Shown here in pieces: positions 1 to 64,000 of a stretch of 64,000 nt of DNA. How positions within the stretch are numbered: position 1 is the first letter of the stretch; each line of letters opens with the position of its first letter. The DNA is taken from positions 1 to 64,000 of the forward strand of contig DYEA01000004.1 of the NCBI GenBank assembly GCA_020725885.1. Reading direction: 5' to 3'. This DNA is from Slackia sp. (GTDB lineage Bacteria; Actinomycetota; Coriobacteriia; Anaerosomatales; Anaerosomataceae). Made by a program: the position numbers and the translations under genes. The notes under the pieces are model-generated. The model ran no database searches. It saw nothing but the letters and a program-made list of their open reading frames with translations, and was not told the origin of the DNA.

Positions 1-479
1 GCGACGTGGCCAACAAGATCGGCACGTACGGGCTCGCGGTGCTCGCCAAAGAGCACGGCATCCCGTTCTACGTGGCCGCGCCGACGTCCACCGTGGACCT
101 CACGCTCGCCACGGGCGACGAGATCGTCATCGAGGAGCGAGACCCGCGCGAGGTGCTCGGCGTCACGGCGTCAGGCGTGATCGAGCCGGACTCGCCGGCC
201 GCGCAGCGGGCCTTCGACACGCTGACGGAGAACGGTCCGTACGCCGTGCCCATCCAGAAGGGCCACCAGATGGTGATCGAGCGCAAGGGCGCCGCCTACC
301 GGTTCGACGGCTGGTTCCGCGTGGCGCCGCCGAACGTCGAGGTGTACAACCCCGCGTTCGACGTCACGCCCGCCGCGTACGTCACCGCCATCATCACCGA
401 GCGCGGCATCGCGCGTGCGCCGTACGAGGAGTCGCTCGCGGAGACCTGCTGCGGCTCCGGCGCGATCCACGAGCTGTAA
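1..479 (+). CDS. mtnA: S-methyl-5-thioribose-1-phosphate isomerase, C-terminal part
   Basis: The gene enters from the left edge in frame 3 and ends with TAA at 477-479. It carries the MtnA/eIF2B-like block with [15 protein letters not shown] and [13 protein letters not shown], and the C-terminal NPAFDVTP and YEESLA motifs. The enzyme isomerises methylthioribose-1-phosphate to methylthioribulose-1-phosphate in the methionine salvage pathway in the cytoplasm. Between the EERDPREV and [10 protein letters not shown] motifs there is an extra segment of about 50 residues (roughly 48-105 of the visible part). It seems to be a lineage variant, because the reading frame and flanking motifs are intact. 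The N-terminal half lies outside the window, so the start cannot be given. Confidence 0.93.
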
Positions 480-488
480 GGGGACGCG

Positions 489-1397
489 GTGGCGCTCGGC
501 GACCTCCTCGGGGTGATCGCGGGCATCCTTGGCTACGTCGCGATCGGCGTGGCGCTCAGGGTCGCGCGGGTGCTCAAGCCGGAGGACGCCAAGCCGCTGA
601 ACGCCGTGCTGCTCAACGTCGCCCTGCCTGCGCTCGTGTTCTCTTCGGTCCAGCGTGCGGACATCGACTGGTCGCTCGCGCTCGTGCCTGCGCTAGCGTG
701 GGTGGTGGCGCTCGTGGGCATCGCGGCCGCTCTGGCAAGCGCCCGGGCGATGCGGCTCGCGCCGGCTGCGGCGGGGGCCTTCGTGCTCGCGGCGGCGTTC
801 GGCAACACGGGCTACATCGGGTACCCGGTCGCGCACGCGCTGCTCGGCGAGCCGGGGCTCGTCCGCGCGATCTTCTCCGACATCTTCGGCAACACGCTTG
901 CGATCATCGCCGTCGGGACGTTCGTCGCGGCTCGCGTGTCGCGGCACGAGGCCCAGGTGCACCCGCTCAAAGAGATCGCGACATTCCCGCCGTTCATCGC
1001 GCTTGCGCTCGCGTTGGCGAGCCGCGGCGTGGCGGTTCCGGATCCGTTCATGGATTGGTTGGGCGCGCTTGGCAAGCTCGTCGTGCCGCTGATCATGATC
1101 TCGGTCGGCCTGTCGCTCAGGCCAGCGAGGTTGAAGGAGCATGCGGGGGTGGTGGCCGCCGTCGCCGCGATCAAGCTCGTGCTGCTGCCGCTCGTGGGGT
1201 TGCTTGCTGCCCGGCTGGTGCTCCACGACGAGGCCTCTGCGCGCGTCGTGGTGCTCGAGGCGAGCGTCCCGACGATGATGATGGCGGTCATCGTCGGCCA
1301 CCGGTTCGACCTCGACACCGAGCTCATCGCCTCGGCGGTGCTGGCCACGACGGTCGCATCGCTCGTCGCGATACCGCTGTGGCAGATGCTCGTGTAG
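489..1397 (+). CDS. AEC family transporter (auxin efflux carrier type)
   Basis: This is a 302-residue, very hydrophobic protein with about ten predicted membrane segments in two halves joined by a polar loop near residues 150-160. The first half has the FGNTGYIGYPVA motif and the second has VPLIMISVGLSL and the SVPTMMMAVI segment, all typical of the AEC/BASS-like carrier fold. Members export organic anions or dicarboxylates; the substrate cannot be told from sequence. The GTG start is preceded by AAGGGG at 478-483, which overlaps the mtnA stop, so the two genes are probably one transcript. Family assignment is firm, substrate is open. Confidence 0.87.
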   Translation: MALGDLLGVIAGILGYVAIGVALRVARVLKPEDAKPLNAVLLNVALPALVFSSVQRADIDWSLALVPALAWVVALVGIAAALASARAMRLAPAAAGAFVLAAAFGNTGYIGYPVAHALLGEPGLVRAIFSDIFGNTLAIIAVGTFVAARVSRHEAQVHPLKEIATFPPFIALALALASRGVAVPDPFMDWLGALGKLVVPLIMISVGLSLRPARLKEHAGVVAAVAAIKLVLLPLVGLLAARLVLHDEASARVVVLEASVPTMMMAVIVGHRFDLDTELIASAVLATTVASLVAIPLWQMLV

Positions 1398-1483
1398 CGA
1401 GCCGGCGGTGCAGGCGGAGGCGCGGCTTTCGAGCCAGGCCGTTGCTCGGGGGAGATCGTGCAGGTTCTGCGAGGGGGTATCAC

Positions 1484-2152
1484 GTGCTCGACCTCGTCTT
1501 CGAGCTCATCGCGCCGTTGAGGTGCGCAGGGTGCGACGCGCTTGGTGCGGTCCTGTGCGAAGCGTGCTGGGGTCTCGTCGAACGCACCGACCCGGCCTCC
1601 GCGTGCCCGCGCTGCGGCGAGCCGCTGAACGCCGGCCGCCGACACGCGTGCCCGTGCCGGAACGCCGCGTTCACTGCAGTGCGATGCTTCGGCAGGCTCG
1701 AGCCGCCGCTGTCCTCCGCCGTGGCGCTCCACAAAGACCCGGGCGAGCGCCGGTACGGTCCAGTGCTTGGCGCCTTCGTGGCGACGGCGTGCGCGGACTG
1801 GGCGGGGTGGCCGGACGCGGTCGTCGCCGTCCCGCCCACGCGCAGCGCCCGGCTGCGGCGGGGCTACGACCACACGCGGCCGCTCGCCCGGGTGGTCGCG
1901 GCGCGGCTCGGAGCTCCAGAGGCGACGCTGCTGCTGGCGCACGAGCGTTCCGACCAGCGGGGGCTGGGGCGCCAGCAACGGCAGATGAACACGCGGGGGG
2001 CGTTCTCGGTTGCGCCGGGTGCGAGGGTTCCTGCGAGGGTCCTTCTCGTCGACGACGTGATGACGACCGGCGCCACGCTCGACGCGGCCGCCGCAGCGCT
2101 GCTCGATGCGGGCGCTCGCGAGGTGCGCGCCGCAGTGGTAGCGCGGGCTTGA
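1484..2152 (+). CDS. comFC: ComF family phosphoribosyltransferase-like protein
   Basis: The protein has 222 residues. The N-terminus has a double zinc-ribbon-like pattern (CAGC, CEAC, CPRC, CPC) and the C-terminal domain is a type I phosphoribosyltransferase with the PRPP loop VLLVDDVMTTGAT. The VPPTRSARLRRGYDH segment is characteristic of ComFC/GntX proteins, which help natural DNA uptake and are found well outside competent species. The GTG start at 1484 follows GAGGGGG at 1471-1477. Upstream of it the frame stays open but reads as a shadow of the AEC gene. It is followed after 46 bp by the structured RNA, an arrangement known for raiA-motif RNAs. Confidence 0.88.
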   Translation: MLDLVFELIAPLRCAGCDALGAVLCEACWGLVERTDPASACPRCGEPLNAGRRHACPCRNAAFTAVRCFGRLEPPLSSAVALHKDPGERRYGPVLGAFVATACADWAGWPDAVVAVPPTRSARLRRGYDHTRPLARVVAARLGAPEATLLLAHERSDQRGLGRQQRQMNTRGAFSVAPGARVPARVLLVDDVMTTGATLDAAAAALLDAGAREVRAAVVARA

Positions 2153-2162
2153 CCGACGCATG

Positions 2163-2191
2163 CTGCCTGTGCCGCGTTCACCTGCTACACT
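2163..2191 (+). promoter_or_regulatory. extended -10 promoter of the structured RNA
   Basis: TGC TACACT lies at 2183-2191, an extended -10 element. A weak -35 (CTGCCT, 2163-2168) sits 17 bp upstream. The predicted start at about 2198 falls exactly at the first base of the closing stem of the RNA (2199). Confidence 0.55.
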
Positions 2192-2198
2192 TCATGAT

Positions 2199-2429
2199 GC
2201 TTCCATCCGGGTCTGTGGTTGCGGGCGCTACGGCGCCCTAGTCCAGGGTAGGCGCGGCCGAAAGGACCCACGTAAGCCGGAGGCCATGCCTCCGTGTGAG
2301 CATGGCGCGCCTTAGGGGTAAGTCGCACCGTCCGCTTCGGCGGGCGAGAGGGCCGGTAGTGAGATAGCATCAAGCAAAAGCCCCAGTGCGCGAGTGTGGG
2401 GCCAAAGACCAGGTCAGCCGGATGGAAGC
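2199..2429 (+). ncRNA. structured RNA, probable raiA-motif RNA
   Basis: About 231 nt lie without a coding frame between comFC and a lipoprotein gene. The two ends form a perfect 12-bp stem (2199-2210 with 2418-2429). Inside are four clear hairpins: 2223-2238 (6 bp, UACG loop), 2283-2306 (7 bp), 2329-2346 (7 bp, UUCG loop) and 2380-2402 (6 bp). Another possible helix pairs 2250-2257 with 2307-2314. The raiA-motif RNA is known from Firmicutes and Actinobacteria next to comFC and raiA/hpf. Here comFC is directly upstream and hpf is 4 kb downstream. I could not check the covariance model, so the class name is inferred from synteny, length and complexity. A weak likeness to the SRP RNA apical loop at 2410-2429 is explained by the closing stem. 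Confidence 0.66.
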
Positions 2430-2458
2430 GTCCGACCATACACGCGGAGGTGCTTTGG

Positions 2459-3331
2459 ATGAACCGACGCCTGCTCCGGACGGCAGCTGCGCTCGCGACG
2501 CTCGGCGTGCTCGGTGCGCTCGTGACGGGCTGTCAGAAGAAGCCGGCCGAACCAGCGCTCACGCCTAAGATCGCTCCGCCTGCGATCAAGCAAGCCGGAG
2601 TGCTGCGGGTCGCGATCGACCCGACCCAGCCGCCGTTCGCAGGCGCCGTGGACGGCCAGACCGTCGGGATGGACGTCGACGTCGCTGCAGCGGTGGCAGA
2701 ACGGCTGGGCTTGAAGCTCGAGCTCGTCGAGCTCGGGTGGAAGGAGATTCCGAAGGCCGTGGCGAACCGCACGGTCGACCTGGGCCTGGGAGCCATCCCG
2801 ATCACGGAGGCCGTCTTGGCCGACGTGTCCGTTGCCGGGTCGTACGCGACCGACGGCATCGGCCTGTTCGCCGTGACGGCGACGGACACAGCGGAGACTA
2901 CCGCGCCGATCAGCCCGAGCGAAGCGGCAGCCCGTGTCGCGAACGCGAAGGTCGGGTGCCAGAAGGAGTCGGCGGCGCAGTGGTTCCTCGAATCCGAGTT
3001 CTGGGAAGGCTACGCGAAGACCTATGACACGCTCCGTGCGGCGTTCGACGCGCTGAAAGCGGGCGAGATCGACTACGTCGCGTGCGACGCATTCGTTGGC
3101 GCGTATCTCGCGCGCGACTACGAGTCGATCTCGTTCATCGGGTCGCTCGGAGAACCCACGCCGCTCGGCGCGCTCGTCGCGAAAGACTCCCCAGAGCTCG
3201 AGACGAGCGTCAGGGAAGTCCTCGATGCGATGGCTGCCGACGGGACGCTTGCTGCGATCCGTGCGAAGTGGGTCGGAGACTTGCCTGACATCCGGGCGGA
3301 CGCGAGCGCCGAGCAGACTGGAACGCCCTGA
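2459..3331 (+). CDS. amino-acid ABC transporter lipoprotein (SBP_bac_3), canonical order
   Basis: The 290-residue lipoprotein has a signal peptide ending in the lipobox LVTGC (Cys25). The mature part is a family 3 solute-binding protein in the usual lobe order. It opens with GVLRVAIDPTQPPFAG, followed by GMDVDVAAAVAERLG and LGAIPITE, and ends with a helix containing AIRAKWVGDLP. It should bind a polar amino acid or related molecule outside the membrane and deliver it to the permease at 4435-5688. The ATG at 2459 is chosen because GGAGG sits at 2446-2450. The start lies only 30 nt after the structured RNA, with no terminator between, so read-through from the RNA promoter is likely. Confidence 0.88.
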   Translation: MNRRLLRTAAALATLGVLGALVTGCQKKPAEPALTPKIAPPAIKQAGVLRVAIDPTQPPFAGAVDGQTVGMDVDVAAAVAERLGLKLELVELGWKEIPKAVANRTVDLGLGAIPITEAVLADVSVAGSYATDGIGLFAVTATDTAETTAPISPSEAAARVANAKVGCQKESAAQWFLESEFWEGYAKTYDTLRAAFDALKAGEIDYVACDAFVGAYLARDYESISFIGSLGEPTPLGALVAKDSPELETSVREVLDAMAADGTLAAIRAKWVGDLPDIRADASAEQTGTP

Positions 3332-3387
3332 TCGGGCATCGCGGGACGCATGTATTTCGCACGAGATTGCATACATGGGACGACGCT

Positions 3388-3417
3388 TTCACGAACTGTC
3401 ATCTTGTGCGCTATAGT
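3388..3417 (+). promoter_or_regulatory. promoter before the permuted lipoprotein gene
   Basis: TTCACG at 3388-3393 and TATAGT at 3412-3417 are separated by 18 bp in the 149-bp gap between the two lipoprotein genes. The second lipoprotein gene starts 63 nt further on with a strong AGGAGG (3468-3473). This suggests that it can be expressed apart from the first. Confidence 0.5.
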
Positions 3418-3480
3418 TATCCGCAGCCATGCGTGTCGGGCAGCTCAGGCGCCCGGGGGTAGATGACAGGAGGAGAGTCC

Positions 3481-4350
3481 ATGAGCACGTTCCGCAAGAC
3501 GCTCGTGCTGCTCGTCGTGTGCGCGCTCGCGCTCGGCGCGTTCGCTCTCGGGGGCTGCGCGAAGAAGGAGGACACCGGCACGGGCGGCGAGACCGGCGCC
3601 CGCGTCATCAAGAGCGTCGACGACCTGAAGGAAGGCGACAAGGTCGGCGTGCAGTCCGGCACGACCGGTGAGGAGTGGGCGAAGGCGAACCTGGAGCCGA
3701 AGGGCATCAAGGTCGTCCCGTACGACGACATCCTGCTCGCGTTCCAGGCGCTGCAGGCCGGCGACGTCATCGGCGTCATCAACGACCTGCCGATCTCGCA
3801 GGACGTCGTGAAGGACGAGGCGCGGGGCCTGGAGATCGTCCAGGAGATCAAGACGGACGAGACCTACGGCTTCGCGTTCAACAAGAACAACCCGACGCTG
3901 CGCGACGCCGTGAACTGGGCGCTTGCGGAGGTCATCAAAGATGGCACCTACAACGAGATCTACAAGAAGTGGTTTGGCTCCGAGCCCATGTCGATGCCTA
4001 AGGCCACGAGCGGCGTGACCGAGAAGCCCGCAGGCGAGATCAAGACCCTCACGCCTGGCAAGATCATCGTCGGCTCCGACACGGCGTTCCCGCCGTTCGA
4101 GAACGTCGAGGACGGCGAGATCGTCGGCTTCGACGTCGACCTGATGAAGGCGATCGGCGAGAAGCTCGGCATGCAGGTCGAGTTCAAGAGCTACAAGTTC
4201 GACGCGCTGATCACGGGCCTGCAGGCAGGCACCGAGTTCGACATGGTCGCGTCGGCGATGACCATCACGGACGTGCGCAAGCAGTCGGTAGACTTCTCCG
4301 ACCCGTACATCAACTCGAACCAGTCGCTTGCAGTCCGCAAGGCGCAGTAG
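3481..4350 (+). CDS. amino-acid ABC transporter lipoprotein, circularly permuted SBP_bac_3
   Basis: This is a 289-residue lipoprotein with lipobox LGGC (Cys26). The two halves of a family 3 solute-binding protein occur in reverse order. Residues about 40-166 carry what is normally the second half (SVDDLKEGDKVGVQSGTTGEE, then NDLPISQDVVKD and the end helix YNEIYKKWFG). After a Pro/Lys/Thr linker, residues about 193-289 carry what is normally the first half (IIVGSDTAFPPFENV, GFDVDLMKAIGEKLG, SAMTITDVRK, VDFSDPYI). The gene then stops at the point where the hinge would normally continue. The total length equals one ordinary SBP. It has its own signal peptide, ribosome site and promoter, so a broken gene is unlikely. 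Its partner is the downstream permease/ATPase pair. Confidence 0.88.
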   Translation: MSTFRKTLVLLVVCALALGAFALGGCAKKEDTGTGGETGARVIKSVDDLKEGDKVGVQSGTTGEEWAKANLEPKGIKVVPYDDILLAFQALQAGDVIGVINDLPISQDVVKDEARGLEIVQEIKTDETYGFAFNKNNPTLRDAVNWALAEVIKDGTYNEIYKKWFGSEPMSMPKATSGVTEKPAGEIKTLTPGKIIVGSDTAFPPFENVEDGEIVGFDVDLMKAIGEKLGMQVEFKSYKFDALITGLQAGTEFDMVASAMTITDVRKQSVDFSDPYINSNQSLAVRKAQ

Positions 4351-4378
4351 CGGCGTTCGCGCGTTGCTGAACAGACCG

Positions 4379-4404
4379 GGGCCGGCGGGCGCGCTCGCCG
4401 GCCC
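4379..4404 (+). other. GC-rich hairpin between lipoprotein and permease genes
   Basis: A perfect 9-bp stem (4379-4387 with 4396-4404) with an 8-nt loop lies between the lipoprotein stop and the permease. No U-tract follows, so it is more likely an mRNA-stabilising or partial-stop element than a full terminator. Such elements commonly set high binding-protein to permease ratios. Confidence 0.5.
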
Positions 4405-4434
4405 TACGGTATCATGCACCGCAAGGAGGAGCGC

Positions 4435-5688
4435 GTGAGGCGCAAACTGCTGGGCACCATCATCAGGATCGCATACGCGGTGCTTCTGGTCGCGGGCACC
4501 GTGGCGTTGCTGACCATGACCGGTCCGGAGCGGTTGCTCTACGAGCGCCCCGCGGAGCGCGGCAAGAGCGGCATGGTGAGCGACGTCTACGTCGTTCCTC
4601 CGACGCTCGATACAGTCAGCATCGGCAAGCAGAACGCGAACGTGGTGCTGCCCCACGCTGTCCTCGCGCCCGGCAGCGCCGTGCTCCTGCGCAGAGAGCC
4701 CCCGGGCGGCGGCCTCGGGAAGTCCGCGTGGGTCGTCCAGTCAGCCGAGACGTCGCCGAGCCCGCTTCTCGTCAACGGCGTACGGGCGTCGAGCGGTCTG
4801 CCGCTCGCGGACGGGGACGTGCTCACCGTCGGGGGAGTAGAGGTCACCTTCACGAGCGGCCGCCGCGGGATCCTCGGCGCGCTCGACTGGTGGGAGGCGG
4901 GCAAGGTCTCGCACCTGTTCGCGTCGCCGAAGGTGATCTCGCAGGCGTTCCCGATCGTCTTGGCCGCATTCCCGGTATCGCTTCTATGCGTGCTTGTCGC
5001 CTATGGGCTCGCAATCCCGGGCGGGCTCGCGCTCGCGTTCATGAAGATGGCGCGCTCGCGATGGTTCCGATTCCCGGCGACCGCCTACGTCGACTTCATC
5101 CGCGGCACGCCGCTGTTCTTGCAGATCCTCATCGTGTTCTTCGGGCTGCCGTTGCTGCCGCCCTGGAAGGCGTTGGTCGACGCGTTCCCGGCCATGAACA
5201 ACCCCGGCCCGTTCGGTCCGACGTACTCGCTGTACCTGCGCGCGTTCGTCGTGCTGTCATTCAACTCTGCAGCCTACATGGCAGAGATCTTCCGTGCGGG
5301 CATCCAGTCCATCCACAAGGGCCAGATGGAAGCGGCTCGGTCGCTCGGCATGACGACGGCGCAGGCGATGACCTTCGTCATCATCCCACAGACCGTCAGG
5401 CGCATCCTTCCGACGATGATGTCCGAGTTCATCCTGCTGTTCAAAGACACCTCGCTCTTCGCGGCTGTCGGGATGGGCGAGATCGTGATGAAAGCGAGGG
5501 AGGTCGCGGCGTCGAGCTACAACGTGTCGCCATACCTGCTCGCTGCTGCGTTCTACCTGGTGATCACCATCCCGCTCGGCCGGCTTGTGCAGCAGCTTGA
5601 GAACCGGCTGGCGAAGTCGGAAGGCGGCGCGATCTCGGTGTCAGAGGCGCGGCCGACCGTGGACTCCGAGCACGCGGTCGCGGTGTGA
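4435..5688 (+). CDS. amino-acid ABC transporter permease with N-terminal FHA-like domain
   Basis: The protein has 417 residues. A first membrane segment covers residues about 6-28. Residues about 58-140 look like an FHA-type beta sandwich, with [37 protein letters not shown] in the order and spacing of FHA cores. The rest (about 165-400) is a HisM/GlnP-type permease with the PRGTP-like [10 protein letters not shown] motif and the EAA loop [14 protein letters not shown]. With an N-in topology the FHA-like part would lie outside the membrane, which is unusual for FHA domains. GTG at 4435 is chosen because AAGGAGG sits at 4423-4429; an in-frame ATG at 4414 lacks a ribosome site. The FHA assignment rests on pattern only. 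Confidence 0.85.
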
Positions 5689-5701
5689 GAGGGGTTCGGG
5701 C

Positions 5702-6445
5702 GTGACGAAGAACGGCGAACCGGTCGTCCGCATCCGAGGGCTTCGCAAGCGCTTCGGCGACGTCGAGGTGCTGCGCGGCGTCGACATGGACGTGCACAAA
5801 GGCGAGGTGGTGGTCATCCTCGGACCTTCGGGCTCCGGGAAGTCGACGCTGCTTCGATGCGTGAACCGGCTCGAGGAGCCGACCGGCGGCGAGGTGTGGT
5901 TCGAAGACACGCTCGTCAACAGCCCGAAGACCGACATCAACGCCGTGCGCGAGAAGATCGGCATGGTGTTCCAGAGCTTCAACCTGTTCCCGCACTTGAC
6001 GGCCAAGGGCAACGTGATGCTCGCGCAGCGCAAAGTGCTGAAGCGCTCGAAGGAGGAGGCCGAGCGCATCGCCATCGAGCAGCTGACGCGGGTCGGGCTC
6101 GCCGACCGAGTCGACTACTATCCGGCGCAGCTCTCGGGCGGACAGCAGCAGCGCGTGGCGATCGCCCGGGCGCTCGCGATGGATCCGCACGTCATGCTGT
6201 TCGACGAGGTGACGTCCGCCCTCGACCCAGAGCTCGTTCGAGGCGTTCTCGACGTCATGAAGCAGCTTGCGTTGGGCGGCATGACGATGCTGGTGGTGAC
6301 CCACGAGATGGGCTTCGCGCGCGACGTCGCCGACCGCGTCGTGTTCATGGACGGCGGCGTGATCGTCGAGGAGGGCCTGCCGCAAGAGGTCTTCGACAAC
6401 CCCAAGCACGAGCGGACGAAAGACTTCCTGGGGCACATCCGGTAG
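5702..6445 (+). CDS. polar amino-acid ABC transporter ATPase
   Basis: This 247-residue ATPase is of the GlnQ/HisP class. It has Walker [10 protein letters not shown], the Q-loop [12 protein letters not shown] typical of amino-acid importers, the signature LSGGQQQR, Walker [13 protein letters not shown] and the switch His in VVTHEMGFA. It powers import through the permease encoded 13 bp upstream. The GTG at 5702 gives the standard N-terminus; the longer open frame overlaps the permease. With both lipoprotein genes it forms a complete import system. Whether the two lipoproteins share the same permease is inferred from position. Confidence 0.93.
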
Positions 6446-6586
6446 GCGGGAGGCTTTCGGGCCACGGGTCTCGGCGGCTGCGCCGGAAGCGCGTCTCGAC
6501 GGGAGGGTCGTCCGCCAGCCCACGCTGAACCACCGCCGTCCCGGCTGGGTATCTTCAAGGTATCCGACCACGTAAGGAGGTCTGCG

Positions 6587-7126
6587 ATGAACACGATCGT
6601 GAAGGGTCGCCACATGGAGGTCACGCCTTCTCTGCGCGAGTACGCGGAGGAGAAGATCGGGCGGGTCGCGAAGCTGCTGAACGACCACATGGTCATGAGC
6701 GTGGAGATCGAGCTCAGCGCGGAGCGCAACCCCGCGATCGAGAAGCGGCATGTGGTAGAGGTCACGATGTTCACGAAGGGCCACGTCATCCGGGCGAAGG
6801 AAGCGGCCATCGACATGTATGCGGCCATCGACCTCGTGTCTGAGAAGCTCGAGCGGCAGGTGCAGAAGCTCCGGACGAAGATGTTCGACAGGCACAAGGC
6901 GGCGCCGCAGGTCGCGACGGTGGCTGAAGCGCCGGGCGAGGAGCGTGAGCCCAGCATCGTGAAGCGTAAGGTCATCGAGGTCAAGCCGATGGCGCCGGAG
7001 GAGGCGGCCCTCCAGATGGAGCTTCTCGGCCACGACTTCTTCGTGTTCGCCTCTGCGGAGACGGAAGGCATCAACGTGCTCTATCGCAGGAGCGATGGCG
7101 ACTACGGGCTGATCGTCCCGCGGTGA
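6587..7126 (+). CDS. hpf: long-form ribosome hibernation promoting factor
   Basis: The protein has 179 residues. The N-terminal RaiA/YfiA domain (about 1-100) begins MNTIVKGRHMEVTPSLREYAEEK. The C-terminal dimerisation domain (about 120-179) has VIEVKPMAPEEAALQMELLGHDFFVF and NVLYRR-DGDYGLI, as in long HPF proteins that form 100S ribosome dimers. TAAGGAGG at 6573-6580 supports the ATG. In many Gram-positive genomes this gene follows comFC or the raiA-motif RNA; here a four-gene transporter separates them. It is followed by a strong terminator, so it ends its transcript. Confidence 0.94.
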   Translation: MNTIVKGRHMEVTPSLREYAEEKIGRVAKLLNDHMVMSVEIELSAERNPAIEKRHVVEVTMFTKGHVIRAKEAAIDMYAAIDLVSEKLERQVQKLRTKMFDRHKAAPQVATVAEAPGEEREPSIVKRKVIEVKPMAPEEAALQMELLGHDFFVFASAETEGINVLYRRSDGDYGLIVPR

Positions 7127-7144
7127 GCGTGTCTCAAGCGCGAC

Positions 7145-7178
7145 GAGCGGGCGGCCGTCGTGCCGCCCGCTCTTTGTT
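7145..7178 (+). terminator. intrinsic terminator after hpf
   Basis: A perfect 11-bp GC-rich stem (7145-7155 with 7162-7172) with a 6-nt loop is followed by TTTGTT. It lies 19 nt after the hpf stop. Confidence 0.88.
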
Positions 7179-7207
7179 ACTGTCAGTTACTTTTGCGGGT
7201 GTGATTG

Positions 7208-7237
7208 TTGACACACTCGCAGCGGTGGTCTTACATA
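7208..7237 (+). promoter_or_regulatory. promoter with consensus -35 before the conserved unknown gene
   Basis: A perfect TTGACA at 7208-7213 is followed after 18 bp by TACATA (7232-7237). The predicted transcript has a leader of about 65 nt before the GTG at 7310. Confidence 0.5.
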
Positions 7238-7309
7238 GTCGGCAGCGCACCTAGCACACGCAAGCACGCAGCCGAAGGTTTGCAGCTTATACGCAGTAGG
7301 AGGTGCGGC

Positions 7310-7969
7310 GTGGAGCGCGGGATTTCTGCAGCGACTGTCGCCGAGATCGAAGAGGCGCTCTCCCAGGTCTCAGAGATCAAGGCTGCGCGCGTCGTGACTT
7401 CCCCCGAAGGCCGGATCGACGAGATCCACGTCCTCGCTCTTCCCACCAAGTCGCCGAAGCAGCTCGTGCGCGACATCGAATCCACGATCATGGCCACATT
7501 CGGCATCCCGATCGACCACAAGAAGATCTCGATCGCGCAGCTCGGCCAAGACGCCGTCCCGAAGGCGTCTCCGTACGAGCACCCGCGTGCGCTGATCAGG
7601 TCGGTTAGCGCGGAGACCAGCGGTGTGCAGGTGAAGGTGGCCGTAGCGCTCGAGATCGGCGGCGAGCTGTACATCGGCAATGCGCTCGGCCCGGCGAGCC
7701 AGACGACCAGACAGCGACTGGTCGCACAGGCGACGCTGAGCGCCGTCGAGGAGTACCTTCAGGGGACGATGAGCTTCGCGCTCGAGGACGTGCAGATCGT
7801 GCGGCTCGGCCAACAGTCTGTGGCCGTGGCGTGCATCGTGCTCGTGACCTCGCTCGGAGAGCAGGCGCTGACTGGCGCGGCGCTGGTCCGGCAGAGCGAG
7901 AAAGACTCCATCGTCAAGGCGACGCTGGATGCGATCAACCGTCGACTCGGGTTCTTGACAACGACATAG
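7310..7969 (+). CDS. conserved protein of unknown function
   Basis: The 219-residue soluble protein has no signal peptide or membrane segment. It appears to have two similar halves of mixed alpha/beta character. The first contains GRIDEIHVLALPTKSPKQLVRDIES and IDHKKISIAQL, the second VQIVRLGQQSVAVACIVLVTSLGEQALTGAALV. I recognise the first pattern as recurrent in anaerobic Firmicutes and Actinobacteria proteins of unknown role but can name no family. GTG at 7310 is chosen because AGGAGG lies at 7299-7304; an open frame reaches back to 7205 but covers the promoter. It precedes the HD-GYP island and may belong to the same regulatory group. Confidence 0.75.
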   Translation: MERGISAATVAEIEEALSQVSEIKAARVVTSPEGRIDEIHVLALPTKSPKQLVRDIESTIMATFGIPIDHKKISIAQLGQDAVPKASPYEHPRALIRSVSAETSGVQVKVAVALEIGGELYIGNALGPASQTTRQRLVAQATLSAVEEYLQGTMSFALEDVQIVRLGQQSVAVACIVLVTSLGEQALTGAALVRQSEKDSIVKATLDAINRRLGFLTTT

Positions 7970-8066
7970 ACGACCAATTTGGGCCAACGCCGTGGCGTGT
8001 TGCATGAACACTGTCAGCATTCGACCGAGCGGAGCGGACAGGGTTCTTCCATTGCTAGCGGGATGG

Positions 8067-8098
8067 GAGAAGACACCACTGGAAAAGGGGGTCTTCTC
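8067..8098 (+). promoter_or_regulatory. hairpin with ribosome-binding site in its loop
   Basis: An 8-bp perfect stem (8067-8074 with 8091-8098) ends 2 nt before the ATG of the 26-codon frame. Its 16-nt loop contains AAAAGGGG, the only plausible ribosome site. It may place the site on display or control access to it. The rest of the gap 7970-8066 shows nothing clear. Confidence 0.4.
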
Positions 8099-8100
8099 AA

Positions 8101-8181
8101 ATGAAGCGGATCGCTTTCCTTCTCGCGTCTCTCGCCGCTCTCGTCCTTGGTGGCGGGGCTAGCTACGTCGTCAGCCGCTAG
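8101..8181 (+). CDS. 26-residue single-span membrane peptide
   Basis: This short frame encodes MKRIAFLLASLAALVLGGG and then ASYVVSR before TAG. It has a basic N-terminus, a hydrophobic stretch of about 17 residues and a short polar tail, like a small membrane peptide or a bare signal anchor. It lies 53 bp before the membrane HD-GYP gene. The hairpin just upstream displays a purine-rich ribosome site in its loop. No family is recognised. It could be a leader peptide for the downstream gene, a small regulatory subunit, or chance; the composition argues mildly for a real product. Confidence 0.45.
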   Translation: MKRIAFLLASLAALVLGGGASYVVSR

Positions 8182-8234
8182 ATTGCAGGTTTCTACGCAC
8201 ACGACGTTGGCCCAGACTCCTAGAAAGTCAAGCG

Positions 8235-9557
8235 ATGGAACCATTGCGAGAGAACCGACATTACTGGGTTATTGCAGTTACCGGGCTAGGCGCTGTCGCT
8301 CTCGCGCTCAGCTCTCCTCAATGGGCTTTTCCATCCGATTGGATGACGACGATTATCTTAGCGGCGTTCTGCTTAGTGCTGAGTCAACTCGTTATTTCTC
8401 TCAGTTCAGCGGTCTTCTTTCTTCTGAACACGAGTCTTGTAGTCGCGGCCTACTTGCTGCAGGGACCAGTTGCAGCTGGCGTTGGTATGGCTTGCTCGAT
8501 TCCCGTAATAATGTATCGACGGGAACGCACGCCGTTCAGCGCGATGGTGTTCAATGCGGCCCAGCACTTCGTTTCCGCAGTCTTGGCCGGGCTCGTCATC
8601 TCTAGTGTGTTAGGGGCAGGCAGTAGCGCGCTAGGCTCTCCTAGCACTGTGCTGCTGGCAGTGCTGGAAGCGATTGCTTTCGTCTTGCTAATGCACGCAG
8701 TGAACTTGGCGTTGGTTTCCGCATATCTCAAGCACAGAGAGAACATTTCGCTTCTTGAGGCCGTGCGCAGGATTGATCCAGTAGCGGACATCCCAGGCAA
8801 TGTCCTACTCGCGCTCGTTGGGGTTGTGCTTGCGAACTTGATTGCCGCTGGTTCGTGGGTTGGCGCGATGTTGGTGCTCTTGCCAATCCTTGCGGTGAGA
8901 AGAGTGTTTCGCGTCTACTCAGAGCTTGCGGCAGCGTATTCCGATACGATTAGCGCCTTGATGGGCGCGCTCGAAGAGAAAGATTTGTACACTCGCGGCC
9001 ACTCAGATCGCGTTGCGTCTTACTGCAGACTAATTGGCACCGAGATGAGACTGGCTTCTCGAGACGTGGTGTTGTTGGAAAGAGCTGCGCTTCTGCATGA
9101 CATCGGAAAGATGGCCGTACCGGAGCAGGTGCTTCGTTCTGTCAGACATCTCTCCAGGGGCGAGTTCGAAACGGTGCGCAGACATCCTGAGACTGGCGAG
9201 CAAATCTTGGGAGGCGTAGAGTTGCTCGAACCCCTGCTTCCTCTGATTCGACGACATCATGAACGTCTTGACGGCACCGGGTACCCCGACGGTCTGACAG
9301 ATGCCGATATCCCTTTGTCTGTGCGCATTCTCGCAGTGGCTGACGCTTACGACGCGATGACGAGCGATCGGCCTTATCGCCCACGCCTATCTGAGGAGCA
9401 AGCAATGCAAGAGTTGTTGAGGGGCGTTGGTACACAGTTCGACGCAGCGGTCGTGCAATCATTGATAGCTGCACTTCAGAATCAGACAAGTTTGGTTGGG
9501 GACGTCATGAAGAGTGCCTCGAGCACTCCGTTTCCTAATCAGAGTCCGGAACATTGA
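8235..9557 (+). CDS. membrane HD-GYP domain protein, probable c-di-GMP phosphodiesterase
   Basis: The 440-residue protein has about seven hydrophobic segments in residues 10-235, then a cytoplasmic HD-GYP domain (about 245-420). The metal and catalytic motifs are complete: the HDIGK pair at His288/Asp289, the later RHPETGEQIL, HH at 341-342, the GYP signature at 349-351, and the closing LAVADAYDAMTSDRPYR. Such enzymes hydrolyse c-di-GMP to pGpG or GMP, here presumably under control of a membrane sensor of unrecognised type. Codon use is clearly more AT-rich than in the neighbours: the 60 nt from 8401 are 52% GC. The degenerate paralogue follows directly. Confidence 0.9.
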   Translation: MEPLRENRHYWVIAVTGLGAVALALSSPQWAFPSDWMTTIILAAFCLVLSQLVISLSSAVFFLLNTSLVVAAYLLQGPVAAGVGMACSIPVIMYRRERTPFSAMVFNAAQHFVSAVLAGLVISSVLGAGSSALGSPSTVLLAVLEAIAFVLLMHAVNLALVSAYLKHRENISLLEAVRRIDPVADIPGNVLLALVGVVLANLIAAGSWVGAMLVLLPILAVRRVFRVYSELAAAYSDTISALMGALEEKDLYTRGHSDRVASYCRLIGTEMRLASRDVVLLERAALLHDIGKMAVPEQVLRSVRHLSRGEFETVRRHPETGEQILGGVELLEPLLPLIRRHHERLDGTGYPDGLTDADIPLSVRILAVADAYDAMTSDRPYRPRLSEEQAMQELLRGVGTQFDAAVVQSLIAALQNQTSLVGDVMKSASSTPFPNQSPEH

Positions 9558-9564
9558 GGCAGCA

Positions 9565-10689
9565 GTGGCAAGCGGTCTGATCGATCCACAGCAGATATCG
9601 GTCGCTGCGCTCGTGGTGGCAGCGCTCCTTTTCTTTCGACTTCTTCCGTTGAGGCTAGGCCAGGGCGAGTCCCGATGGATTGATACCGGCGTTGTCGTTT
9701 TCGGCTTGCTACTGTTCGGGTCTGGGCTACTGCTGTTGTGCAGCGTAATCAGTAGCGTGCTTGTCTTGTTTGTGTACTCACGCAGGAGACCAGCGGGTAG
9801 GAAGACGTGGGTCTCGGAGCACGCTGCCGCGACGCTCGTGCAAGTCGTGGCTATTCAGTTGGCCGGTGTAGGTGGATCGCTTCTGCGTGAGGTGGGCAAT
9901 GCAGGCGATGACTTAGTCTTGGCAAGAGCTACCGCGGTGGGTCTTGTCTACTGGACGGTTACGGAGTTCGGATACCGCGTGGTGGCCGGCTTCGGTGAAG
10001 CGAAGCAGATCAAGGCCAGGCTGCGTATGCCTCTTGCAGAAGCGGTGGTGCTGGCACAAGTTGTACATATCAGTCTGGCAGCCGCTGCACTACGCGCTCT
10101 AGGGACGCTCGGCGCCTTCTCGCCTCTGTTTAGCATGTTGCTGGCTGCAGTTCTCCATTACGGTCTCGTTCTATATATGAGGATGCAGGCGGCTTATGCA
10201 CAGACAATTCGGGCGGTATCTGCTGCCATTTCTATGGCGCTAGGCGAGCGCGAAGAGGAACCCGTAATTCTCGCTGACCTCTGTGTGCGTGTTGCGAGGA
10301 AGGCTGGGTGTCGAGGAAAGGTGCTGAAGTATCTGAATGAAGCTGCACTGATGAGTCGCATTGGTATGCTGTCCTACAGTGCCGATAGGCGGGAAGGAGC
10401 CGAGTCTTGTCATCCGACTGGCCTCTCGTTTCTCGAGCACAGTGCTAGGGCAGTGGTGAAGATTCCGTATCTCTCAGGCGCGGCGCGAGTGCTAGATTCC
10501 TCGCTGGCAGTCGGTGATTCAGAAGAATTCAAGATTGCAAACCAGATACTGCGGGCCTGCGTTCTTTACGAATGCGCGAGACAAATGACAGATTGCCCAG
10601 AGGCAGCCCTCGATTTCACACGTCAGGAGTGTGAGGGTTGTTCGGCGCGTGTTCTTCGGGCTCTAGCAGAGGCTGTTGCTGTCGGATAG
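9565..10689 (+). CDS. degenerate HD-GYP paralogue with membrane domain (pseudoenzyme)
   Basis: The protein has 374 residues: six or so hydrophobic segments, then a domain that aligns by pattern with the HD-GYP domain of the preceding gene. AAYAQTIRAVSAAI answers AAYSDTISALMGAL, and NEAALMSRIGML answers ERAALLHDIGKM. LRACVLYECARQMTD answers LAVADAYDAMTSD. Every catalytic residue is replaced: HD by SR, the HH...GYP segment is missing and the last Asp is lost. It therefore cannot hydrolyse c-di-GMP by the known mechanism and may bind a partner or ligand instead. GTG at 9565 avoids overlap; an earlier GTG at 9514 would overlap the previous gene by 44 bp and reads partly as its shadow. Confidence 0.72.
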   Translation: MASGLIDPQQISVAALVVAALLFFRLLPLRLGQGESRWIDTGVVVFGLLLFGSGLLLLCSVISSVLVLFVYSRRRPAGRKTWVSEHAAATLVQVVAIQLAGVGGSLLREVGNAGDDLVLARATAVGLVYWTVTEFGYRVVAGFGEAKQIKARLRMPLAEAVVLAQVVHISLAAAALRALGTLGAFSPLFSMLLAAVLHYGLVLYMRMQAAYAQTIRAVSAAISMALGEREEEPVILADLCVRVARKAGCRGKVLKYLNEAALMSRIGMLSYSADRREGAESCHPTGLSFLEHSARAVVKIPYLSGAARVLDSSLAVGDSEEFKIANQILRACVLYECARQMTDCPEAALDFTRQECEGCSARVLRALAEAVAVG

Positions 10690-10763
10690 ATAACCGTCTT
10701 CCATTTCTGCTCGACGTCTGCTACACATTCAGACACCTCAGGGTCTCCGGATCGGGGGAGGGG

Positions 10764-13700
10764 ATGTCTTCGGTTTCTCGAGTGTCACTTGCTTGCGTTG
10801 GCGGCGAGGTAGAGCGCTCTGAAATCCTTGAGCTTGTTCGCACAGCCCAATCACCTTTGGTTGTGTTGACGGCGCCAAGCGGTTACGGCAAGACGGTGAC
10901 TGCCAATCAGATTGCTCGGGATTACAAGAGGGTGCTCTGGATCGATTTCTCTGGCAGAGATGTCACTGCCAGGACTGTCGAGGCGCTGATGCGAGACGCG
11001 CAGCCCGATTTCGATTGGTCCGAGGTGATGCACCAGTCGATTGTGTTCCCAGATGCGCTTTCGCTAGGTGCGCTACCTACTGAGACAGAGTGTTGCGAGC
11101 CTACATGCGTTGTATTCGATGATGTAGGTGTGTTCGCGGACACAGACTTCCTACTGCGCTTTGTTGGCGGTATGCGCCGCGTCTTCCATCAAGCAAGCCT
11201 ATTGGTTGTGACTGCTAGGGATATTGAGCAGTGGATGCCTTCACGAGATGTAGCAATGATGCTGCTGATCGATCACGGTCAGCTAGTGTTCAATCACTCG
11301 GAGGCTTCCCGACTTGCAGAGCTGCTGAGTGTCGGCGGCTCTGATGGCGGTTTGGTGGAGCAAGCGTACACGCAATCTGGGGGGCACCCAGCCTTACTGC
11401 GTCTTCTGCTTCGACACCCAGGGTGGTTTGCAGGACCGGCACTCGGATTTCCGGACGCCAGGCAGACCACGGCTCTGCGCTACTGCATCCGAAGCTACGT
11501 CGATAAGGTGCTGGAATCCTGCGAGCGAGAGGTCCTCGTCTGCGCGGCGCTTCTTGGATCTGGTGATCAGTCCGACTTGAGCTGCTGTCTGACCCACAAC
11601 GAGACAGGGAGGATGCTCGTCACTCTAGCCCAAAAATTCCCTCTCGTTCGGCTGTCTTCGGATTGGCCGCACAGCTTTTCAGTGCATGACTTGGTTCTAG
11701 AGGCTCTAGTGAATGGGCGGCCCGAGGGGTTTGGCTGGATTCCCGAGAATCTCGTAGAGAACGTCTTCAGTCGACTCCGGGCTCAGAAGCGCTATCACCG
11801 ATTGTTCTCATTGGTGTACCTCATTCGAGGAGAGAAGGCACTTGCAGACACCCTTTCACTACTGGGTCAAGACTACTTGGGCTCTGGCGAGGTTGTCGAA
11901 CTAAGACGTTTCCTGCACATGTTGCCACTGAGTCTGCGCGTTGGGTCTGCAGAGTTGCTGTTGCTGCAAGGTGAGGTCGGCGAGCAGGTGGGGTGCTACG
12001 ATGAAGCTCTCGAAGCGATGAGGCTTGCGGAGAAAGTCGCTGAAGCTTCTGGGCAAGACTCAGTTCGAGATGAGGCGATAATCAGACAGGCACGCACCCT
12101 CGTCTCGATGGGTCTACTTTCCGAGGCGGGTACTGTGTTGGACCGGTTCAGGCCGCGAAGGGGCCCCGAAGGGACTCCCTGGTCCTCTGTCTTGGTGAAT
12201 GGATGGCGGCTCGTTAGTAGAGCATCCAACTTGGACGCACTTGAGTTGAGGGCGGAAAGCGCGAGAATCCTTCAGGCACTCGAGGAGTCTACATGCACAA
12301 ACGACTTGCATTATCGCCTGACCACAATCCTCGTGTTCGTCCATGCTGAGATTCTGGGGGATGCGCGCACGGCTTCGATTCTCTTGCGGAAGCTCTCCAG
12401 GATTGATCGGCAAGCAGGACAGGGCGTGGGCCTAGGGCTCGGGAACTTGTCAATTGTCTCGCTGTACACAGGAAGGCTGCCTACAGCATTGTGGGCCGCG
12501 AACGAAGCACTCGCACTGTCCAGAAAGGCCGGGGCCTTGAATTACCTGGTGTCATGGAAGCACAACCTTGCATTGGCTCAGTTGACGGCTGGTGACGGTT
12601 CGGATTGCGAGCGCGTGCTCTCAGAGTGCAGGGATTGGCTAGTACAATCCGGTACTCCTAGCGATTTGGGCCAGTGCCTGGCAATTGACTCTATGCTGTG
12701 CAGAGCCATCGGGAAGCTTGATGAAGCATTGGAGCGCGCGGACGAGGCATGCACGCTGTTTGCGTCTGTCGGGTGGCGTCAGTTCAAGTTCCAGGCCGCA
12801 ACTGAGCGTCTCGCATCTAGGCTCGCACTCGGTGACGAAGAGCTCGTTTACGAAGAGGGGCTCGAGCTGCGCAAGACCCTGGAGGGCACGGGCTACTCGT
12901 TCTACCTGCTGCGGCTCGACATGGTGCTCGCCGAGATCGAGCGTCGGCGAGGCGAGCTCGACAAGGCGGCTTCTCGCATCGCCGAGCACGCAGAGCATAT
13001 CCGCGGCGAGGGCAGCAACTGGCACATGGCCATGTACACGCGCGCGTTCCCGGGGCTGCTGAGCGTCTTCGCGCGAGCGCTCGGTCCGGACGGCATCCCG
13101 ATTCACATGCTGCGCATGCTGCTCGAGCCGACTGCGTCCCGCGCTCTCGAGATGGCCCATGGAACGCTTGACGAGCACGCGTTCAGACGGCTCGTCCTCC
13201 GCACGCTCGGCAAGGCGAAAGGCGCGGAGTTCCTTGCTGCGCACGAAGGGCCGCCCGTGCTCCGTGTCCGGCTGTTCGGCGGCCTGAGCGTCGAGGGGCC
13301 CCAGGGCCCGGTTCCTGACAAGGCGTGGGGCAAACGCAAGGCTCGTCTGCTGTTCGCCATGCTCGCGATCAATCTTGGGCAGGACGTGCCCCGGGACGTC
13401 ATCTTCGACCGCTTGTGGCCGGACATGCCGGCGGATCGGGCCCAGAGCAACTTCTACGTCACGTGGAGCTACATGAAGAAGGCCCTCGCTGCATGTGCGG
13501 GCGACCCAACGCCGTATCTCGAACACCGCGGGGGCGTCTGCCGGGTCGTGCCTGAGCTCGTGACCACAGATCTTGCTGAGTTCTTCCATGCCGCCGAGGC
13601 GCTTCGCAAGGCCAAGGCGGGCGGGGAGTCGGAATCTGTCATCGATGCGGCAGAGCGCATGGCCGGACTCTACGCTGGCGAGCTGCTTGCCGGCGACTTG

Positions 13701-14039
13701 TACGAAGACTGGTGCTCAGAGACTCGTGAGAGGGTGCGCCACGAGTTCAGCGATGCGATGCTGGCCGGGGCTGAGGCGCTTGCGGACCGGGGAGAGCCTT
13801 CGAGGGCGGTGCGGTTGGTCAGGGCGGCGCTCGCGCACGACCCGTGGCGCGAGGACCTCTATCAGGCCGCTCTGCGCTATCAGATCATGGCCGGGCAGCG
13901 AAGCGGCGCGATCGAGACCTACATGGCCTGTCGGGACCGCTTGGCGGAGGACCTCGGGCTCGATCCGTCCGTCGAGACGCAGCGTCTGTACGAGCAGGTG
14001 CTGGCCATGGAGGAAGGCGCCGAGGCGGTGCCCGCATGA
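10764..14039 (+). CDS. STAND-type ATPase transcription regulator with C-terminal BTAD domain
   Basis: The protein has about 1091 residues. It has a P-loop with SGYGKT (Gly40-Thr44), an acidic Walker B strand VVFDDVG near 115-121, a MalT-like winged/helical region and a long TPR-like helical array (about 370-780). A winged-helix DNA-binding domain (about 832-925, VRLFGGLSV and the RKARLLFAML helix) and a bacterial transcriptional activation domain (about 930-1085, with the AFHE-like AALAHDPWREDLYQAAL) close the chain. This is the MalT/AfsR style of signal-responsive activator. ATG at 10764 follows GGGGGAG. GC content rises sharply near 12830, inside the TPR part, so the gene looks chimeric. 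Probable partner of the two HD-GYP proteins upstream. Confidence 0.85.
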   Translation: MSSVSRVSLACVGGEVERSEILELVRTAQSPLVVLTAPSGYGKTVTANQIARDYKRVLWIDFSGRDVTARTVEALMRDAQPDFDWSEVMHQSIVFPDALSLGALPTETECCEPTCVVFDDVGVFADTDFLLRFVGGMRRVFHQASLLVVTARDIEQWMPSRDVAMMLLIDHGQLVFNHSEASRLAELLSVGGSDGGLVEQAYTQSGGHPALLRLLLRHPGWFAGPALGFPDARQTTALRYCIRSYVDKVLESCEREVLVCAALLGSGDQSDLSCCLTHNETGRMLVTLAQKFPLVRLSSDWPHSFSVHDLVLEALVNGRPEGFGWIPENLVENVFSRLRAQKRYHRLFSLVYLIRGEKALADTLSLLGQDYLGSGEVVELRRFLHMLPLSLRVGSAELLLLQGEVGEQVGCYDEALEAMRLAEKVAEASGQDSVRDEAIIRQARTLVSMGLLSEAGTVLDRFRPRRGPEGTPWSSVLVNGWRLVSRASNLDALELRAESARILQALEESTCTNDLHYRLTTILVFVHAEILGDARTASILLRKLSRIDRQAGQGVGLGLGNLSIVSLYTGRLPTALWAANEALALSRKAGALNYLVSWKHNLALAQLTAGDGSDCERVLSECRDWLVQSGTPSDLGQCLAIDSMLCRAIGKLDEALERADEACTLFASVGWRQFKFQAATERLASRLALGDEELVYEEGLELRKTLEGTGYSFYLLRLDMVLAEIERRRGELDKAASRIAEHAEHIRGEGSNWHMAMYTRAFPGLLSVFARALGPDGIPIHMLRMLLEPTASRALEMAHGTLDEHAFRRLVLRTLGKAKGAEFLAAHEGPPVLRVRLFGGLSVEGPQGPVPDKAWGKRKARLLFAMLAINLGQDVPRDVIFDRLWPDMPADRAQSNFYVTWSYMKKALAACAGDPTPYLEHRGGVCRVVPELVTTDLAEFFHAAEALRKAKAGGESESVIDAAERMAGLYAGELLAGDLYEDWCSETRERVRHEFSDAMLAGAEALADRGEPSRAVRLVRAALAHDPWREDLYQAALRYQIMAGQRSGAIETYMACRDRLAEDLGLDPSVETQRLYEQVLAMEEGAEAVPA

Positions 14040-14073
14040 CGTCAGGAGCGCAGCAGAAGGGCGAGGGAGCCGA

Positions 14074-14631
14074 GTGATCCTGCTGCTTGCCGCGGTGCTC
14101 GCGGGCCTCGCTGCTGGTCTGCTGACAGGAGGGTCTCTGCGCAACCTGCAGGCGGTCCGGCTGCGTTGGGAGGCGGCTCTGTTCGCGCTTCTCGTGCTGC
14201 AGCTGGTCCTGCCGCGACTGGCGGAGACGTTCGGCTGGCCGGCCCCCATCGCTCTCGGGACCTGGCTCTTGGCCATGGCGGGTCTGGTGCTAGCCGCCCT
14301 TCGCAACGCGCGAGCTCCCGGGATGGTGCTGGCTGCCATCGGCGTGGCGCTCAACTTGATGGTCATCGGCCTCAACCTTGGCATGCCGGTGTCGGAGCGC
14401 GCGGTGCGATTCCTTGCCGGGAGCTCGGAGATGACTGCCGGGTACGACCTGGTGCACCGTGCGTTGGATGAAGGAACGCTGCTGCCATGGCTCACAGACG
14501 TCATCCCGGTCCCGGGCCCAAAGGGTCTGCGAGCGGTGGTGAGCATCGGCGACCTGCTGCTCGTCAGCGGCGTCGGGTGGTTCTTGTTCCGAGCGGTTCG
14601 CGGCGAGATTCCTGCCGACGACGCGAGCTGA
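14074..14631 (+). CDS. DUF5317 family membrane protein
   Basis: The 185-residue protein has about five hydrophobic segments and the pattern LLTGGSLRNLQAVRLRW near the start and IPVPGPKGLRAVVSIGDLLLVSGVGWF near the end. These match DUF5317 proteins of actinobacteria and clostridia, whose function is unknown. The GTG start follows GCGAGGGA. It begins 34 bp after the regulator stop and is probably in the same transcript. It has the high GC typical of the rest of the genome, unlike the start of the regulator gene. Confidence 0.72.
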   Translation: MILLLAAVLAGLAAGLLTGGSLRNLQAVRLRWEAALFALLVLQLVLPRLAETFGWPAPIALGTWLLAMAGLVLAALRNARAPGMVLAAIGVALNLMVIGLNLGMPVSERAVRFLAGSSEMTAGYDLVHRALDEGTLLPWLTDVIPVPGPKGLRAVVSIGDLLLVSGVGWFLFRAVRGEIPADDAS

Positions 14632-14684
14632 TCGGTTCAGGTTGCCGAAAGCTCCTGTTTAGCCGGATGCACTACAGTGCGACG

Positions 14685-14880
14685 TGTCCCGAACGGGACG
14701 AGGTCACGGTCGATCGGCCCCCGAATCGACGGGCGGAGCGGTCACCGCGTCGCGCAGGTGAGGAGACGGGAGACTCCTGAGGGGCGCCACAGCGGCGGAC
14801 GGAGGCCAGGCCGGTGGGCTGGGACGATGGCGGCGGCTCGCTGCGCAGCACCGGGCGAGCCGCCGCGACTTCGTCCTGGG
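14685..14880 (+). ncRNA. candidate structured noncoding RNA upstream of secA
   Basis: The 392-bp gap 14632-15023 has no convincing gene. A -10-like TACAGT lies at 14673-14678. Downstream are small hairpins and then a long one. An 11-bp perfect stem (14830-14840 with 14856-14866) is extended by a 7-bp stem (14821-14827 with 14871-14877, one G-U pair). The 15-nt loop contains the palindrome CTGCGCAG. I do not recognise a known class (6S, RNase P, tmRNA and common riboswitch cores were considered). It may be a free RNA or a structured secA leader; the ends given are guesses. Confidence 0.35.
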
Positions 14881-14931
14881 CGCTGTGCTCGTGAAGAGCA
14901 GCCGCGGCTCCGGGGCGTCGAACGGCTGGGT

Positions 14932-14951
14932 GGCACGCCGTGTGCTAGAAT
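14932..14951 (+). promoter_or_regulatory. secA promoter, extended -10 with conserved upstream block
   Basis: TGC TAGAAT lies at 14943-14951, directly preceded by GGCACGCCGT (14932-14941). The same 20-nt block recurs with one mismatch before ftsE (22546-22565). The start would be near 14958, giving a leader of about 65 nt. Confidence 0.6.
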
Positions 14952-15023
14952 CGCGCTGCTGCCGGAGCGGCCATTTCGACCGTTTCCGGACGTTGCCGGA
15001 TCATCTCGCGAGGTCGAAATCCT

Positions 15024-17783
<2,760 letters not shown>

Positions 17784-17904
17784 CGCCGCTCCGCCGCGCA
17801 GCGCGGGCGTGGTCAGGGCTCGCATGAGCCGCCAGCGCCAGCGCCGCGCCACAGCCCGTCCTGCCAGCTCCGCGCCTGGAGAGGCGCCAGACCCTGAAGA
17901 AGCC

Positions 17905-19041
17905 ATGATCATCGAAGACCGTTCAACCGAGATCACCGAGTTGCGCGAGCGCCTTAAGCGCATCGCGGAGTACCTGCACCTGGACGCGAAGCGTGAGGAA
18001 GTCGCGCGGCTCGAGGAGCAGGCTGCCGCGCCCGGGTTCTGGGACGACGCGAAGGCAGCGCAGTCGCTCATGGCGCGGCTCGGCGCGCTGCGAGACGAGG
18101 TCGAGGAGCACGCAGAGCTGATGCGCGAGGTGGAGGAGCTCGAGGTCGCGAACGAGCTTGCCGTCGGCGCGGAGGACGAAGAACTCGCCTCGGAGACCTC
18201 CCAACGACTGCGGCAGCTCGTGAAGCGCGTCGACGACCTCGAGTTGTCGTCGTGGTTCACGGGCGAGTTCGACCACGGCGACGCCATCGTCACGATCATC
18301 CCTGGCGCTGGCGGGCTCGAGGCGCAAGACTGGGCCGAGATGCTCTTGCGCATGCTCACCAAGTACGCGCAGTCGCGCAAGTGGAAGGTCGATCTGCACG
18401 AGGCACCCGAGGGAGTCGAGATCGGCATCGACCGTGCGGTGTTCACGGTCCACGGCAAGAACGCCTATGGGATGTTGCAGTCGGAGGCCGGCGTGCACCG
18501 GCTCGTGCGCATCTCGCCGACGGACGAGAAGAAGCGGCGGCAGACGACGTTCGCCAAGGTCGAGGTGCTGCCTGTGCTGCCAGAGGACATCGAAGTCGAG
18601 ATCAGAGACGAGGATCTGCGCATCGACGTGTACCGTTCGAGCGGACCTGGCGGGCAGTCCGTCAACACCACGGACTCTGCGGTGCGCATCACGCACCTGC
18701 CGACTGGCATCGTCGTGACGTGCCAGAACGAGAAGAGCCAGCTCAAGAATAAGGAGACGGCGATGACGATCCTTCGCTCGCGTCTCTACGAGCTCGAGCA
18801 GGAGAAGCGCAGGCAGGAGATCGAGGCGCTCAAGGGCGAGAAGAAAGATATCTCGTTCGGGAGCCAGATTCGCAGCTACGTGCTGTACCCATACCAGCTG
18901 GTGAAAGACCTGCGTACGGGGATCGAGACGAGTCAGGTCGACCGGGTGCTGGACGGCGAGATCGACGAGTTCGTGGTCGGGTACCACCGCTGGCGCGTCG
19001 CGGAAGGGGCTCCGGCGGTCGTAGCAGGAGGCGAGGAGTGA
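17905..19041 (+). CDS. prfB: peptide chain release factor 2 with altered codon-recognition motif
   Basis: The protein has 378 residues and the catalytic GGQ loop in SSGPGGQSVNTTDSAVRITH. It releases finished peptides at UAA/UGA. In the codon-recognition loop the usual Ser-Pro-Phe is Ser-Pro-Thr, within VRISPTDEKKRRQTTF, which also carries a changed, Lys-rich following segment. There is no programmed frameshift: the frame is continuous from the start. ATG at 17905 is chosen by alignment with the RF2 N-terminus; an earlier ATG at 17824 would add an atypical Arg/Ala-rich stretch. The gene overlaps the PHP hydrolase by 4 bp. Confidence 0.93.
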   Translation: MIIEDRSTEITELRERLKRIAEYLHLDAKREEVARLEEQAAAPGFWDDAKAAQSLMARLGALRDEVEEHAELMREVEELEVANELAVGAEDEELASETSQRLRQLVKRVDDLELSSWFTGEFDHGDAIVTIIPGAGGLEAQDWAEMLLRMLTKYAQSRKWKVDLHEAPEGVEIGIDRAVFTVHGKNAYGMLQSEAGVHRLVRISPTDEKKRRQTTFAKVEVLPVLPEDIEVEIRDEDLRIDVYRSSGPGGQSVNTTDSAVRITHLPTGIVVTCQNEKSQLKNKETAMTILRSRLYELEQEKRRQEIEALKGEKKDISFGSQIRSYVLYPYQLVKDLRTGIETSQVDRVLDGEIDEFVVGYHRWRVAEGAPAVVAGGEE

Positions 19042-19790
19042 GGCTGCGCGCGGACTTGCACACCCACACCGTCGCGTCCGGACACGCATTCTCGACGGTC
19101 GGGGAGATCGCTGGCGCAGCAGCGGCCCGAGGACTTGAGCTCGTCGCGATCACCGACCACGGTCCGGCTGTTCCCGGCGGCGCGCACCTGTGGCACTTCT
19201 GGAACAGCCGCACGATCCCGACCGTGCTCGACGGCGTGCGCGTGCTCAGAGGGTGCGAGGCGAATCCGGTCCCGGACACCGACAACGGCTTGGACATCCC
19301 CGACGAGGTCTTGCAGGCTCTCGACTTCGTCGCCGTCGGGTTGCACCCGGGGTGCGGCTTTGACGCACGCGACCGCGTCCGGAACACCGAGGCGCTCGTG
19401 CGGGCGATCGAGAACCCGCTCGTGGACATGGTGACGCACCCAGGCAACGAAGAGGACTTTCCGGTGGATCTCGACCGCGTGGTGAGCGCGGCTGTGGCGC
19501 ACGGCGTCATCGTCGAGCTGAACAACTTCTCGTTCGACGAGCGGAGCGGGCGGCACGCGACCTGCGCACGCGAGCGAGAGTTCGCGGAGGCCGCTCGAGA
19601 CGCCGGAGCGTTCATCGCAGTGGATTCGGACGCGCACATCCACACCCTGGTCGGTGAGGTGTCGGCTGCGCTTGCGGTCGCGGAGGAGATCGGCTTTCCC
19701 GAGGAGCGGATCGTGAACCGAGACGCTGCGACGGTGCTCGACTTCCTGCGCGAGCGACGCGAGCGGGCGCTGCCGCCGGAGGCGAGGTGA
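19038..19790 (+). CDS. PHP-domain metal-dependent hydrolase (YcdX type)
   Basis: This 250-residue protein has the PHP motifs of a trinuclear metal site: DLHTHTVASGHAF at the N-terminus, ITDHGPAVPGG, GCEAN, HPG and SDAHIH near the end. YcdX-like enzymes are phosphoesterases; the substrate here is unknown. The GTG start overlaps the prfB stop (GTGA), indicating translational coupling, and its own stop overlaps the start of the YitT gene in the same way. Confidence 0.88.
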   Translation: MRLRADLHTHTVASGHAFSTVGEIAGAAAARGLELVAITDHGPAVPGGAHLWHFWNSRTIPTVLDGVRVLRGCEANPVPDTDNGLDIPDEVLQALDFVAVGLHPGCGFDARDRVRNTEALVRAIENPLVDMVTHPGNEEDFPVDLDRVVSAAVAHGVIVELNNFSFDERSGRHATCAREREFAEAARDAGAFIAVDSDAHIHTLVGEVSAALAVAEEIGFPEERIVNRDAATVLDFLRERRERALPPEAR

Positions 19791-20698
19791 CGGCGATGGT
19801 GAGGCGGGTGCTCAAGAAGGTCGCGCCGAGCGAGGTCCTGAGGAGCCGCCGTGTCCGCGACTACGTGCTGATGACGATCGGTATCGTCATCACGGCGTGG
19901 GGGTTGGACGCGTTCTTGATTCCCAACAGACTCGCTGCAGGTGGCGTGTCGGGTCTCGCGACTGTGCTGTACTACACGTTCCGTGACTACGGCCTGACCG
20001 TACCGGTCGGCGTGCAGATGCTTGCGATGAACGCGGTGCTGCTGGTCGTGGCAGTGATCGCGCGCGGGTGGCGGTATGGAGCCAAGACGATATACGGCAT
20101 GGTGGCGCTGTCGGTGGCGGTAGACGCACTCGCTCCGTTCACGCCGCACCTTGCGGCCGACGACCGCCTGCTGGCAGTCCTGTATGGCGGAGCCATCACG
20201 GGCGTCGGGATGGGGCTGGTGTTCAAGGCGCGGGGCAACACCGGCGGGACGGACATCGTCGCGCAGCTGCTCGCTGACCGGACGAACTTCGGCGTGGGGC
20301 AGATGCTGCTCGCAGCGGACGCCGTCGTGACTCTGGCCGCCGCGTTGAAGTTCGGTCCAGATCTTGCGCTGTACGGCGCGGTCGCGGTCGTCATCGGCGG
20401 CCGCGTGATCGACTTGGTGCAAGAGGGCCTTTCGGTGGACAAGGCCGCCTTCATCATCTCCGACAGGTCGGATGAGGTCGCAGACGCGGTCTTGAACCAG
20501 CTCGGCAGGGGAGCCACCGGGCTGAAGGGTCGGGGTCTGTACTCTGGCACGGAGCGCGAAGTCGTGATGACCGTCGTGTCGCGGCGCGAACTCGACTCAC
20601 TCAAGGCGTTAGTCTACGCGGTCGATCCGGACGCGTTCCTCGTGATCGCGGACGTGCACGAGACGCTCGGCGAAGGATTCAAGGAGATTGGAGCGTGA
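19787..20698 (+). CDS. YitT family membrane protein
   Basis: The 303-residue protein has five or six membrane segments in a YitT_membrane region (about 25-190) with FLIPNRLAAGGVSGLATVLYY and FKARGNTGGTDIVAQLL. The C-terminal DUF2179 domain has GLKGRGLYSGTEREVVMTVVSRRE. The role is not established. It sits in a run of overlapping genes from prfB to transketolase, which suggests co-transcription more than shared function. Confidence 0.88.
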   Translation: MTAMVRRVLKKVAPSEVLRSRRVRDYVLMTIGIVITAWGLDAFLIPNRLAAGGVSGLATVLYYTFRDYGLTVPVGVQMLAMNAVLLVVAVIARGWRYGAKTIYGMVALSVAVDALAPFTPHLAADDRLLAVLYGGAITGVGMGLVFKARGNTGGTDIVAQLLADRTNFGVGQMLLAADAVVTLAAALKFGPDLALYGAVAVVIGGRVIDLVQEGLSVDKAAFIISDRSDEVADAVLNQLGRGATGLKGRGLYSGTEREVVMTVVSRRELDSLKALVYAVDPDAFLVIADVHETLGEGFKEIGA

Positions 20699-20702
20699 GC
20701 AG

Positions 20703-21563
20703 GTGACGAGACCCTGGCAGACGGCCAGTCCGGCGGAGATCGAGCAGCTCGCGCGCCGGATGCGGTGCGACATCATCGAGATGCTGGCCGAGGCTGGCTC
20801 GGGCCATCCGGGAGGCTCGCTGTCAGCGGCCGACATCGTGGCGGTGCTGTACGGCGCTGTCATGCAGCACGACGCGACGCGCCCGGACGATCCTGAGCGG
20901 GACCGCTTCGTGCTCTCGAAGGGACACGCGGCGCCCGTCTTGTACGCGGCGCTCGCACAGACCGGGTACTTCGGCCGCGACCATCTCAAGACGCTCCGCA
21001 AGCTGGGCTCGATACTGCAAGGCCACCCGGACAGCACCAAGACGCCCGGGGTGGAGATCTCGACGGGCTCCCTCGGGCAGGGTCTTGCGGTCGCCAACGG
21101 CATGGCGCTCGCGCTCAAGCTCGACGGCCGCACGGAGCCGACCGTCTTCTGCCTGCTCGGTGACGGCGAGCTGCAGGAAGGCGAGGTCTGGGAAGCGGCG
21201 ATGTTCGCGCCGCACCACGGGCTCACCAACGTCGTGGCCATCGTCGACCACAACGGCTTGCAGATCGACGGCGCGTGCAGCGACGTGATGTGCTTGGGCG
21301 ACGTCGCTGCGAAGTTCGCCGCGTTCGGCTGGGATGCCGTCGAGTGCGACGGGCACGACGTAGCGCGGCTGCTTGAGGTGCTCGGCGGAGCCCGCGAGCG
21401 CGCTGAGGCCGTCGGGCGTCCGGTCGCCGTCGTCTGCCACACCGTCAAGGGCAAGGGCGTCTCGTTCATGGAAGGCGACGCGGACTGGCACGGCAAGGCG
21501 CCGAGCCGCGAGCAGGCGGCCGCTGCGCTTTCAGAGCTTGGCTGCGAGGAGGTGGCCCGGTGA
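20703..21563 (+). CDS. transketolase, N-terminal (TPP-binding) subunit
   Basis: The 286-residue subunit of a split transketolase has the TPP/pyrophosphate motifs GSGHPGGSLSAADIV, SKGHAAPVLYA and TGSLGQGL. The metal-binding GDGELQEGEVWEAAM and VDHNGLQIDG are also intact. With the next gene it would transfer two-carbon units between sugar phosphates. GTG at 20703 is the most plausible start; a TTG at 20688 overlaps the previous gene and its ribosome site is too close. Confidence 0.92.
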   Translation: MTRPWQTASPAEIEQLARRMRCDIIEMLAEAGSGHPGGSLSAADIVAVLYGAVMQHDATRPDDPERDRFVLSKGHAAPVLYAALAQTGYFGRDHLKTLRKLGSILQGHPDSTKTPGVEISTGSLGQGLAVANGMALALKLDGRTEPTVFCLLGDGELQEGEVWEAAMFAPHHGLTNVVAIVDHNGLQIDGACSDVMCLGDVAAKFAAFGWDAVECDGHDVARLLEVLGGARERAEAVGRPVAVVCHTVKGKGVSFMEGDADWHGKAPSREQAAAALSELGCEEVAR

Positions 21564-22498
21564 CGGAGAAGCGTGCCACGCGCGAGGCGTACGGCCCGAC
21601 GCTCGTCGAGCTCGTGCGCGAAGGCGTCGACGTGGTGGTCGTCGAGGCCGACCTGTCGAAGTCGACCACCACCGCGAAGTTCGCGGCCGCGTACCCGGAG
21701 CGGTTCTTCAACACGGGCGTGGCCGAGCAGAACATGATCGGCACTGCCGCGGGGCTGGCCGTCGGCGGGAAGGTGGCGTTCACGGGCTCGTTCGCGGTGT
21801 TCGCCACGGGCCGCGCGTACGACCAGATCCGCAACACCGTGTGCTACTCGCGCCTCGATGTGAAGCTCGCGCCGACGCACGCTGGCGTCACCGTGGGTCC
21901 CGACGGCGGCAGCCACCAGATGCTCGAGGACCTCGCGCTCATGCGCGTGCTGCCGGGCATGCGCGTGCTGGTGCCTGCCGACGTGAACGCCGCAGCGGCG
22001 GCGATCCGGTTGGCGGCGACGACGCCGGGACCGTTCTACGTGCGGCTGGGCCGCGCGCCAGTGCCGGTCATCTACCCGGCAGACGTCGAGCTCGGCGTCG
22101 GGCGGGCGACCGTCCTCCAGGAAGGCTCCGACGTGACGATCGCGGCAGTCGGCGTGATGGTGGCCGAGGCGCTCGCCGCAGCCGACCTGCTGGCGGCCGA
22201 CGGCATCCGCGCTGAAGTCATCGACGTGTTCTCGGTCAAGCCGCTCGACGCCGAAACGCTGCTCGCGTCGGCCGGCAAGACCGGCGCCGTCGTCACGGCC
22301 GAGGAGCACTCAGTCGTCGGCGGCCTGGGCTCTGCGGTCGCGGAGCTCCTCGCCGAGCACCACCCGGTGCCGATGCGCCGGATCGGCGTGCGGGACTCGT
22401 TCGGCACGTCGGGCGAGCCGGACGAGCTCATGGCGCACTATGGCCTGACGGCGGCCGACGTCGCAGCCGCTGCGCGGGAGCTCGTCGGCAAGGCGTGA
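21560..22498 (+). CDS. transketolase, C-terminal subunit
   Basis: The 312-residue partner carries the pyrimidine-binding domain (EADLSKSTTT, FNTGVAEQNMIGTAAGLA) and the C-terminal transketolase domain (TAEEHSVVGGLGSAVAELL). The catalytic Glu is in GVAEQNM. The GTG overlaps the stop of the N-terminal subunit, so the two are made together as in other split transketolases. The transcript seems to end before the ftsE promoter, although no strong terminator is visible. Confidence 0.93.
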   Translation: MTEKRATREAYGPTLVELVREGVDVVVVEADLSKSTTTAKFAAAYPERFFNTGVAEQNMIGTAAGLAVGGKVAFTGSFAVFATGRAYDQIRNTVCYSRLDVKLAPTHAGVTVGPDGGSHQMLEDLALMRVLPGMRVLVPADVNAAAAAIRLAATTPGPFYVRLGRAPVPVIYPADVELGVGRATVLQEGSDVTIAAVGVMVAEALAAADLLAADGIRAEVIDVFSVKPLDAETLLASAGKTGAVVTAEEHSVVGGLGSAVAELLAEHHPVPMRRIGVRDSFGTSGEPDELMAHYGLTAADVAAAARELVGKA

Positions 22499-22545
22499 AG
22501 AAGTCGTAGCGAGCTGGTGACGGCGGGCTCCGGAGAGCCTGACCC

Positions 22546-22565
22546 GGCACGCCGTCTGCTAGAAT
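22546..22565 (+). promoter_or_regulatory. ftsE promoter, same block as secA
   Basis: GGCACGCCGT at 22546-22555 is followed after one base by TGC TAGAAT at 22557-22565. Only one base differs from the secA promoter block. The ftsE ATG is 36 nt downstream. Confidence 0.6.
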
Positions 22566-22601
22566 GTCGCGGGAATCGTTGCCGAAAGATGGAGCACCCA
22601 C

Positions 22602-23288
22602 ATGATATCGATGCGGAACGTCAGCAAGACGTACGTCGCTGACAAGCCCGCGCTGTCCGACGTAAACGTGGAGATCAGCCAAGGCGAGTTCGTCTTTCTG
22701 GTCGGCCACTCCGGATCCGGGAAGTCCACCTTCATCAAGCTTTTGCTCCGCGAGATCCTCCCTACCACGGGGCAGATCATCGTCGCCGGCCAGGACCTCG
22801 TGCGGATGAAGAGCTGGAAAGTGCCGTACCTGCGCCGCAACATCGGCTGCGTCTTCCAGGACTTCAAGCTGCTGCCCAACAAGACGGCGTACGAGAACGT
22901 CGCGTTCGCCCTCGAGGTCATCGGGCGGAGCAAGCACGTCATCCGGACGCAGGTCCCGGAGGTGCTGCGGCTCGTCGGCCTCGAAGACAAGATGCACTCG
23001 TATCCCGACGAGCTCTCGGGTGGCGAGCAGCAGCGCGTCTCGATCGCGCGGGCGTTCGTCAACCGGCCGCCGTTGCTGCTCGCTGACGAGCCGACGGGCA
23101 ACCTCGATCCGGCCACGTCGCTCGGCATCATGAGCCTGCTCTCGCGCATCAACAAGACGGGCGCGACCGTGTTGGTGGCCACGCACGACCGGGAGATGGT
23201 CGACTCGCTCAGGCGACGCGTCATCGCGCTCGAGAACGGCCGCATCATCCGCGACCAGGACCGGGGGGTGTACGGCGATGGCGATTAA
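22602..23288 (+). CDS. ftsE: cell division ATP-binding protein FtsE
   Basis: The 228-residue ABC ATPase has Walker [11 protein letters not shown]-loop VFQDFKLL, signature LSGGEQQR, Walker [13 protein letters not shown] and switch His in VATHDREMV. The N-terminus [18 protein letters not shown] is typical of FtsE. With FtsX it forms the complex that activates septal peptidoglycan hydrolases. It overlaps ftsX by 11 bp. Confidence 0.96.
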
Positions 23289-24192
23289 CGTCGGCTACTT
23301 CGTCAAAGAGTCGCTCACGAGCTTCCGGCGCAACTGGGTGATGAGCCTCGGCGCCGTCATCACGATCTACCTGTCGCTCCTGCTCGTAGGCGTGTCGGTC
23401 GGCAGCTCGATGATCGCGAACCAGATCGTCAAGAGCGTCGAGCAGAAGGTCTCGATCCGCATCTTCTTGAAAGACGGCGCAGCGCCGGAGGACGTCAGCG
23501 CTTTGCAGGCGGCGCTTCAGGCGGATCCTCGAGTGAAGACCGTGAAGTACACGAGCAAAGAAGAGGCGTTCGAAGAGTTCAAGAAGTCGTACGCCTCGAG
23601 CCCCGAGATGGTCGAGCAGCTGAGCGTCAATCCCTTCCCAGCGTCGCTCGACGTCGAGACGCACAAGCCGCAAGACGTCCCCGCCGTCGCCGAGAGCATC
23701 AAGGGCAACCAGGCGTTCTTGAAGGTGTGCGACCGGCCGGATGATCCCGAGCGGTCGATCCGGTACGGCAAGGAGTGGGTGGGACGGCTTTTCTCGTTCA
23801 CCCGGATCCTGCGCCTGGTGGGCGTGCTGTTCATCCTGATGCTGGCCGTCATCAGCCTGATTTTCATCAACAACACGATTCGGCTCGCCATCTTCGCGCG
23901 ACGCAAGGAAATCGGCATCATGCGGCTCGTGGGCGCGTCGAACTGGTTCATCAGGATGCCCTTCCTGCTGGAAGGCCTCCTGCAGAGCCTCGTCGGGGCG
24001 GTGCTTGCGCTGGCGTCGCTCGCGGCGTTCCAGATCTTCGCGATGCCGCGGATCGAGGAGGCGGTGCCATTCCTGCCGATCTCGCTGCCGCCAGGTGCCG
24101 CGTTCCAGATCGCCCTCATCCTGATCGTCGGCGGAGCGGTCATCGGGCTGGCCGGTTCAGGGTTTGCGCTCCGCCGCTATCTGAAGGTGTAG
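23278..24192 (+). CDS. ftsX: cell division protein FtsX
   Basis: The 304-residue membrane protein has the N-terminal [15 protein letters not shown]-type amphipathic start and the first span (about 24-48). An extracytoplasmic FtsX domain follows (about 50-165, with [11 protein letters not shown] and [14 protein letters not shown]), then three more spans. The cytoplasmic [14 protein letters not shown] coupling motif is characteristic. It transmits FtsE ATP cycles to an external hydrolase regulator; the downstream protease gene is only 4 bp away. Confidence 0.95.
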
Positions 24193-24196
24193 TCCC

Positions 24197-25384
24197 ATGA
24201 ACAAGGTGCTCAGCCGCGCGACGGTCGTCGCGCTCGCAGTCTCTGGGCTTCTGCTCTCGTTCGCTGGGGGCATGTACGTCGGCCGGCGCGCACCGGCGGT
24301 GAACGTGCCCGTCGTGGGCGAGGCGCAGCCGACGCCGGTGTCTGCCGCTCGCGAAGTGCGAAACATCATCATGCGCGAAGCGCTCAAGCCGTCGAGCGAT
24401 GAGTCGATGGCGGCCGGGGTCGCCAAAGGGATGCTCGAGTCGCTCGACGACCCGTATGCGATGTACTTCGACAAGCAGCACTACAAGTACTTCCAGGAGC
24501 AGACCGACGGCGCGTTCTACGGCATCGGCATCACGATCTCGGATCGCGACGGGCAGCCGTACGTGGTCACGGTGCTTCCCGGCACGCCCGCCGAGCGAGC
24601 CGGGCTCAAGCCCGACGACGAGATCGTCTCGATCGACGGGCTGAAGCGCGAGAAGTGGGACCTCGACGAGGTCGTGCGGCGCATCCGCGGTGAGGAAGGA
24701 ACGAAGGTCACGCTCGAGATCCGCAGGAAGGGCTCGAAGCAGCTCCTGAAGTTCACCATCACGCGTGCGCGCATCGAGGTGCCGAACATCGAGAAGAAGC
24801 GCATCGACGGGGTGGTCGGCTACATCCGCCTGTACTCCTTCAACGAGCACTCCGAGGAGGACCTGCGCGCGGCGATCGAGGAGCTCTCGAAGCAGGGCGC
24901 GAAGGGCTTCGTCCTCGATCTGCGTGACAATCCGGGCGGGCTGCTGTCCGAGTCGGTGGACGTGCTGTCGCTCTTCGTGAAGGACGGCGTGGCGGTGACC
25001 GTGGACGCGCGCAACCCGCGCGATGACGAGGTGTTCCGGGTGAGCGGCGACACCGTGACGGACGCGCCGCTGGTGGTCCTTGTCAACGAGAACTCGGCCT
25101 CCGCGAGCGAGATCGTCGCCGGAGCGCTGCAGGACTACAAGCGCGCAGTGCTCGTCGGCGTCAAGACGTTCGGCAAGGGCAGCGTCCAGCAGATCGAGCC
25201 GCTGAGCTTCGGTGGGGCCGTCAAGCTCACGATCGCGCACTACCTCACGCCGAAAGGGCGTTCGATCGACAAGGTCGGCGTGACGCCTGACGTCGTCGTC
25301 AAGATGGACCCGCAAGACCAAGCCGACGAAGCCAAGGACGTCCAGCTCAAGCGGGCCGTCGAGGAGCTCAAGAAGCGGCTGTAG
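24197..25384 (+). CDS. ctpA: C-terminal processing peptidase (S41 family)
   Basis: The 395-residue enzyme has an N-terminal membrane anchor (about 10-30), a PDZ domain (about 105-185) and an S41 peptidase core. The catalytic serine lies in NENSASASEIVAGAL and the lysine in GVKTFGKGSVQ. DLRDNPGGLLSESV precedes them. It acts outside the membrane. Linkage to ftsEX is common in Gram-positive bacteria and fits a role in processing envelope or division proteins. Confidence 0.94.
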   Translation: MNKVLSRATVVALAVSGLLLSFAGGMYVGRRAPAVNVPVVGEAQPTPVSAAREVRNIIMREALKPSSDESMAAGVAKGMLESLDDPYAMYFDKQHYKYFQEQTDGAFYGIGITISDRDGQPYVVTVLPGTPAERAGLKPDDEIVSIDGLKREKWDLDEVVRRIRGEEGTKVTLEIRRKGSKQLLKFTITRARIEVPNIEKKRIDGVVGYIRLYSFNEHSEEDLRAAIEELSKQGAKGFVLDLRDNPGGLLSESVDVLSLFVKDGVAVTVDARNPRDDEVFRVSGDTVTDAPLVVLVNENSASASEIVAGALQDYKRAVLVGVKTFGKGSVQQIEPLSFGGAVKLTIAHYLTPKGRSIDKVGVTPDVVVKMDPQDQADEAKDVQLKRAVEELKKRL

Positions 25385-25417
25385 CGCACGCTGGCGCCGG
25401 ACAGGTCTACGCTAGGC

Positions 25418-26335
25418 TCACGGCCGGTCGCGCTTCACGTCGGCAGGGTCCGGATCCCCCTTTGCTCGCTCGTCGGGAGAGACCTGTTCCACGCGGACGA
25501 TCCGCCACGGGCGGCCGGGCGCCGTCGTGAGGTGGACGGGCGTGGGCGTCGTCCAGCCGCGCTTGACGGCGAGCACGCGTATCACGAGCGTCGTCGATGC
25601 CGCGACGACGAGCCCGACCGGTTTGACGATGTGCAGGTACGCCACGAGGAAGACGTAGAGCGACGAGCCGAGCACCGCGGCAGTCGCGGAAAGCGTTCCC
25701 GGGCGCATGATTTGCGGCGTCTCGCCGCACAGCACGTCGCGGATCATGCCGCCTCCGACGCTGGTGATGACGCCGAGCAGGACTGCAGGGATCACGTTCA
25801 GCCCTGCGCTCAACGCCTTGTCCGCGCCGACGACCGCGAACAGGCCGAGCGACAAGGCGTCGAGGTACAAGAACGGCCCTTTGAGCTTCCGGTACAGCGG
25901 CGAGAAGAAGAAGCCGAACAGCGCCGCCAGGAGCGCCGCCGCGAGCAGCCACCAGTGCTGGAATGCCGCGATGCCGTGCTTCTGCAGCAAGACGTCGCGC
26001 ACGATGCCGCCGCCGAGCGCGTTGACGATGGCAAGGGTGACGATACCCGAGATGTCCATGCGCCGCTCGTCCGCGTGCACCGCACCGGACAGCCCACCGA
26101 TGAACGCCGCGGTGACCTCGTAGAAGAACGGGACGCGCACGACGGTCTCCGACACGGGGGCGGTCGTGGTGACGGTGGACGGAAGCGCGCTCGCTACGAT
26201 GCTCGGGACGACGGTCGTGATGATGGCTGCGAGGTCCGTGGGCTCCACCGAGGCCGTCGATGCCGCGCTCGTGGCAACAGCCGATGCCGTGGCTGTGATG
26301 GCGGACGTCGTGGTCGTGGCGAGCGAGGCGAGCAC
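25418..26335 (-). CDS. TRIC/UPF0126-like membrane channel with Thr/Ala-rich N-terminal extension
   Basis: From residue about 70 on this is a UPF0126/bacterial TRIC-type protein with the repeated signature ALGGGIVRDVLL and SVGGGMIRDVLCGE and about seven spans. Such proteins form trimeric cation channels. The first 65 residues are low complexity (Thr, Ala, Ser, Val), which is not usual. A second start, GTG at 26140, with GGAG 6 nt before it, would give a normal-length protein. The extension keeps very strong third-codon GC, so I take it as translated and keep the long form from GTG 26335. It lies 6 bp after the gene at 26342-26770. Confidence 0.78.
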   Translation of the reverse strand: MLASLATTTTSAITATASAVATSAASTASVEPTDLAAIITTVVPSIVASALPSTVTTTAPVSETVVRVPFFYEVTAAFIGGLSGAVHADERRMDISGIVTLAIVNALGGGIVRDVLLQKHGIAAFQHWWLLAAALLAALFGFFFSPLYRKLKGPFLYLDALSLGLFAVVGADKALSAGLNVIPAVLLGVITSVGGGMIRDVLCGETPQIMRPGTLSATAAVLGSSLYVFLVAYLHIVKPVGLVVAASTTLVIRVLAVKRGWTTPTPVHLTTAPGRPWRIVRVEQVSPDERAKGDPDPADVKRDRP

Positions 26336-26341
26336 GAGGGT

Positions 26342-26770
26342 CTACAGCGACGGATCGTCTTCTTCGTCTTCGTCGAAGCGCGCCCGAAGCGCGATGTCGA
26401 ACGACTCCTCCATCAGACGGCTGACGGCGCGCTGTTCGCGCTGCTGCGGCTCTTCGGTGACGCGCATCTCGAGCGTGACGCCGTCGCCGACGAGCGTGAA
26501 GACGGTCTCGTCCGGCCCCAGCTCCTCGAAGGTGAGGTAGCGGAAGCTGGCGACGTTCAAGAACAGGCACCCGTTCACGAGCATCGTGGACGAGTCGGGA
26601 TCCGCCATGATCTTCACGAGGGTGGCCCGCCCGGTGTTCATGGGCTGGCCGTCGACGACGTACGCGTACTCGAAGGTCTCGATGGTTTCGAGGGCGCGGA
26701 CCATGTCGCGGAGCTCGGTGACGGTGCCGGTGCCGATGAGGCAGGGAGCGAGCTCCCGTTGCTGTCGCAT
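26342..26770 (-). CDS. conserved soluble protein of unknown function
   Basis: The 142-residue protein has no membrane segment. A beta-rich core (about 30-105) contains YVVDGQPMNTGRATLVKI and GCLFLNVASFRYLTF. The C-terminal tail is acidic (DEDEEDD). I do not recognise a family. It is first in a two-gene unit with the TRIC-like gene, transcribed away from rnr. Composition and codon use match the surroundings. Confidence 0.65.
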   Translation of the reverse strand: MRQQRELAPCLIGTGTVTELRDMVRALETIETFEYAYVVDGQPMNTGRATLVKIMADPDSSTMLVNGCLFLNVASFRYLTFEELGPDETVFTLVGDGVTLEMRVTEEPQQREQRAVSRLMEESFDIALRARFDEDEEDDPSL

Positions 26771-26809
26771 GTGCTCTCCAAGGTTCAGGTGTAGAGTTGC
26801 ACCGGTGCG

Positions 26810-26818
26810 ATTCTATCA
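26810..26818 (-). promoter_or_regulatory. extended -10 of the TRIC-like operon
   Basis: On the minus strand TGA TAGAAT reads from 26818 to 26810, 40 nt before the ATG at 26770. The same TGnTAGAAT form precedes secA and ftsE. Confidence 0.4.
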
Positions 26819-26854
26819 CGCGGGGTGTGACATCGAACAGGCGGAAGGAGCGGT

Positions 26855-28942
26855 GTGAGGCCCGAGAAGGCGGTGCTGAAAGCGCTCAGGGACGCGAAAG
26901 GGGCGCTTGCCGAAGAGGACGTGCTTGCCGCGGTCGCGCGGCACGGGCTGGAGTCCGACAAGGTGCGGCGCGTGCTTCGTGCGCTCGTGTCGTCGGGCGC
27001 AGCGGTGGTCCTGCCAGACGGACGGTACCTCGCGCTCAAGGAGCGGAACCTCCTGGTAGGGCGCCTCTCGATGCACCGTCGCGGCTTCGCGTTCGTCTCG
27101 ACGCCGCTCGGCGAGGTGTACGTCGGGAGGCGCGATACCGGCGGGGCGCTCCACGGCGACACCGTCGCAGTGCGGCTGCACACGCAGCGGGCGCGCGAGC
27201 GGCGCTCGGGCGAGGTCGTGCAGGTGCTCGAGCGCGGGGTTGCGCGCGTCGTCGGCCGGCTCGAGCGGCACGGCGCGCTCGGCATCGTCGTGCCCACCGA
27301 CCCGCGCATCCGCCACGAGGTCTTCGTCGACATGGCGCGAAGCGAGCTTGCCGCGCGCGACAACGATGTCGTGGTGGTGCGCGTGACGCGCTACCCGACG
27401 CGGCGCGACGCGATGCAAGGCGTGATTGAGGAAGTGCTCGGCCCTGCGGACGCTCCCGGCGTCGACATAGAGATCGTCATCCGCGAGCACGGGCTGCGGA
27501 CGGAGTTCCCGGTCGAGGCGTTGGCTGCTGCTGAGCAGCTGAAGCTCGGCGTCGAGGCCGAGCTTGCGGCCGGCCGGGCGGACCTGCGCGATCTGCCGAC
27601 GGTCACCATCGACCCCGTGGACGCGAAGGACTTCGACGACGCCGTCTCCATCGAGCGGCTCGAAGGCGGAGGCTTCCGGCTGTGGGTGCACATCGCCGAC
27701 GTGAGCCACTACGTGCGGTGGGACGACCCGGTGGACGAGGAGGCGCGCATCCGCGCGACGTCCGTGTACCTCGTCGATCGTGTGCTGCCGATGCTTCCGG
27801 AGCGCATCTCCAACGACCTGTGTTCGCTTCGGCCGGAAGAGGACCGGCTTGCGTTCACCGTGGAGTTCGAGTGCGACGCGCGTGGGGAGGTGCGGACGCA
27901 CCGGCTCTACCCGTCGGTCATCCGGAGCGACCGGCGGCTCGACTACGACAGCGTGGACGCGTGGCTCGAGCGCGGCGGGTTCCCCGACGCCGAGACCGAG
28001 CGGCTGCTGCTCGCGTTGCGCGACCTCGCGGCGTTGCTGCACGCGCGGCGCATCGAGCGCGGCGGGCTCGACTTCGACACGGTCGAGGCGCGCGTGACGC
28101 TCGACGACGAGGGCCGCCCCACAGGTGTGAAGATCCGCCGCCGCACCGTGGCGACGAACATGATCGAGGAGGCGATGATCGCCGCGAACGAGGTGGTCGC
28201 GCGCCACATGCGCGACGCGGGCGCTCCGACGCTCTACCGCATCCACGAAGACCCCGATCCCGAGGCGCTCGACGAGCTCGCGGTGGTGCTCGCGGAGTTC
28301 GACTACCCGATCAAGGACGTGCACGGCGCGAGCCCGCAGACGTTCCAGCGCATCGTCGCGTTCGCGCACGGCCGGCCCGAGGAGCTGCTCATAAACTCGC
28401 TGCTCATCCGGGCGCTTGAGCGCGCGCGCTACTCGGCGCTGCTCGAGTCGCACTTCGGGCTGGCGAGCGAGGCGTACTGCCACTTCACGAGCCCGATCCG
28501 CCGCTACCCTGACCTCATCGTGCACCGCATGCTCAAAGCGCAGCTCGCCGGCGCGCTCGACCGCGAGCCGGCGGCGAGCATCGCGCCGGAGCTGGATTGG
28601 CTCGCCGAGCACTGCTCGGTGATGGAGCGCGAGGCCGAATCCGCCGAGGACGACTCGCAGCGCGTGAAGCTCGTGGAGTTGATGCTCGACCACGTGGGCG
28701 AGGTGTTCGACGCGCTCGTCACGGGGGTGGTTTCGTTCGGGATGTTCGTGCAGCTGGACAACACGGCCGAGGGGCTCGTGCACGTCAAGTCGATGGCCGA
28801 CGACTACTACCACCTCGACGCCGAGCGCTTCATGCTCATCGGCGAGCGCCGTGGCGCCACCTACCGGCTCGGCCAGCGCGTGCGCGTGCGTCTGATCGAC
28901 GGCAGCGTGGCCGAGAAGCGGCTGGACTTCGAGCTGGCGTGA
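26855..28942 (+). CDS. rnr: ribonuclease R
   Basis: The 695-residue exoribonuclease has an N-terminal winged-helix domain (about 3-62) and a cold-shock-like RNA-binding part. The RNB catalytic domain has the metal-binding TIDPVDAKDFDDAVS (about 251-265) and later YCHFTSPIRRYPDLIVHR. The C-terminal S1 domain is at about 610-690. It degrades structured RNA 3' to 5'. The GTG start follows AAGGAG at 26845-26850. Confidence 0.95.
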   Translation: MRPEKAVLKALRDAKGALAEEDVLAAVARHGLESDKVRRVLRALVSSGAAVVLPDGRYLALKERNLLVGRLSMHRRGFAFVSTPLGEVYVGRRDTGGALHGDTVAVRLHTQRARERRSGEVVQVLERGVARVVGRLERHGALGIVVPTDPRIRHEVFVDMARSELAARDNDVVVVRVTRYPTRRDAMQGVIEEVLGPADAPGVDIEIVIREHGLRTEFPVEALAAAEQLKLGVEAELAAGRADLRDLPTVTIDPVDAKDFDDAVSIERLEGGGFRLWVHIADVSHYVRWDDPVDEEARIRATSVYLVDRVLPMLPERISNDLCSLRPEEDRLAFTVEFECDARGEVRTHRLYPSVIRSDRRLDYDSVDAWLERGGFPDAETERLLLALRDLAALLHARRIERGGLDFDTVEARVTLDDEGRPTGVKIRRRTVATNMIEEAMIAANEVVARHMRDAGAPTLYRIHEDPDPEALDELAVVLAEFDYPIKDVHGASPQTFQRIVAFAHGRPEELLINSLLIRALERARYSALLESHFGLASEAYCHFTSPIRRYPDLIVHRMLKAQLAGALDREPAASIAPELDWLAEHCSVMEREAESAEDDSQRVKLVELMLDHVGEVFDALVTGVVSFGMFVQLDNTAEGLVHVKSMADDYYHLDAERFMLIGERRGATYRLGQRVRVRLIDGSVAEKRLDFELA

Positions 28943-28972
28943 GGGCGGGGAGGAGTGCAGCGGCGCGGTCAG

Positions 28973-29905
28973 TCAGCGAGGGCGCTGCGGAGCGGCTCGT
29001 CCGTCCACATCGCGGCCCCAGCACACCCGGGTGTCGACCACGGCGAATCCCTCTGAGGTGTAAAGCCCGAGCGCTGGTCTGTTGACGGTGCTCGTGGAGA
29101 GGCTGCAGCGCGGCAGACCTGCGTCTTCCGCAGCCGCGAGCGCCTGCCGGAGCAGCGCCCGGCCGATGCCTCGGCCTTGATCGAGCGGCACGACGCCGAG
29201 CGTCGCGATCTCGGCCGCATCCTCGCCGGCTTGCTCGTCGCGCCAGACCGCGACGACACCGATGGGCTCCTCGCCGCGCCAGGCGAGGAAGGACGCGACG
29301 ACGCGCTCGTCGGCGAGGTGCTCGCGTGCCCGCTGCTCGGTCATCGGGTAGTGACCTGGAGCGTCGGCGAAGGCTTCGTTGATGACGGCCGTCCAAGCGA
29401 GGGCGTCGTCGGCGCTGGCGGGTCGGATCTCCACGCCAGGCGGAGGGCTCGGCGCATCGACCGGCCCGGCAGCGCGTTCGAGCACGACGGCGTATCGCGT
29501 CGGCGAGAATCCGAGGGGTGCTAGCGCCTGGGCGGCAGCCGCGTCTTCCGGCAGGAAGCAGTAGACGTGGCGGACCGCGGCGGGCGTTCGGGCCAAGGTC
29601 CACTCCAAGAGCGGCCCGTACGCCTCCGCGCGCGTGGCGTGTAGGATGCGGAAGCGTCCCAGCCCCGCGTCGGCGAAGCCGTCCACCATCAGCGCGGCTG
29701 CCCCGACGACCTGTCTGTCGAGCAGCGCGAGCGCCACGATTTCTCCCGGCGTCGGGAAGAGCGCTAGGTCAGGCGGCTGGGTGTACGAGTCGTCGTGCTC
29801 GACGCCGTGCGCGAGGCACCAGTCGACGAACGCCGCGCGGCTGTCGGAGGTGACGGGTTCTATGGCGAGCGGGTGAGACACCTCGCCCTCACTGTTGTCG
29901 TTCAT
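28973..29905 (-). CDS. tandem GNAT acetyltransferase
   Basis: The 310-residue protein has two GNAT folds. The N-terminal one (about 10-145) is weakly conserved; the C-terminal one (about 160-305) has the acetyl-CoA loop VPLDQGRGIGRALLRQAL and the ATLGVV strand before it. The substrate is unknown; mycothiol synthase has the same tandem layout but no specific link is visible. ATG at 29905 is chosen; the frame upstream overlaps the membrane-protein gene, whose stop it overlaps by 17 bp. Confidence 0.8.
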   Translation of the reverse strand: MNDNSEGEVSHPLAIEPVTSDSRAAFVDWCLAHGVEHDDSYTQPPDLALFPTPGEIVALALLDRQVVGAAALMVDGFADAGLGRFRILHATRAEAYGPLLEWTLARTPAAVRHVYCFLPEDAAAAQALAPLGFSPTRYAVVLERAAGPVDAPSPPPGVEIRPASADDALAWTAVINEAFADAPGHYPMTEQRAREHLADERVVASFLAWRGEEPIGVVAVWRDEQAGEDAAEIATLGVVPLDQGRGIGRALLRQALAAAEDAGLPRCSLSTSTVNRPALGLYTSEGFAVVDTRVCWGRDVDGRAAPQRPR

Positions 29906-30509
29906 CGCGTGACACCATCTTCTCAAGCGCATCGAGCAACTCGCCCGGCTTCGTCGTCGATTCTTCTTGGTGCGCGATCGCCACCACTTGCACCCTCGAG
30001 TACGCGCCTTTCTGTCGGCCGATGAGCATGACCGAGCAGACCATGGTGGACTCGGCTGACCACGCGCGCCACGAAGCTGGCTCGAAGGACGTCCTCTCAA
30101 GCGAGAGCGGCTGGAACATGCGTTGGTTGGAATCGAGTCGAGACTCGATCTCCCGAAGCGTTGCCGGATCTTTGTGAATGTAGACCTGGGCGGTCCAGGA
30201 CCCGGTCTCCAGCCAGACTTCCTGACTGAACGCGCGTGACGGGTCGTCCGGTCGTCTGGGTGCGGGCAAGTACCGCGTCTCGGTGCCGGTCCAGTCCTCG
30301 GGGACCGTTACCACGAGGTCGGTGCCGTGGATCTGTACGCGGTCCGATGGGCCCAAGCCGCGCTCGATCGGTACGCCCAGGATGCCGAGCACCAGTGCGA
30401 CGGCGATGAGCATGAGCACGGTCGAGGCGGTGATGAGCCCGACCGGCACCACCGCAGGCAAGCGCATGGTCTCGGCAGTCGTCACGGGAGGCGATGGGAG
30501 CGGTGGCAT
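29889..30509 (-). CDS. single-span membrane protein of unknown function
   Basis: The protein of about 206 residues has one hydrophobic segment near residues 22-45. An extracytoplasmic domain follows that contains VQIHGTDLVVTVPEDWTGTETRY and AQVYIHKDPATL. The ATG at 30509 has AAGGAGG just upstream (30514-30520); a TTG codon adjoins it. A TATACT box on the minus strand at 30585-30580 may be its promoter. It is first in a unit with the GNAT gene. No family is recognised. Confidence 0.65.
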   Translation of the reverse strand: MPPLPSPPVTTAETMRLPAVVPVGLITASTVLMLIAVALVLGILGVPIERGLGPSDRVQIHGTDLVVTVPEDWTGTETRYLPAPRRPDDPSRAFSQEVWLETGSWTAQVYIHKDPATLREIESRLDSNQRMFQPLSLERTSFEPASWRAWSAESTMVCSVMLIGRQKGAYSRVQVVAIAHQEESTTKPGELLDALEKMVSRDERQQ

Positions 30510-30632
30510 CAAGCCTCCTTTTCGGCGTCAGGCAGCGTAGCCGCCGGGTCACCGAGGTTCTGTGTTGGCATGAAACCGCAGTATAGCGAAGGCGGGACCA
30601 CCCGATTTCGACGTCGTCCCCCGCGCCGCCCC

Positions 30633-30661
30633 TTGCGCCGTCGCCTGGACCCTGCTACAGT
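30633..30661 (+). promoter_or_regulatory. trp operon promoter
   Basis: TTGCGC (30633-30638) and TGC TACAGT (30653-30661, extended -10) are spaced 17 bp and lie just before the T-box leader. Confidence 0.55.
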
Positions 30662-30667
30662 TCACCG

Positions 30668-30957
30668 CAATCGCATACGCGCCTGTGACGGGGAAGAGTA
30701 CCCCGGAAGCGAAGCACAGAGAGTCGGGGATGGTGGAAACCCGGCCTGAGCGACCGGCGGGAATGGGCCCCTGAGGCTCCGAGGCAACGGCGGCAGCGCC
30801 TACTAGTCTCGGCGGACGCCCACCGATACAAGGGACCGGGTATGGACGGCCGGAAGGCCGGAGTACTGCAGGCGAGGGGCCGGCGCAAGCCGGCAACAAG
30901 GGTGGCACCGCGGGAGTTCGAGCTCTCGTCCCTTACGGGACGGGAGCTTTTTGTTTT
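30668..30957 (+). ncRNA. T-box riboswitch specific for tRNA-Trp
   Basis: The leader has the T-box landmarks in order. Stem I has AGUA (30697-30700) and the CAGAGAGUCGG / GGUGGAAACCCGG loop part (30717-30752). The specifier loop GAAUGG holds UGG, the Trp codon, at 30764-30766. The conserved AGGGTGGCACCGCG is at 30899-30912. A terminator hairpin (30922-30932 with 30937-30947) is followed by TTTTTGTTTT. Uncharged tRNA-Trp would stabilise the antiterminator and allow transcription of the trp genes that begin 25 nt later. Confidence 0.93.
30922..30957 (+). terminator. T-box controlled terminator
   Basis: An 11-bp stem with one U-G pair and a UUAC loop is followed by a ten-base T-rich run. Its left arm overlaps the antiterminator part of the T-box. 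Confidence 0.9.
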
Positions 30958-30982
30958 GCGGTGCTCGAAGGAGGTGGCACGG

Positions 30983-32472
30983 GTGATCATCCCGGGCAAA
31001 GACGAGTTCGTGCGGCTGGCGGCCGACCACGACGTGGTGCCGGTCGCGCGCGAGGTGTACGCAGACCTCGCCACGCCGATCTCGGCGTTCATGGCGCTCG
31101 CTTCAGGAGCCGAGAACGCCTTCCTACTCGAGAGCGTCGAGGGCGGCGAGCGGCTCGGCCGCTACTCGTTCCTCGGCGTCGGCGAGCGCGAGACCGTGAC
31201 GGCGCGCGGCGACGAGGTCGTCGTCGAGGACGGCGGCGTCGTGGGGCTGCGCGCGACCGATCCGCTTCGCGTCGTCGAGCAGCGCGTGAACGCGGGCCGC
31301 GTGGCTCGCGTCGCGGGGCTCCCGCCGTTCGTGGGCGGCGCGGTGGGCTTCGTCGGATACGAGGCCGCCACGCAGTTCGAGAAGGTGCCGCGGCACGCAG
31401 TCGACGAGCTCGGCCTGCCCGACCTCGCGTTCATGAACGCCGACATCGTGATCGCGTTCGACCACGCGCGCCGCGTCATGCAGGCGATCGCGGCCGTGCG
31501 TCCGGGCGGTGCGCCCGAGCGCGCGTACGACGCCGCGGTCGCGCGCATCGACGCGCTGCTCGCTCGTCTCGACCGCGGACCGGCGGGCGCGGAGCTCGGC
31601 TCGGTGGGCGAGAGCGTCCCCGTGCCGCTCCACGCGCACACCACGCGCGAGGACTTCCTCGCGGCAGTCGCGCGGGCCAAGGAGCACATCGCCGCGGGCG
31701 ACATCTTCCAGGTCGTGCTCTCGCAGCGGTTCTCGGCGCCGTACGCGGGCGATGGCCTCGACCTCTACCGCGTGCTTCGCGCCGTCAACCCGAGCCCGTA
31801 CATGTTCTACCTCCGCACGCGCGAGGCGACGCTCGTCGGGTCGAGCCCTGAGCCGCTCGTGCGCGTGGAGGGCGGGCGCGTGATGACGCGGCCGCTCGCG
31901 GGCACCCGCCCGCGCGGCGTCGACGCCGCGGCCGACAGCCGGCTGCGCGCCGAGCTGCTCTCCGACGAGAAGGAGCGCGCGGAGCACGTCATGCTCGTGG
32001 ACCTGGGCCGCAACGACATCGGGCGCGTGTGCGTGCCGGGAAGTGTGCGGGTCGAGCAGCTGATGGAGGTCGAGCGCTACAGCCACGTCATGCACATCGT
32101 GAGCACGGTCGCGGGCGACCTCGCGCCGGACAAGACCGCAATCGACGCGCTCGAGGCGACCTTCCCGGCCGGCACCGTGTCCGGCGCTCCTAAAGTGCGC
32201 GCGATGGAGATCATCGCCGACCTGGAGCCGGCGGCGCGCGGCCCGTACGCCGGGGTGGTCGGCTACCTCGGCGTGGACGGCGCGATGGACATGTGCATCG
32301 CGATCCGCACCTTCGTGATCGCCGGCGGCCGCGCGTACATCCAGTCAGGCGCGGGCATCGTGGCCGACAGCGACCCCGAGCGCGAGCACGAGGAGTGCCT
32401 GCACAAGGCGCGGGCGCTCCACTATGCGCTCGAGCTTGCCGCAGGCATGCACGCGAAGGTGGAGGTGGCGTG

Positions 32473-32473
<1 letters not shown>
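30983..32473 (+). CDS. trpE: anthranilate synthase component I
   Basis: The 496-residue enzyme converts chorismate to anthranilate with ammonia from the TrpG domain. The N-terminal half contains LLESVEGGERLGRYSFLG with the tryptophan-binding Leu-Leu-Glu-Ser element, so feedback inhibition is likely. The chorismate-binding half has NPSPYMFYLR, GTRPRG, DLGRNDIGRV and GTVSGAPKVRAMEII. GTG at 30983 follows AAGGAGG at 30968-30974. It is the first gene of the trp operon. Confidence 0.96.
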
Positions 32474-34172
<1,699 letters not shown>

Positions 34173-34176
<4 letters not shown>

Positions 34177-34973
34177 GCGTGCTCGCTGACATCGTCGCGG
34201 CGCGGCGCGTGCGGGTGGCGCGCGACTTCGGGAGCGCCTCGCGCGCAGAGCTCGAGCGCCGCGCTGCCCAGGCTCGCGAGCCGCGGCCGTTCGCGGCGGC
34301 TCTGGCCGCGTCGCCCACGGTGGCCGTCATCGCAGAGGTGAAACGGCGCTCGCCGAGCGAAGGCGCGCTCGCTCCTGCGTGCGACCCGCGCGAGCAGGCG
34401 CTCGCGTACGAGCGCGGCGGCGCTGCCGCGATCTCCGTGCTCACGGAGCCGGAGCGCTTCGGCGGCAGCTTCGAGGACCTGGCCGTCGTCGCGAGCGCAG
34501 TGCGCGTGCCGGTTCTCGCGAAGGACTTCGTCGTGGACGAGGCGCAGCTTCTGGCAGCGCGGGCGGCAGGCGCCGACGCTGTGCTGCTGATGGCGAGCGT
34601 GCTCGGCGAGGACCTCGCGGCGTTCGTCGGGGCCGCGTCTCGCGTCGGGCTCGAGCCGCTCGTCGAAGTGCGCGACGAAGCGGAGCTCGCGGTCGCGGCG
34701 CGCTCCGGCGCTCGCGTGGTCGGCGTGAACGCGCGCGACCTCGCGACGCTTCAGATCGATCTGCCCGGCGCGCTCCGTCTGGTCCGCCAGGCACAAGGCG
34801 TGGCGGAAGTCGTCGTCGCAGAAAGCGGCATCGTCTCGCGCGCGGACGTCGAGGCCGCGGCCGCCGCGGGCGCGGATGCGGTGCTGGTGGGGACGGCGCT
34901 CATGCGGGCGTCTTCCCCTGAGAATGCAGTAAGGGACTTGGCAGGCGTGAGAAAGGAGAAGGGCCATGCCTGA
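34173..34973 (+). CDS. trpC: indole-3-glycerol phosphate synthase
   Basis: The 266-residue TIM barrel has the family motifs [40 protein letters not shown] and [16 protein letters not shown] stands where NNRDL is usual, a mild change. It closes the indole ring from CdRP. The start overlaps the trpGD stop by 4 bp and the end overlaps trpB2 by 8 bp. Confidence 0.95.
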
Positions 34974-36309
34974 CAGGACGAGGTACATGCTGGACGAGCG
35001 GGATATGCCGACGGCCTGGTACAACGTGCAGGCCGACCTGGCAGAGCCGTTGCCGCCGCCGCTCGACGCGGAGGGCAACCCGATGGGTCCGGAGCAGCTG
35101 GCGGCGCTGTTCCCGATGGAGTGCATCAGGCAGGAGGTCTCGCAGGAGCGCTACATCGACATCCCGGGTGCCGTCATCGACGTGTACAAGACCTACCGGC
35201 CGTCGCCGCTGATCCGCGCCAAAGCGCTGGAGCGCGTGCTCGGGCTGCCCGAGGGCGTCAAGATCTTCTACAAGTACGAGGGCGTCTCTCCGGCCGGCTC
35301 GCACAAGCCGAACACGGCGATCCCGCAGGCGTACTACAACAAGCTCGAAGGCGTGAAGAAGATCTCCACCGAAACCGGCGCCGGGCAGTGGGGAAGCGCG
35401 CTTTCGATCGCAGGGGCGCTTTTCGGCATCGAGGTCGAGGTCTTCATGGTGAAGGTCTCCTACGAGCAGAAGCCGTACCGACGCATCCTCATGGAGACCT
35501 ACGGCGCGACGGTGCACGCGTCGCCCTCGAACCTCACCGAGGCGGGCCGGCACGTGCTCGCCATGGATCCGGACTCCACCGGCTCGCTCGGCATCGCGAT
35601 CTCAGAAGCCGTCGAGGTCGCCATCAAGGACCCGGACACGCACTACTCCCTCGGGAGCGTGCTCAACCACGTCTGCCTGCACCAGACGGTGATCGGGCTC
35701 GAGGCCATCAAACAGATGGAGATGGCCGAAGCGGAGCCGGACGTGGTCATCGGCTGCGTCGGCGGCGGCTCGAACTTCGCCGGCATCGCGTTCCCGTACT
35801 ACAAGCGGCGCCTGGACGGGAAGTCCAACGCGCGGCTGGTAGCGGTCGAGCCGAAGGCGTGCCCGACGCTCACCGCCGGCGAGTACCGGTACGACTTCGG
35901 CGACGAGGCGAAGATGACGCCGCAGATCATGATGTACACGCTTGGCCACGACTTCGTGCCGGCCGGCATCCACGCAGGCGGCTTGCGCTACCACGGCGAC
36001 TCGCCGCTCGTGTCTGCGCTCGTGAAGTCGGGTGACGTCGAGGCAGTGGCGGTGCACCAGACCGCGTGCTTCGAGGCGGCTGTGACCTTCGCGCGGGCGG
36101 AGGGCATCCTGCCGGCGCCCGAGTCGAGCCACGCCATCCGCGTGGCGATCGACGAGGCGCTGGCGGCGAAGGAGGCCGGCGAGGACAAGACCGTCCTCTT
36201 CAACCTGTCCGGCCACGGCCACTTCGATCTGAGCGCGTACGAGGCGTACCTCGCAGGGCGGCTGCAGGACTACGACTTCGCAGCCGGCACCGTGCTGCAT
36301 GAGGAGTAG
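34966..36309 (+). CDS. trpB2: tryptophan synthase beta subunit, TrpB2 type
   Basis: The 447-residue, PLP-dependent beta subunit is of the long TrpB2 class. The PLP lysine is Lys114 in AGSHKPNTA, with [20 protein letters not shown] and the C-terminal [10 protein letters not shown]. TrpB2 proteins use indole and serine and usually lack tight binding to TrpA; some also act as salvage enzymes. A second, TrpA-type beta subunit is encoded later in the same operon. Placement between trpC and trpF suggests steady co-expression. Confidence 0.95.
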
Positions 36310-36310
36310 C

Positions 36311-36972
36311 GTGCTCGAGCAGGACGCCATACCGGCGCGGACGCGGGTGAAGGTCTGCGGCATCGCCCGGGCCGAGGATGCGGCGCTCGCTGTGGCGGCG
36401 GGCGCCGACGCCCTCGGGGTGGTGCTCGCCGAAAGCCCGCGCCGCGTCACGCTCGAGCAGGCGGATGCGGCGCTCGCCGCAGCCCCGCCGTTCGTGGCGC
36501 GTGTCGGCGTGTTCGTGGACGCCGACGAAGCCTTCGTGGGCGAGGCAGTCCGCCGGCTCGGGCTGCACGCGGTGCAGTTCCACGGCGACGAGCCGCCCGT
36601 GGCGTGCGCGTCGGCGCCCGCGCCGGTCATCAAGGCGCTCCGCGTGGGCCGGGCCGACGACCTGGAGGCCGCAGAGGCGTACCGCGGCGCCGTCGCGGCG
36701 CTCCTGCTCGACGCTCGGGTCGAGGGGGCGTACGGCGGGACCGGCGTCGCGTTCGACTGGCATGCGGTCGCGCCTGCGGTACCATCGTGGGCGCCTGTCG
36801 TCGTCGCGGGCGGGCTGCGGCCGGGCAGCGTCGGCGAAGCGATACGCGTGCTCGCGCCGTACGCGGTCGACGTGTCGTCCGGCGTCGAGCTCGAGCCGGG
36901 CGTCAAAGACGCGGCCGCAGTCAGGGAGTTCATAGCCGCGGTGCGCGCGGCCGACGAGGAGAAAGGTGCTCG

Positions 36973-36976
<4 letters not shown>
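36311..36976 (+). CDS. trpF: phosphoribosylanthranilate isomerase
   Basis: The protein of about 221 residues has [11 protein letters not shown] (catalytic Cys), [10 protein letters not shown], the Asp-containing [20 protein letters not shown] and [10 protein letters not shown] with DVSSGVE. It isomerises PRA to CdRP ahead of TrpC. GTG at 36311 follows GAGGAG (36301-36306); an ATG at 36299 inside trpB2 has no ribosome site. Confidence 0.93.
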
Positions 36977-38197
<1,221 letters not shown>

Positions 38198-38208
<11 letters not shown>

Positions 38209-39031
38209 GCAGGACGGCGCACGGGGCGCAGCGGACGCACAGCCGGCGCGCTCGCCGCTCGAGGCGGCGTTCCGCAAGGGGCGGCCCGCGCTCGTCGTCT
38301 ACCTGATGGCGGGCTACCCCGACCGCTCGACGTCGCTCGACGCGCTGGTGGCCGCAGCCGAGGCGGGGGCGGACGTCATCGAGCTCGGGGTGCCGTACGG
38401 CGACCCGGTCGCGGACGGGCCGGTGATCGCCGAAGCCGCGCGCGTGGCGCGTTCGGCCGACGGCGGGTTCGGGCTCGCGCAGACCCTGGAGCTTGCTGCT
38501 GAGGCGCGCGCGGCCCTCGGCGCCGCAGCGCCGCCCATCGTCGTCATGTGCTACCTGAACGCGCTCATGCGCATGGGGTTCGCGCAGGCGGCCGCGCAGA
38601 TGCGCGCAGCGGGCGTGGCGGGCGTGATCGTGCCCGACATGCCGGTGGAGGCCGCCCGCCCCTGGCTTGCGGCCGCCGCAGGGCTCGACACCATCTTCCT
38701 CGCTGCCCCGACTTCGACGCCGGAGCGCCTGGCTGCCATCGCCTCCGCGTCGTCCGGCTTCGTCTACTGCGTGAGCACGCTGGGTGTCACGGGCGAGCGC
38801 GAGCGGCTGGCCGAAGGCGCGCGCGCCCTGGTCGAACGGGTGCGTTCCGTCACCGATCTTCCGGTCGCAGTAGGGTTCGGCATCTCGACGCCCGAGCAGG
38901 CGGCTGAGGCCGCCGCCTTCGCCGACGGCGTCATCGTCGGAAGCGCGGTCGTACGCCGCCAGGCCGATCCGGCCGCCGTCCGCGCCTTCGTCGCCGAGCT
39001 CGCCCAGGCCGTGCACGGCGCGCGGCGCTGA
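38198..39031 (+). CDS. trpA: tryptophan synthase alpha subunit
   Basis: The 277-residue TIM barrel splits indole glycerol phosphate. The catalytic Glu lies in [16 protein letters not shown] and the Asp in PDMPVE; the phosphate-binding GFGIST and VIVGSAVV are present. The start is a TTG within trpB, with GGGAG at 38186-38190. It ends the trp operon; a GC-rich inverted repeat without T-run lies in the 46-bp gap to the convergent gene. Confidence 0.95.
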
Positions 39032-39077
39032 GGCCGGCCGCTCCGGCCAGCACGCCGGGCGCCCGGCTCGTCGCCGC

Positions 39078-39743
39078 TTACCTCGCCGACAGCGCCCTGA
39101 GCGCGAGCGCGGTGTCGTGCAGGTCGCCCGGGATCTCCAGTCCGAGCTCCTCCAAGACGCGCTCGGCCTTGCCGAAGAGCGCGGCGAACGCCAGGTAGCG
39201 GCCCCACAGCACGTGCGCGGCGACCGGGTCGTCCTCGAAGGCGCCGAAGTCGTCGAGGTAGCGCTCCAGCGCCCGCATCTGCTCGGTGAACGCCTCGCCA
39301 GCAGGCGTCCGTCGCTTCCCGCCCGGCTCGAGCAGCCCGCGCGCGACGGCGTCGTCGACCACGGTCGCGCGCCACACTGCGATCCCGCGCGCATAGTCCA
39401 CGGGGTGACGCCGCATGGCGGTCTTCAAGTCGAGCAGCCCGAGCGCCGCCGAGTGCGCCATCTCCGTGAACAGGAGGTTGCCGAGCACCTGCTCAGCGCG
39501 GTCGAGCTCGCCCCAGCGTCCGACGTCGAGCACGAACTCGAGCGTCTGCTCGTCGATGGGTCCGGCGATCGTCGTGATGCGGCGTGCCGAGACGCGCACC
39601 GGCGCGATGCCGCGAGCGGCCCAGTCCACGAGCGTCGCGATGACGGCCTCGTCCTCGACCCGGCCGCGCTCAAGCACAGCGGCAGCCGTCGCAGGCCGCA
39701 CGTCTTCGGGGATCTCGCGCAGGTATCGCAGCGCCTCGCTCAC
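39078..39743 (-). CDS. protein with DUF2207 C-terminal-like segment
   Basis: The 221-residue soluble protein is of unknown function. Its last third, with ALERYLDDFGAFEDDPVAAHVLWGRYLAFAALFGKAERVLEEL, closely resembles the C-terminal cytoplasmic segment of the DUF2207 protein two genes upstream (ALKRYLEDFSRLDEAPPTHVVLWEHFLVLAVVFGVAEKV). It seems to be that helical module without signal peptide or membrane spans. The GTG start overlaps the stop of the gene upstream by 4 bp. Third and last gene of the minus-strand unit. Confidence 0.7.
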   Translation of the reverse strand: MSEALRYLREIPEDVRPATAAAVLERGRVEDEAVIATLVDWAARGIAPVRVSARRITTIAGPIDEQTLEFVLDVGRWGELDRAEQVLGNLLFTEMAHSAALGLLDLKTAMRRHPVDYARGIAVWRATVVDDAVARGLLEPGGKRRTPAGEAFTEQMRALERYLDDFGAFEDDPVAAHVLWGRYLAFAALFGKAERVLEELGLEIPGDLHDTALALRALSAR

Positions 39744-40396
39744 TCGTCTCCGCCCCCGATGTGCCAGGTGAACCACGCATCGTCGTCATCGTCCGGCGTG
39801 TGCTGCTTCTGTGCGACGGCGAGCATCACGTTGCGCTCGATGAGCTTCCAGTCCGGCCGCGCGTGCGTCGCCATCCAGGACTCGTACGCCTCGGGGTAGA
39901 ACGCGTCGTGCAGGTACTGGAACCACTCGGTGTTCCAGACGTTGCCGTGCGCCGCGTAGCCGCCGCGCGTGAGGATGCCGGCCTCCTCGAACTCGTAGCC
40001 GATCCGGTCGCAGAAATCGATGAACGGCGCCTGCGCTCGCGGCAGCATCCGCATGCACATCGTCATGAAGTCGCTGTCCTGCCACTTGGTGGCCTCCAGG
40101 AGCTTCCCGGCAAAGCCCGGCGCGCCGGAGTACAGCGCGCGCACGCCGATGAGCTGCTCCTTCACGATGCCGACGCGCTTCTCCTCCTGCCACAGCTGCA
40201 CGTAGCCGTTGCGTTCGAGCCAGTCCAGCGTGCACCCGAAGATGCCCTTCGCCAGCGTTCGCACATCGACAGACTTCCCGGCGGGCGAGGGGTAGGCGAA
40301 CATCATCCCCGCCTGTTGCACGAGCAGGTCGGAGCACAAGTACACCTTCGCCGCGATCGAGAACTGATAGCCGTTCGGAGTCTGGATCTCGCTCAT
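39740..40396 (-). CDS. soluble protein of unknown function
   Basis: The 218-residue protein has no signal or span. It is rich in aromatic residues, with QTPNGYQFSIAAKVYLCSDLLVQQAG near the start, WFQYLHDAFYPEAYESWM in the middle and an acidic DDDDDAWFTWHIGGGDE end. I do not recognise it. It lies between the two DUF2207-related genes with a 4-bp overlap downstream and a 54-bp gap upstream, which points to a joint function with them. Confidence 0.68.
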   Translation of the reverse strand: MSEIQTPNGYQFSIAAKVYLCSDLLVQQAGMMFAYPSPAGKSVDVRTLAKGIFGCTLDWLERNGYVQLWQEEKRVGIVKEQLIGVRALYSGAPGFAGKLLEATKWQDSDFMTMCMRMLPRAQAPFIDFCDRIGYEFEEAGILTRGGYAAHGNVWNTEWFQYLHDAFYPEAYESWMATHARPDWKLIERNVMLAVAQKQHTPDDDDDAWFTWHIGGGDE

Positions 40397-40450
40397 CGGT
40401 CCCCCTTTCGATGGGCGGCCGTCATCCGGAGCGCGGCCGCCGCGCCTTCG

Positions 40451-42301
40451 TCACCCGGCGCCGCCTCCGCCACCACCGCCGCCTCCTCCGCCACCGCCTG
40501 AGAAGCCGCCTCCGCCGCCGCTTGCGCTCGACATCTGGCTGGAGGCGATCTGCGATGCGGAGGCGAACCCGCTCGTGACCACCGCCGCCGGCGAGCCGAA
40601 CCCCGGCTGCGGCGTCGCCCACCAAGCGGCATGCGCGATGGCGGGATCCTCGAGCACCTGCGGCGCTTTGACCCGCAGCGCCTCGATGACCTTCTCAGCG
40701 ACGCCGAAGACGACCGCGAGCACCAAAAAGTGCTCCCAGAGCACGACGTGCGTCGGAGGCGCCTCGTCGAGCCGGCTGAAGTCCTCCAGGTAGCGCTTGA
40801 GCGCGCTGTACTTCGCGTGCAGGTCGTTGGCACGCGGCGTGCGGCGCGGCATGAACAGCCCGGTCACCCCGACGCCGACCGCGCACGGAATCCCTACGAG
40901 CAGCGTCCAGCCCGAGCCGGACGCTCCGGCGGAGACGATCGCGATGACGAACAGCACCATGCCCCAGGCGATGAACCCGGCCAGCAGGAGCGTCCCGCGT
41001 TTCTCGAAGAAGCCCTGCTTCTCGGCTTCCGCAGTCACGGCCTTCTTCCACCTGTCGATGCCGTCGGCGTAGCGCTGCGGGTGCTGCTTCGCCTCGCGCT
41101 TCAGTTCTTCGATCGTGGTCGAGCGGCCGGCCTCGACCGAGCCGAACACTGCGTCGAGCAGCTGCCGTTCGGCGGAGCTGAGCGAGTCGAGCGACGCTGA
41201 AGGTGCGATGCTCAGACGCCACTCGGTCTCCGTCTTCGGTCCGAACAGCCCCTTCGAGGTCGTCTGCACGGGCTCGACGGTCACGATCCCGCGGTTCGAC
41301 AGGTCCATGAGCGTCGCGGTGAGCTCGTTCTCGCCGACGGTGCCCCAGCGCATCAGCGCGCCGACGACTGCCGGGGGAAGCTCCGCCGGCAGGTCACGGA
41401 AGTACGGCCCAGCGAACGAGGACTGGTGCTCCTTGCCGTATCGCCGCCACAGGAGCAGGGCCCCCACGAGCGACAGGAGCGGCACGACGGCGCCGAACAG
41501 GACGGCGGCAGCCACTGCTGTCCTCGCTCGCCTCCGGGCCGCGTTGGCCTCCTCGGCCCAGCGGCCCTCTTGCTTCAGAACGGTCTGTTCGCGCACCCCG
41601 GGCGTGTCGCGTGCTTCGGTGAGCGCATCCCGGGGGAACAGCGCCCTGGCTTCGACGAACGTGCGGGGCGGCAGGTCCCGCACCGAGAGCAGCATCATGT
41701 TGCTAGCCTTCGACACGACGCCCGTGAGCGGCCCGTGCGCCCAGACGCGGAGCGTGTCCTCGGTGACTCCGGACGGGAAGCGCACCTGGATCTCGGCCGA
41801 TCCGACCCCCACGTCCCACTGATCGCCGATGAACTTCCAGTAGAGCTCGCCGGTGTCGTCCCAGCGCTTCGCGGCGTCGTGCACCACGTAGCGGAGCGTG
41901 AAGGTCGCCCGCGCGTCGGTCGTGTCGTGGTACGCTTCGACGCGAAGCGACGTGCCTTGGTCGACTACGGCGTAATGGCCCGGGATGCGGTCCGTGGACT
42001 CCTGGCGCACGAGCTCGCCCCCAGGACCGGCGACACCGAGGACCTCGATCGGCCCGAACGGATAGGCGGGATCCGAGGGCACGGTGTCGAGCTCCCAGTA
42101 GACGTACGAGAACGACCCGGAGAAGTGGAAGGTGCGCTGCTCGGTCACGACCAGGTCGCCGTTCGGAAGGACCTCGGCCTCGATGCGCACCTCAGGCATG
42201 GAGTACGACTTCGCGTGCGCAGGCGTGACGGCAGAAAGCACGGCCGCAGCGGCGAGCGCCAGAGTCGCAGCCACACGGAGTCTCGACGCCGGCGTTCCCA
42301 T
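40451..42301 (-). CDS. DUF2207 membrane protein with Gly-rich tail
   Basis: The 616-residue protein has a signal peptide (about 1-30, ending AHA), an external beta-rich DUF2207 domain (about 33-230) and a span near 265-290. A cytoplasmic winged-helix-like part, two close spans (about 430-480) and a helical module follow. The tail of about 25 residues is almost only Gly and Ser. This is the usual layout of DUF2207/YciQ-like proteins, whose function is unknown. ATG at 42301 is chosen because it begins a clean signal peptide; longer frames run to 42367. First gene of a three-gene unit. Confidence 0.85.
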   Translation of the reverse strand: MGTPASRLRVAATLALAAAAVLSAVTPAHAKSYSMPEVRIEAEVLPNGDLVVTEQRTFHFSGSFSYVYWELDTVPSDPAYPFGPIEVLGVAGPGGELVRQESTDRIPGHYAVVDQGTSLRVEAYHDTTDARATFTLRYVVHDAAKRWDDTGELYWKFIGDQWDVGVGSAEIQVRFPSGVTEDTLRVWAHGPLTGVVSKASNMMLLSVRDLPPRTFVEARALFPRDALTEARDTPGVREQTVLKQEGRWAEEANAARRRARTAVAAAVLFGAVVPLLSLVGALLLWRRYGKEHQSSFAGPYFRDLPAELPPAVVGALMRWGTVGENELTATLMDLSNRGIVTVEPVQTTSKGLFGPKTETEWRLSIAPSASLDSLSSAERQLLDAVFGSVEAGRSTTIEELKREAKQHPQRYADGIDRWKKAVTAEAEKQGFFEKRGTLLLAGFIAWGMVLFVIAIVSAGASGSGWTLLVGIPCAVGVGVTGLFMPRRTPRANDLHAKYSALKRYLEDFSRLDEAPPTHVVLWEHFLVLAVVFGVAEKVIEALRVKAPQVLEDPAIAHAAWWATPQPGFGSPAAVVTSGFASASQIASSQMSSASGGGGGFSGGGGGGGGGGGGGAG

Positions 42302-42429
42302 GGCCGCTCCGTTCACCGGTTCGTATCGGCTCGGCATCAAGTGCGCGACGTACCTTGGCGCGCACACGCTATGAGGGTACAGCGGAAGCGTCTTGTCGCA
42401 CAGTGCTATGGTCCAGAGGGGGGATCAGA

Positions 42430-43947
42430 ATGCCAGCCGCAGTTCGCGTGATCGCACTGGCTCTCGTCGCAGTCCTGCTCGGAAGCGGCATCGCCTTCGG
42501 AAACGACGCGATCGTCGGGGGAACCGGCGGAGCGCTCGCGCCGATGGCCTCAGCAGACATCCGCATGGAGGCCGAGACGGTCCAAGCAGTCGTCTACAAC
42601 GGTTACGCGCACGTGCGCGTGGACTTCAAGTTCGTGAACCGCGGGCAGCCGAAGACGCTTGCGCTCGGATTCCCGTTCGCGCTCAGCGGTGAGCGCAACG
42701 TGCCGAGCGGCATCGCCGGGTTCCAGGCGTGGGTCGACGGCCACCGCATCCCCGTGGGTTACGAGACCGGGAGGGACGGCGCCAACACGGTCGGATACTA
42801 CACGCACCAGGTTACGTTCAAACGTGGTGTCACCATGGTGCGCGTGGAGTACCTGACGGACGCCAGCGCGGGGTCGGGAACGGTCGAGGAGGCGGAGATC
42901 CGGCGCCCGGCGTGGCACACGGGCGGTTGGACGACGCGGAGCTGGTACCCCTACTGGGTGCACACCGGCGCGGGGTGGGCCGGCACCATCGGCAAGACGG
43001 TCATCAGGTTCCGTCTGGCAGACGACTGCATAGGATTCGACCCCGAGCACGCGACGCGCGCGCTGGCGAACGACACGGGCCGGGAATCGTCTGAAGCGCC
43101 CGGTTGCGTCGCGCTCGACCCGAGGACGCTCCAGTGGTCCTACGCGGACTACGAGCCCGTCGCCGACGCCTCCGGAAGGTCGCCGTACGACGTGCGATTC
43201 GCCGTGTACGAAGCCGCGTATCGCGACATGGCTCGATCGGCGCAGGCGCCCGAGGAGTTCCGCCGCTGGCTTATCGCCGACGCGAAGGCGTCGAGCGAGC
43301 TCGTGCAGGACGGCTGGCGGTTCTCCGCATTGAGCGCGTTCAGCAGCGTCGGGTATCCGTGGGCCGAGTCCGCTGCTGGCTCCGGCAACGGCGAGTCGGC
43401 GGAGGTCCGGTTCGGCGCGCCGCGGCCCATCGAGGAGATCCGGGTCGTCTCGGGGCGCGCCCAAAGGCCTGACCTGTTCGAGGCCAACGCCCGTCCGAAG
43501 ACGCTCAAGGTCACGTTCTCTGACGGCACATCGCAGGTGCTTCAGCTCAAGGACACGCCGGCGCTGCAGCGGTTCGCGGTGCCGAAGAAGACGAGCGCCA
43601 GCCTCAAAGTCGAGATCGTGGACGTGTACCCGGGAGGCAAGGCGCAAGACGCGTACCTGACCCTCGTCGACGCGGGTCTGCGCTCGCCCGCGTTCGAGGA
43701 GTTCGACGTGCTGCTCGCGTCCGTTTCCGACACCGTGACGAGCGAGCCGTCCACGCCGACGGCTGCCGGCCCCGGCGTCTCCGCGAACCCGGCCGCCGCG
43801 GCCGACGCCGGTTCGCCTGATGCCGATGCGGCCGACCGTGATCTGCCGCCGGCAGGTTGGCTTGCGGTCGCCACGGTCGCCGCGGTGGCTGGCATCGCAG
43901 TATATGCGGGGTACCGCCGCAGCGCGGCAAGAAGCTCCACCTCATAA
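42430..43947 (+). CDS. membrane-anchored secreted protein with discoidin-like domain
   Basis: The 505-residue protein has a signal peptide (about 1-24). An N-terminal beta domain (about 35-150) resembles DUF4424-like surface proteins (VVYNGYAHVRVDFKFVNRG). A C-terminal discoidin/NADase-type glycan-binding domain follows (about 290-430, with ASSELVQDGW, VRFGAPRPIEEIRVVSG and LKVEIVDVYPGGKAQDAYLTLVD). A Pro/Ala/Asp-rich linker precedes a single C-terminal span (about 470-490) with a basic end. It probably binds a ligand at the cell surface. It is divergent from the DUF2207 unit across a short gap. Confidence 0.75.
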   Translation: MPAAVRVIALALVAVLLGSGIAFGNDAIVGGTGGALAPMASADIRMEAETVQAVVYNGYAHVRVDFKFVNRGQPKTLALGFPFALSGERNVPSGIAGFQAWVDGHRIPVGYETGRDGANTVGYYTHQVTFKRGVTMVRVEYLTDASAGSGTVEEAEIRRPAWHTGGWTTRSWYPYWVHTGAGWAGTIGKTVIRFRLADDCIGFDPEHATRALANDTGRESSEAPGCVALDPRTLQWSYADYEPVADASGRSPYDVRFAVYEAAYRDMARSAQAPEEFRRWLIADAKASSELVQDGWRFSALSAFSSVGYPWAESAAGSGNGESAEVRFGAPRPIEEIRVVSGRAQRPDLFEANARPKTLKVTFSDGTSQVLQLKDTPALQRFAVPKKTSASLKVEIVDVYPGGKAQDAYLTLVDAGLRSPAFEEFDVLLASVSDTVTSEPSTPTAAGPGVSANPAAAADAGSPDADAADRDLPPAGWLAVATVAAVAGIAVYAGYRRSAARSSTS

Positions 43948-44066
43948 GACGCGGGTTGGGGCGCGCCGCTCGGAAGGCGGTTTGCTTCCGTGCGGCGCGC
44001 CGCACGCATGCGCTAGACTGGTTGCAGGTCTTCCGTGTGTCGGTGGGCGCATCGTGGGAGGCGTCG

Positions 44067-45665
44067 ATGCGGTTCGCGCTTGCACAAGTCAATCCCACGG
44101 TCGGCGACGTCGACGGCAACCTCGTTCTAGCGCTCGAGGCCGCCCGTGAGGCTGCTGAAGCAGGCGCGGACCTCGTCCTCCTTCCCGAGCTGGTCATCAC
44201 CGGCTACCCGCCGGAAGACCTCCTCGGCAAGCCGCACTTCGTGGAGCGCGCCATGGCGGCGGTCGAGACATTCGCTGCCGAGGCGGCGTGTCCGGCGCTC
44301 ATCGGGTCGCCATGGAGAGACGACAGCGACCTGTACAACTGCGCCGTGCACACGAGGGCCGGCGCCATCGAGGGCGTGTACCGCAAGCGTCTGCTGCCGA
44401 ACTACAGCGTCTTCGACGAGAAGCGCTACTTCACTCCGGGCAACGCGAACATGCTGCTCGACTACGGCGGCGTCGGCGTAGGCGTGACGATCTGCGAAGA
44501 CGCGTGGCAGCCGGAGCCCATCGCGCGGCTCGCGAGCATCGGCGCGCGCGTGGTCACGAACCTGTCAGCGTCGCCGTTCTTCGCAGGGAAAGGGGTGGCG
44601 CGCGAGCGCATGCTCGTGCGGCGCGCTCTCGAGTTCGGCGTCTGGGTTGTGTACTGCAACCTCGTCGGCGGCCAGGACGAGCTGGTGTTCGACGGGCGCT
44701 CCGTGGTGATCGCGCCTGACGGCACGGTGGTCGGCCGGGCTCGCGCGTTCGACGAGGACCTGCTCGTGGTGGACGTGGAGGTCGGAAGCGATCCGGTGGT
44801 GCAGCGCGTCGAGCAGCGCATCGAGCACGAGCCTGAGATGTACGCGGCCCTCGTGCTCGGGCTGCGGGACTACATCCGCAAGAACGGCTTCACCGACGTC
44901 GTGGTCGGGCTGTCGGGCGGCATCGACTCCGCCTTCGTGGCGACGCTGGCCGCGGACGCGCTCGGGCCCGAGCGTGTGCACGGGGTCATGATGCCGTCAC
45001 GCTACTCGTCTGAGGGCAGCCTGTCCGACGCGCGCGCGCTCGCACAGGCGCTGGGAATCGACGCCATCGAGCTGAGCATCGAGCCGACCTTCAGCGCGGC
45101 GCTCGACACGCTGGCGCCCGTGTTCGAAGGCAGGGAGCCGGACGTCACCGAGGAGAACCTGCAGGCGCGCGTGCGGGGTATGCTCCTCATGGCGCTGTCG
45201 AACAAGTTCGGGTGGCTCGTGCTGGCCACCGGCAACAAGAGCGAGCTCTCCGTGGGGTACAGCACGCTGTACGGCGACATGGTGGGCGGCTTTGCTCCGA
45301 TCAAGGACGTGTTCAAGACCCGCGTGTACGACCTTGCGCGGTGGCGCAACGCGCAGTCGCAGGCGATACCCGAGCCGATCCTCACGAAGGTTCCAAGCGC
45401 TGAGCTGCGGCCCGGCCAGACGGACCAGGACTCGCTGCCGCCGTACGACCTGCTCGACCCGATCCTCGTCGAGTACGTGGAGCTCGACCGCTCCGTGGAC
45501 GAGATCGTCGCTATGGGCTACGACCGCGCAGTGGTCGAGCGCGTGGCGGCGATGGTGGATGGCGCCGAGTACAAGCGGCGCCAGGGTCCGGTCGGCATCA
45601 AGGTGACGCCCAAGGCGTTCGGCAAAGACCGCCGCATGCCCATCACGAACCGGTTCCGGGGGTAG
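44067..45665 (+). CDS. nadE: glutamine-dependent NAD+ synthetase
   Basis: The 532-residue, two-domain enzyme carries out the last step of NAD synthesis. The N-terminal nitrilase-type glutaminase has the Glu in PELVITGYPPED, Lys in YRKRLLPNY and Cys in TICEDAW. The C-terminal synthetase has the ATP loop VGLSGGIDSAFVA (about 279-291) and LATGNKSELSVGY. ATG at 44067 follows GGGAGG at 44056-44061. Two earlier in-frame codons give no family sequence. Confidence 0.95.
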   Translation: MRFALAQVNPTVGDVDGNLVLALEAAREAAEAGADLVLLPELVITGYPPEDLLGKPHFVERAMAAVETFAAEAACPALIGSPWRDDSDLYNCAVHTRAGAIEGVYRKRLLPNYSVFDEKRYFTPGNANMLLDYGGVGVGVTICEDAWQPEPIARLASIGARVVTNLSASPFFAGKGVARERMLVRRALEFGVWVVYCNLVGGQDELVFDGRSVVIAPDGTVVGRARAFDEDLLVVDVEVGSDPVVQRVEQRIEHEPEMYAALVLGLRDYIRKNGFTDVVVGLSGGIDSAFVATLAADALGPERVHGVMMPSRYSSEGSLSDARALAQALGIDAIELSIEPTFSAALDTLAPVFEGREPDVTEENLQARVRGMLLMALSNKFGWLVLATGNKSELSVGYSTLYGDMVGGFAPIKDVFKTRVYDLARWRNAQSQAIPEPILTKVPSAELRPGQTDQDSLPPYDLLDPILVEYVELDRSVDEIVAMGYDRAVVERVAAMVDGAEYKRRQGPVGIKVTPKAFGKDRRMPITNRFRG

Positions 45666-45666
45666 C

Positions 45667-46119
45667 GTGGCGCTTCTCGAGTGGGTGGGGCCGGACGACG
45701 CCCGCATGCGCGCGGTGTGCGACCTGCGGCACGAGGTGCTGATGGCGCCGTTCGGCGTGCCGCGAGACGATGCGTGGGGAGATGATGACCCCGCGTCGCA
45801 CCACTTGCTCGCCGTCGAGGGCGAGCGCGTCGTCGGCTACACGCGCTTGATCGTGCACGGCGAGGAGGCGCAGATCCGGCACGTGGCCGTGGCGTTCGAC
45901 AGGCAGCGTACGGGCATCGGCAGGGCGCTTATAGAAGAGGCGTGCCGCGAGGCCGTGGTGCGTGGCGTCACACGCGCGCACCTGAACGCGCGTCTGCCTG
46001 CCGTCCCGTTCTACGAGCGCCTCGGCTTCGTCGTCATCAGCAACGAGCCGTTCCCATCCGGTCGTACCGCCCAGCCCCACGTGCGGATGGAGCGGGTGCT
46101 CGAGCGCGGCGATCCGTAG
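45667..46119 (+). CDS. GNAT family acetyltransferase (ElaA-like)
   Basis: The 150-residue, single GNAT domain has the core IRHVAVAFDRQRTGIGRALIEEA and the C-terminal VPFYERLGF. The early LRHEVLMAPFGVPRDD resembles ElaA-like proteins. The substrate is unknown. The GTG start lies one base after the nadE stop, so it is coupled to nadE. Confidence 0.85.
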   Translation: MALLEWVGPDDARMRAVCDLRHEVLMAPFGVPRDDAWGDDDPASHHLLAVEGERVVGYTRLIVHGEEAQIRHVAVAFDRQRTGIGRALIEEACREAVVRGVTRAHLNARLPAVPFYERLGFVVISNEPFPSGRTAQPHVRMERVLERGDP

Positions 46120-46225
46120 AAGCGCTCCGCGCGCCTGCGCGTTGGGTATAAGGTGTGGCGTCGCCGCACGCCTTCGCCTAACCTATGCGGTGGCGATCAA
46201 CCGTCCATCATATGAGGAGGGAACC

Positions 46226-47185
46226 ATGCCGACACTGACGCGCGACCAGGTCCACGTGCCTGCGGACGTGCCCGCTGAGGCGCGCGAGACCTACATCGAC
46301 AACTACCTGAAAGCGACGAGAGGCACCGGGCGGCTGATGCTGTTCGCGTGCGACCAGAAGGTCGAGCACCTCAACGACGACTTCTACGGCGACGGCATCG
46401 CGCCTGAAGACGCGGATCCCGAGCACCTGTTCCGCATCGGATCGCAGGGGGTCGTCGGCGTTCTCGCCGGACAGCGCGGGCTCATCGCCCAGTACGCGCC
46501 GGACTACCCGGACATCAACTACCTCGTCAAGATGAACTCCAAGACGCACCTGGTGAAGTCGTCGGCGAAGGACCCCGCGAAGCACCAGGACGACCCATAC
46601 TCGGCGCAGTTGTACGACCTGCAGACGGTGCTCGACCTGCGCGACAACGGCGTGAACGTCGTGGGCATCGGCTACACGATCTACCTCGGCAGCGAGTACG
46701 AGTCGAACATGCTGCAGGAGGCGGGCCAGCTCATCGCCGACGCCCACTCGGTGGGGCTGCTCGTGGTGCTGTGGATCTACCCGCGCGGCCGCGCGGTGCC
46801 GGACGAGAAGGACCCGCACCTGATCGCGGGGGCGGCTGGCGTCGCGGTGTGCCTCGGCGCGGACTTCGTGAAGGTCAACCCGCCGAAGGCGACTGAGGAC
46901 AAGTCGTCGGCCGAGCTGCTCAAGGAAGCGTCGCTCGCATCCGGTCGCACCGGCCTGGTGTGCGCGGGCGGCTCGACGGTCGCGGCCGACGTATTCTTGC
47001 GCCAGTTGTGGGAGCAGATCCACGTCGGCGGGGCTCGGGGCAACGCCACGGGCCGCAACATCCACCAGCGTCCTCTCGACGAGGCCGTGCGCCTCACGAA
47101 GGCGATCAGCGCGATCACGCTCGGCGACTGGAGCGTCGAAGACGCGCTCGCGGTCTTCAAGGGCGAGAAGGACTTCGCGCTCTGA
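46226..47185 (+). CDS. class I fructose-bisphosphate aldolase (DhnA/FbaB type)
   Basis: The 319-residue TIM-barrel Schiff-base aldolase of archaeal/DhnA type has LFACDQKVEHLN near the start and the lysine strand GADFVKVNPPKATED. The phosphate-binding GARGNATGRNIHQRPLDEA comes near the end. It would cleave or make fructose-1,6-bisphosphate and fits the PPi-PFK gene nearby. ATG at 46226 follows GAGGAGG (46214-46220); a longer frame to 46142 is not family-like. Confidence 0.85.
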   Translation: MPTLTRDQVHVPADVPAEARETYIDNYLKATRGTGRLMLFACDQKVEHLNDDFYGDGIAPEDADPEHLFRIGSQGVVGVLAGQRGLIAQYAPDYPDINYLVKMNSKTHLVKSSAKDPAKHQDDPYSAQLYDLQTVLDLRDNGVNVVGIGYTIYLGSEYESNMLQEAGQLIADAHSVGLLVVLWIYPRGRAVPDEKDPHLIAGAAGVAVCLGADFVKVNPPKATEDKSSAELLKEASLASGRTGLVCAGGSTVAADVFLRQLWEQIHVGGARGNATGRNIHQRPLDEAVRLTKAISAITLGDWSVEDALAVFKGEKDFAL

Positions 47186-47277
47186 TAGCACCTTCGAAGG
47201 TTCGGCGCGGCGTCGCACCTGTGGCGGCGCCGCGCTATCCTTAAGCACCAACGTCCAACCGATCGACTGGACCGCAC

Positions 47278-48201
47278 ATGCCCGTATCCGACTGGTTCAA
47301 GGCCCGCGAGCAGCGGCGGTACACCGTCGTCTCACCGGGCGCGCCTTCTGCGGATCTGCCTGACGGCGTCTGGCTGAAGTGCGACGGCTGCAAGCACACC
47401 GTCTACCGGGGCGATCTCGAGGCGAACCTGAGCGTGTGCCCGCACTGCGGGCACCATGCCGAGATGCCGGCGAAGGACCGCCTCCTCGCGCTGGCCGACG
47501 AGGGGACGTTCGAGGAGACGGACGCGACGCTCTCCTCGACGGACCCGCTCCGGTTCACCGCTGCGAAGCCTTACGCGGAGACGTTGGCATCGGCCCGCGA
47601 GAAGACCGGGCTCGCTGAGGCGGTCGTGACGGGACGGGCGCTCGTAGGCGGCCACCCGGCGGTGCTCGGAGCGATGGACTTCCGCTTCATCGGCGCATCG
47701 ATGGGCACCGTGGTCGGAGAGAAGGTGGCGCGCGCATTCGACCGGGCGCGCGAGGAAGAGCGGGCGGTCGTGTTCGTGACTGCGTCCGGGGGCGCCCGGA
47801 TGCAGGAGGGCATGCTCTCGCTCATGCAGATGGCGAAGACGGCAGCCGCGGTCCGCCGGTTCTCGGACGCAGGGCTTCCGTACGTCGCGGTGCTCGCGGA
47901 TCCCACGTACGGAGGCGTCACGGCGAGCTTCCCGGTCCTCGCGGACGTGATCTTCGCGGAGCCGGGCGCGATGGTCGGGTTCGCTGGGCCGAAACTGGTC
48001 CAGGAGACGACGCGTCAGAGCCTGCCGAAGGGATTCCAGACCGCCGAATCGCTCGTGGAGCACGGCTTCGTGGACGCGGTGGTCCCGCGCACGGAGCTCA
48101 AGGCGACGGTGGCGCGCGTGCTCGACTACCTGTGCGCGCAAGACGTCCATCCTGCGGCCGAAGGCGCTGCGTGCCCGGTCGCGTTCGAGGAGGGTTCGTG
48201 A
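47278..48201 (+). CDS. accD: acetyl-CoA carboxylase carboxyltransferase beta subunit
   Basis: The 307-residue subunit has the zinc ribbon WLKCDGCKHTVYRGDLE/VCPHCGHH (about 37-62) and the crotonase-type transferase core with MGTVVGEKVARAFD, SGGARMQEG and EPGAMVGFAGP. It forms the carboxyltransferase with AccA, transferring carboxyl from biotin to acetyl-CoA for fatty-acid synthesis. No strong ribosome site precedes the ATG. The accA gene starts one base after its stop. Confidence 0.95.
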   Translation: MPVSDWFKAREQRRYTVVSPGAPSADLPDGVWLKCDGCKHTVYRGDLEANLSVCPHCGHHAEMPAKDRLLALADEGTFEETDATLSSTDPLRFTAAKPYAETLASAREKTGLAEAVVTGRALVGGHPAVLGAMDFRFIGASMGTVVGEKVARAFDRAREEERAVVFVTASGGARMQEGMLSLMQMAKTAAAVRRFSDAGLPYVAVLADPTYGGVTASFPVLADVIFAEPGAMVGFAGPKLVQETTRQSLPKGFQTAESLVEHGFVDAVVPRTELKATVARVLDYLCAQDVHPAAEGAACPVAFEEGS

Positions 48202-48202
48202 C

Positions 48203-49171
48203 GTGGCGGCGGTCAGGCACGTGATGGAGTTCGAGCGCCCCATCGTCGAGCTCGAACGGCAGCTCGAGGACCTCAAGCGCTTGGACGTCAGCGCCCAGCC
48301 GGAGCTGGCGAGCGAGATCGCGCAGCTCGAGGCAGAGATCGCCATGCTCAAAGACGCGCTCTACTCGGCGCTCACGCCGTGGGAGCGCGTGCAGGTCGCG
48401 CGGCACCCCGAGCGCCCCAAGACCCAGGACTACGTCGGCGCGCTGTTCTCGGAGGTCGTCGAGCTGCGCGGCGACCGCGCGTACGGCGACGACGAAGCGA
48501 TGTTCGCGGGGCTCGGGACCATCGACGGCGTCCGCTGCGTCGTGCTGGGGCACCGCAAGGGCAAGAACACCACCGAGAACATCCGGCGCAACTTCGGCAG
48601 CCCGCACCCGGAGGGATTCCGGAAAGCGCGTCGTGCGATGCTGCTTGCCGAGAAGTTCGGGCTTCCGGTGGTGAGCTTCCTCGACACCGCCGGAGCGTAC
48701 CCCGGCATCGAGGCGGAGGAACGTGGGCAGGCCTGGGCGATCGCCGAGTGCCTGGAGACGCTGGCTGGGCTGCGGACGCCGGTGGTCGTGGTCGGCATCG
48801 GCGAGGGCGGCAGCGGCGGTGCGCTCGCGATCGGTTTCGGCGACCGGCTCATCATGCTCGAGAACGCGTACTACTCGGTCATCTCGCCCGAGATGTGCTC
48901 GCTCATCCTGTTCAAGGACCCGCAGCACGCTGCTGAGACGGCCTCCGCGCTGAGGCTCACAGCGGTCGACCTCGTCGAGCTCGGCATCGCCGACGAGGTG
49001 ATCGAGGAGCCGCTCGGCGGCGCGCACCGCGACCCGGCGCTCGTGCTCGCGCGAGTCGAGGACGCGATCGTACGTGCGCTTCGCGAGCTCGCGTCTGTGC
49101 CCCGGGACGAGCTCGTCGCCCGAAGGCAGGCGCGTCTGGCGTCGATCGGCGCGGACTCCGTCCGGGAATGA
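48203..49171 (+). CDS. accA: acetyl-CoA carboxylase carboxyltransferase alpha subunit
   Basis: The 322-residue subunit has the N-terminal helix EFERPIVELERQLEDLK and WERVQVARHPERP. The core has GHRKGKNTTENIRRNFG, PHPEGFRKARR, SFLDTAGAYPGIEAEERGQ and GEGGSGGALAIGF. The GTG start uses GAGGAGGG at 48188-48195, inside the end of accD. Partner of accD; biotin carboxylase and carrier genes are not in the window. Confidence 0.96.
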   Translation: MAAVRHVMEFERPIVELERQLEDLKRLDVSAQPELASEIAQLEAEIAMLKDALYSALTPWERVQVARHPERPKTQDYVGALFSEVVELRGDRAYGDDEAMFAGLGTIDGVRCVVLGHRKGKNTTENIRRNFGSPHPEGFRKARRAMLLAEKFGLPVVSFLDTAGAYPGIEAEERGQAWAIAECLETLAGLRTPVVVVGIGEGGSGGALAIGFGDRLIMLENAYYSVISPEMCSLILFKDPQHAAETASALRLTAVDLVELGIADEVIEEPLGGAHRDPALVLARVEDAIVRALRELASVPRDELVARRQARLASIGADSVRE

Positions 49172-49213
49172 TAGGTAACGCACGGACACGCCGTTGATCG
49201 AGGAGGGGCGGAC

Positions 49214-50446
49214 ATGGCACAGGGTGCAGCCATCAAGCGCGTCGGGATGCTGTTCAGCGGGGGGCCTGCGCCGGCCGCGAACGCTGTGATCTGCGCGGCG
49301 GCGCTGTCGTTCATCAACAACGGCGCCGAGGTCATCGGCTTCCTCGACGGCTACGAGCGCCTCGAGGACTTCTCGCCTGAGAGACCCCTGCAGGCCGGCG
49401 TCGACTACCTCGTGCTCACGCGCGACGACGTCTCTGGGATCCGCAACCGCAAGGACATCATCCTGCGCACCTCGCGCGCGAACCCTGGGAAGCCAATCAC
49501 AGCGCTCGAGGACCTCGCAGATCCCGAGAAGAACGGGCGGCTGCTCGCAGTGTACGGCGCGCTCGACTCGCTCGACATCGATGCGCTCGTCTCGATCGGT
49601 GGAGACGACACGCTCAAGACCGCGAACTACCTCTACCGGATGCAGGAGCTCATGCCGGAGCTGCGCCGGCTGCGGATCGTGCACCTGCCGAAGACCATCG
49701 ACAACGACTACTACGGCATCGACTGGACCTTCGGCTTCTACTCCGCGGCGCACTTCGCGGCGGCCGAGATCCGGAACCTCGTCGCGGACGCCAAGTCCAC
49801 GCAGACCTGGTACGTGCTCGAGATCATGGGGAGGAAGGCCGGCTGGCTCACGTACGCAGCAGGCATCGCTGGCGAAGCGACGCGGATGCTCTCGGTCGAG
49901 GACTTCGACGGCGAGTTCGACGCTGCGGCAGTAGGCCGCGAGCTTGCCGACCTCATGCTCAAACGTGAAGAAGACGGCCGCAAGTACGGCATCGTGTGCA
50001 TCGCCGAAGGGCTTGCGGACAAGCTGCCTGAAGACCAGAAGCCGAAGACGACCGACGAGCACGGCAACGTGCGGCTGGGGGAGGCGCAGGTCGGGCGGAT
50101 CCTGGCGGACGCGATGGAGCGCGCGTACCGCGAGCGCACCGGCGTGAAGGTGAAAGTGCGTTCGAAGCAGATCGGGTACGAGACGCGATGCGCGGAGCCC
50201 AGCGCATTCGACGTGCTGCTCGGCACGCAGCTCGGCGTCGGAGCGTTCCGCGCTCTCGTCGAGGAAGGGCTCACAGGCGTGATGGTGAGCGTCGAGAACC
50301 AGCTCTCGCTCAAGTACGTCCCGTTCGCCGAGCTCATCGACGAGGCCACGCTCAAGACCCGCGTGCGCTTCATCGACCGGTCGAGCGACTTCTACCGGCT
50401 CGCGCGTGCGCTCGAGTACCAGGGCATCCTGGCAAGGCAGGACTGA
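49214..50446 (+). CDS. PPi-dependent 6-phosphofructokinase
   Basis: The 410-residue enzyme has the PFK motifs GGPAPAANAVI, the phosphate-donor loop SIGGDDTLKTA (about 128-138), LPKTIDNDYYGIDWTFGF (about 158-175) and EIMGRKAGWLTY. The GGDD form, with Asp after Gly-Gly-Asp, is the hallmark of pyrophosphate-dependent PFKs. It works reversibly in glycolysis and gluconeogenesis and is common in anaerobes. A strong GAGGAGGGG precedes the ATG. Confidence 0.92.
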   Translation: MAQGAAIKRVGMLFSGGPAPAANAVICAAALSFINNGAEVIGFLDGYERLEDFSPERPLQAGVDYLVLTRDDVSGIRNRKDIILRTSRANPGKPITALEDLADPEKNGRLLAVYGALDSLDIDALVSIGGDDTLKTANYLYRMQELMPELRRLRIVHLPKTIDNDYYGIDWTFGFYSAAHFAAAEIRNLVADAKSTQTWYVLEIMGRKAGWLTYAAGIAGEATRMLSVEDFDGEFDAAAVGRELADLMLKREEDGRKYGIVCIAEGLADKLPEDQKPKTTDEHGNVRLGEAQVGRILADAMERAYRERTGVKVKVRSKQIGYETRCAEPSAFDVLLGTQLGVGAFRALVEEGLTGVMVSVENQLSLKYVPFAELIDEATLKTRVRFIDRSSDFYRLARALEYQGILARQD

Positions 50447-50449
50447 GCG

Positions 50450-51013
50450 ATGCTCGACGAAGCGTTGGAGCCGCTGGTCGAATCGTTCCGGGCGACCGGC
50501 CGTGACATCTTCCTCGCGGGGCTGATCTCAAGCCACGGCGGCAACCTGTCGGTGCGGCAAGGCGAGCTCATCGTCATCACGCGCCGGGGTTCGATGCTCG
50601 GGAGGCTGACGTCAGACGACCTCGTCGTCACAGGCCTGGAACCGTGCGCCGACGACGAGCGTTGCAGCCGCGAGCTCGTCGTGCACCGCGAGATCTACCG
50701 GCGGACCGACGCGCTGGCGGTGGCTCACGCGCACCCGGTGCACGCGATCGCGCGCTCGTTCGCGACGGATACGATCGTCCCGGCGGACTCGGAAGGCCGG
50801 TACATCCTGGGCGAGGTGCCGGTGGTGGAGGCTAAAGAGACCATCGGCTCTTCCGAGGCGGCAGCGCTCATCGCCGAGGCCCTGCGGGAGCGCCCGGTCG
50901 CGGTGCTGCGCTCGCACGGAGCGTTCGCGAAGGGGCAGACGCTGGAGGAGGCGTTCTACCACGTCAGCGTGCTTGAAGCGAGCGTCCGCGTGCTGGACTT
51001 GCTCGACCGCTGA
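50450..51013 (+). CDS. class II aldolase/adducin family protein
   Basis: The 187-residue, metal-dependent aldolase is of the FucA/AraD family. It has SSHGGNLSVR near the start, the zinc ligands in AHAHPVHAIA, and RSHGAFAKGQTLEEAFY with the third His. The proton-donor region near SRELVVHREIYRR is present. The substrate cannot be told. It starts 3 bp after the PFK gene and is co-transcribed with it. Confidence 0.87.
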   Translation: MLDEALEPLVESFRATGRDIFLAGLISSHGGNLSVRQGELIVITRRGSMLGRLTSDDLVVTGLEPCADDERCSRELVVHREIYRRTDALAVAHAHPVHAIARSFATDTIVPADSEGRYILGEVPVVEAKETIGSSEAAALIAEALRERPVAVLRSHGAFAKGQTLEEAFYHVSVLEASVRVLDLLDR

Positions 51014-51074
51014 AGCGGCGTGCGTGCCAGCGGCGACTCGGGGCCGCCGTCGGCTTGCTCGCCGTCCGCGACGC

Positions 51075-53141
51075 TCACGACCAGAGCCGCGATATCTCCT
51101 CGCGCACGCACGCCGTGGAGGTCGCCGCATCGCTCGCAGACGGCCCATCGGATCCGGCATCAGGGAGGAGCCCCGGCGAGCCGCAGTCGAAGCACCGGAG
51201 CGCGTCTCCGGACACGAACCGGGTGCGCTGCGCGTAGCCGTGCGCGTCTGACGCACGGCCAGGGACGTAGTACCTGAGCGGCCAGCACACGTACAGGTGG
51301 TCTCGCGCCCGGGTGCAGGCGACGTAGAACAGGCGCCGCTCCTCGTCGATCTCCTCCGCAGAGCCCGTCGCCATGTCCGATGGGATGTTGCCGTCTGAAG
51401 CGTGGATGACGAACACGACGTCGAACTCGAGACCTTTGGCCGAGTGCATCGTCGACAGCACCAGCCAGTCGTCGTCGAGCAGCGGCGGTCCCGCGAGGTC
51501 TTCCGTCCATCGTGGCGGGTCGAGCGCCATCTCGGCGACGAACCGCTGGCGGCTGTCGAAGCGCGCCGCCAACGCTTCGAGCTGCTCGAGGTCTGCGATC
51601 CGAGGCGCGGGGTCGTCGTACGCCCGCTCGACGAGCGGCTGCAGCACGGCGCGCGCAGCGCCGACCTGAGCGCCCACGTCGAGCGTGGCGTCCGAAGCGA
51701 TGCGGCTGAGGGCGTCTGCGAGCGCGCGAAGGGCCGCTGCGCCCGCTCCGGGCACGGTCGCCTGGCTCCATGCGTCGAAGTCGCCGCCGGACGAGGCCAG
51801 AGCCTCGATGAGCCGGCGGGACGTGGCTGGGCCGACGCCCGGGACGAGGCGCAGGACCCGCATGGCCGCGGCGGCGTCGAAAGGGTTCTCTGCGAGGCGC
51901 AGCATCGCCACGAGGTCCTTCACGTGCGCCATCTCCAAGAACTTCAGCCCGCCGTACTTCACGAACGGCACGTTGCGCCGCTTGAGCTCCAGCTCGAGAT
52001 CTGCGGAGTGGTGCGCCGCACGGAACAGGACCGCCTGGCGCCGGAGGGGAACGCCAGACTCCCGGTGTTCGAGGATGCGGTCGGCCACGTAGCACGATTG
52101 CTCGGGCTCGTCTGCGCAGCAGACGAGCCGAGGACGCTCGCCAGGCCCCCGGTGCGCGACAAGGTCCTTGCGGAAGCCATGCCGGGCGCCGGCGATGATC
52201 GCGTTCGCAGCGTCCAGCACCGGCTGCGTCGAGCGGTAGTTCCGCGTGAGGGCGACGGTGCACGCGTCGGGGAACCGCTCGGCGAAGCGCAAGATGTTCT
52301 CGACGGTGGCTGCTCTGAACCCATAGATGGCCTGCGCGTCGTCACCGACGACGGTCACCCCGCGCCCGCTCGGCCTTAGGAGCGCGACGATCTCGGCCTG
52401 CAAGGCGTTCGTGTCTTGGTACTCGTCGACCAGCACCGCGTCGAACCTCGCGCGGATCTCGTCACCGGCAGGTTCCGTGCGCAGCAGAGCGTGCCAGAAC
52501 CACAGGAGGTCGTCGTAGTCCAGCACGCGGTGGCGTTCTTTGTGCTCGGTGTATACCGCGAAGAGCCGAGCCAGTCCCTCCGCCGAGTCCCTGCACCACG
52601 GAAAGCGGTTCAACGCCTGCTCCAGCGGCTCGCGCGCGTTCACGCACCGCGAGTAGATGTCGAGGCACGTGCCGGCCTGAGGGAATCGCCGGCGGCCGGC
52701 CCCGAGGCCGAGATCGCTCCTTGCCAGCGCGAGAAGGTCTTCCGCGTCCGTGCGGTCCAGCACGGTGAAACTAGGTGGCAGCCCGATCGCGGAACCGTGC
52801 AGACGGAGCATCTGGGCGGCGACGGAGTGGAACGTGCCGCCCCACGCGCGCTGGACGTCTCCGGCCGCGATGCCGCTCCGCGCAAGCAGCGTCTGGACGC
52901 GGCGCAGCATCTCGCCCGCGGCCTGCCGCGTGAACGTGAGCAGCAGGATGCGCTCGGGAGCCACGCCGCGGGCGACGAGAGCCGCGACCCTGGCTGCGAG
53001 CACGGTGGTCTTCCCGGTCCCGGCGCCCGCGATCACCGCGAGAGGCGTCTCGCCGTGCGCGACGGCTTGCCGCTGCTCGGCGTTCAGCCCTTCGAGCAAA
53101 GCAGCCAGGGCGTGATCGCTGTCCTGCGCGGGATCGCCCAT
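51075..53141 (-). CDS. UvrD/PcrA-type superfamily 1 DNA helicase
   Basis: The 688-residue helicase has the SF1A motifs: LNAEQRQAVAHGE, Walker A AGAGTGKTT (about 38-46), LLTFTRQAA, VDEYQDTN, GDDAQAIYGFR and the late TMHSAKGLEFDVVFV. DEERRLFYVACTRAR and a C-terminal CFDC patch close it. It unwinds DNA 3' to 5' in repair. The assignment to PcrA, UvrD or a shorter UvrD-like group is open. Genes on both sides are unrelated. Confidence 0.92.
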   Translation of the reverse strand: MGDPAQDSDHALAALLEGLNAEQRQAVAHGETPLAVIAGAGTGKTTVLAARVAALVARGVAPERILLLTFTRQAAGEMLRRVQTLLARSGIAAGDVQRAWGGTFHSVAAQMLRLHGSAIGLPPSFTVLDRTDAEDLLALARSDLGLGAGRRRFPQAGTCLDIYSRCVNAREPLEQALNRFPWCRDSAEGLARLFAVYTEHKERHRVLDYDDLLWFWHALLRTEPAGDEIRARFDAVLVDEYQDTNALQAEIVALLRPSGRGVTVVGDDAQAIYGFRAATVENILRFAERFPDACTVALTRNYRSTQPVLDAANAIIAGARHGFRKDLVAHRGPGERPRLVCCADEPEQSCYVADRILEHRESGVPLRRQAVLFRAAHHSADLELELKRRNVPFVKYGGLKFLEMAHVKDLVAMLRLAENPFDAAAAMRVLRLVPGVGPATSRRLIEALASSGGDFDAWSQATVPGAGAAALRALADALSRIASDATLDVGAQVGAARAVLQPLVERAYDDPAPRIADLEQLEALAARFDSRQRFVAEMALDPPRWTEDLAGPPLLDDDWLVLSTMHSAKGLEFDVVFVIHASDGNIPSDMATGSAEEIDEERRLFYVACTRARDHLYVCWPLRYYVPGRASDAHGYAQRTRFVSGDALRCFDCGSPGLLPDAGSDGPSASDAATSTACVREEISRLWS

Positions 53142-53214
53142 CGTCGCCTCCCAACGAACGTGCGTTCGCTTGGGAGTCTACACGACTGCAGGGCCGGTGT
53201 CGAACGGGTGTTCG

Positions 53215-54234
53215 CTATCCAGCGGCTGCGGCCCGGACGGCTTCGACGTGCCGCGCCTTCGTTGCCTCGTCCAAGAACGAGGCACGGAACGAGTTCTCCG
53301 CAAGAGTCACGAGGTCGTGCTCGCTCAAGCCAAGCGCGAGCGCCGCTTCGACGTAGTTGTCGACGAGGTATCCGCCGAAATAGGCGGGGTCGTCGGAGTT
53401 GACGGTCACGAGGAGTCCCGCTTCAAGCATGCGCTTCAACGGGTGCTCCGCCATCGTCTCGACGACGTGGAGCCGCACGTTCGACAGCGGGCACACCGTG
53501 AGCGGGACGCGCTCGAGAGCAAGGCGTTCCGTGAGAGCAGGGTCTTCGAGGCACCGGACCCCGTGGTCGATGCGCTCCGCGCCGAGCACGTCGAGGGAGG
53601 CGGCGATGTACGCAGGCGGGCCTTCCTCGCCGGCGTGCGCGACCCGCCGCATCCCGTACGCAGCCGCCCGCGCGAAGACGTCGCTGAAGCGCTCCGGCGG
53701 GAAGCCCGCTTCCGCCGAGTCGAGCCCGACTCCCGCGATGCGGTCCCGGTACCGGTGAGCGGTTTCCAGCACTGTCATCGCTTCTTCAGGGGGCTGGTCG
53801 CGCAGGAAGCACATGATCAAACGCGACGTGATGCCGAGGTGCTCTTCGGCGTCTTCGAGCGCAAGGAGGATCCCCGTGACGAGGATGCCGAACGGGATGC
53901 CGCGCGAGAGGTGCGCCTGAGGGTCGAAGAACGGCTCGACGTGGCGGACGTTGTCCTCGGCGGCGCGCGTGAGGTACGACCACGTGAGGTCGTAGAAGTC
54001 CTGCTCGGTCCGCAGCACGCCGGTCATCGCGTAGTAGACGTTGAGGAACGAGGAGAGGTCGCGGAACCTGTATGCTGCGCGAGCGGTGTCGACGTCGGGG
54101 AATGGCAGGCTGAGGCCGTTGCGTTGGGCGATGCCGAGCGCGAGTTCGGGCTCGAGCGTGCCTTCGAGGTGCAGGTGGAGCTCGGCCTTCGGCAGGCGCC
54201 GCACGAATGCCGCCAGACGCTCTCGGTCGTCCAC
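53215..54234 (-). CDS. add: adenosine deaminase
   Basis: The 339-residue enzyme has the zinc-binding ELHLHLEGTL (His20, His22) and HAGEEGPP with the catalytic Glu. The DHGVR and VNSDDPAYFGG motifs are also present. It deaminates adenosine in purine salvage. The GTG at 54234 follows AGGGGG at 6 nt; the open frame continues upstream only because it runs through the tRNA-Leu gene. A related nucleoside or adenine deaminase activity is possible. Confidence 0.9.
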   Translation of the reverse strand: MDDRERLAAFVRRLPKAELHLHLEGTLEPELALGIAQRNGLSLPFPDVDTARAAYRFRDLSSFLNVYYAMTGVLRTEQDFYDLTWSYLTRAAEDNVRHVEPFFDPQAHLSRGIPFGILVTGILLALEDAEEHLGITSRLIMCFLRDQPPEEAMTVLETAHRYRDRIAGVGLDSAEAGFPPERFSDVFARAAAYGMRRVAHAGEEGPPAYIAASLDVLGAERIDHGVRCLEDPALTERLALERVPLTVCPLSNVRLHVVETMAEHPLKRMLEAGLLVTVNSDDPAYFGGYLVDNYVEAALALGLSEHDLVTLAENSFRASFLDEATKARHVEAVRAAAAG

Positions 54235-54283
54235 GCTCGCCCCCTGATCTCGCGTGTGCGTACCTCGACGCTCGAGCGAGTCG

Positions 54284-54370
54284 TGGTGCCCGGGGCGGGA
54301 ATCGAACCCGCACGACCTTTCGGCCATCGGTTTTTGAGACCGACGCGTCTGCCAGTTCCGCCACCCGGGC
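54284..54370 (-). tRNA. tRNA-Leu (CAA), with encoded CCA
   Basis: On the minus strand the acceptor arms GCCCGGG (54370-54364) and CCCGGGC (54294-54288) pair fully, followed by discriminator A (54287) and an encoded CCA (54286-54284). The anticodon stem has loop CTCAAAA, giving anticodon CAA, which reads UUG. There is a long variable arm and a T-arm with GGTTCGATTCC. The protein-like reading GWRNWQTRRSQKP across it is a well-known tRNA artefact. Confidence 0.96.
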
Positions 54371-54472
54371 ACGGCCGGCTCGCACGGCGATGGATTATAC
54401 CAGCACGGCGCTGCAGGTGATGCGGGAATCGCCGCGCCCGTCGGGTCGGAAGAAGACGGGGTCGCTGGGGAC

Positions 54473-55033
54473 CTACAGCAAGAAGTCGACCTTCAGCAGC
54501 GTGCCCAAGTCGGTGAGCACTGACACGAGGTTGACCGCGACGAACAGGCCGACCAGGAGGAGCATCACGGCGCTCGCTCCCAGGCGGTTGCTCATGCGCT
54601 GGAGGTCGCGGGCGGCGGTGGTGCCAGGCTCGCACGCGACGCGCGTCTCGCCGATCGCCAAGAGCTCACGCGTCCCGAGCACCGCGAGCATCACCGCTGC
54701 GCCGGCCGAGATGGCGGTGAGCAAGACCCAGGCGAGGTTCATGACCGACGCGGGCTGGCCTCGGAGGATGAGCGAGCCAAGCCCGGCTGAGACGACGACG
54801 TAGGCGATGGGAAGCAGCGCTGCGCCCTGGACCCAGTCGAGCAGGCGCGACGCCCGAGAGACCACGCGGTCCGGCGCCTGTTCGGCCGGCTCGCCTGAGG
54901 GCTGCGAGGAGCACTTCGCGATGCGAGCGCTCGCCCGGAACGCGGCGATCGCGCACGCGGCGGCTGCGGCGAGGTAGACGGCTGCGAACGCCACGTACGC
55001 GTAGATGTAGGTCGCTGCCGGTGTCGAGCCCAT
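54473..55033 (-). CDS. four-span membrane protein of unknown function
   Basis: The 186-residue protein has four hydrophobic segments (about 8-30, 65-88, 98-122, 150-175). A Cys/Ser/Pro-rich cytoplasmic stretch lies after the first and a polar loop with RDLQRMSNRLG lies before the last. No family is recognised. It is divergent from the histidine kinase gene, with 94 bp between them, and could be part of its signalling or independent of it. Confidence 0.62.
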   Translation of the reverse strand: MGSTPAATYIYAYVAFAAVYLAAAAACAIAAFRASARIAKCSSQPSGEPAEQAPDRVVSRASRLLDWVQGAALLPIAYVVVSAGLGSLILRGQPASVMNLAWVLLTAISAGAAVMLAVLGTRELLAIGETRVACEPGTTAARDLQRMSNRLGASAVMLLLVGLFVAVNLVSVLTDLGTLLKVDFLL

Positions 55034-55115
55034 CGGTTCCCTCCCGGACCGTGTCCTTTAACGGAAATGATGATACCGCAGGCGCGCGTGGAACGCACGA
55101 ACCCGGGCTGGCCGC

Positions 55116-55121
55116 TATACT
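55116..55121 (+). promoter_or_regulatory. -10 box of a probable leaderless kinase transcript
   Basis: TATACT at 55116-55121 ends six bases before the ATG at 55128. The expected start point coincides with the A of the ATG, and no ribosome site exists. The -35 region is weak. Confidence 0.5.
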
Positions 55122-55127
55122 CGTCGC

Positions 55128-56543
55128 ATGGTTCCTCGGGATGCCGATCCTGCCGCCCTGAACGGCCCGCTCGACGAGCGGCTGCGCAACGTCGCCGACA
55201 ACCTGCAGCTCATCGCAGACCTCGGCTATGGCGACGTCGCGCTTGCCGTTCCGACGGAGGGCGTGCTGCGCGTCGTCGCCGACGCGCGGCCGGCGACCGC
55301 GGTGTCTGCCATCGGCGCCAGCAGGGTCGGCAAGGCGCTTTCGGAGACGGACGAGCGGGAAGCCTACGAGGCCCTCCGCGGCGGTTCGCCCTCGTGCGGC
55401 ACCCGCCGCAGGACGGCGCGCGGGATCGTGTTCGCGACTGCGGCGTATCCGGTGCTGTCTGACGGTGCGGTGCAGGGCGTGATCGTCCGCAACCTCGCGC
55501 AGCAGGTGACTGAGAGCCCAGGCGCGATGGAAGTCGCGTTCATGGGGCTCGCGGAGCGCGTCATCCGGCTGCTGTGCGAAAGGGCGGTGCTCGACGTCGA
55601 CTCGGGCAAGCCGTTCAGCACGGTGCGCCGGGCGGGGGACGGCGTCATAGAGATCGCGGCGGACGGGACGGTCGCCTACGCGAGCCCGAACGCGGTCAAC
55701 ATCATGCGCTTGGCCGGGTTCGAGGGCGCGCTGGTGGGAAGCCCAGCCACCGAGCTGCCGGGCGGCGCGACGGCGGTCTCGCCCGTCGTCCACGCACGCG
55801 GCGCGCGTGCCGTGACGCTTGAGGTGGGTGGGCGGACGCTCAAGTACCGCGCCATCGGGTTCGACCCAGGGGCGCTGGTGCTGGTCGAGGACATCACCGA
55901 CGTCAGGCGGCGGGAGCAGGAGATACGCGTCAAGGAAGCCACCATCCGCGAGGTCCACCACCGCGTGAAGAACAACCTGCAGACGATCGCCTCGCTCTTG
56001 CGCATCCAGGCGCGTCGTTCCCGGAGCGACGAGGCGAAGCGGGCCCTCATGGAGGCCGTCGACCGCGTCGCGTCGATGGCGGTCGTGCACGAGATGCTCG
56101 CTGCCGCCACCGAGGAGGCCGTCGACTTCACGGCTGTGGCCCACACCGTGGTCGACATGGTGCTGAAGGGGATGGCGACAGACGGCCGGGTGCAAGCCCG
56201 CGTCGAAGGCGAGACGGGCTTGGTCCCGGCCGCTACCGCAACGTCGCTCGCGCTTGTCCTGGCTGAGTTGGCGCACAACGCGGTCGAGCACGGCATCGGC
56301 GCTGGGGCGGGGACGGTGGAGGTCGCGCTGAGGCGGCTCCAGGATGCGCTCGTGATGTCGGTGCGTGACTCCGGCGTCGGCCTGCCGGACGGGTTCGACG
56401 TACGGACGGCGGCCCACCTCGGGCTGGCGATCGTCCGGACGGTCGTCGAGGAGGACCTCCGGGGGACGCTCGCGTTCTCCGGAGGGCGCGGGACGACGGT
56501 GACGGTGCGGGTGCCGCTCGAGACCCGCGACGGGGAGGGCTGA
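55128..56543 (+). CDS. soluble sensor histidine kinase, HisKA_2 type (PdtaS-like)
   Basis: The 471-residue kinase has no membrane spans. An N-terminal GAF-like H_kinase_N domain (about 15-150) and a PAS domain (about 178-265) come first. The HisKA_2 motif IREVHHRVKNNLQTIASLLRIQ holds the phospho-acceptor at His277/278. The HATPase domain has LAELAHNAVEHG, DSGVGLPDGF and GRGTTVTV. This is the cytoplasmic kinase type that pairs with ANTAR regulators (EutW, PdtaS). The response regulator gene follows after one base. The signal is unknown; a nitrogen cue is suggested by the downstream operon. Confidence 0.9.
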   Translation: MVPRDADPAALNGPLDERLRNVADNLQLIADLGYGDVALAVPTEGVLRVVADARPATAVSAIGASRVGKALSETDEREAYEALRGGSPSCGTRRRTARGIVFATAAYPVLSDGAVQGVIVRNLAQQVTESPGAMEVAFMGLAERVIRLLCERAVLDVDSGKPFSTVRRAGDGVIEIAADGTVAYASPNAVNIMRLAGFEGALVGSPATELPGGATAVSPVVHARGARAVTLEVGGRTLKYRAIGFDPGALVLVEDITDVRRREQEIRVKEATIREVHHRVKNNLQTIASLLRIQARRSRSDEAKRALMEAVDRVASMAVVHEMLAAATEEAVDFTAVAHTVVDMVLKGMATDGRVQARVEGETGLVPAATATSLALVLAELAHNAVEHGIGAGAGTVEVALRRLQDALVMSVRDSGVGLPDGFDVRTAAHLGLAIVRTVVEEDLRGTLAFSGGRGTTVTVRVPLETRDGEG

Positions 56544-56544
56544 G

Positions 56545-57114
56545 ATGCGCGTTCTCATCGCGGAAGACGAGGCCATCATCCGCATGGACCTGCGGGAGAT
56601 GCTCGAAGAGGAGGGCCACGAGGTGGTCGGGGAAGCGCGCGACGGCGCCGAGGCCATCAGGCTCGCGCGTGAGCTGCGGCCCGACGTGGTGTTCATGGAC
56701 ATCAAGATGCCTGGCACGGACGGCCTCGAGGCCGCTCGCGCGCTCTGCGACGAGCGGGTCGCCCCCGTCGTGATGGTGACGGCGTTCTCGCAAGCGTCGT
56801 ACGTGGAGGAGGCGTGCGCGGCAGGCGCGATGGGGTACCTCGTCAAGCCGTTCGCGAAGCACGACGTGCTGCCCGCGATGCAGATCGCCGTTGCGCGGTT
56901 CGCGGAGGCCCGTGCGCTCGAGGAGGAGGCGGCAGACCTCGAAGAGCGTCTCGAGACCCGCAAGCTGCTCGACCGCGCGAAGGGCGTGCTCATGGCGCGG
57001 GGGCTCAGCGAACCGGAGGCGTTCCGGCGGCTGCAGAAGCTCGCGATGGACCGGCGGCTGCCGCTGAAAGAGGTGGCTCAGGCAGTGCTGCTGGCCGAGG
57101 AAGCGCGGGGGTGA
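56545..57114 (+). CDS. ANTAR-domain response regulator (antiterminator)
   Basis: The 189-residue regulator has a receiver domain (about 1-120) with the acidic pocket AEDEAIIRMD, phospho-acceptor Asp52 in VVFMDIKMPG, and YLVKPFAKHD. A coiled segment leads to the ANTAR domain (about 130-186) with LLDRAKGVLMARGLSEPEAFRRLQKLAMDRRLPLKEVAQAV. ANTAR proteins bind paired RNA hairpins and stop terminator formation. Just such an RNA lies 53 nt downstream, before the glutamate synthase operon, so the target is probably in cis. It is co-transcribed with the kinase gene. Confidence 0.93.
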   Translation: MRVLIAEDEAIIRMDLREMLEEEGHEVVGEARDGAEAIRLARELRPDVVFMDIKMPGTDGLEAARALCDERVAPVVMVTAFSQASYVEEACAAGAMGYLVKPFAKHDVLPAMQIAVARFAEARALEEEAADLEERLETRKLLDRAKGVLMARGLSEPEAFRRLQKLAMDRRLPLKEVAQAVLLAEEARG

Positions 57115-57131
57115 CGGGGCGCGACGCGTGC

Positions 57132-57160
57132 TTTCCATCGGGTTTCGGACGTGCTACAAT
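57132..57160 (+). promoter_or_regulatory. promoter of the hdrBC-glt operon
   Basis: TTTCCA (57132-57137) and TGC TACAAT (57152-57160, extended -10) are spaced 17 bp. The start near 57167 is just before the first leader hairpin. Confidence 0.6.
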
Positions 57161-57167
57161 CCGCGCA

Positions 57168-57249
57168 CAGCACGATGACGTGCTGAACTGAGGTGTGCGA
57201 GCAAAGGCGCTCGCCCCGGCTTGATGCCGGCGGCGGGCGCTTTGTTTTT
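57168..57249 (+). ncRNA. two-hairpin ANTAR-type antitermination leader
   Basis: Hairpin 1 has a 6-bp stem 57168-57173/57180-57185 with hexaloop GATGAC. Hairpin 2 has a 6-bp stem 57197-57202/57209-57214 with hexaloop AAAGGC. ANTAR target RNAs are known to have two hairpins with six-base loops bearing A at position 1 and G at position 4. Hairpin 2 fits fully; hairpin 1 has G4 but G at position 1. The loop and right arm of hairpin 2 are also the left arm of the terminator, so the two folds exclude each other. Confidence 0.78.
57203..57249 (+). terminator. attenuator terminator before hdrBC-glt operon
   Basis: The left arm 57203-57220 pairs with 57226-57243 (about 17 bp with one bulge on each side and one U-G pair) around the loop TTGAT. 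TTTGTTTTT follows. It stops 26 nt before the first gene. Confidence 0.85.
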
Positions 57250-57274
57250 CGCGACGAAGGACCGGTGAGGCAGC

Positions 57275-58609
57275 GTGAAGGAGTTCGCAGTCTTCTGGGG
57301 ATGCACGATCCCCGCGCGGTTCCCGTTCATCGAGAAGGCGACGCGGCTCGTGTTCGACGACCTCGGCGCCACGGTGCACGAGCTGTCCGGGCACACGTGC
57401 TGTCCTGAGGGCGTTCTCGTCAAGTCGAACGACGAGGAGGCGTTCTACCTCGTCGCGGCGCGCAACCTCGCGATCGTCGAGCGCGCGGGGCTCGACGTCG
57501 TGACGCCGTGCAACGGCTGCTATTCGACGTTCAAAGAGGCAGAGAGCCACCTTGCTGCGGACTGGCGGGCGCGGGAGAGCGTGAACGAGCGCCTCGCCTC
57601 TGAGGGGCTGCGCTTCGACGGCAACGCCCGCGTCGTTCATCTGGCCGAGTGGATGGCCGACGTGCTCGGGCCTGGCCCGGTGGGCGCCCGGGCCACCAAG
57701 CCCCTGTGGGGGCTCAAGATCGCCGTCCACTACGGCTGCCACCTGCTCAGGCCGAGTCCCGCGGTACGCTGGGACGACCCGATGTCGCCGTCGAAGGTCG
57801 AGGCGCTCGTGGCGGCGCTCGGGGCCACCGTGGTCGACTACCCGACCAAGATGCAGTGCTGCGGCGGCGCCCTCGACCGCGTCGGCGAGCGTGACACGTC
57901 GCTCGCGTTCGCGCGCCGCAAGCTGCTCGACCTGCAGGCGCACGGCGTCGACGCGCTCGTGGTGGTGTGCCCGAGCTGCTTCCAGCAGTTCGACTTGAAC
58001 CAAGCGGCGCTGCAGCGCGCGAAAGAAGAGGTGCACGTGCCGGTGCTGTACCTCTCCGAGCTCGTGGCGCTGGCGTACGGGCACTCGCCCGAGGAGCTCG
58101 GGTTGGACATGCACCGCGTGGGCGTGCAGCCGTTCCTGGAGCGCTGGGAGGCGCGGCAGGCGGACAAGGCCAGGCTCGCGGCGCTCTTCGACGTGTCGCT
58201 GCTCGCCAAGTGCGTGAACTGCCAGGCCTGCAAGGACGACTGTCCGGTGTGCAAGATCGACCCGGCCTTCCAGCCCACCGAGATCATGGAGCGGCTGCTT
58301 TCGGGCGAGATCGACGAGGTGCTCGCCGAGCGCCAGCTCTGGAAGTGCCTCGAGTGCTACACGTGCCAGGAGCTCTGCCCGAGCCGCATCGGCATGGCGG
58401 ACACGTTCCGGCGCCTCAAAGAGCTCGCCATCGACGCCGGGCTCGGCCCGGAGCAGGTGGTGAGCGCCTACGAGACCTTCGTGAAGACCGGCCTGCTCGG
58501 CTCTGCGCGCGAGTCGGCGCGCAAGAAGCTCGGGCTCGAGCCGCTGCCGGAGCGCGGCGGCGACCTGTCGGGTCTGCTTCAGGCCGAAGAGGGAGAGGAG
58601 CAACGATGA
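57275..58609 (+). CDS. HdrB-HdrC fusion-like iron-sulfur protein
   Basis: The 444-residue protein has two CCG domains as in heterodisulfide reductase subunit B, then an HdrC-like ferredoxin part. The first CCG domain has WGC, HTCC and CNGC; the second has HYGCH, MQCCGG and CPSC. Both are complete, so the unusual 4Fe-4S centres of HdrB could form. The C-terminal CVNCQACKDDCPVC (about 313) and CLECYTCQELCP (about 358) would bind two further clusters. It is first in the operon with three glutamate synthase parts and overlaps the next gene by 4 bp. This suggests that it passes electrons to or from that enzyme. The true acceptor or donor is unknown. Confidence 0.85.
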   Translation: MKEFAVFWGCTIPARFPFIEKATRLVFDDLGATVHELSGHTCCPEGVLVKSNDEEAFYLVAARNLAIVERAGLDVVTPCNGCYSTFKEAESHLAADWRARESVNERLASEGLRFDGNARVVHLAEWMADVLGPGPVGARATKPLWGLKIAVHYGCHLLRPSPAVRWDDPMSPSKVEALVAALGATVVDYPTKMQCCGGALDRVGERDTSLAFARRKLLDLQAHGVDALVVVCPSCFQQFDLNQAALQRAKEEVHVPVLYLSELVALAYGHSPEELGLDMHRVGVQPFLERWEARQADKARLAALFDVSLLAKCVNCQACKDDCPVCKIDPAFQPTEIMERLLSGEIDEVLAERQLWKCLECYTCQELCPSRIGMADTFRRLKELAIDAGLGPEQVVSAYETFVKTGLLGSARESARKKLGLEPLPERGGDLSGLLQAEEGEEQR

Positions 58610-59814
58610 GCGCGACGAGGCCACGGTACGCCGAAGAGGCGCCGTTCAAGATCCACGGCGGGTGCGGGCTCGCCGGCATCTGCGACGAGAGCGGCAAGCC
58701 CATGAGCGGGGAGCAGATCATCCTCGCGATGGCCGTGCAGCGCGACCGCGGCAACGGGCTCGGCGGCGGGTTCGCCGGCTACGGCATCTACCCCGAGTTC
58801 CCCGACCACTTCGCGTTCCACCTGATGTACCACGACGAGCAGGCGCGCGAGGAGACCGAGGCGCTGCTCGCCGAGCACTGCATCGTCGACCTCGCCGAGC
58901 CGATGCCGACGCGGCCGGTGAAGGGGATCTCCGATGCGCCGCTGCTGTACCGCTACTTCCTCAAGCCGCTGCCGGGCGAGCTGGAGCGGCTCGAGATGTC
59001 CGAAGAGGACCTCGTGGTGCGGCTCGTGATGACCATCAACGCCACGGTCGACGGCGCGTTCGTCGCGTCGTCGGGCAAGAACATGGGCGTCTTCAAAGGC
59101 GTCGGGTTCCCGGAGGAGATCGGGCACTTCTACCGCCTGGAGGAGTACGAGGGGCACACCTGGACCGGCCACAACCGCTTCCCGACCAACACGCCCGGCT
59201 GGTGGGGCGGTGCGCACCCGTTCGCGCTGCTCGACTGGACGATCGTGCACAACGGCGAGATCTCCTCGTACGGGATCAACTCGCGCTACCTCGAGCAGTT
59301 CGGCTACAAGTGCACGCTCGGCACCGACACGGAGGTGGCGGCGTACCTGTTCGACCTGATGCTCCGGCGCCACGGGCTGCCGCTCGAGCTGGCGTGCAAG
59401 GCGCTCGCGGCGCCTCTGTGGACGGAGATCGACCGCATGCCCGAGGGCGAGCGCGAGCTCATGCGCTCGCTTCGGGCCGTGTACGGGCCTGCGATGTTGA
59501 ACGGCCCGTTCGCGATCATCCTGGGCTTCAACGGCGGGATGGTCGCGCTGAACGACCGCATCAAGCTGCGCCCGCTTGTGGCGGCCCGCGCAGGCAGCGT
59601 CGTGATCGTCGCGTCCGAGGAGGCGGCGATCCGCGCGGTGGCGTCCGAGCCGGACGCGGTGTGGATGCCGAAGGCGGGCGAGCCTACCGTGGCGCGCGTC
59701 GCGGGCATGCCGTGGCCGATCCACGGCGACCTGCACCTGTCTCCCGCCGAGGTGTCGTGCGCGGTGCTGGGGACTGAGGACGTGTGCGACGAGGCCGTGG
59801 AGGTGAGCGCATAA
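58606..59814 (+). CDS. gltB1: glutamate synthase, glutaminase subunit (archaeal type)
   Basis: The 402-residue class II glutamine amidotransferase domain is encoded as a separate protein. The likely nucleophile is Cys20 in HGGCGLAGI, which implies removal of a 19-residue propeptide. The substrate-binding HNRFPTNTPGWWGGAHPFALLDWTIVHNGEI segment region is intact, as are KCTLGTDTEV and ASEEAAIRA. It hydrolyses glutamine and channels ammonia to the FMN subunit encoded next. The start overlaps the hdrBC-like stop; GGGAGAGGAG is the ribosome site. Confidence 0.9.
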   Translation: MSATRPRYAEEAPFKIHGGCGLAGICDESGKPMSGEQIILAMAVQRDRGNGLGGGFAGYGIYPEFPDHFAFHLMYHDEQAREETEALLAEHCIVDLAEPMPTRPVKGISDAPLLYRYFLKPLPGELERLEMSEEDLVVRLVMTINATVDGAFVASSGKNMGVFKGVGFPEEIGHFYRLEEYEGHTWTGHNRFPTNTPGWWGGAHPFALLDWTIVHNGEISSYGINSRYLEQFGYKCTLGTDTEVAAYLFDLMLRRHGLPLELACKALAAPLWTEIDRMPEGERELMRSLRAVYGPAMLNGPFAIILGFNGGMVALNDRIKLRPLVAARAGSVVIVASEEAAIRAVASEPDAVWMPKAGEPTVARVAGMPWPIHGDLHLSPAEVSCAVLGTEDVCDEAVEVSA

Positions 59815-59815
59815 G

Positions 59816-61327
59816 ATGCCCGCGACGTTCATCCAGCCCGAGTTCCGGGTCAAGATCGACTACGACAAGTGCCACAAGTGCGGGCGCTGCGTACAGCAGT
59901 GCGGCTGGGGCGTCTACGACTTCAACGAGCGCCCGATCCCGCACGACGAGAAGTGCCGCGCCTGCCACCGCTGCGTGACGTTCTGCCCCGCGCGTTGCAT
60001 CACCATCGAGCGCAACCCGCTCGCGTACCGCGACAACGAGAACTGGTCGGCGCCCCTGCGCAAGGCCGTCTGGAAGCAAGCAGAGACGGGCGGCGTGCTG
60101 CTGACCTCGATGGGCAACCCGCAGCCGTACCCGCGCATCTTCGACCACCTCCTGCTCGACGCGTGCCAGGTCACGAACCCGTCCATCGACCCGCTGCGCG
60201 AGCCGATGGAGCTGCGCACCTACCTCGGCCGCAAGCCGGACGCGGTCACGGTGGAGCCGGACGGGCAGGGCGGGTTCCGCCTTGCCGAAGGCGGCGGCGT
60301 GAGCCGCAACATCGAGCTCGCCACGCCGATCATCTTCTCGCCGATGAGCTACGGCTCGGTCTCGCTCAACGTGCACAAGTCGCTCGCCATGGCGGCCGAG
60401 CGCTGCGGGATCCTGATGAACACCGGCGAGGGCGGGCTGCACGAGGACCTGTACCCGTACCAGGACCACGTCATCGTGCAGGTGGCCTCGGGCCGCTTCG
60501 GCGTCGGGCCGGAGTACCTGCAGCGCGGCGCCGCCATCGAGATCAAGATCGGGCAAGGCGCGAAGCCGGGCATCGGCGGGCACCTGCCGGGCGAGAAGAT
60601 CAACAAGGAGGTCTCCTCGACCCGCATGATCCCGCAGGGCACCGACGCGATCTCGCCGGCGCCCCACCACGACATCTACTCGATCGAGGACCTGCGGCAG
60701 CTCATCTACGCGCTCAAGGAGGCGAGCGGCTACAAGCCGGTCGGCGTGAAGATCGCGGCCGTCCACAACGTCGGCGCGATCGCGAGCGGCATCGTGCGCG
60801 CAGGCGCGGACTACGTGTACCTCGACGGGTTCCGCGGAGGCACCGGCGCCGCGCCCGCCGTCATCCGCGACCACGTCGGCATCCCGATCGAGATCGCGAT
60901 CGCAGTCGTCGACCAGCGCCTTCGCGACGAAGGCATCCGCAACCAGGCGTCGATCGTCGCAGCGGGCTCGATCCGCTCGTCGGCCGACGTCGCGAAGGCC
61001 ATCGCGCTCGGTGCGGACGTGGTGGCGATCGGCACCGCGGCGCTCGTCGCGCTTGGGTGCCACGTCTGCCAGAGCTGCCATACCGGCAGCTGCTCGTGGG
61101 GCATCACCACGCAGAAGCCGGAGCTCACGCGCCGCATCGACCCCGAGTGGGGGGCGGAGCGCGTCAGCAACCTCGTCCACGCGTGGAGCCACGAGCTCCA
61201 GGAGATCTTGGGCGCGCTCGGCGTGAACGCGATCGAGAGCCTGCGCGGCAGCCGCGAGCGGCTCCGGTCGATCGGACTCGACGAGCAGACGAACCGCATC
61301 CTCGGCGTCAAGCCGGCGGGCATGTGA
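59816..61327 (+). CDS. gltB2: glutamate synthase, FMN/iron-sulfur subunit
   Basis: The 503-residue protein has an N-terminal two-cluster ferredoxin domain (CHKCGRCVQQCGW at about 19-31; CRACHRCVTFCPARC at about 47-61). An FMN-binding GltS barrel (about 150-440) follows, with PMSYGSVSLNVHKSLA, NTGEGG, GQGAKPGIGGHLPGEKI and DGFRGGTGAAP. The 3Fe-4S type CHVCQSCHTGSCSWG lies near 415-430. It forms glutamate from 2-oxoglutarate and ammonia with electrons from ferredoxin or a partner. GGAGGTGA precedes the ATG. Confidence 0.94.
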   Translation: MPATFIQPEFRVKIDYDKCHKCGRCVQQCGWGVYDFNERPIPHDEKCRACHRCVTFCPARCITIERNPLAYRDNENWSAPLRKAVWKQAETGGVLLTSMGNPQPYPRIFDHLLLDACQVTNPSIDPLREPMELRTYLGRKPDAVTVEPDGQGGFRLAEGGGVSRNIELATPIIFSPMSYGSVSLNVHKSLAMAAERCGILMNTGEGGLHEDLYPYQDHVIVQVASGRFGVGPEYLQRGAAIEIKIGQGAKPGIGGHLPGEKINKEVSSTRMIPQGTDAISPAPHHDIYSIEDLRQLIYALKEASGYKPVGVKIAAVHNVGAIASGIVRAGADYVYLDGFRGGTGAAPAVIRDHVGIPIEIAIAVVDQRLRDEGIRNQASIVAAGSIRSSADVAKAIALGADVVAIGTAALVALGCHVCQSCHTGSCSWGITTQKPELTRRIDPEWGAERVSNLVHAWSHELQEILGALGVNAIESLRGSRERLRSIGLDEQTNRILGVKPAGM

Positions 61328-61339
61328 GGGAGGGGAGCC

Positions 61340-62146
61340 ATGCAGCAGGTCATCGAAGGCTACCGGCAGGTCGCGCCGGCCATGCGGGCAGAGGGCGACA
61401 CGGTCGTGCTCGACGCGAACGGCGTGTACTACCAGCAGCTCAACGAGGCGATCCGTTCGGCCGTGTCGGCGGGTGCTCGGAACATCCGCATCGAGAACGC
61501 GAACGGCCAGCGTTACATCGGGGCAGGGCTCCGCGCGCGCGACCTGCGGATCGAGGTCCACGGGACGGCGGGCAACGACCTCGCGTCGTTCATGGACGGG
61601 CCGACGGTCGAGGTGTTCGGAAACGCGCAAGACGGCGTCGGCAACACGATGGCGTCAGGGAAGGTCGTCGTCCACGGGGACGCGGGCGACGTGCTCGGCT
61701 ACGGGATGCGCGGCGGGCGCGTGTACGTGCGCGGCGACGTCGGCTACCGCGTCGGGATCCACATGAAGGCCTACGAAAGCCTCGTGCCGGTGGTCGTGTG
61801 CGGCGGCAAGGCGCGCGACTTCTTCGGCGAGTACATGGCCGGCGGTGTGCTCGTGCTGCTCGGGATGAACACGCAGTTCCCCGGCGATCCGATCGCCGGG
61901 TCGTTCCTCGGCACCGGCATGCACGGCGGCGTCATCTACGTACGGGGCGACGTCGAGCCGTGGCAGTGCGGCAAGGAGGTCGGCGTCGCGGAGGCGAGCG
62001 ACGCGGACATGGCGGAGCTCAGGCCCATACTCGAGGACTACTGCGCCGCGCTCGGACTGGACCTCGACGAGGTGCTCGCCCAGCCCTTCACACGCATCGT
62101 GCCAGTGAGCCACCGTCCCTACGGGAAGCTGTACGCGTACCTGTGA
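61340..62146 (+). CDS. gltB3: glutamate synthase, GXGXG domain subunit
   Basis: The 268-residue beta-helix protein has repeated Gly motifs, such as ANGQRYIGAGL, VHGTAGNDLASFMDG, VFGNAQDGVGNTMASGKVVVHGDAGDVLGYGMRGG and MAGGVLVLLG. It matches the C-terminal structural domain of glutamate synthase, here encoded on its own as in archaea. It is needed for channel assembly between the other two parts. A GGGAGGGGA ribosome site precedes the ATG. Confidence 0.93.
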   Translation: MQQVIEGYRQVAPAMRAEGDTVVLDANGVYYQQLNEAIRSAVSAGARNIRIENANGQRYIGAGLRARDLRIEVHGTAGNDLASFMDGPTVEVFGNAQDGVGNTMASGKVVVHGDAGDVLGYGMRGGRVYVRGDVGYRVGIHMKAYESLVPVVVCGGKARDFFGEYMAGGVLVLLGMNTQFPGDPIAGSFLGTGMHGGVIYVRGDVEPWQCGKEVGVAEASDADMAELRPILEDYCAALGLDLDEVLAQPFTRIVPVSHRPYGKLYAYL

Positions 62147-62193
62147 GCGATGGCGCGCCCGGGACTGTCGCTGCGTGACGCCAGAGTTCTTCT

Positions 62194-62215
62194 GCTCGAA
62201 ACACGCTCGAAACAC
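62194..62215 (+). promoter_or_regulatory. tandem GAAAC repeats before glnA (possible GlnR-like operator)
   Basis: The 11-base unit GCTCGAAACAC occurs twice without a gap, so GAAAC recurs at one helical turn (62198-62202 and 62209-62213). GTGAC lies 23 bp upstream (62175) and again at 62222. Actinobacterial GlnR sites use GTnAC and GAAAC at 11-bp steps; the match here is imperfect. A hairpin (62251-62267) just before the ribosome site has no T-run. Confidence 0.35.
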
Positions 62216-62286
62216 GTGCGCGTGACAATCGCATCGGAGGCTGAAGGAGCCCGGCGGGAGACGCCGGCGCGACGAAGGAGGAAGAC

Positions 62287-63618
62287 GTGACGGCGAGGTT
62301 CGACAAGGACTACGTCCTCAAGACGGTGGAGGAGCGCGGCATCCGCTTCGTGCGGCTGTGGTTCACCGACGTGCTCGGCGTGCTCAAGTCGTTCGCGATC
62401 ACGGACAGCGAGCTGGAAGGCGCGTTCGAGGAAGGCATGGGCTTCGACGGCTCCTCGATCGACGGCTACACCCGCATCCAGGAGTCGGACATGGTGGCCT
62501 TCCCGGACCCGGGCACCTTCCAGGTGCTGCCGTGGCGCTCGGGAGAGGTCGGCGTGGCGCGCATGTTCTGCGACGTCCGCAAGCCCGACGGCTCGCCGTT
62601 CGAAGGCGATCCGCGCTACGCGCTCAAGCGGATGCTCGACAAGGCCGCGAGCATGGGCTACACGATGTACGTCGGCCCCGAGTTGGAGTTCTTCTACTTC
62701 AAGAACGACCAGGGCACCGAGGTGCTCGACAAGGGCGGCTACTTCGACCTGACGCCGCTGGATGTGGCGAGCGACCTGCGCCGTGAGACGGTGCTCACGC
62801 TGGAGAAGCTCGGCATCCCGGTAGAGTACTCGCACCACGAGGTCGCGCCCTCGCAGCACGAGATCGACCTGCGGTACGCGGATGCGCTCACGATGGCGGA
62901 CAACGTGATGACCTACCGCCTCGTCGTCAAGGAGATCGCGTACCAGAACGGCGTGTACGCGACCTTCATGCCGAAGCCGATCGAGGGCCAGAACGGCTCG
63001 GGCATGCACACGCACCAGTCGCTGTTCACGAAGGACGGCAACGCGTTCTACGACGCGAACGACCCGCAGCACCTCTCGAAGATCGCGCGGCACTACATCG
63101 CCGGCCTGCTGAAGTACGCGCCCGAGTTCTGCGCGGTGACCAACCCGCTCGTGAACTCGTACAAGCGGCTCGTGCCGGGCTACGAGGCGCCGGTGTACAT
63201 CTCGTGGGCGCAGCGCAACCGCTCGGCGATGGTGCGCGTCCCGATGTACAAGCCGGGCAAGGAGGCCGCGACCCGCATCGAGCTCCGCTCGCCGGACCCG
63301 TCGTGCAACCCGTACCTCGCCTTCGCGGTGATGCTCGGCGCTGGCTTGAAGGGCATCGAGGAGGAGCTGGAGCTCATGCCCGAGGCCACCAACGACATCT
63401 TCGAGATGACCGAAGAGGAGCTGGCAGAAGCGGGCATCGGGACGCTTCCGAAGAACCTGGGCGAGGCGATCGAGCGCTTCGAGCAGTCGGAGCTCATGAA
63501 AGAGATACTCGGCGAGCACATCCACCAGTTCTACGTGGAGAACAAGAAGGCCGAGTGGGCCGAGTACATCAAGTACGTCTCGAAGTGGGAGCTCGACCGG
63601 TACCTGTCGGTGATCTAG
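62287..63618 (+). CDS. glnA: glutamine synthetase type I-alpha
   Basis: The 443-residue enzyme makes glutamine from glutamate, ammonia and ATP. It has GFDGSSIDGYTRIQESDM, the metal-binding GPELEFFYF, EYSHHEVAPSQHEID, NGSGMHTHQSLF and IELRSPDPSCNPYLAFAVML. The length near 440 and the lack of the adenylylation loop place it in the alpha group, which is usually controlled by repressors and feedback rather than adenylylation. It is probably served both by the antiterminated glt operon and by a promoter of its own in the 140-bp gap. GTG follows AAGGAGG. Confidence 0.95.
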   Translation: MTARFDKDYVLKTVEERGIRFVRLWFTDVLGVLKSFAITDSELEGAFEEGMGFDGSSIDGYTRIQESDMVAFPDPGTFQVLPWRSGEVGVARMFCDVRKPDGSPFEGDPRYALKRMLDKAASMGYTMYVGPELEFFYFKNDQGTEVLDKGGYFDLTPLDVASDLRRETVLTLEKLGIPVEYSHHEVAPSQHEIDLRYADALTMADNVMTYRLVVKEIAYQNGVYATFMPKPIEGQNGSGMHTHQSLFTKDGNAFYDANDPQHLSKIARHYIAGLLKYAPEFCAVTNPLVNSYKRLVPGYEAPVYISWAQRNRSAMVRVPMYKPGKEAATRIELRSPDPSCNPYLAFAVMLGAGLKGIEEELELMPEATNDIFEMTEEELAEAGIGTLPKNLGEAIERFEQSELMKEILGEHIHQFYVENKKAEWAEYIKYVSKWELDRYLSVI

Positions 63619-63678
63619 GTGCGGCCGACGCCGCGCAAGGCGTGATGCCGGGCCTGGCGCGGAGAGGCTGCGGCAAGG

Positions 63679-63705
63679 GCGCCGGGCGGGGTTCCCGTCC
63701 GGCGC
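63679..63705 (+). terminator. strong hairpin after glnA, no T-run
   Basis: A 12-bp stem with one G-U pair (63679-63690 with 63694-63705) and a 3-nt loop lies 60 nt after glnA. No T-tract follows, so it is a weak candidate for an intrinsic terminator. Confidence 0.4.
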
Positions 63706-63749
63706 TCGCCGTATCCAGGAGGAGGCGCACGGCGGGTATGATGGCCAGC

Positions 63750-64000
63750 ATGAAAGGGATCGCGATATGCACGGACGACGCGCACGTCGCAGCGCGGCTT
63801 CGAGAGGCGTTCGAGCGGCTCGACGTCGTGATCGCGGTGCTGCCGCGCGAGGCGGCGCTGCGTCCTGAGCGGCTGGGCGGCGAGCATTCGCTGGTCGTGA
63901 GCGATGCCGGACACGATGCGCGCGACGTGACGGCTGCCTTCGAGGCCCTCGCGCAGCACGACGAGCCCAAGCCGCTTCTTCTGGCGGTCGAGCGGGACGC
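63750..64000 (+). CDS. start of a receiver-like protein, cut by the window end
   Basis: The frame is open to the window edge. It begins MKGIAICTDDAHVAARL and continues with SLVVSDAGHDARDVTAAFEAL and PLLLAVERD, which looks like the first strands of a divergent response-regulator receiver, with an acidic pair near the start and an Asp after the third strand. TATGAT at 63737-63742 lies seven bases before the ATG and no ribosome site is seen, so the mRNA may be leaderless. In-frame ATGs at 63738 and 63741 fall inside the -10 box. The rest of the protein is unknown. Confidence 0.6.
   Translation, partial: MKGIAICTDDAHVAARLREAFERLDVVIAVLPREAALRPERLGGEHSLVVSDAGHDARDVTAAFEALAQHDEPKPLLLAVERD

Follow-up and report, generated by a model that had tools for sequence, protein, structure and literature searches.

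A lipoprotein gene, SBP1, lies close to the start of the 64,000-nucleotide stretch of DNA analysed here (the window). An earlier note, made from the letters of this DNA, had read the two halves of its product as exchanged. Is SBP1 a working circular permutant of the amino-acid binding proteins, and if so, how did it arise and spread? The reading that we favor, with a probability of roughly 0.86 for the whole explanation, is that SBP1 is the working, naturally permuted binding protein of a GlnH/ArtJ-type importer, with one origin in the order Anaerosomatales, cassette transfer within that order, and further origins elsewhere.

Order of the halves in SBP1

The protein, which starts with MSTFRKTL, matches the Pfam family SBP_bac_3 in two stretches that stand in reverse order (E 1.9e-41 for the whole protein). 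Similarly, the NCBIfam models for glutamine, cystine, arginine, and lysine binding proteins each match it in two pieces. A sequence search of the PDB gave strong matches of residues 41–170 to the second half of GlnBP-type proteins (AncQR 107–232, GlnBP 100–225) and of residues 191–288 to the first half (AncQR 10–105). The swapped halves within one 289-residue lipoprotein are therefore borne out by both searches, the family profile being found in both halves and no single N-then-C match being obtained. The top PDB match was the tandem GlnPQ SBD1-SBD2 (6h30), aligned in one piece across the SBD1-C/SBD2-N junction, as expected because the order in SBP1 is C-then-N. SBP1 is an SBP_bac_3 binding protein by descent and, we infer, by function, and a permutant by topology. 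The neighboring lipoprotein, SBP2, has the standard order in Pfam, as the earlier note had stated. Since domain tools show proteins such as SBP1 only as two partial SBP_bac_3 matches, more permutants may have been overlooked. The positions of all features are listed in Table 1.

Table 1. Features at the SBP1 locus, in positions of the window.
Feature	Position	Strand	Remarks
raiA RNA (RF03072)	2202–2426	+	167 bits; between comF and SBP2
SBP2, standard-order SBP_bac_3 lipoprotein	2459–3331	+	
SBP1, circularly permuted SBP_bac_3 lipoprotein	3481–4350	+	289 aa plus stop; same order in 23 orthologues
Signal peptide with lipobox LGGC; lipid attached at Cys26	3481–3558	+	From sequence
First-placed half, canonically second (lobe 2 and crossing 2 with the C-terminal helices of lobe 1)	3601–3990	+	
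Core of new linker, between what were the C- and N-termini	3991–4044	+	17–20 residues long across the 23 permuted proteins
Last-placed half, canonically first (lobe 1 and crossing 1)	4045–4347	+	
Amino-acid ABC permease with N-terminal extension	4414–5688	+	BPD_transp_1 at residues 200–400; inherited with SBP1
N-terminal extension of the permease	4414–4935	+	About 170 residues
ABC transporter ATPase	5699–6445	+	Inherited with SBP1
hpf/raiA gene	6587–7123		After the four transporter genes

The window comes from a genome of 1.83 Mb in 17 contigs, which is related to Coriobacteriaceae bacterium EMTCatB1 (93% identity). We searched 69 genomes of the order for proteins with the same arrangement and found the swapped protein as one full-length match in 23 of them, at 65–93% identity; nearly all of the remaining genomes carry the same protein in standard order. 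The permuted genomes span eight families, and one copy (genome G002) lies in an assembly that consists of a single 1.84 Mb contig. An order-wide comparison revealed a conserved locus, permease-like gene–comF–SBP2–SBP1–permease–ATPase–hpf, in which the SBP1 place is taken by the permuted form in 23 sequences and by the standard form in 40, with up to 72–76% identity per half. Both forms occur within one family (f1) and within three genera (g3, g8, and g9). The permease and ATPase adjoining SBP1 are of the amino-acid type, as in cluster F. Few natural circular permutants have an extant orthologue in standard order that occupies the identical locus and is 70% identical.

Linker anatomy and a possible route to the permutation

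In the mature standard sisters, the lipid-bearing Cys is followed by 18–30 flexible residues, the first half up to NQSLAV, a short loop, IATVDDL, and the second half up to FGAEPLSIP. In the mature permuted proteins, the Cys is followed by flexible residues, IKSVDDL, the second half up to FGSEPMSMP, the linker core, and the first half, which ends in NQSLAVRKAQ-stop. The new linker thus retains the old tail (EPLSIP) together with the old N-terminal linker region, which is what fusion in tandem followed by loss of the outer halves should leave behind. Moreover, in a relative (G160, locus L178) a single open reading frame of 1016 residues is a tandem SBP-SBP-permease fusion, so that a fused binding protein does occur in the class Coriobacteriia. 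The swapped halves, the linker remnants, and this fusion lend good support to the origin proposed in the earlier note, a tandem duplication from which the outer halves were lost. By this putative route, tandem copies of an ancestral standard-order gene would have become fused and then shed their outer halves, so that signal peptide–second half–linker–first half remained.

Probable independent origins outside the order

In a family of another order of the same class (f25), most SBP1 genes are standard. Three members are permuted: one (G382, L180) is cut where the window protein is (cut A), and two (G378, L179, and G399, L227) are cut about 30 residues later (cut B) and end in SGTTGxDWVRENLM-stop. 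In another group of the phylum (f30), G636 is permuted, while G444 and G578 are standard in the same gene context, at 65–78% identity per half. The f30 case and the cut A case in f25 each come from one draft genome. All binding proteins at four Kribbella loci (L037, L041, L042, and L046) are in standard order, and in one scan of genome contigs, other phyla included, the remaining matches were all standard.

When the order and f25 were taken together, the AU test excluded a clade uniting every permuted protein (p 1.4e-7), and a single origin was accordingly rejected. With f30 added, the tree has four label changes, three of them forced by starred branches. Together, these trees imply that at least three independent permutations would have occurred, one in the order, one or two in f25, and one in f30. 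The count for f25 is an even bet. The three members could descend from one permutation with overlapping ends, trimmed to cut A or cut B, for a total of three origins and not four: one origin within f25 was not rejected (p 0.18 and 0.27), and the stretch at the N-terminus of the cut A protein is the one kept at the C-terminus of the cut B proteins. The best trees nevertheless set G382 apart from G378 and G399, if weakly. With either count, related Actinomycetota would have acquired comparable permutations on at least two further, separate occasions.

Inheritance of the cassette within the order

In a tree of 63 SBP1 proteins of the order, made with the halves rotated, all permuted proteins fall in one clade (98/93) next to the standard forms of families f2, f7, and f13. 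Changes between the permuted and standard labels number one on the SBP1 tree, two for the permease, and three for the ATPase, versus 12 for SBP2 (seven forced by starred branches) and 12 for the four flanking genes (nine forced). A single permuted clade was rejected on the flanking-gene tree (p 1.7e-54), these four neighboring genes, treated with a quick method, serving as the species tree. SBP1 is inherited with the permease and ATPase; SBP2 is not inherited with this cassette. That SBP1 and SBP2 serve the same transporter, as the earlier note had it, is something that we can only infer.

The permuted allele thus seems to be scattered over the species tree, with SBP1, permease, and ATPase exchanged as a cassette. 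The simplest reading is a single permutation in the order, after which the cassette would have moved between species into the same locus. We consider it unlikely that the scatter instead goes back to a pair of ancient alleles, or to paralogous cassettes, that were lost repeatedly, even though losing one of two old alleles would look the same as a transfer. One draft genome, G025, does carry both forms, the permuted and standard cassettes lying on two short contigs (L165 and L141). It is, however, listed at 7% contamination and is probably two species binned together, and no other genome has both forms. Repeated loss would also require that at least nine label changes be parallel losses at one place. 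Exchange of the cassette is retained here as the preferred reading, and on this view species exchange a transporter at a fixed locus, the binding protein moving along with its permease and ATPase.

Predicted structure and hinge

We modeled the mature permuted protein with AlphaFold2, using alignments of the window and related loci; it reached a pLDDT of 93.7 and a pTM of 0.88 with an alignment built from rotated halves, so that the fold is partly implied by homology. The standard protein of G042 gave 94.4 and 0.86. As the earlier note had anticipated, the permuted chain is predicted to fold as one bilobed unit, with confidence across both lobes, which is the single-chain fold of cluster F. Strands and helices agree after rotation, the standard series [E29 ... 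E116 | E137 ... H239-248] becoming [E29 ... H131-140 | E169 ... E256-261] in the permuted protein. In chain-order structure alignment, the standard model was covered completely (4la9_B, Z 27, 222 residues), and the permuted model mostly by halves (4kpt, Z 12.1 over 127 residues; 6gpc, Z 10.6 over 93 residues), because the comparison runs in chain order. Foldseek also aligns in chain order, so its low TM-scores for the permuted model were to be expected and do not speak against the fold.

With the hinge positions taken as those generally assigned to GlnBP, the chain is cut in a loop of lobe 2, past the strand next after the first hinge crossing. The suggestion that the hinge crossings are rewired was not supported, since the cut sits within lobe 2, past crossing strand 1, and each crossing is still continuous chain. 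According to the model, both crossings should stay intact in SBP1, and it is the lipid anchor that changes lobes, leaving lobe 1 for lobe 2. The chain would close into a normal two-lobed clamp with the old ends linked, and the new ends, with the anchor, would sit in the lobe-2 loop instead of lobe 1. As the lobes are joined in a new way, one might expect a domain-swapped or higher oligomer, in which each clamp is made from lobes of two chains. This is very unlikely, given the confident monomer model (pTM 0.88) and the presence of both natural crossings within one chain, by which swapping is not forced.

Ligand-binding residues and selection

All of the permuted proteins compared, and the six sister standard forms, carry equivalents of GlnH D10, F50, T70, R75, and D157. 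For example, SBP1 T261, R266, and D102 correspond to T70, R75, and D157, which bind the alpha-amino and alpha-carboxyl groups. GlnH K115, G119, and H156 are replaced by Q, T, and N in the permuted and sister standard forms alike. Since the binding residues are common to both, the two forms should each bind an L-amino acid, most likely the same one and not necessarily glutamine. In its role within the importer, SBP1 would hand this ligand over to the downstream permease and ATPase.

Pairwise dN/dS was 0.06–0.14 among the permuted genes (about 0.07) versus 0.07–0.11 among the standard ones, and SBP1 is under strong purifying selection. The tandem SBP-SBP-permease fusion of a relative might invite the view that SBP1 is the degenerate relic of a tandem pair with ligand binding gone, but a dN/dS of about 0.07, fully kept binding residues, conservation over many genera, and joint inheritance with the permease make this highly improbable. 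An assembly or sequencing error joining two truncated genes was rejected as having a negligible chance: most relatives are draft or metagenome assemblies, yet the same junction recurs in 23 genomes of eight families, one a single contig, and the gene has its own signal peptide, a near-constant linker, and strong purifying selection.

Comparison with known binding proteins

SBP1 resembles the standard cluster F binding proteins (GlnH, ArtJ, AncQR, and the GlnPQ SBDs) in the family of both halves, predicted fold elements, core amino-acid-binding residues, and operon partners, and differs from them in that its halves are reversed and lobe 2 carries the termini and the lipid anchor. Among ABC binding proteins, the one natural permutant that we found in the literature searched is TpMglB-2 (Tp0684), a "Type Ic/cluster Bc" glucose-binding protein with a conserved circular permutation (PMC4990184). 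TpMglB-2 is bilobed, and its ligand binding and conformational change have been shown experimentally; it belongs to Type I/cluster B, is cut in the N lobe, and has an added fourth hinge crossing (PMC4990184). Both proteins are circularly permuted binding lipoproteins of ABC importers. SBP1, however, belongs to SBP_bac_3 and not to the Type I/cluster B sugar family, is cut in lobe 2 with no crossing added, and differs further by its several origins and by the standard and permuted alleles at one locus. The order of SBP1 is also that of the inner C-linker-N junction in GlnPQ-type tandem SBDs, but these are two complete domains fused to the permease, whereas SBP1 is one permuted domain with a separate permease gene. 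For the cluster F amino-acid family, no natural permutant was found in a literature search that took in few subscription journals.

The permuted and standard pairs offer a natural test of how a binding protein tolerates rewiring of its chain. With several independent cases, there are natural pairs in which the effect of moved termini and a moved membrane tether could be measured in a Venus-flytrap protein. It is conceivable, though we lean against it, that amino-acid binding proteins of this branch of the Actinomycetota were permuted repeatedly, in place and at the same lobe-2 loop, because a shift of the lipid anchor and free ends out of lobe 1 and into lobe 2 alters docking to the permease in a way that is under selection, with permuted and standard cassettes competing and replacing each other between species.

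Other observations at the locus

By eye, the N-terminal extension of the permease comprises one helix and an FHA-like stretch, the latter with no Pfam match. Several relatives have a short extension or none, and the one in the window does not resemble those of f25 and G160. The G160 reading frame (L178, 2298–5345, minus strand) combines a signal peptide and a pair of complete SBP_bac_3 domains with an extension and the permease, a GlnPQ-like fusion in Coriobacteriia. In all 16 of the related loci scanned, the raiA RNA occupies the equivalent position immediately before SBP2, and it may lead the whole transporter-hpf operon. Finally, within a genus, SBP2 is 67% identical versus 90–95% for SBP1, so that SBP2 evolves much faster despite sharing the operon.
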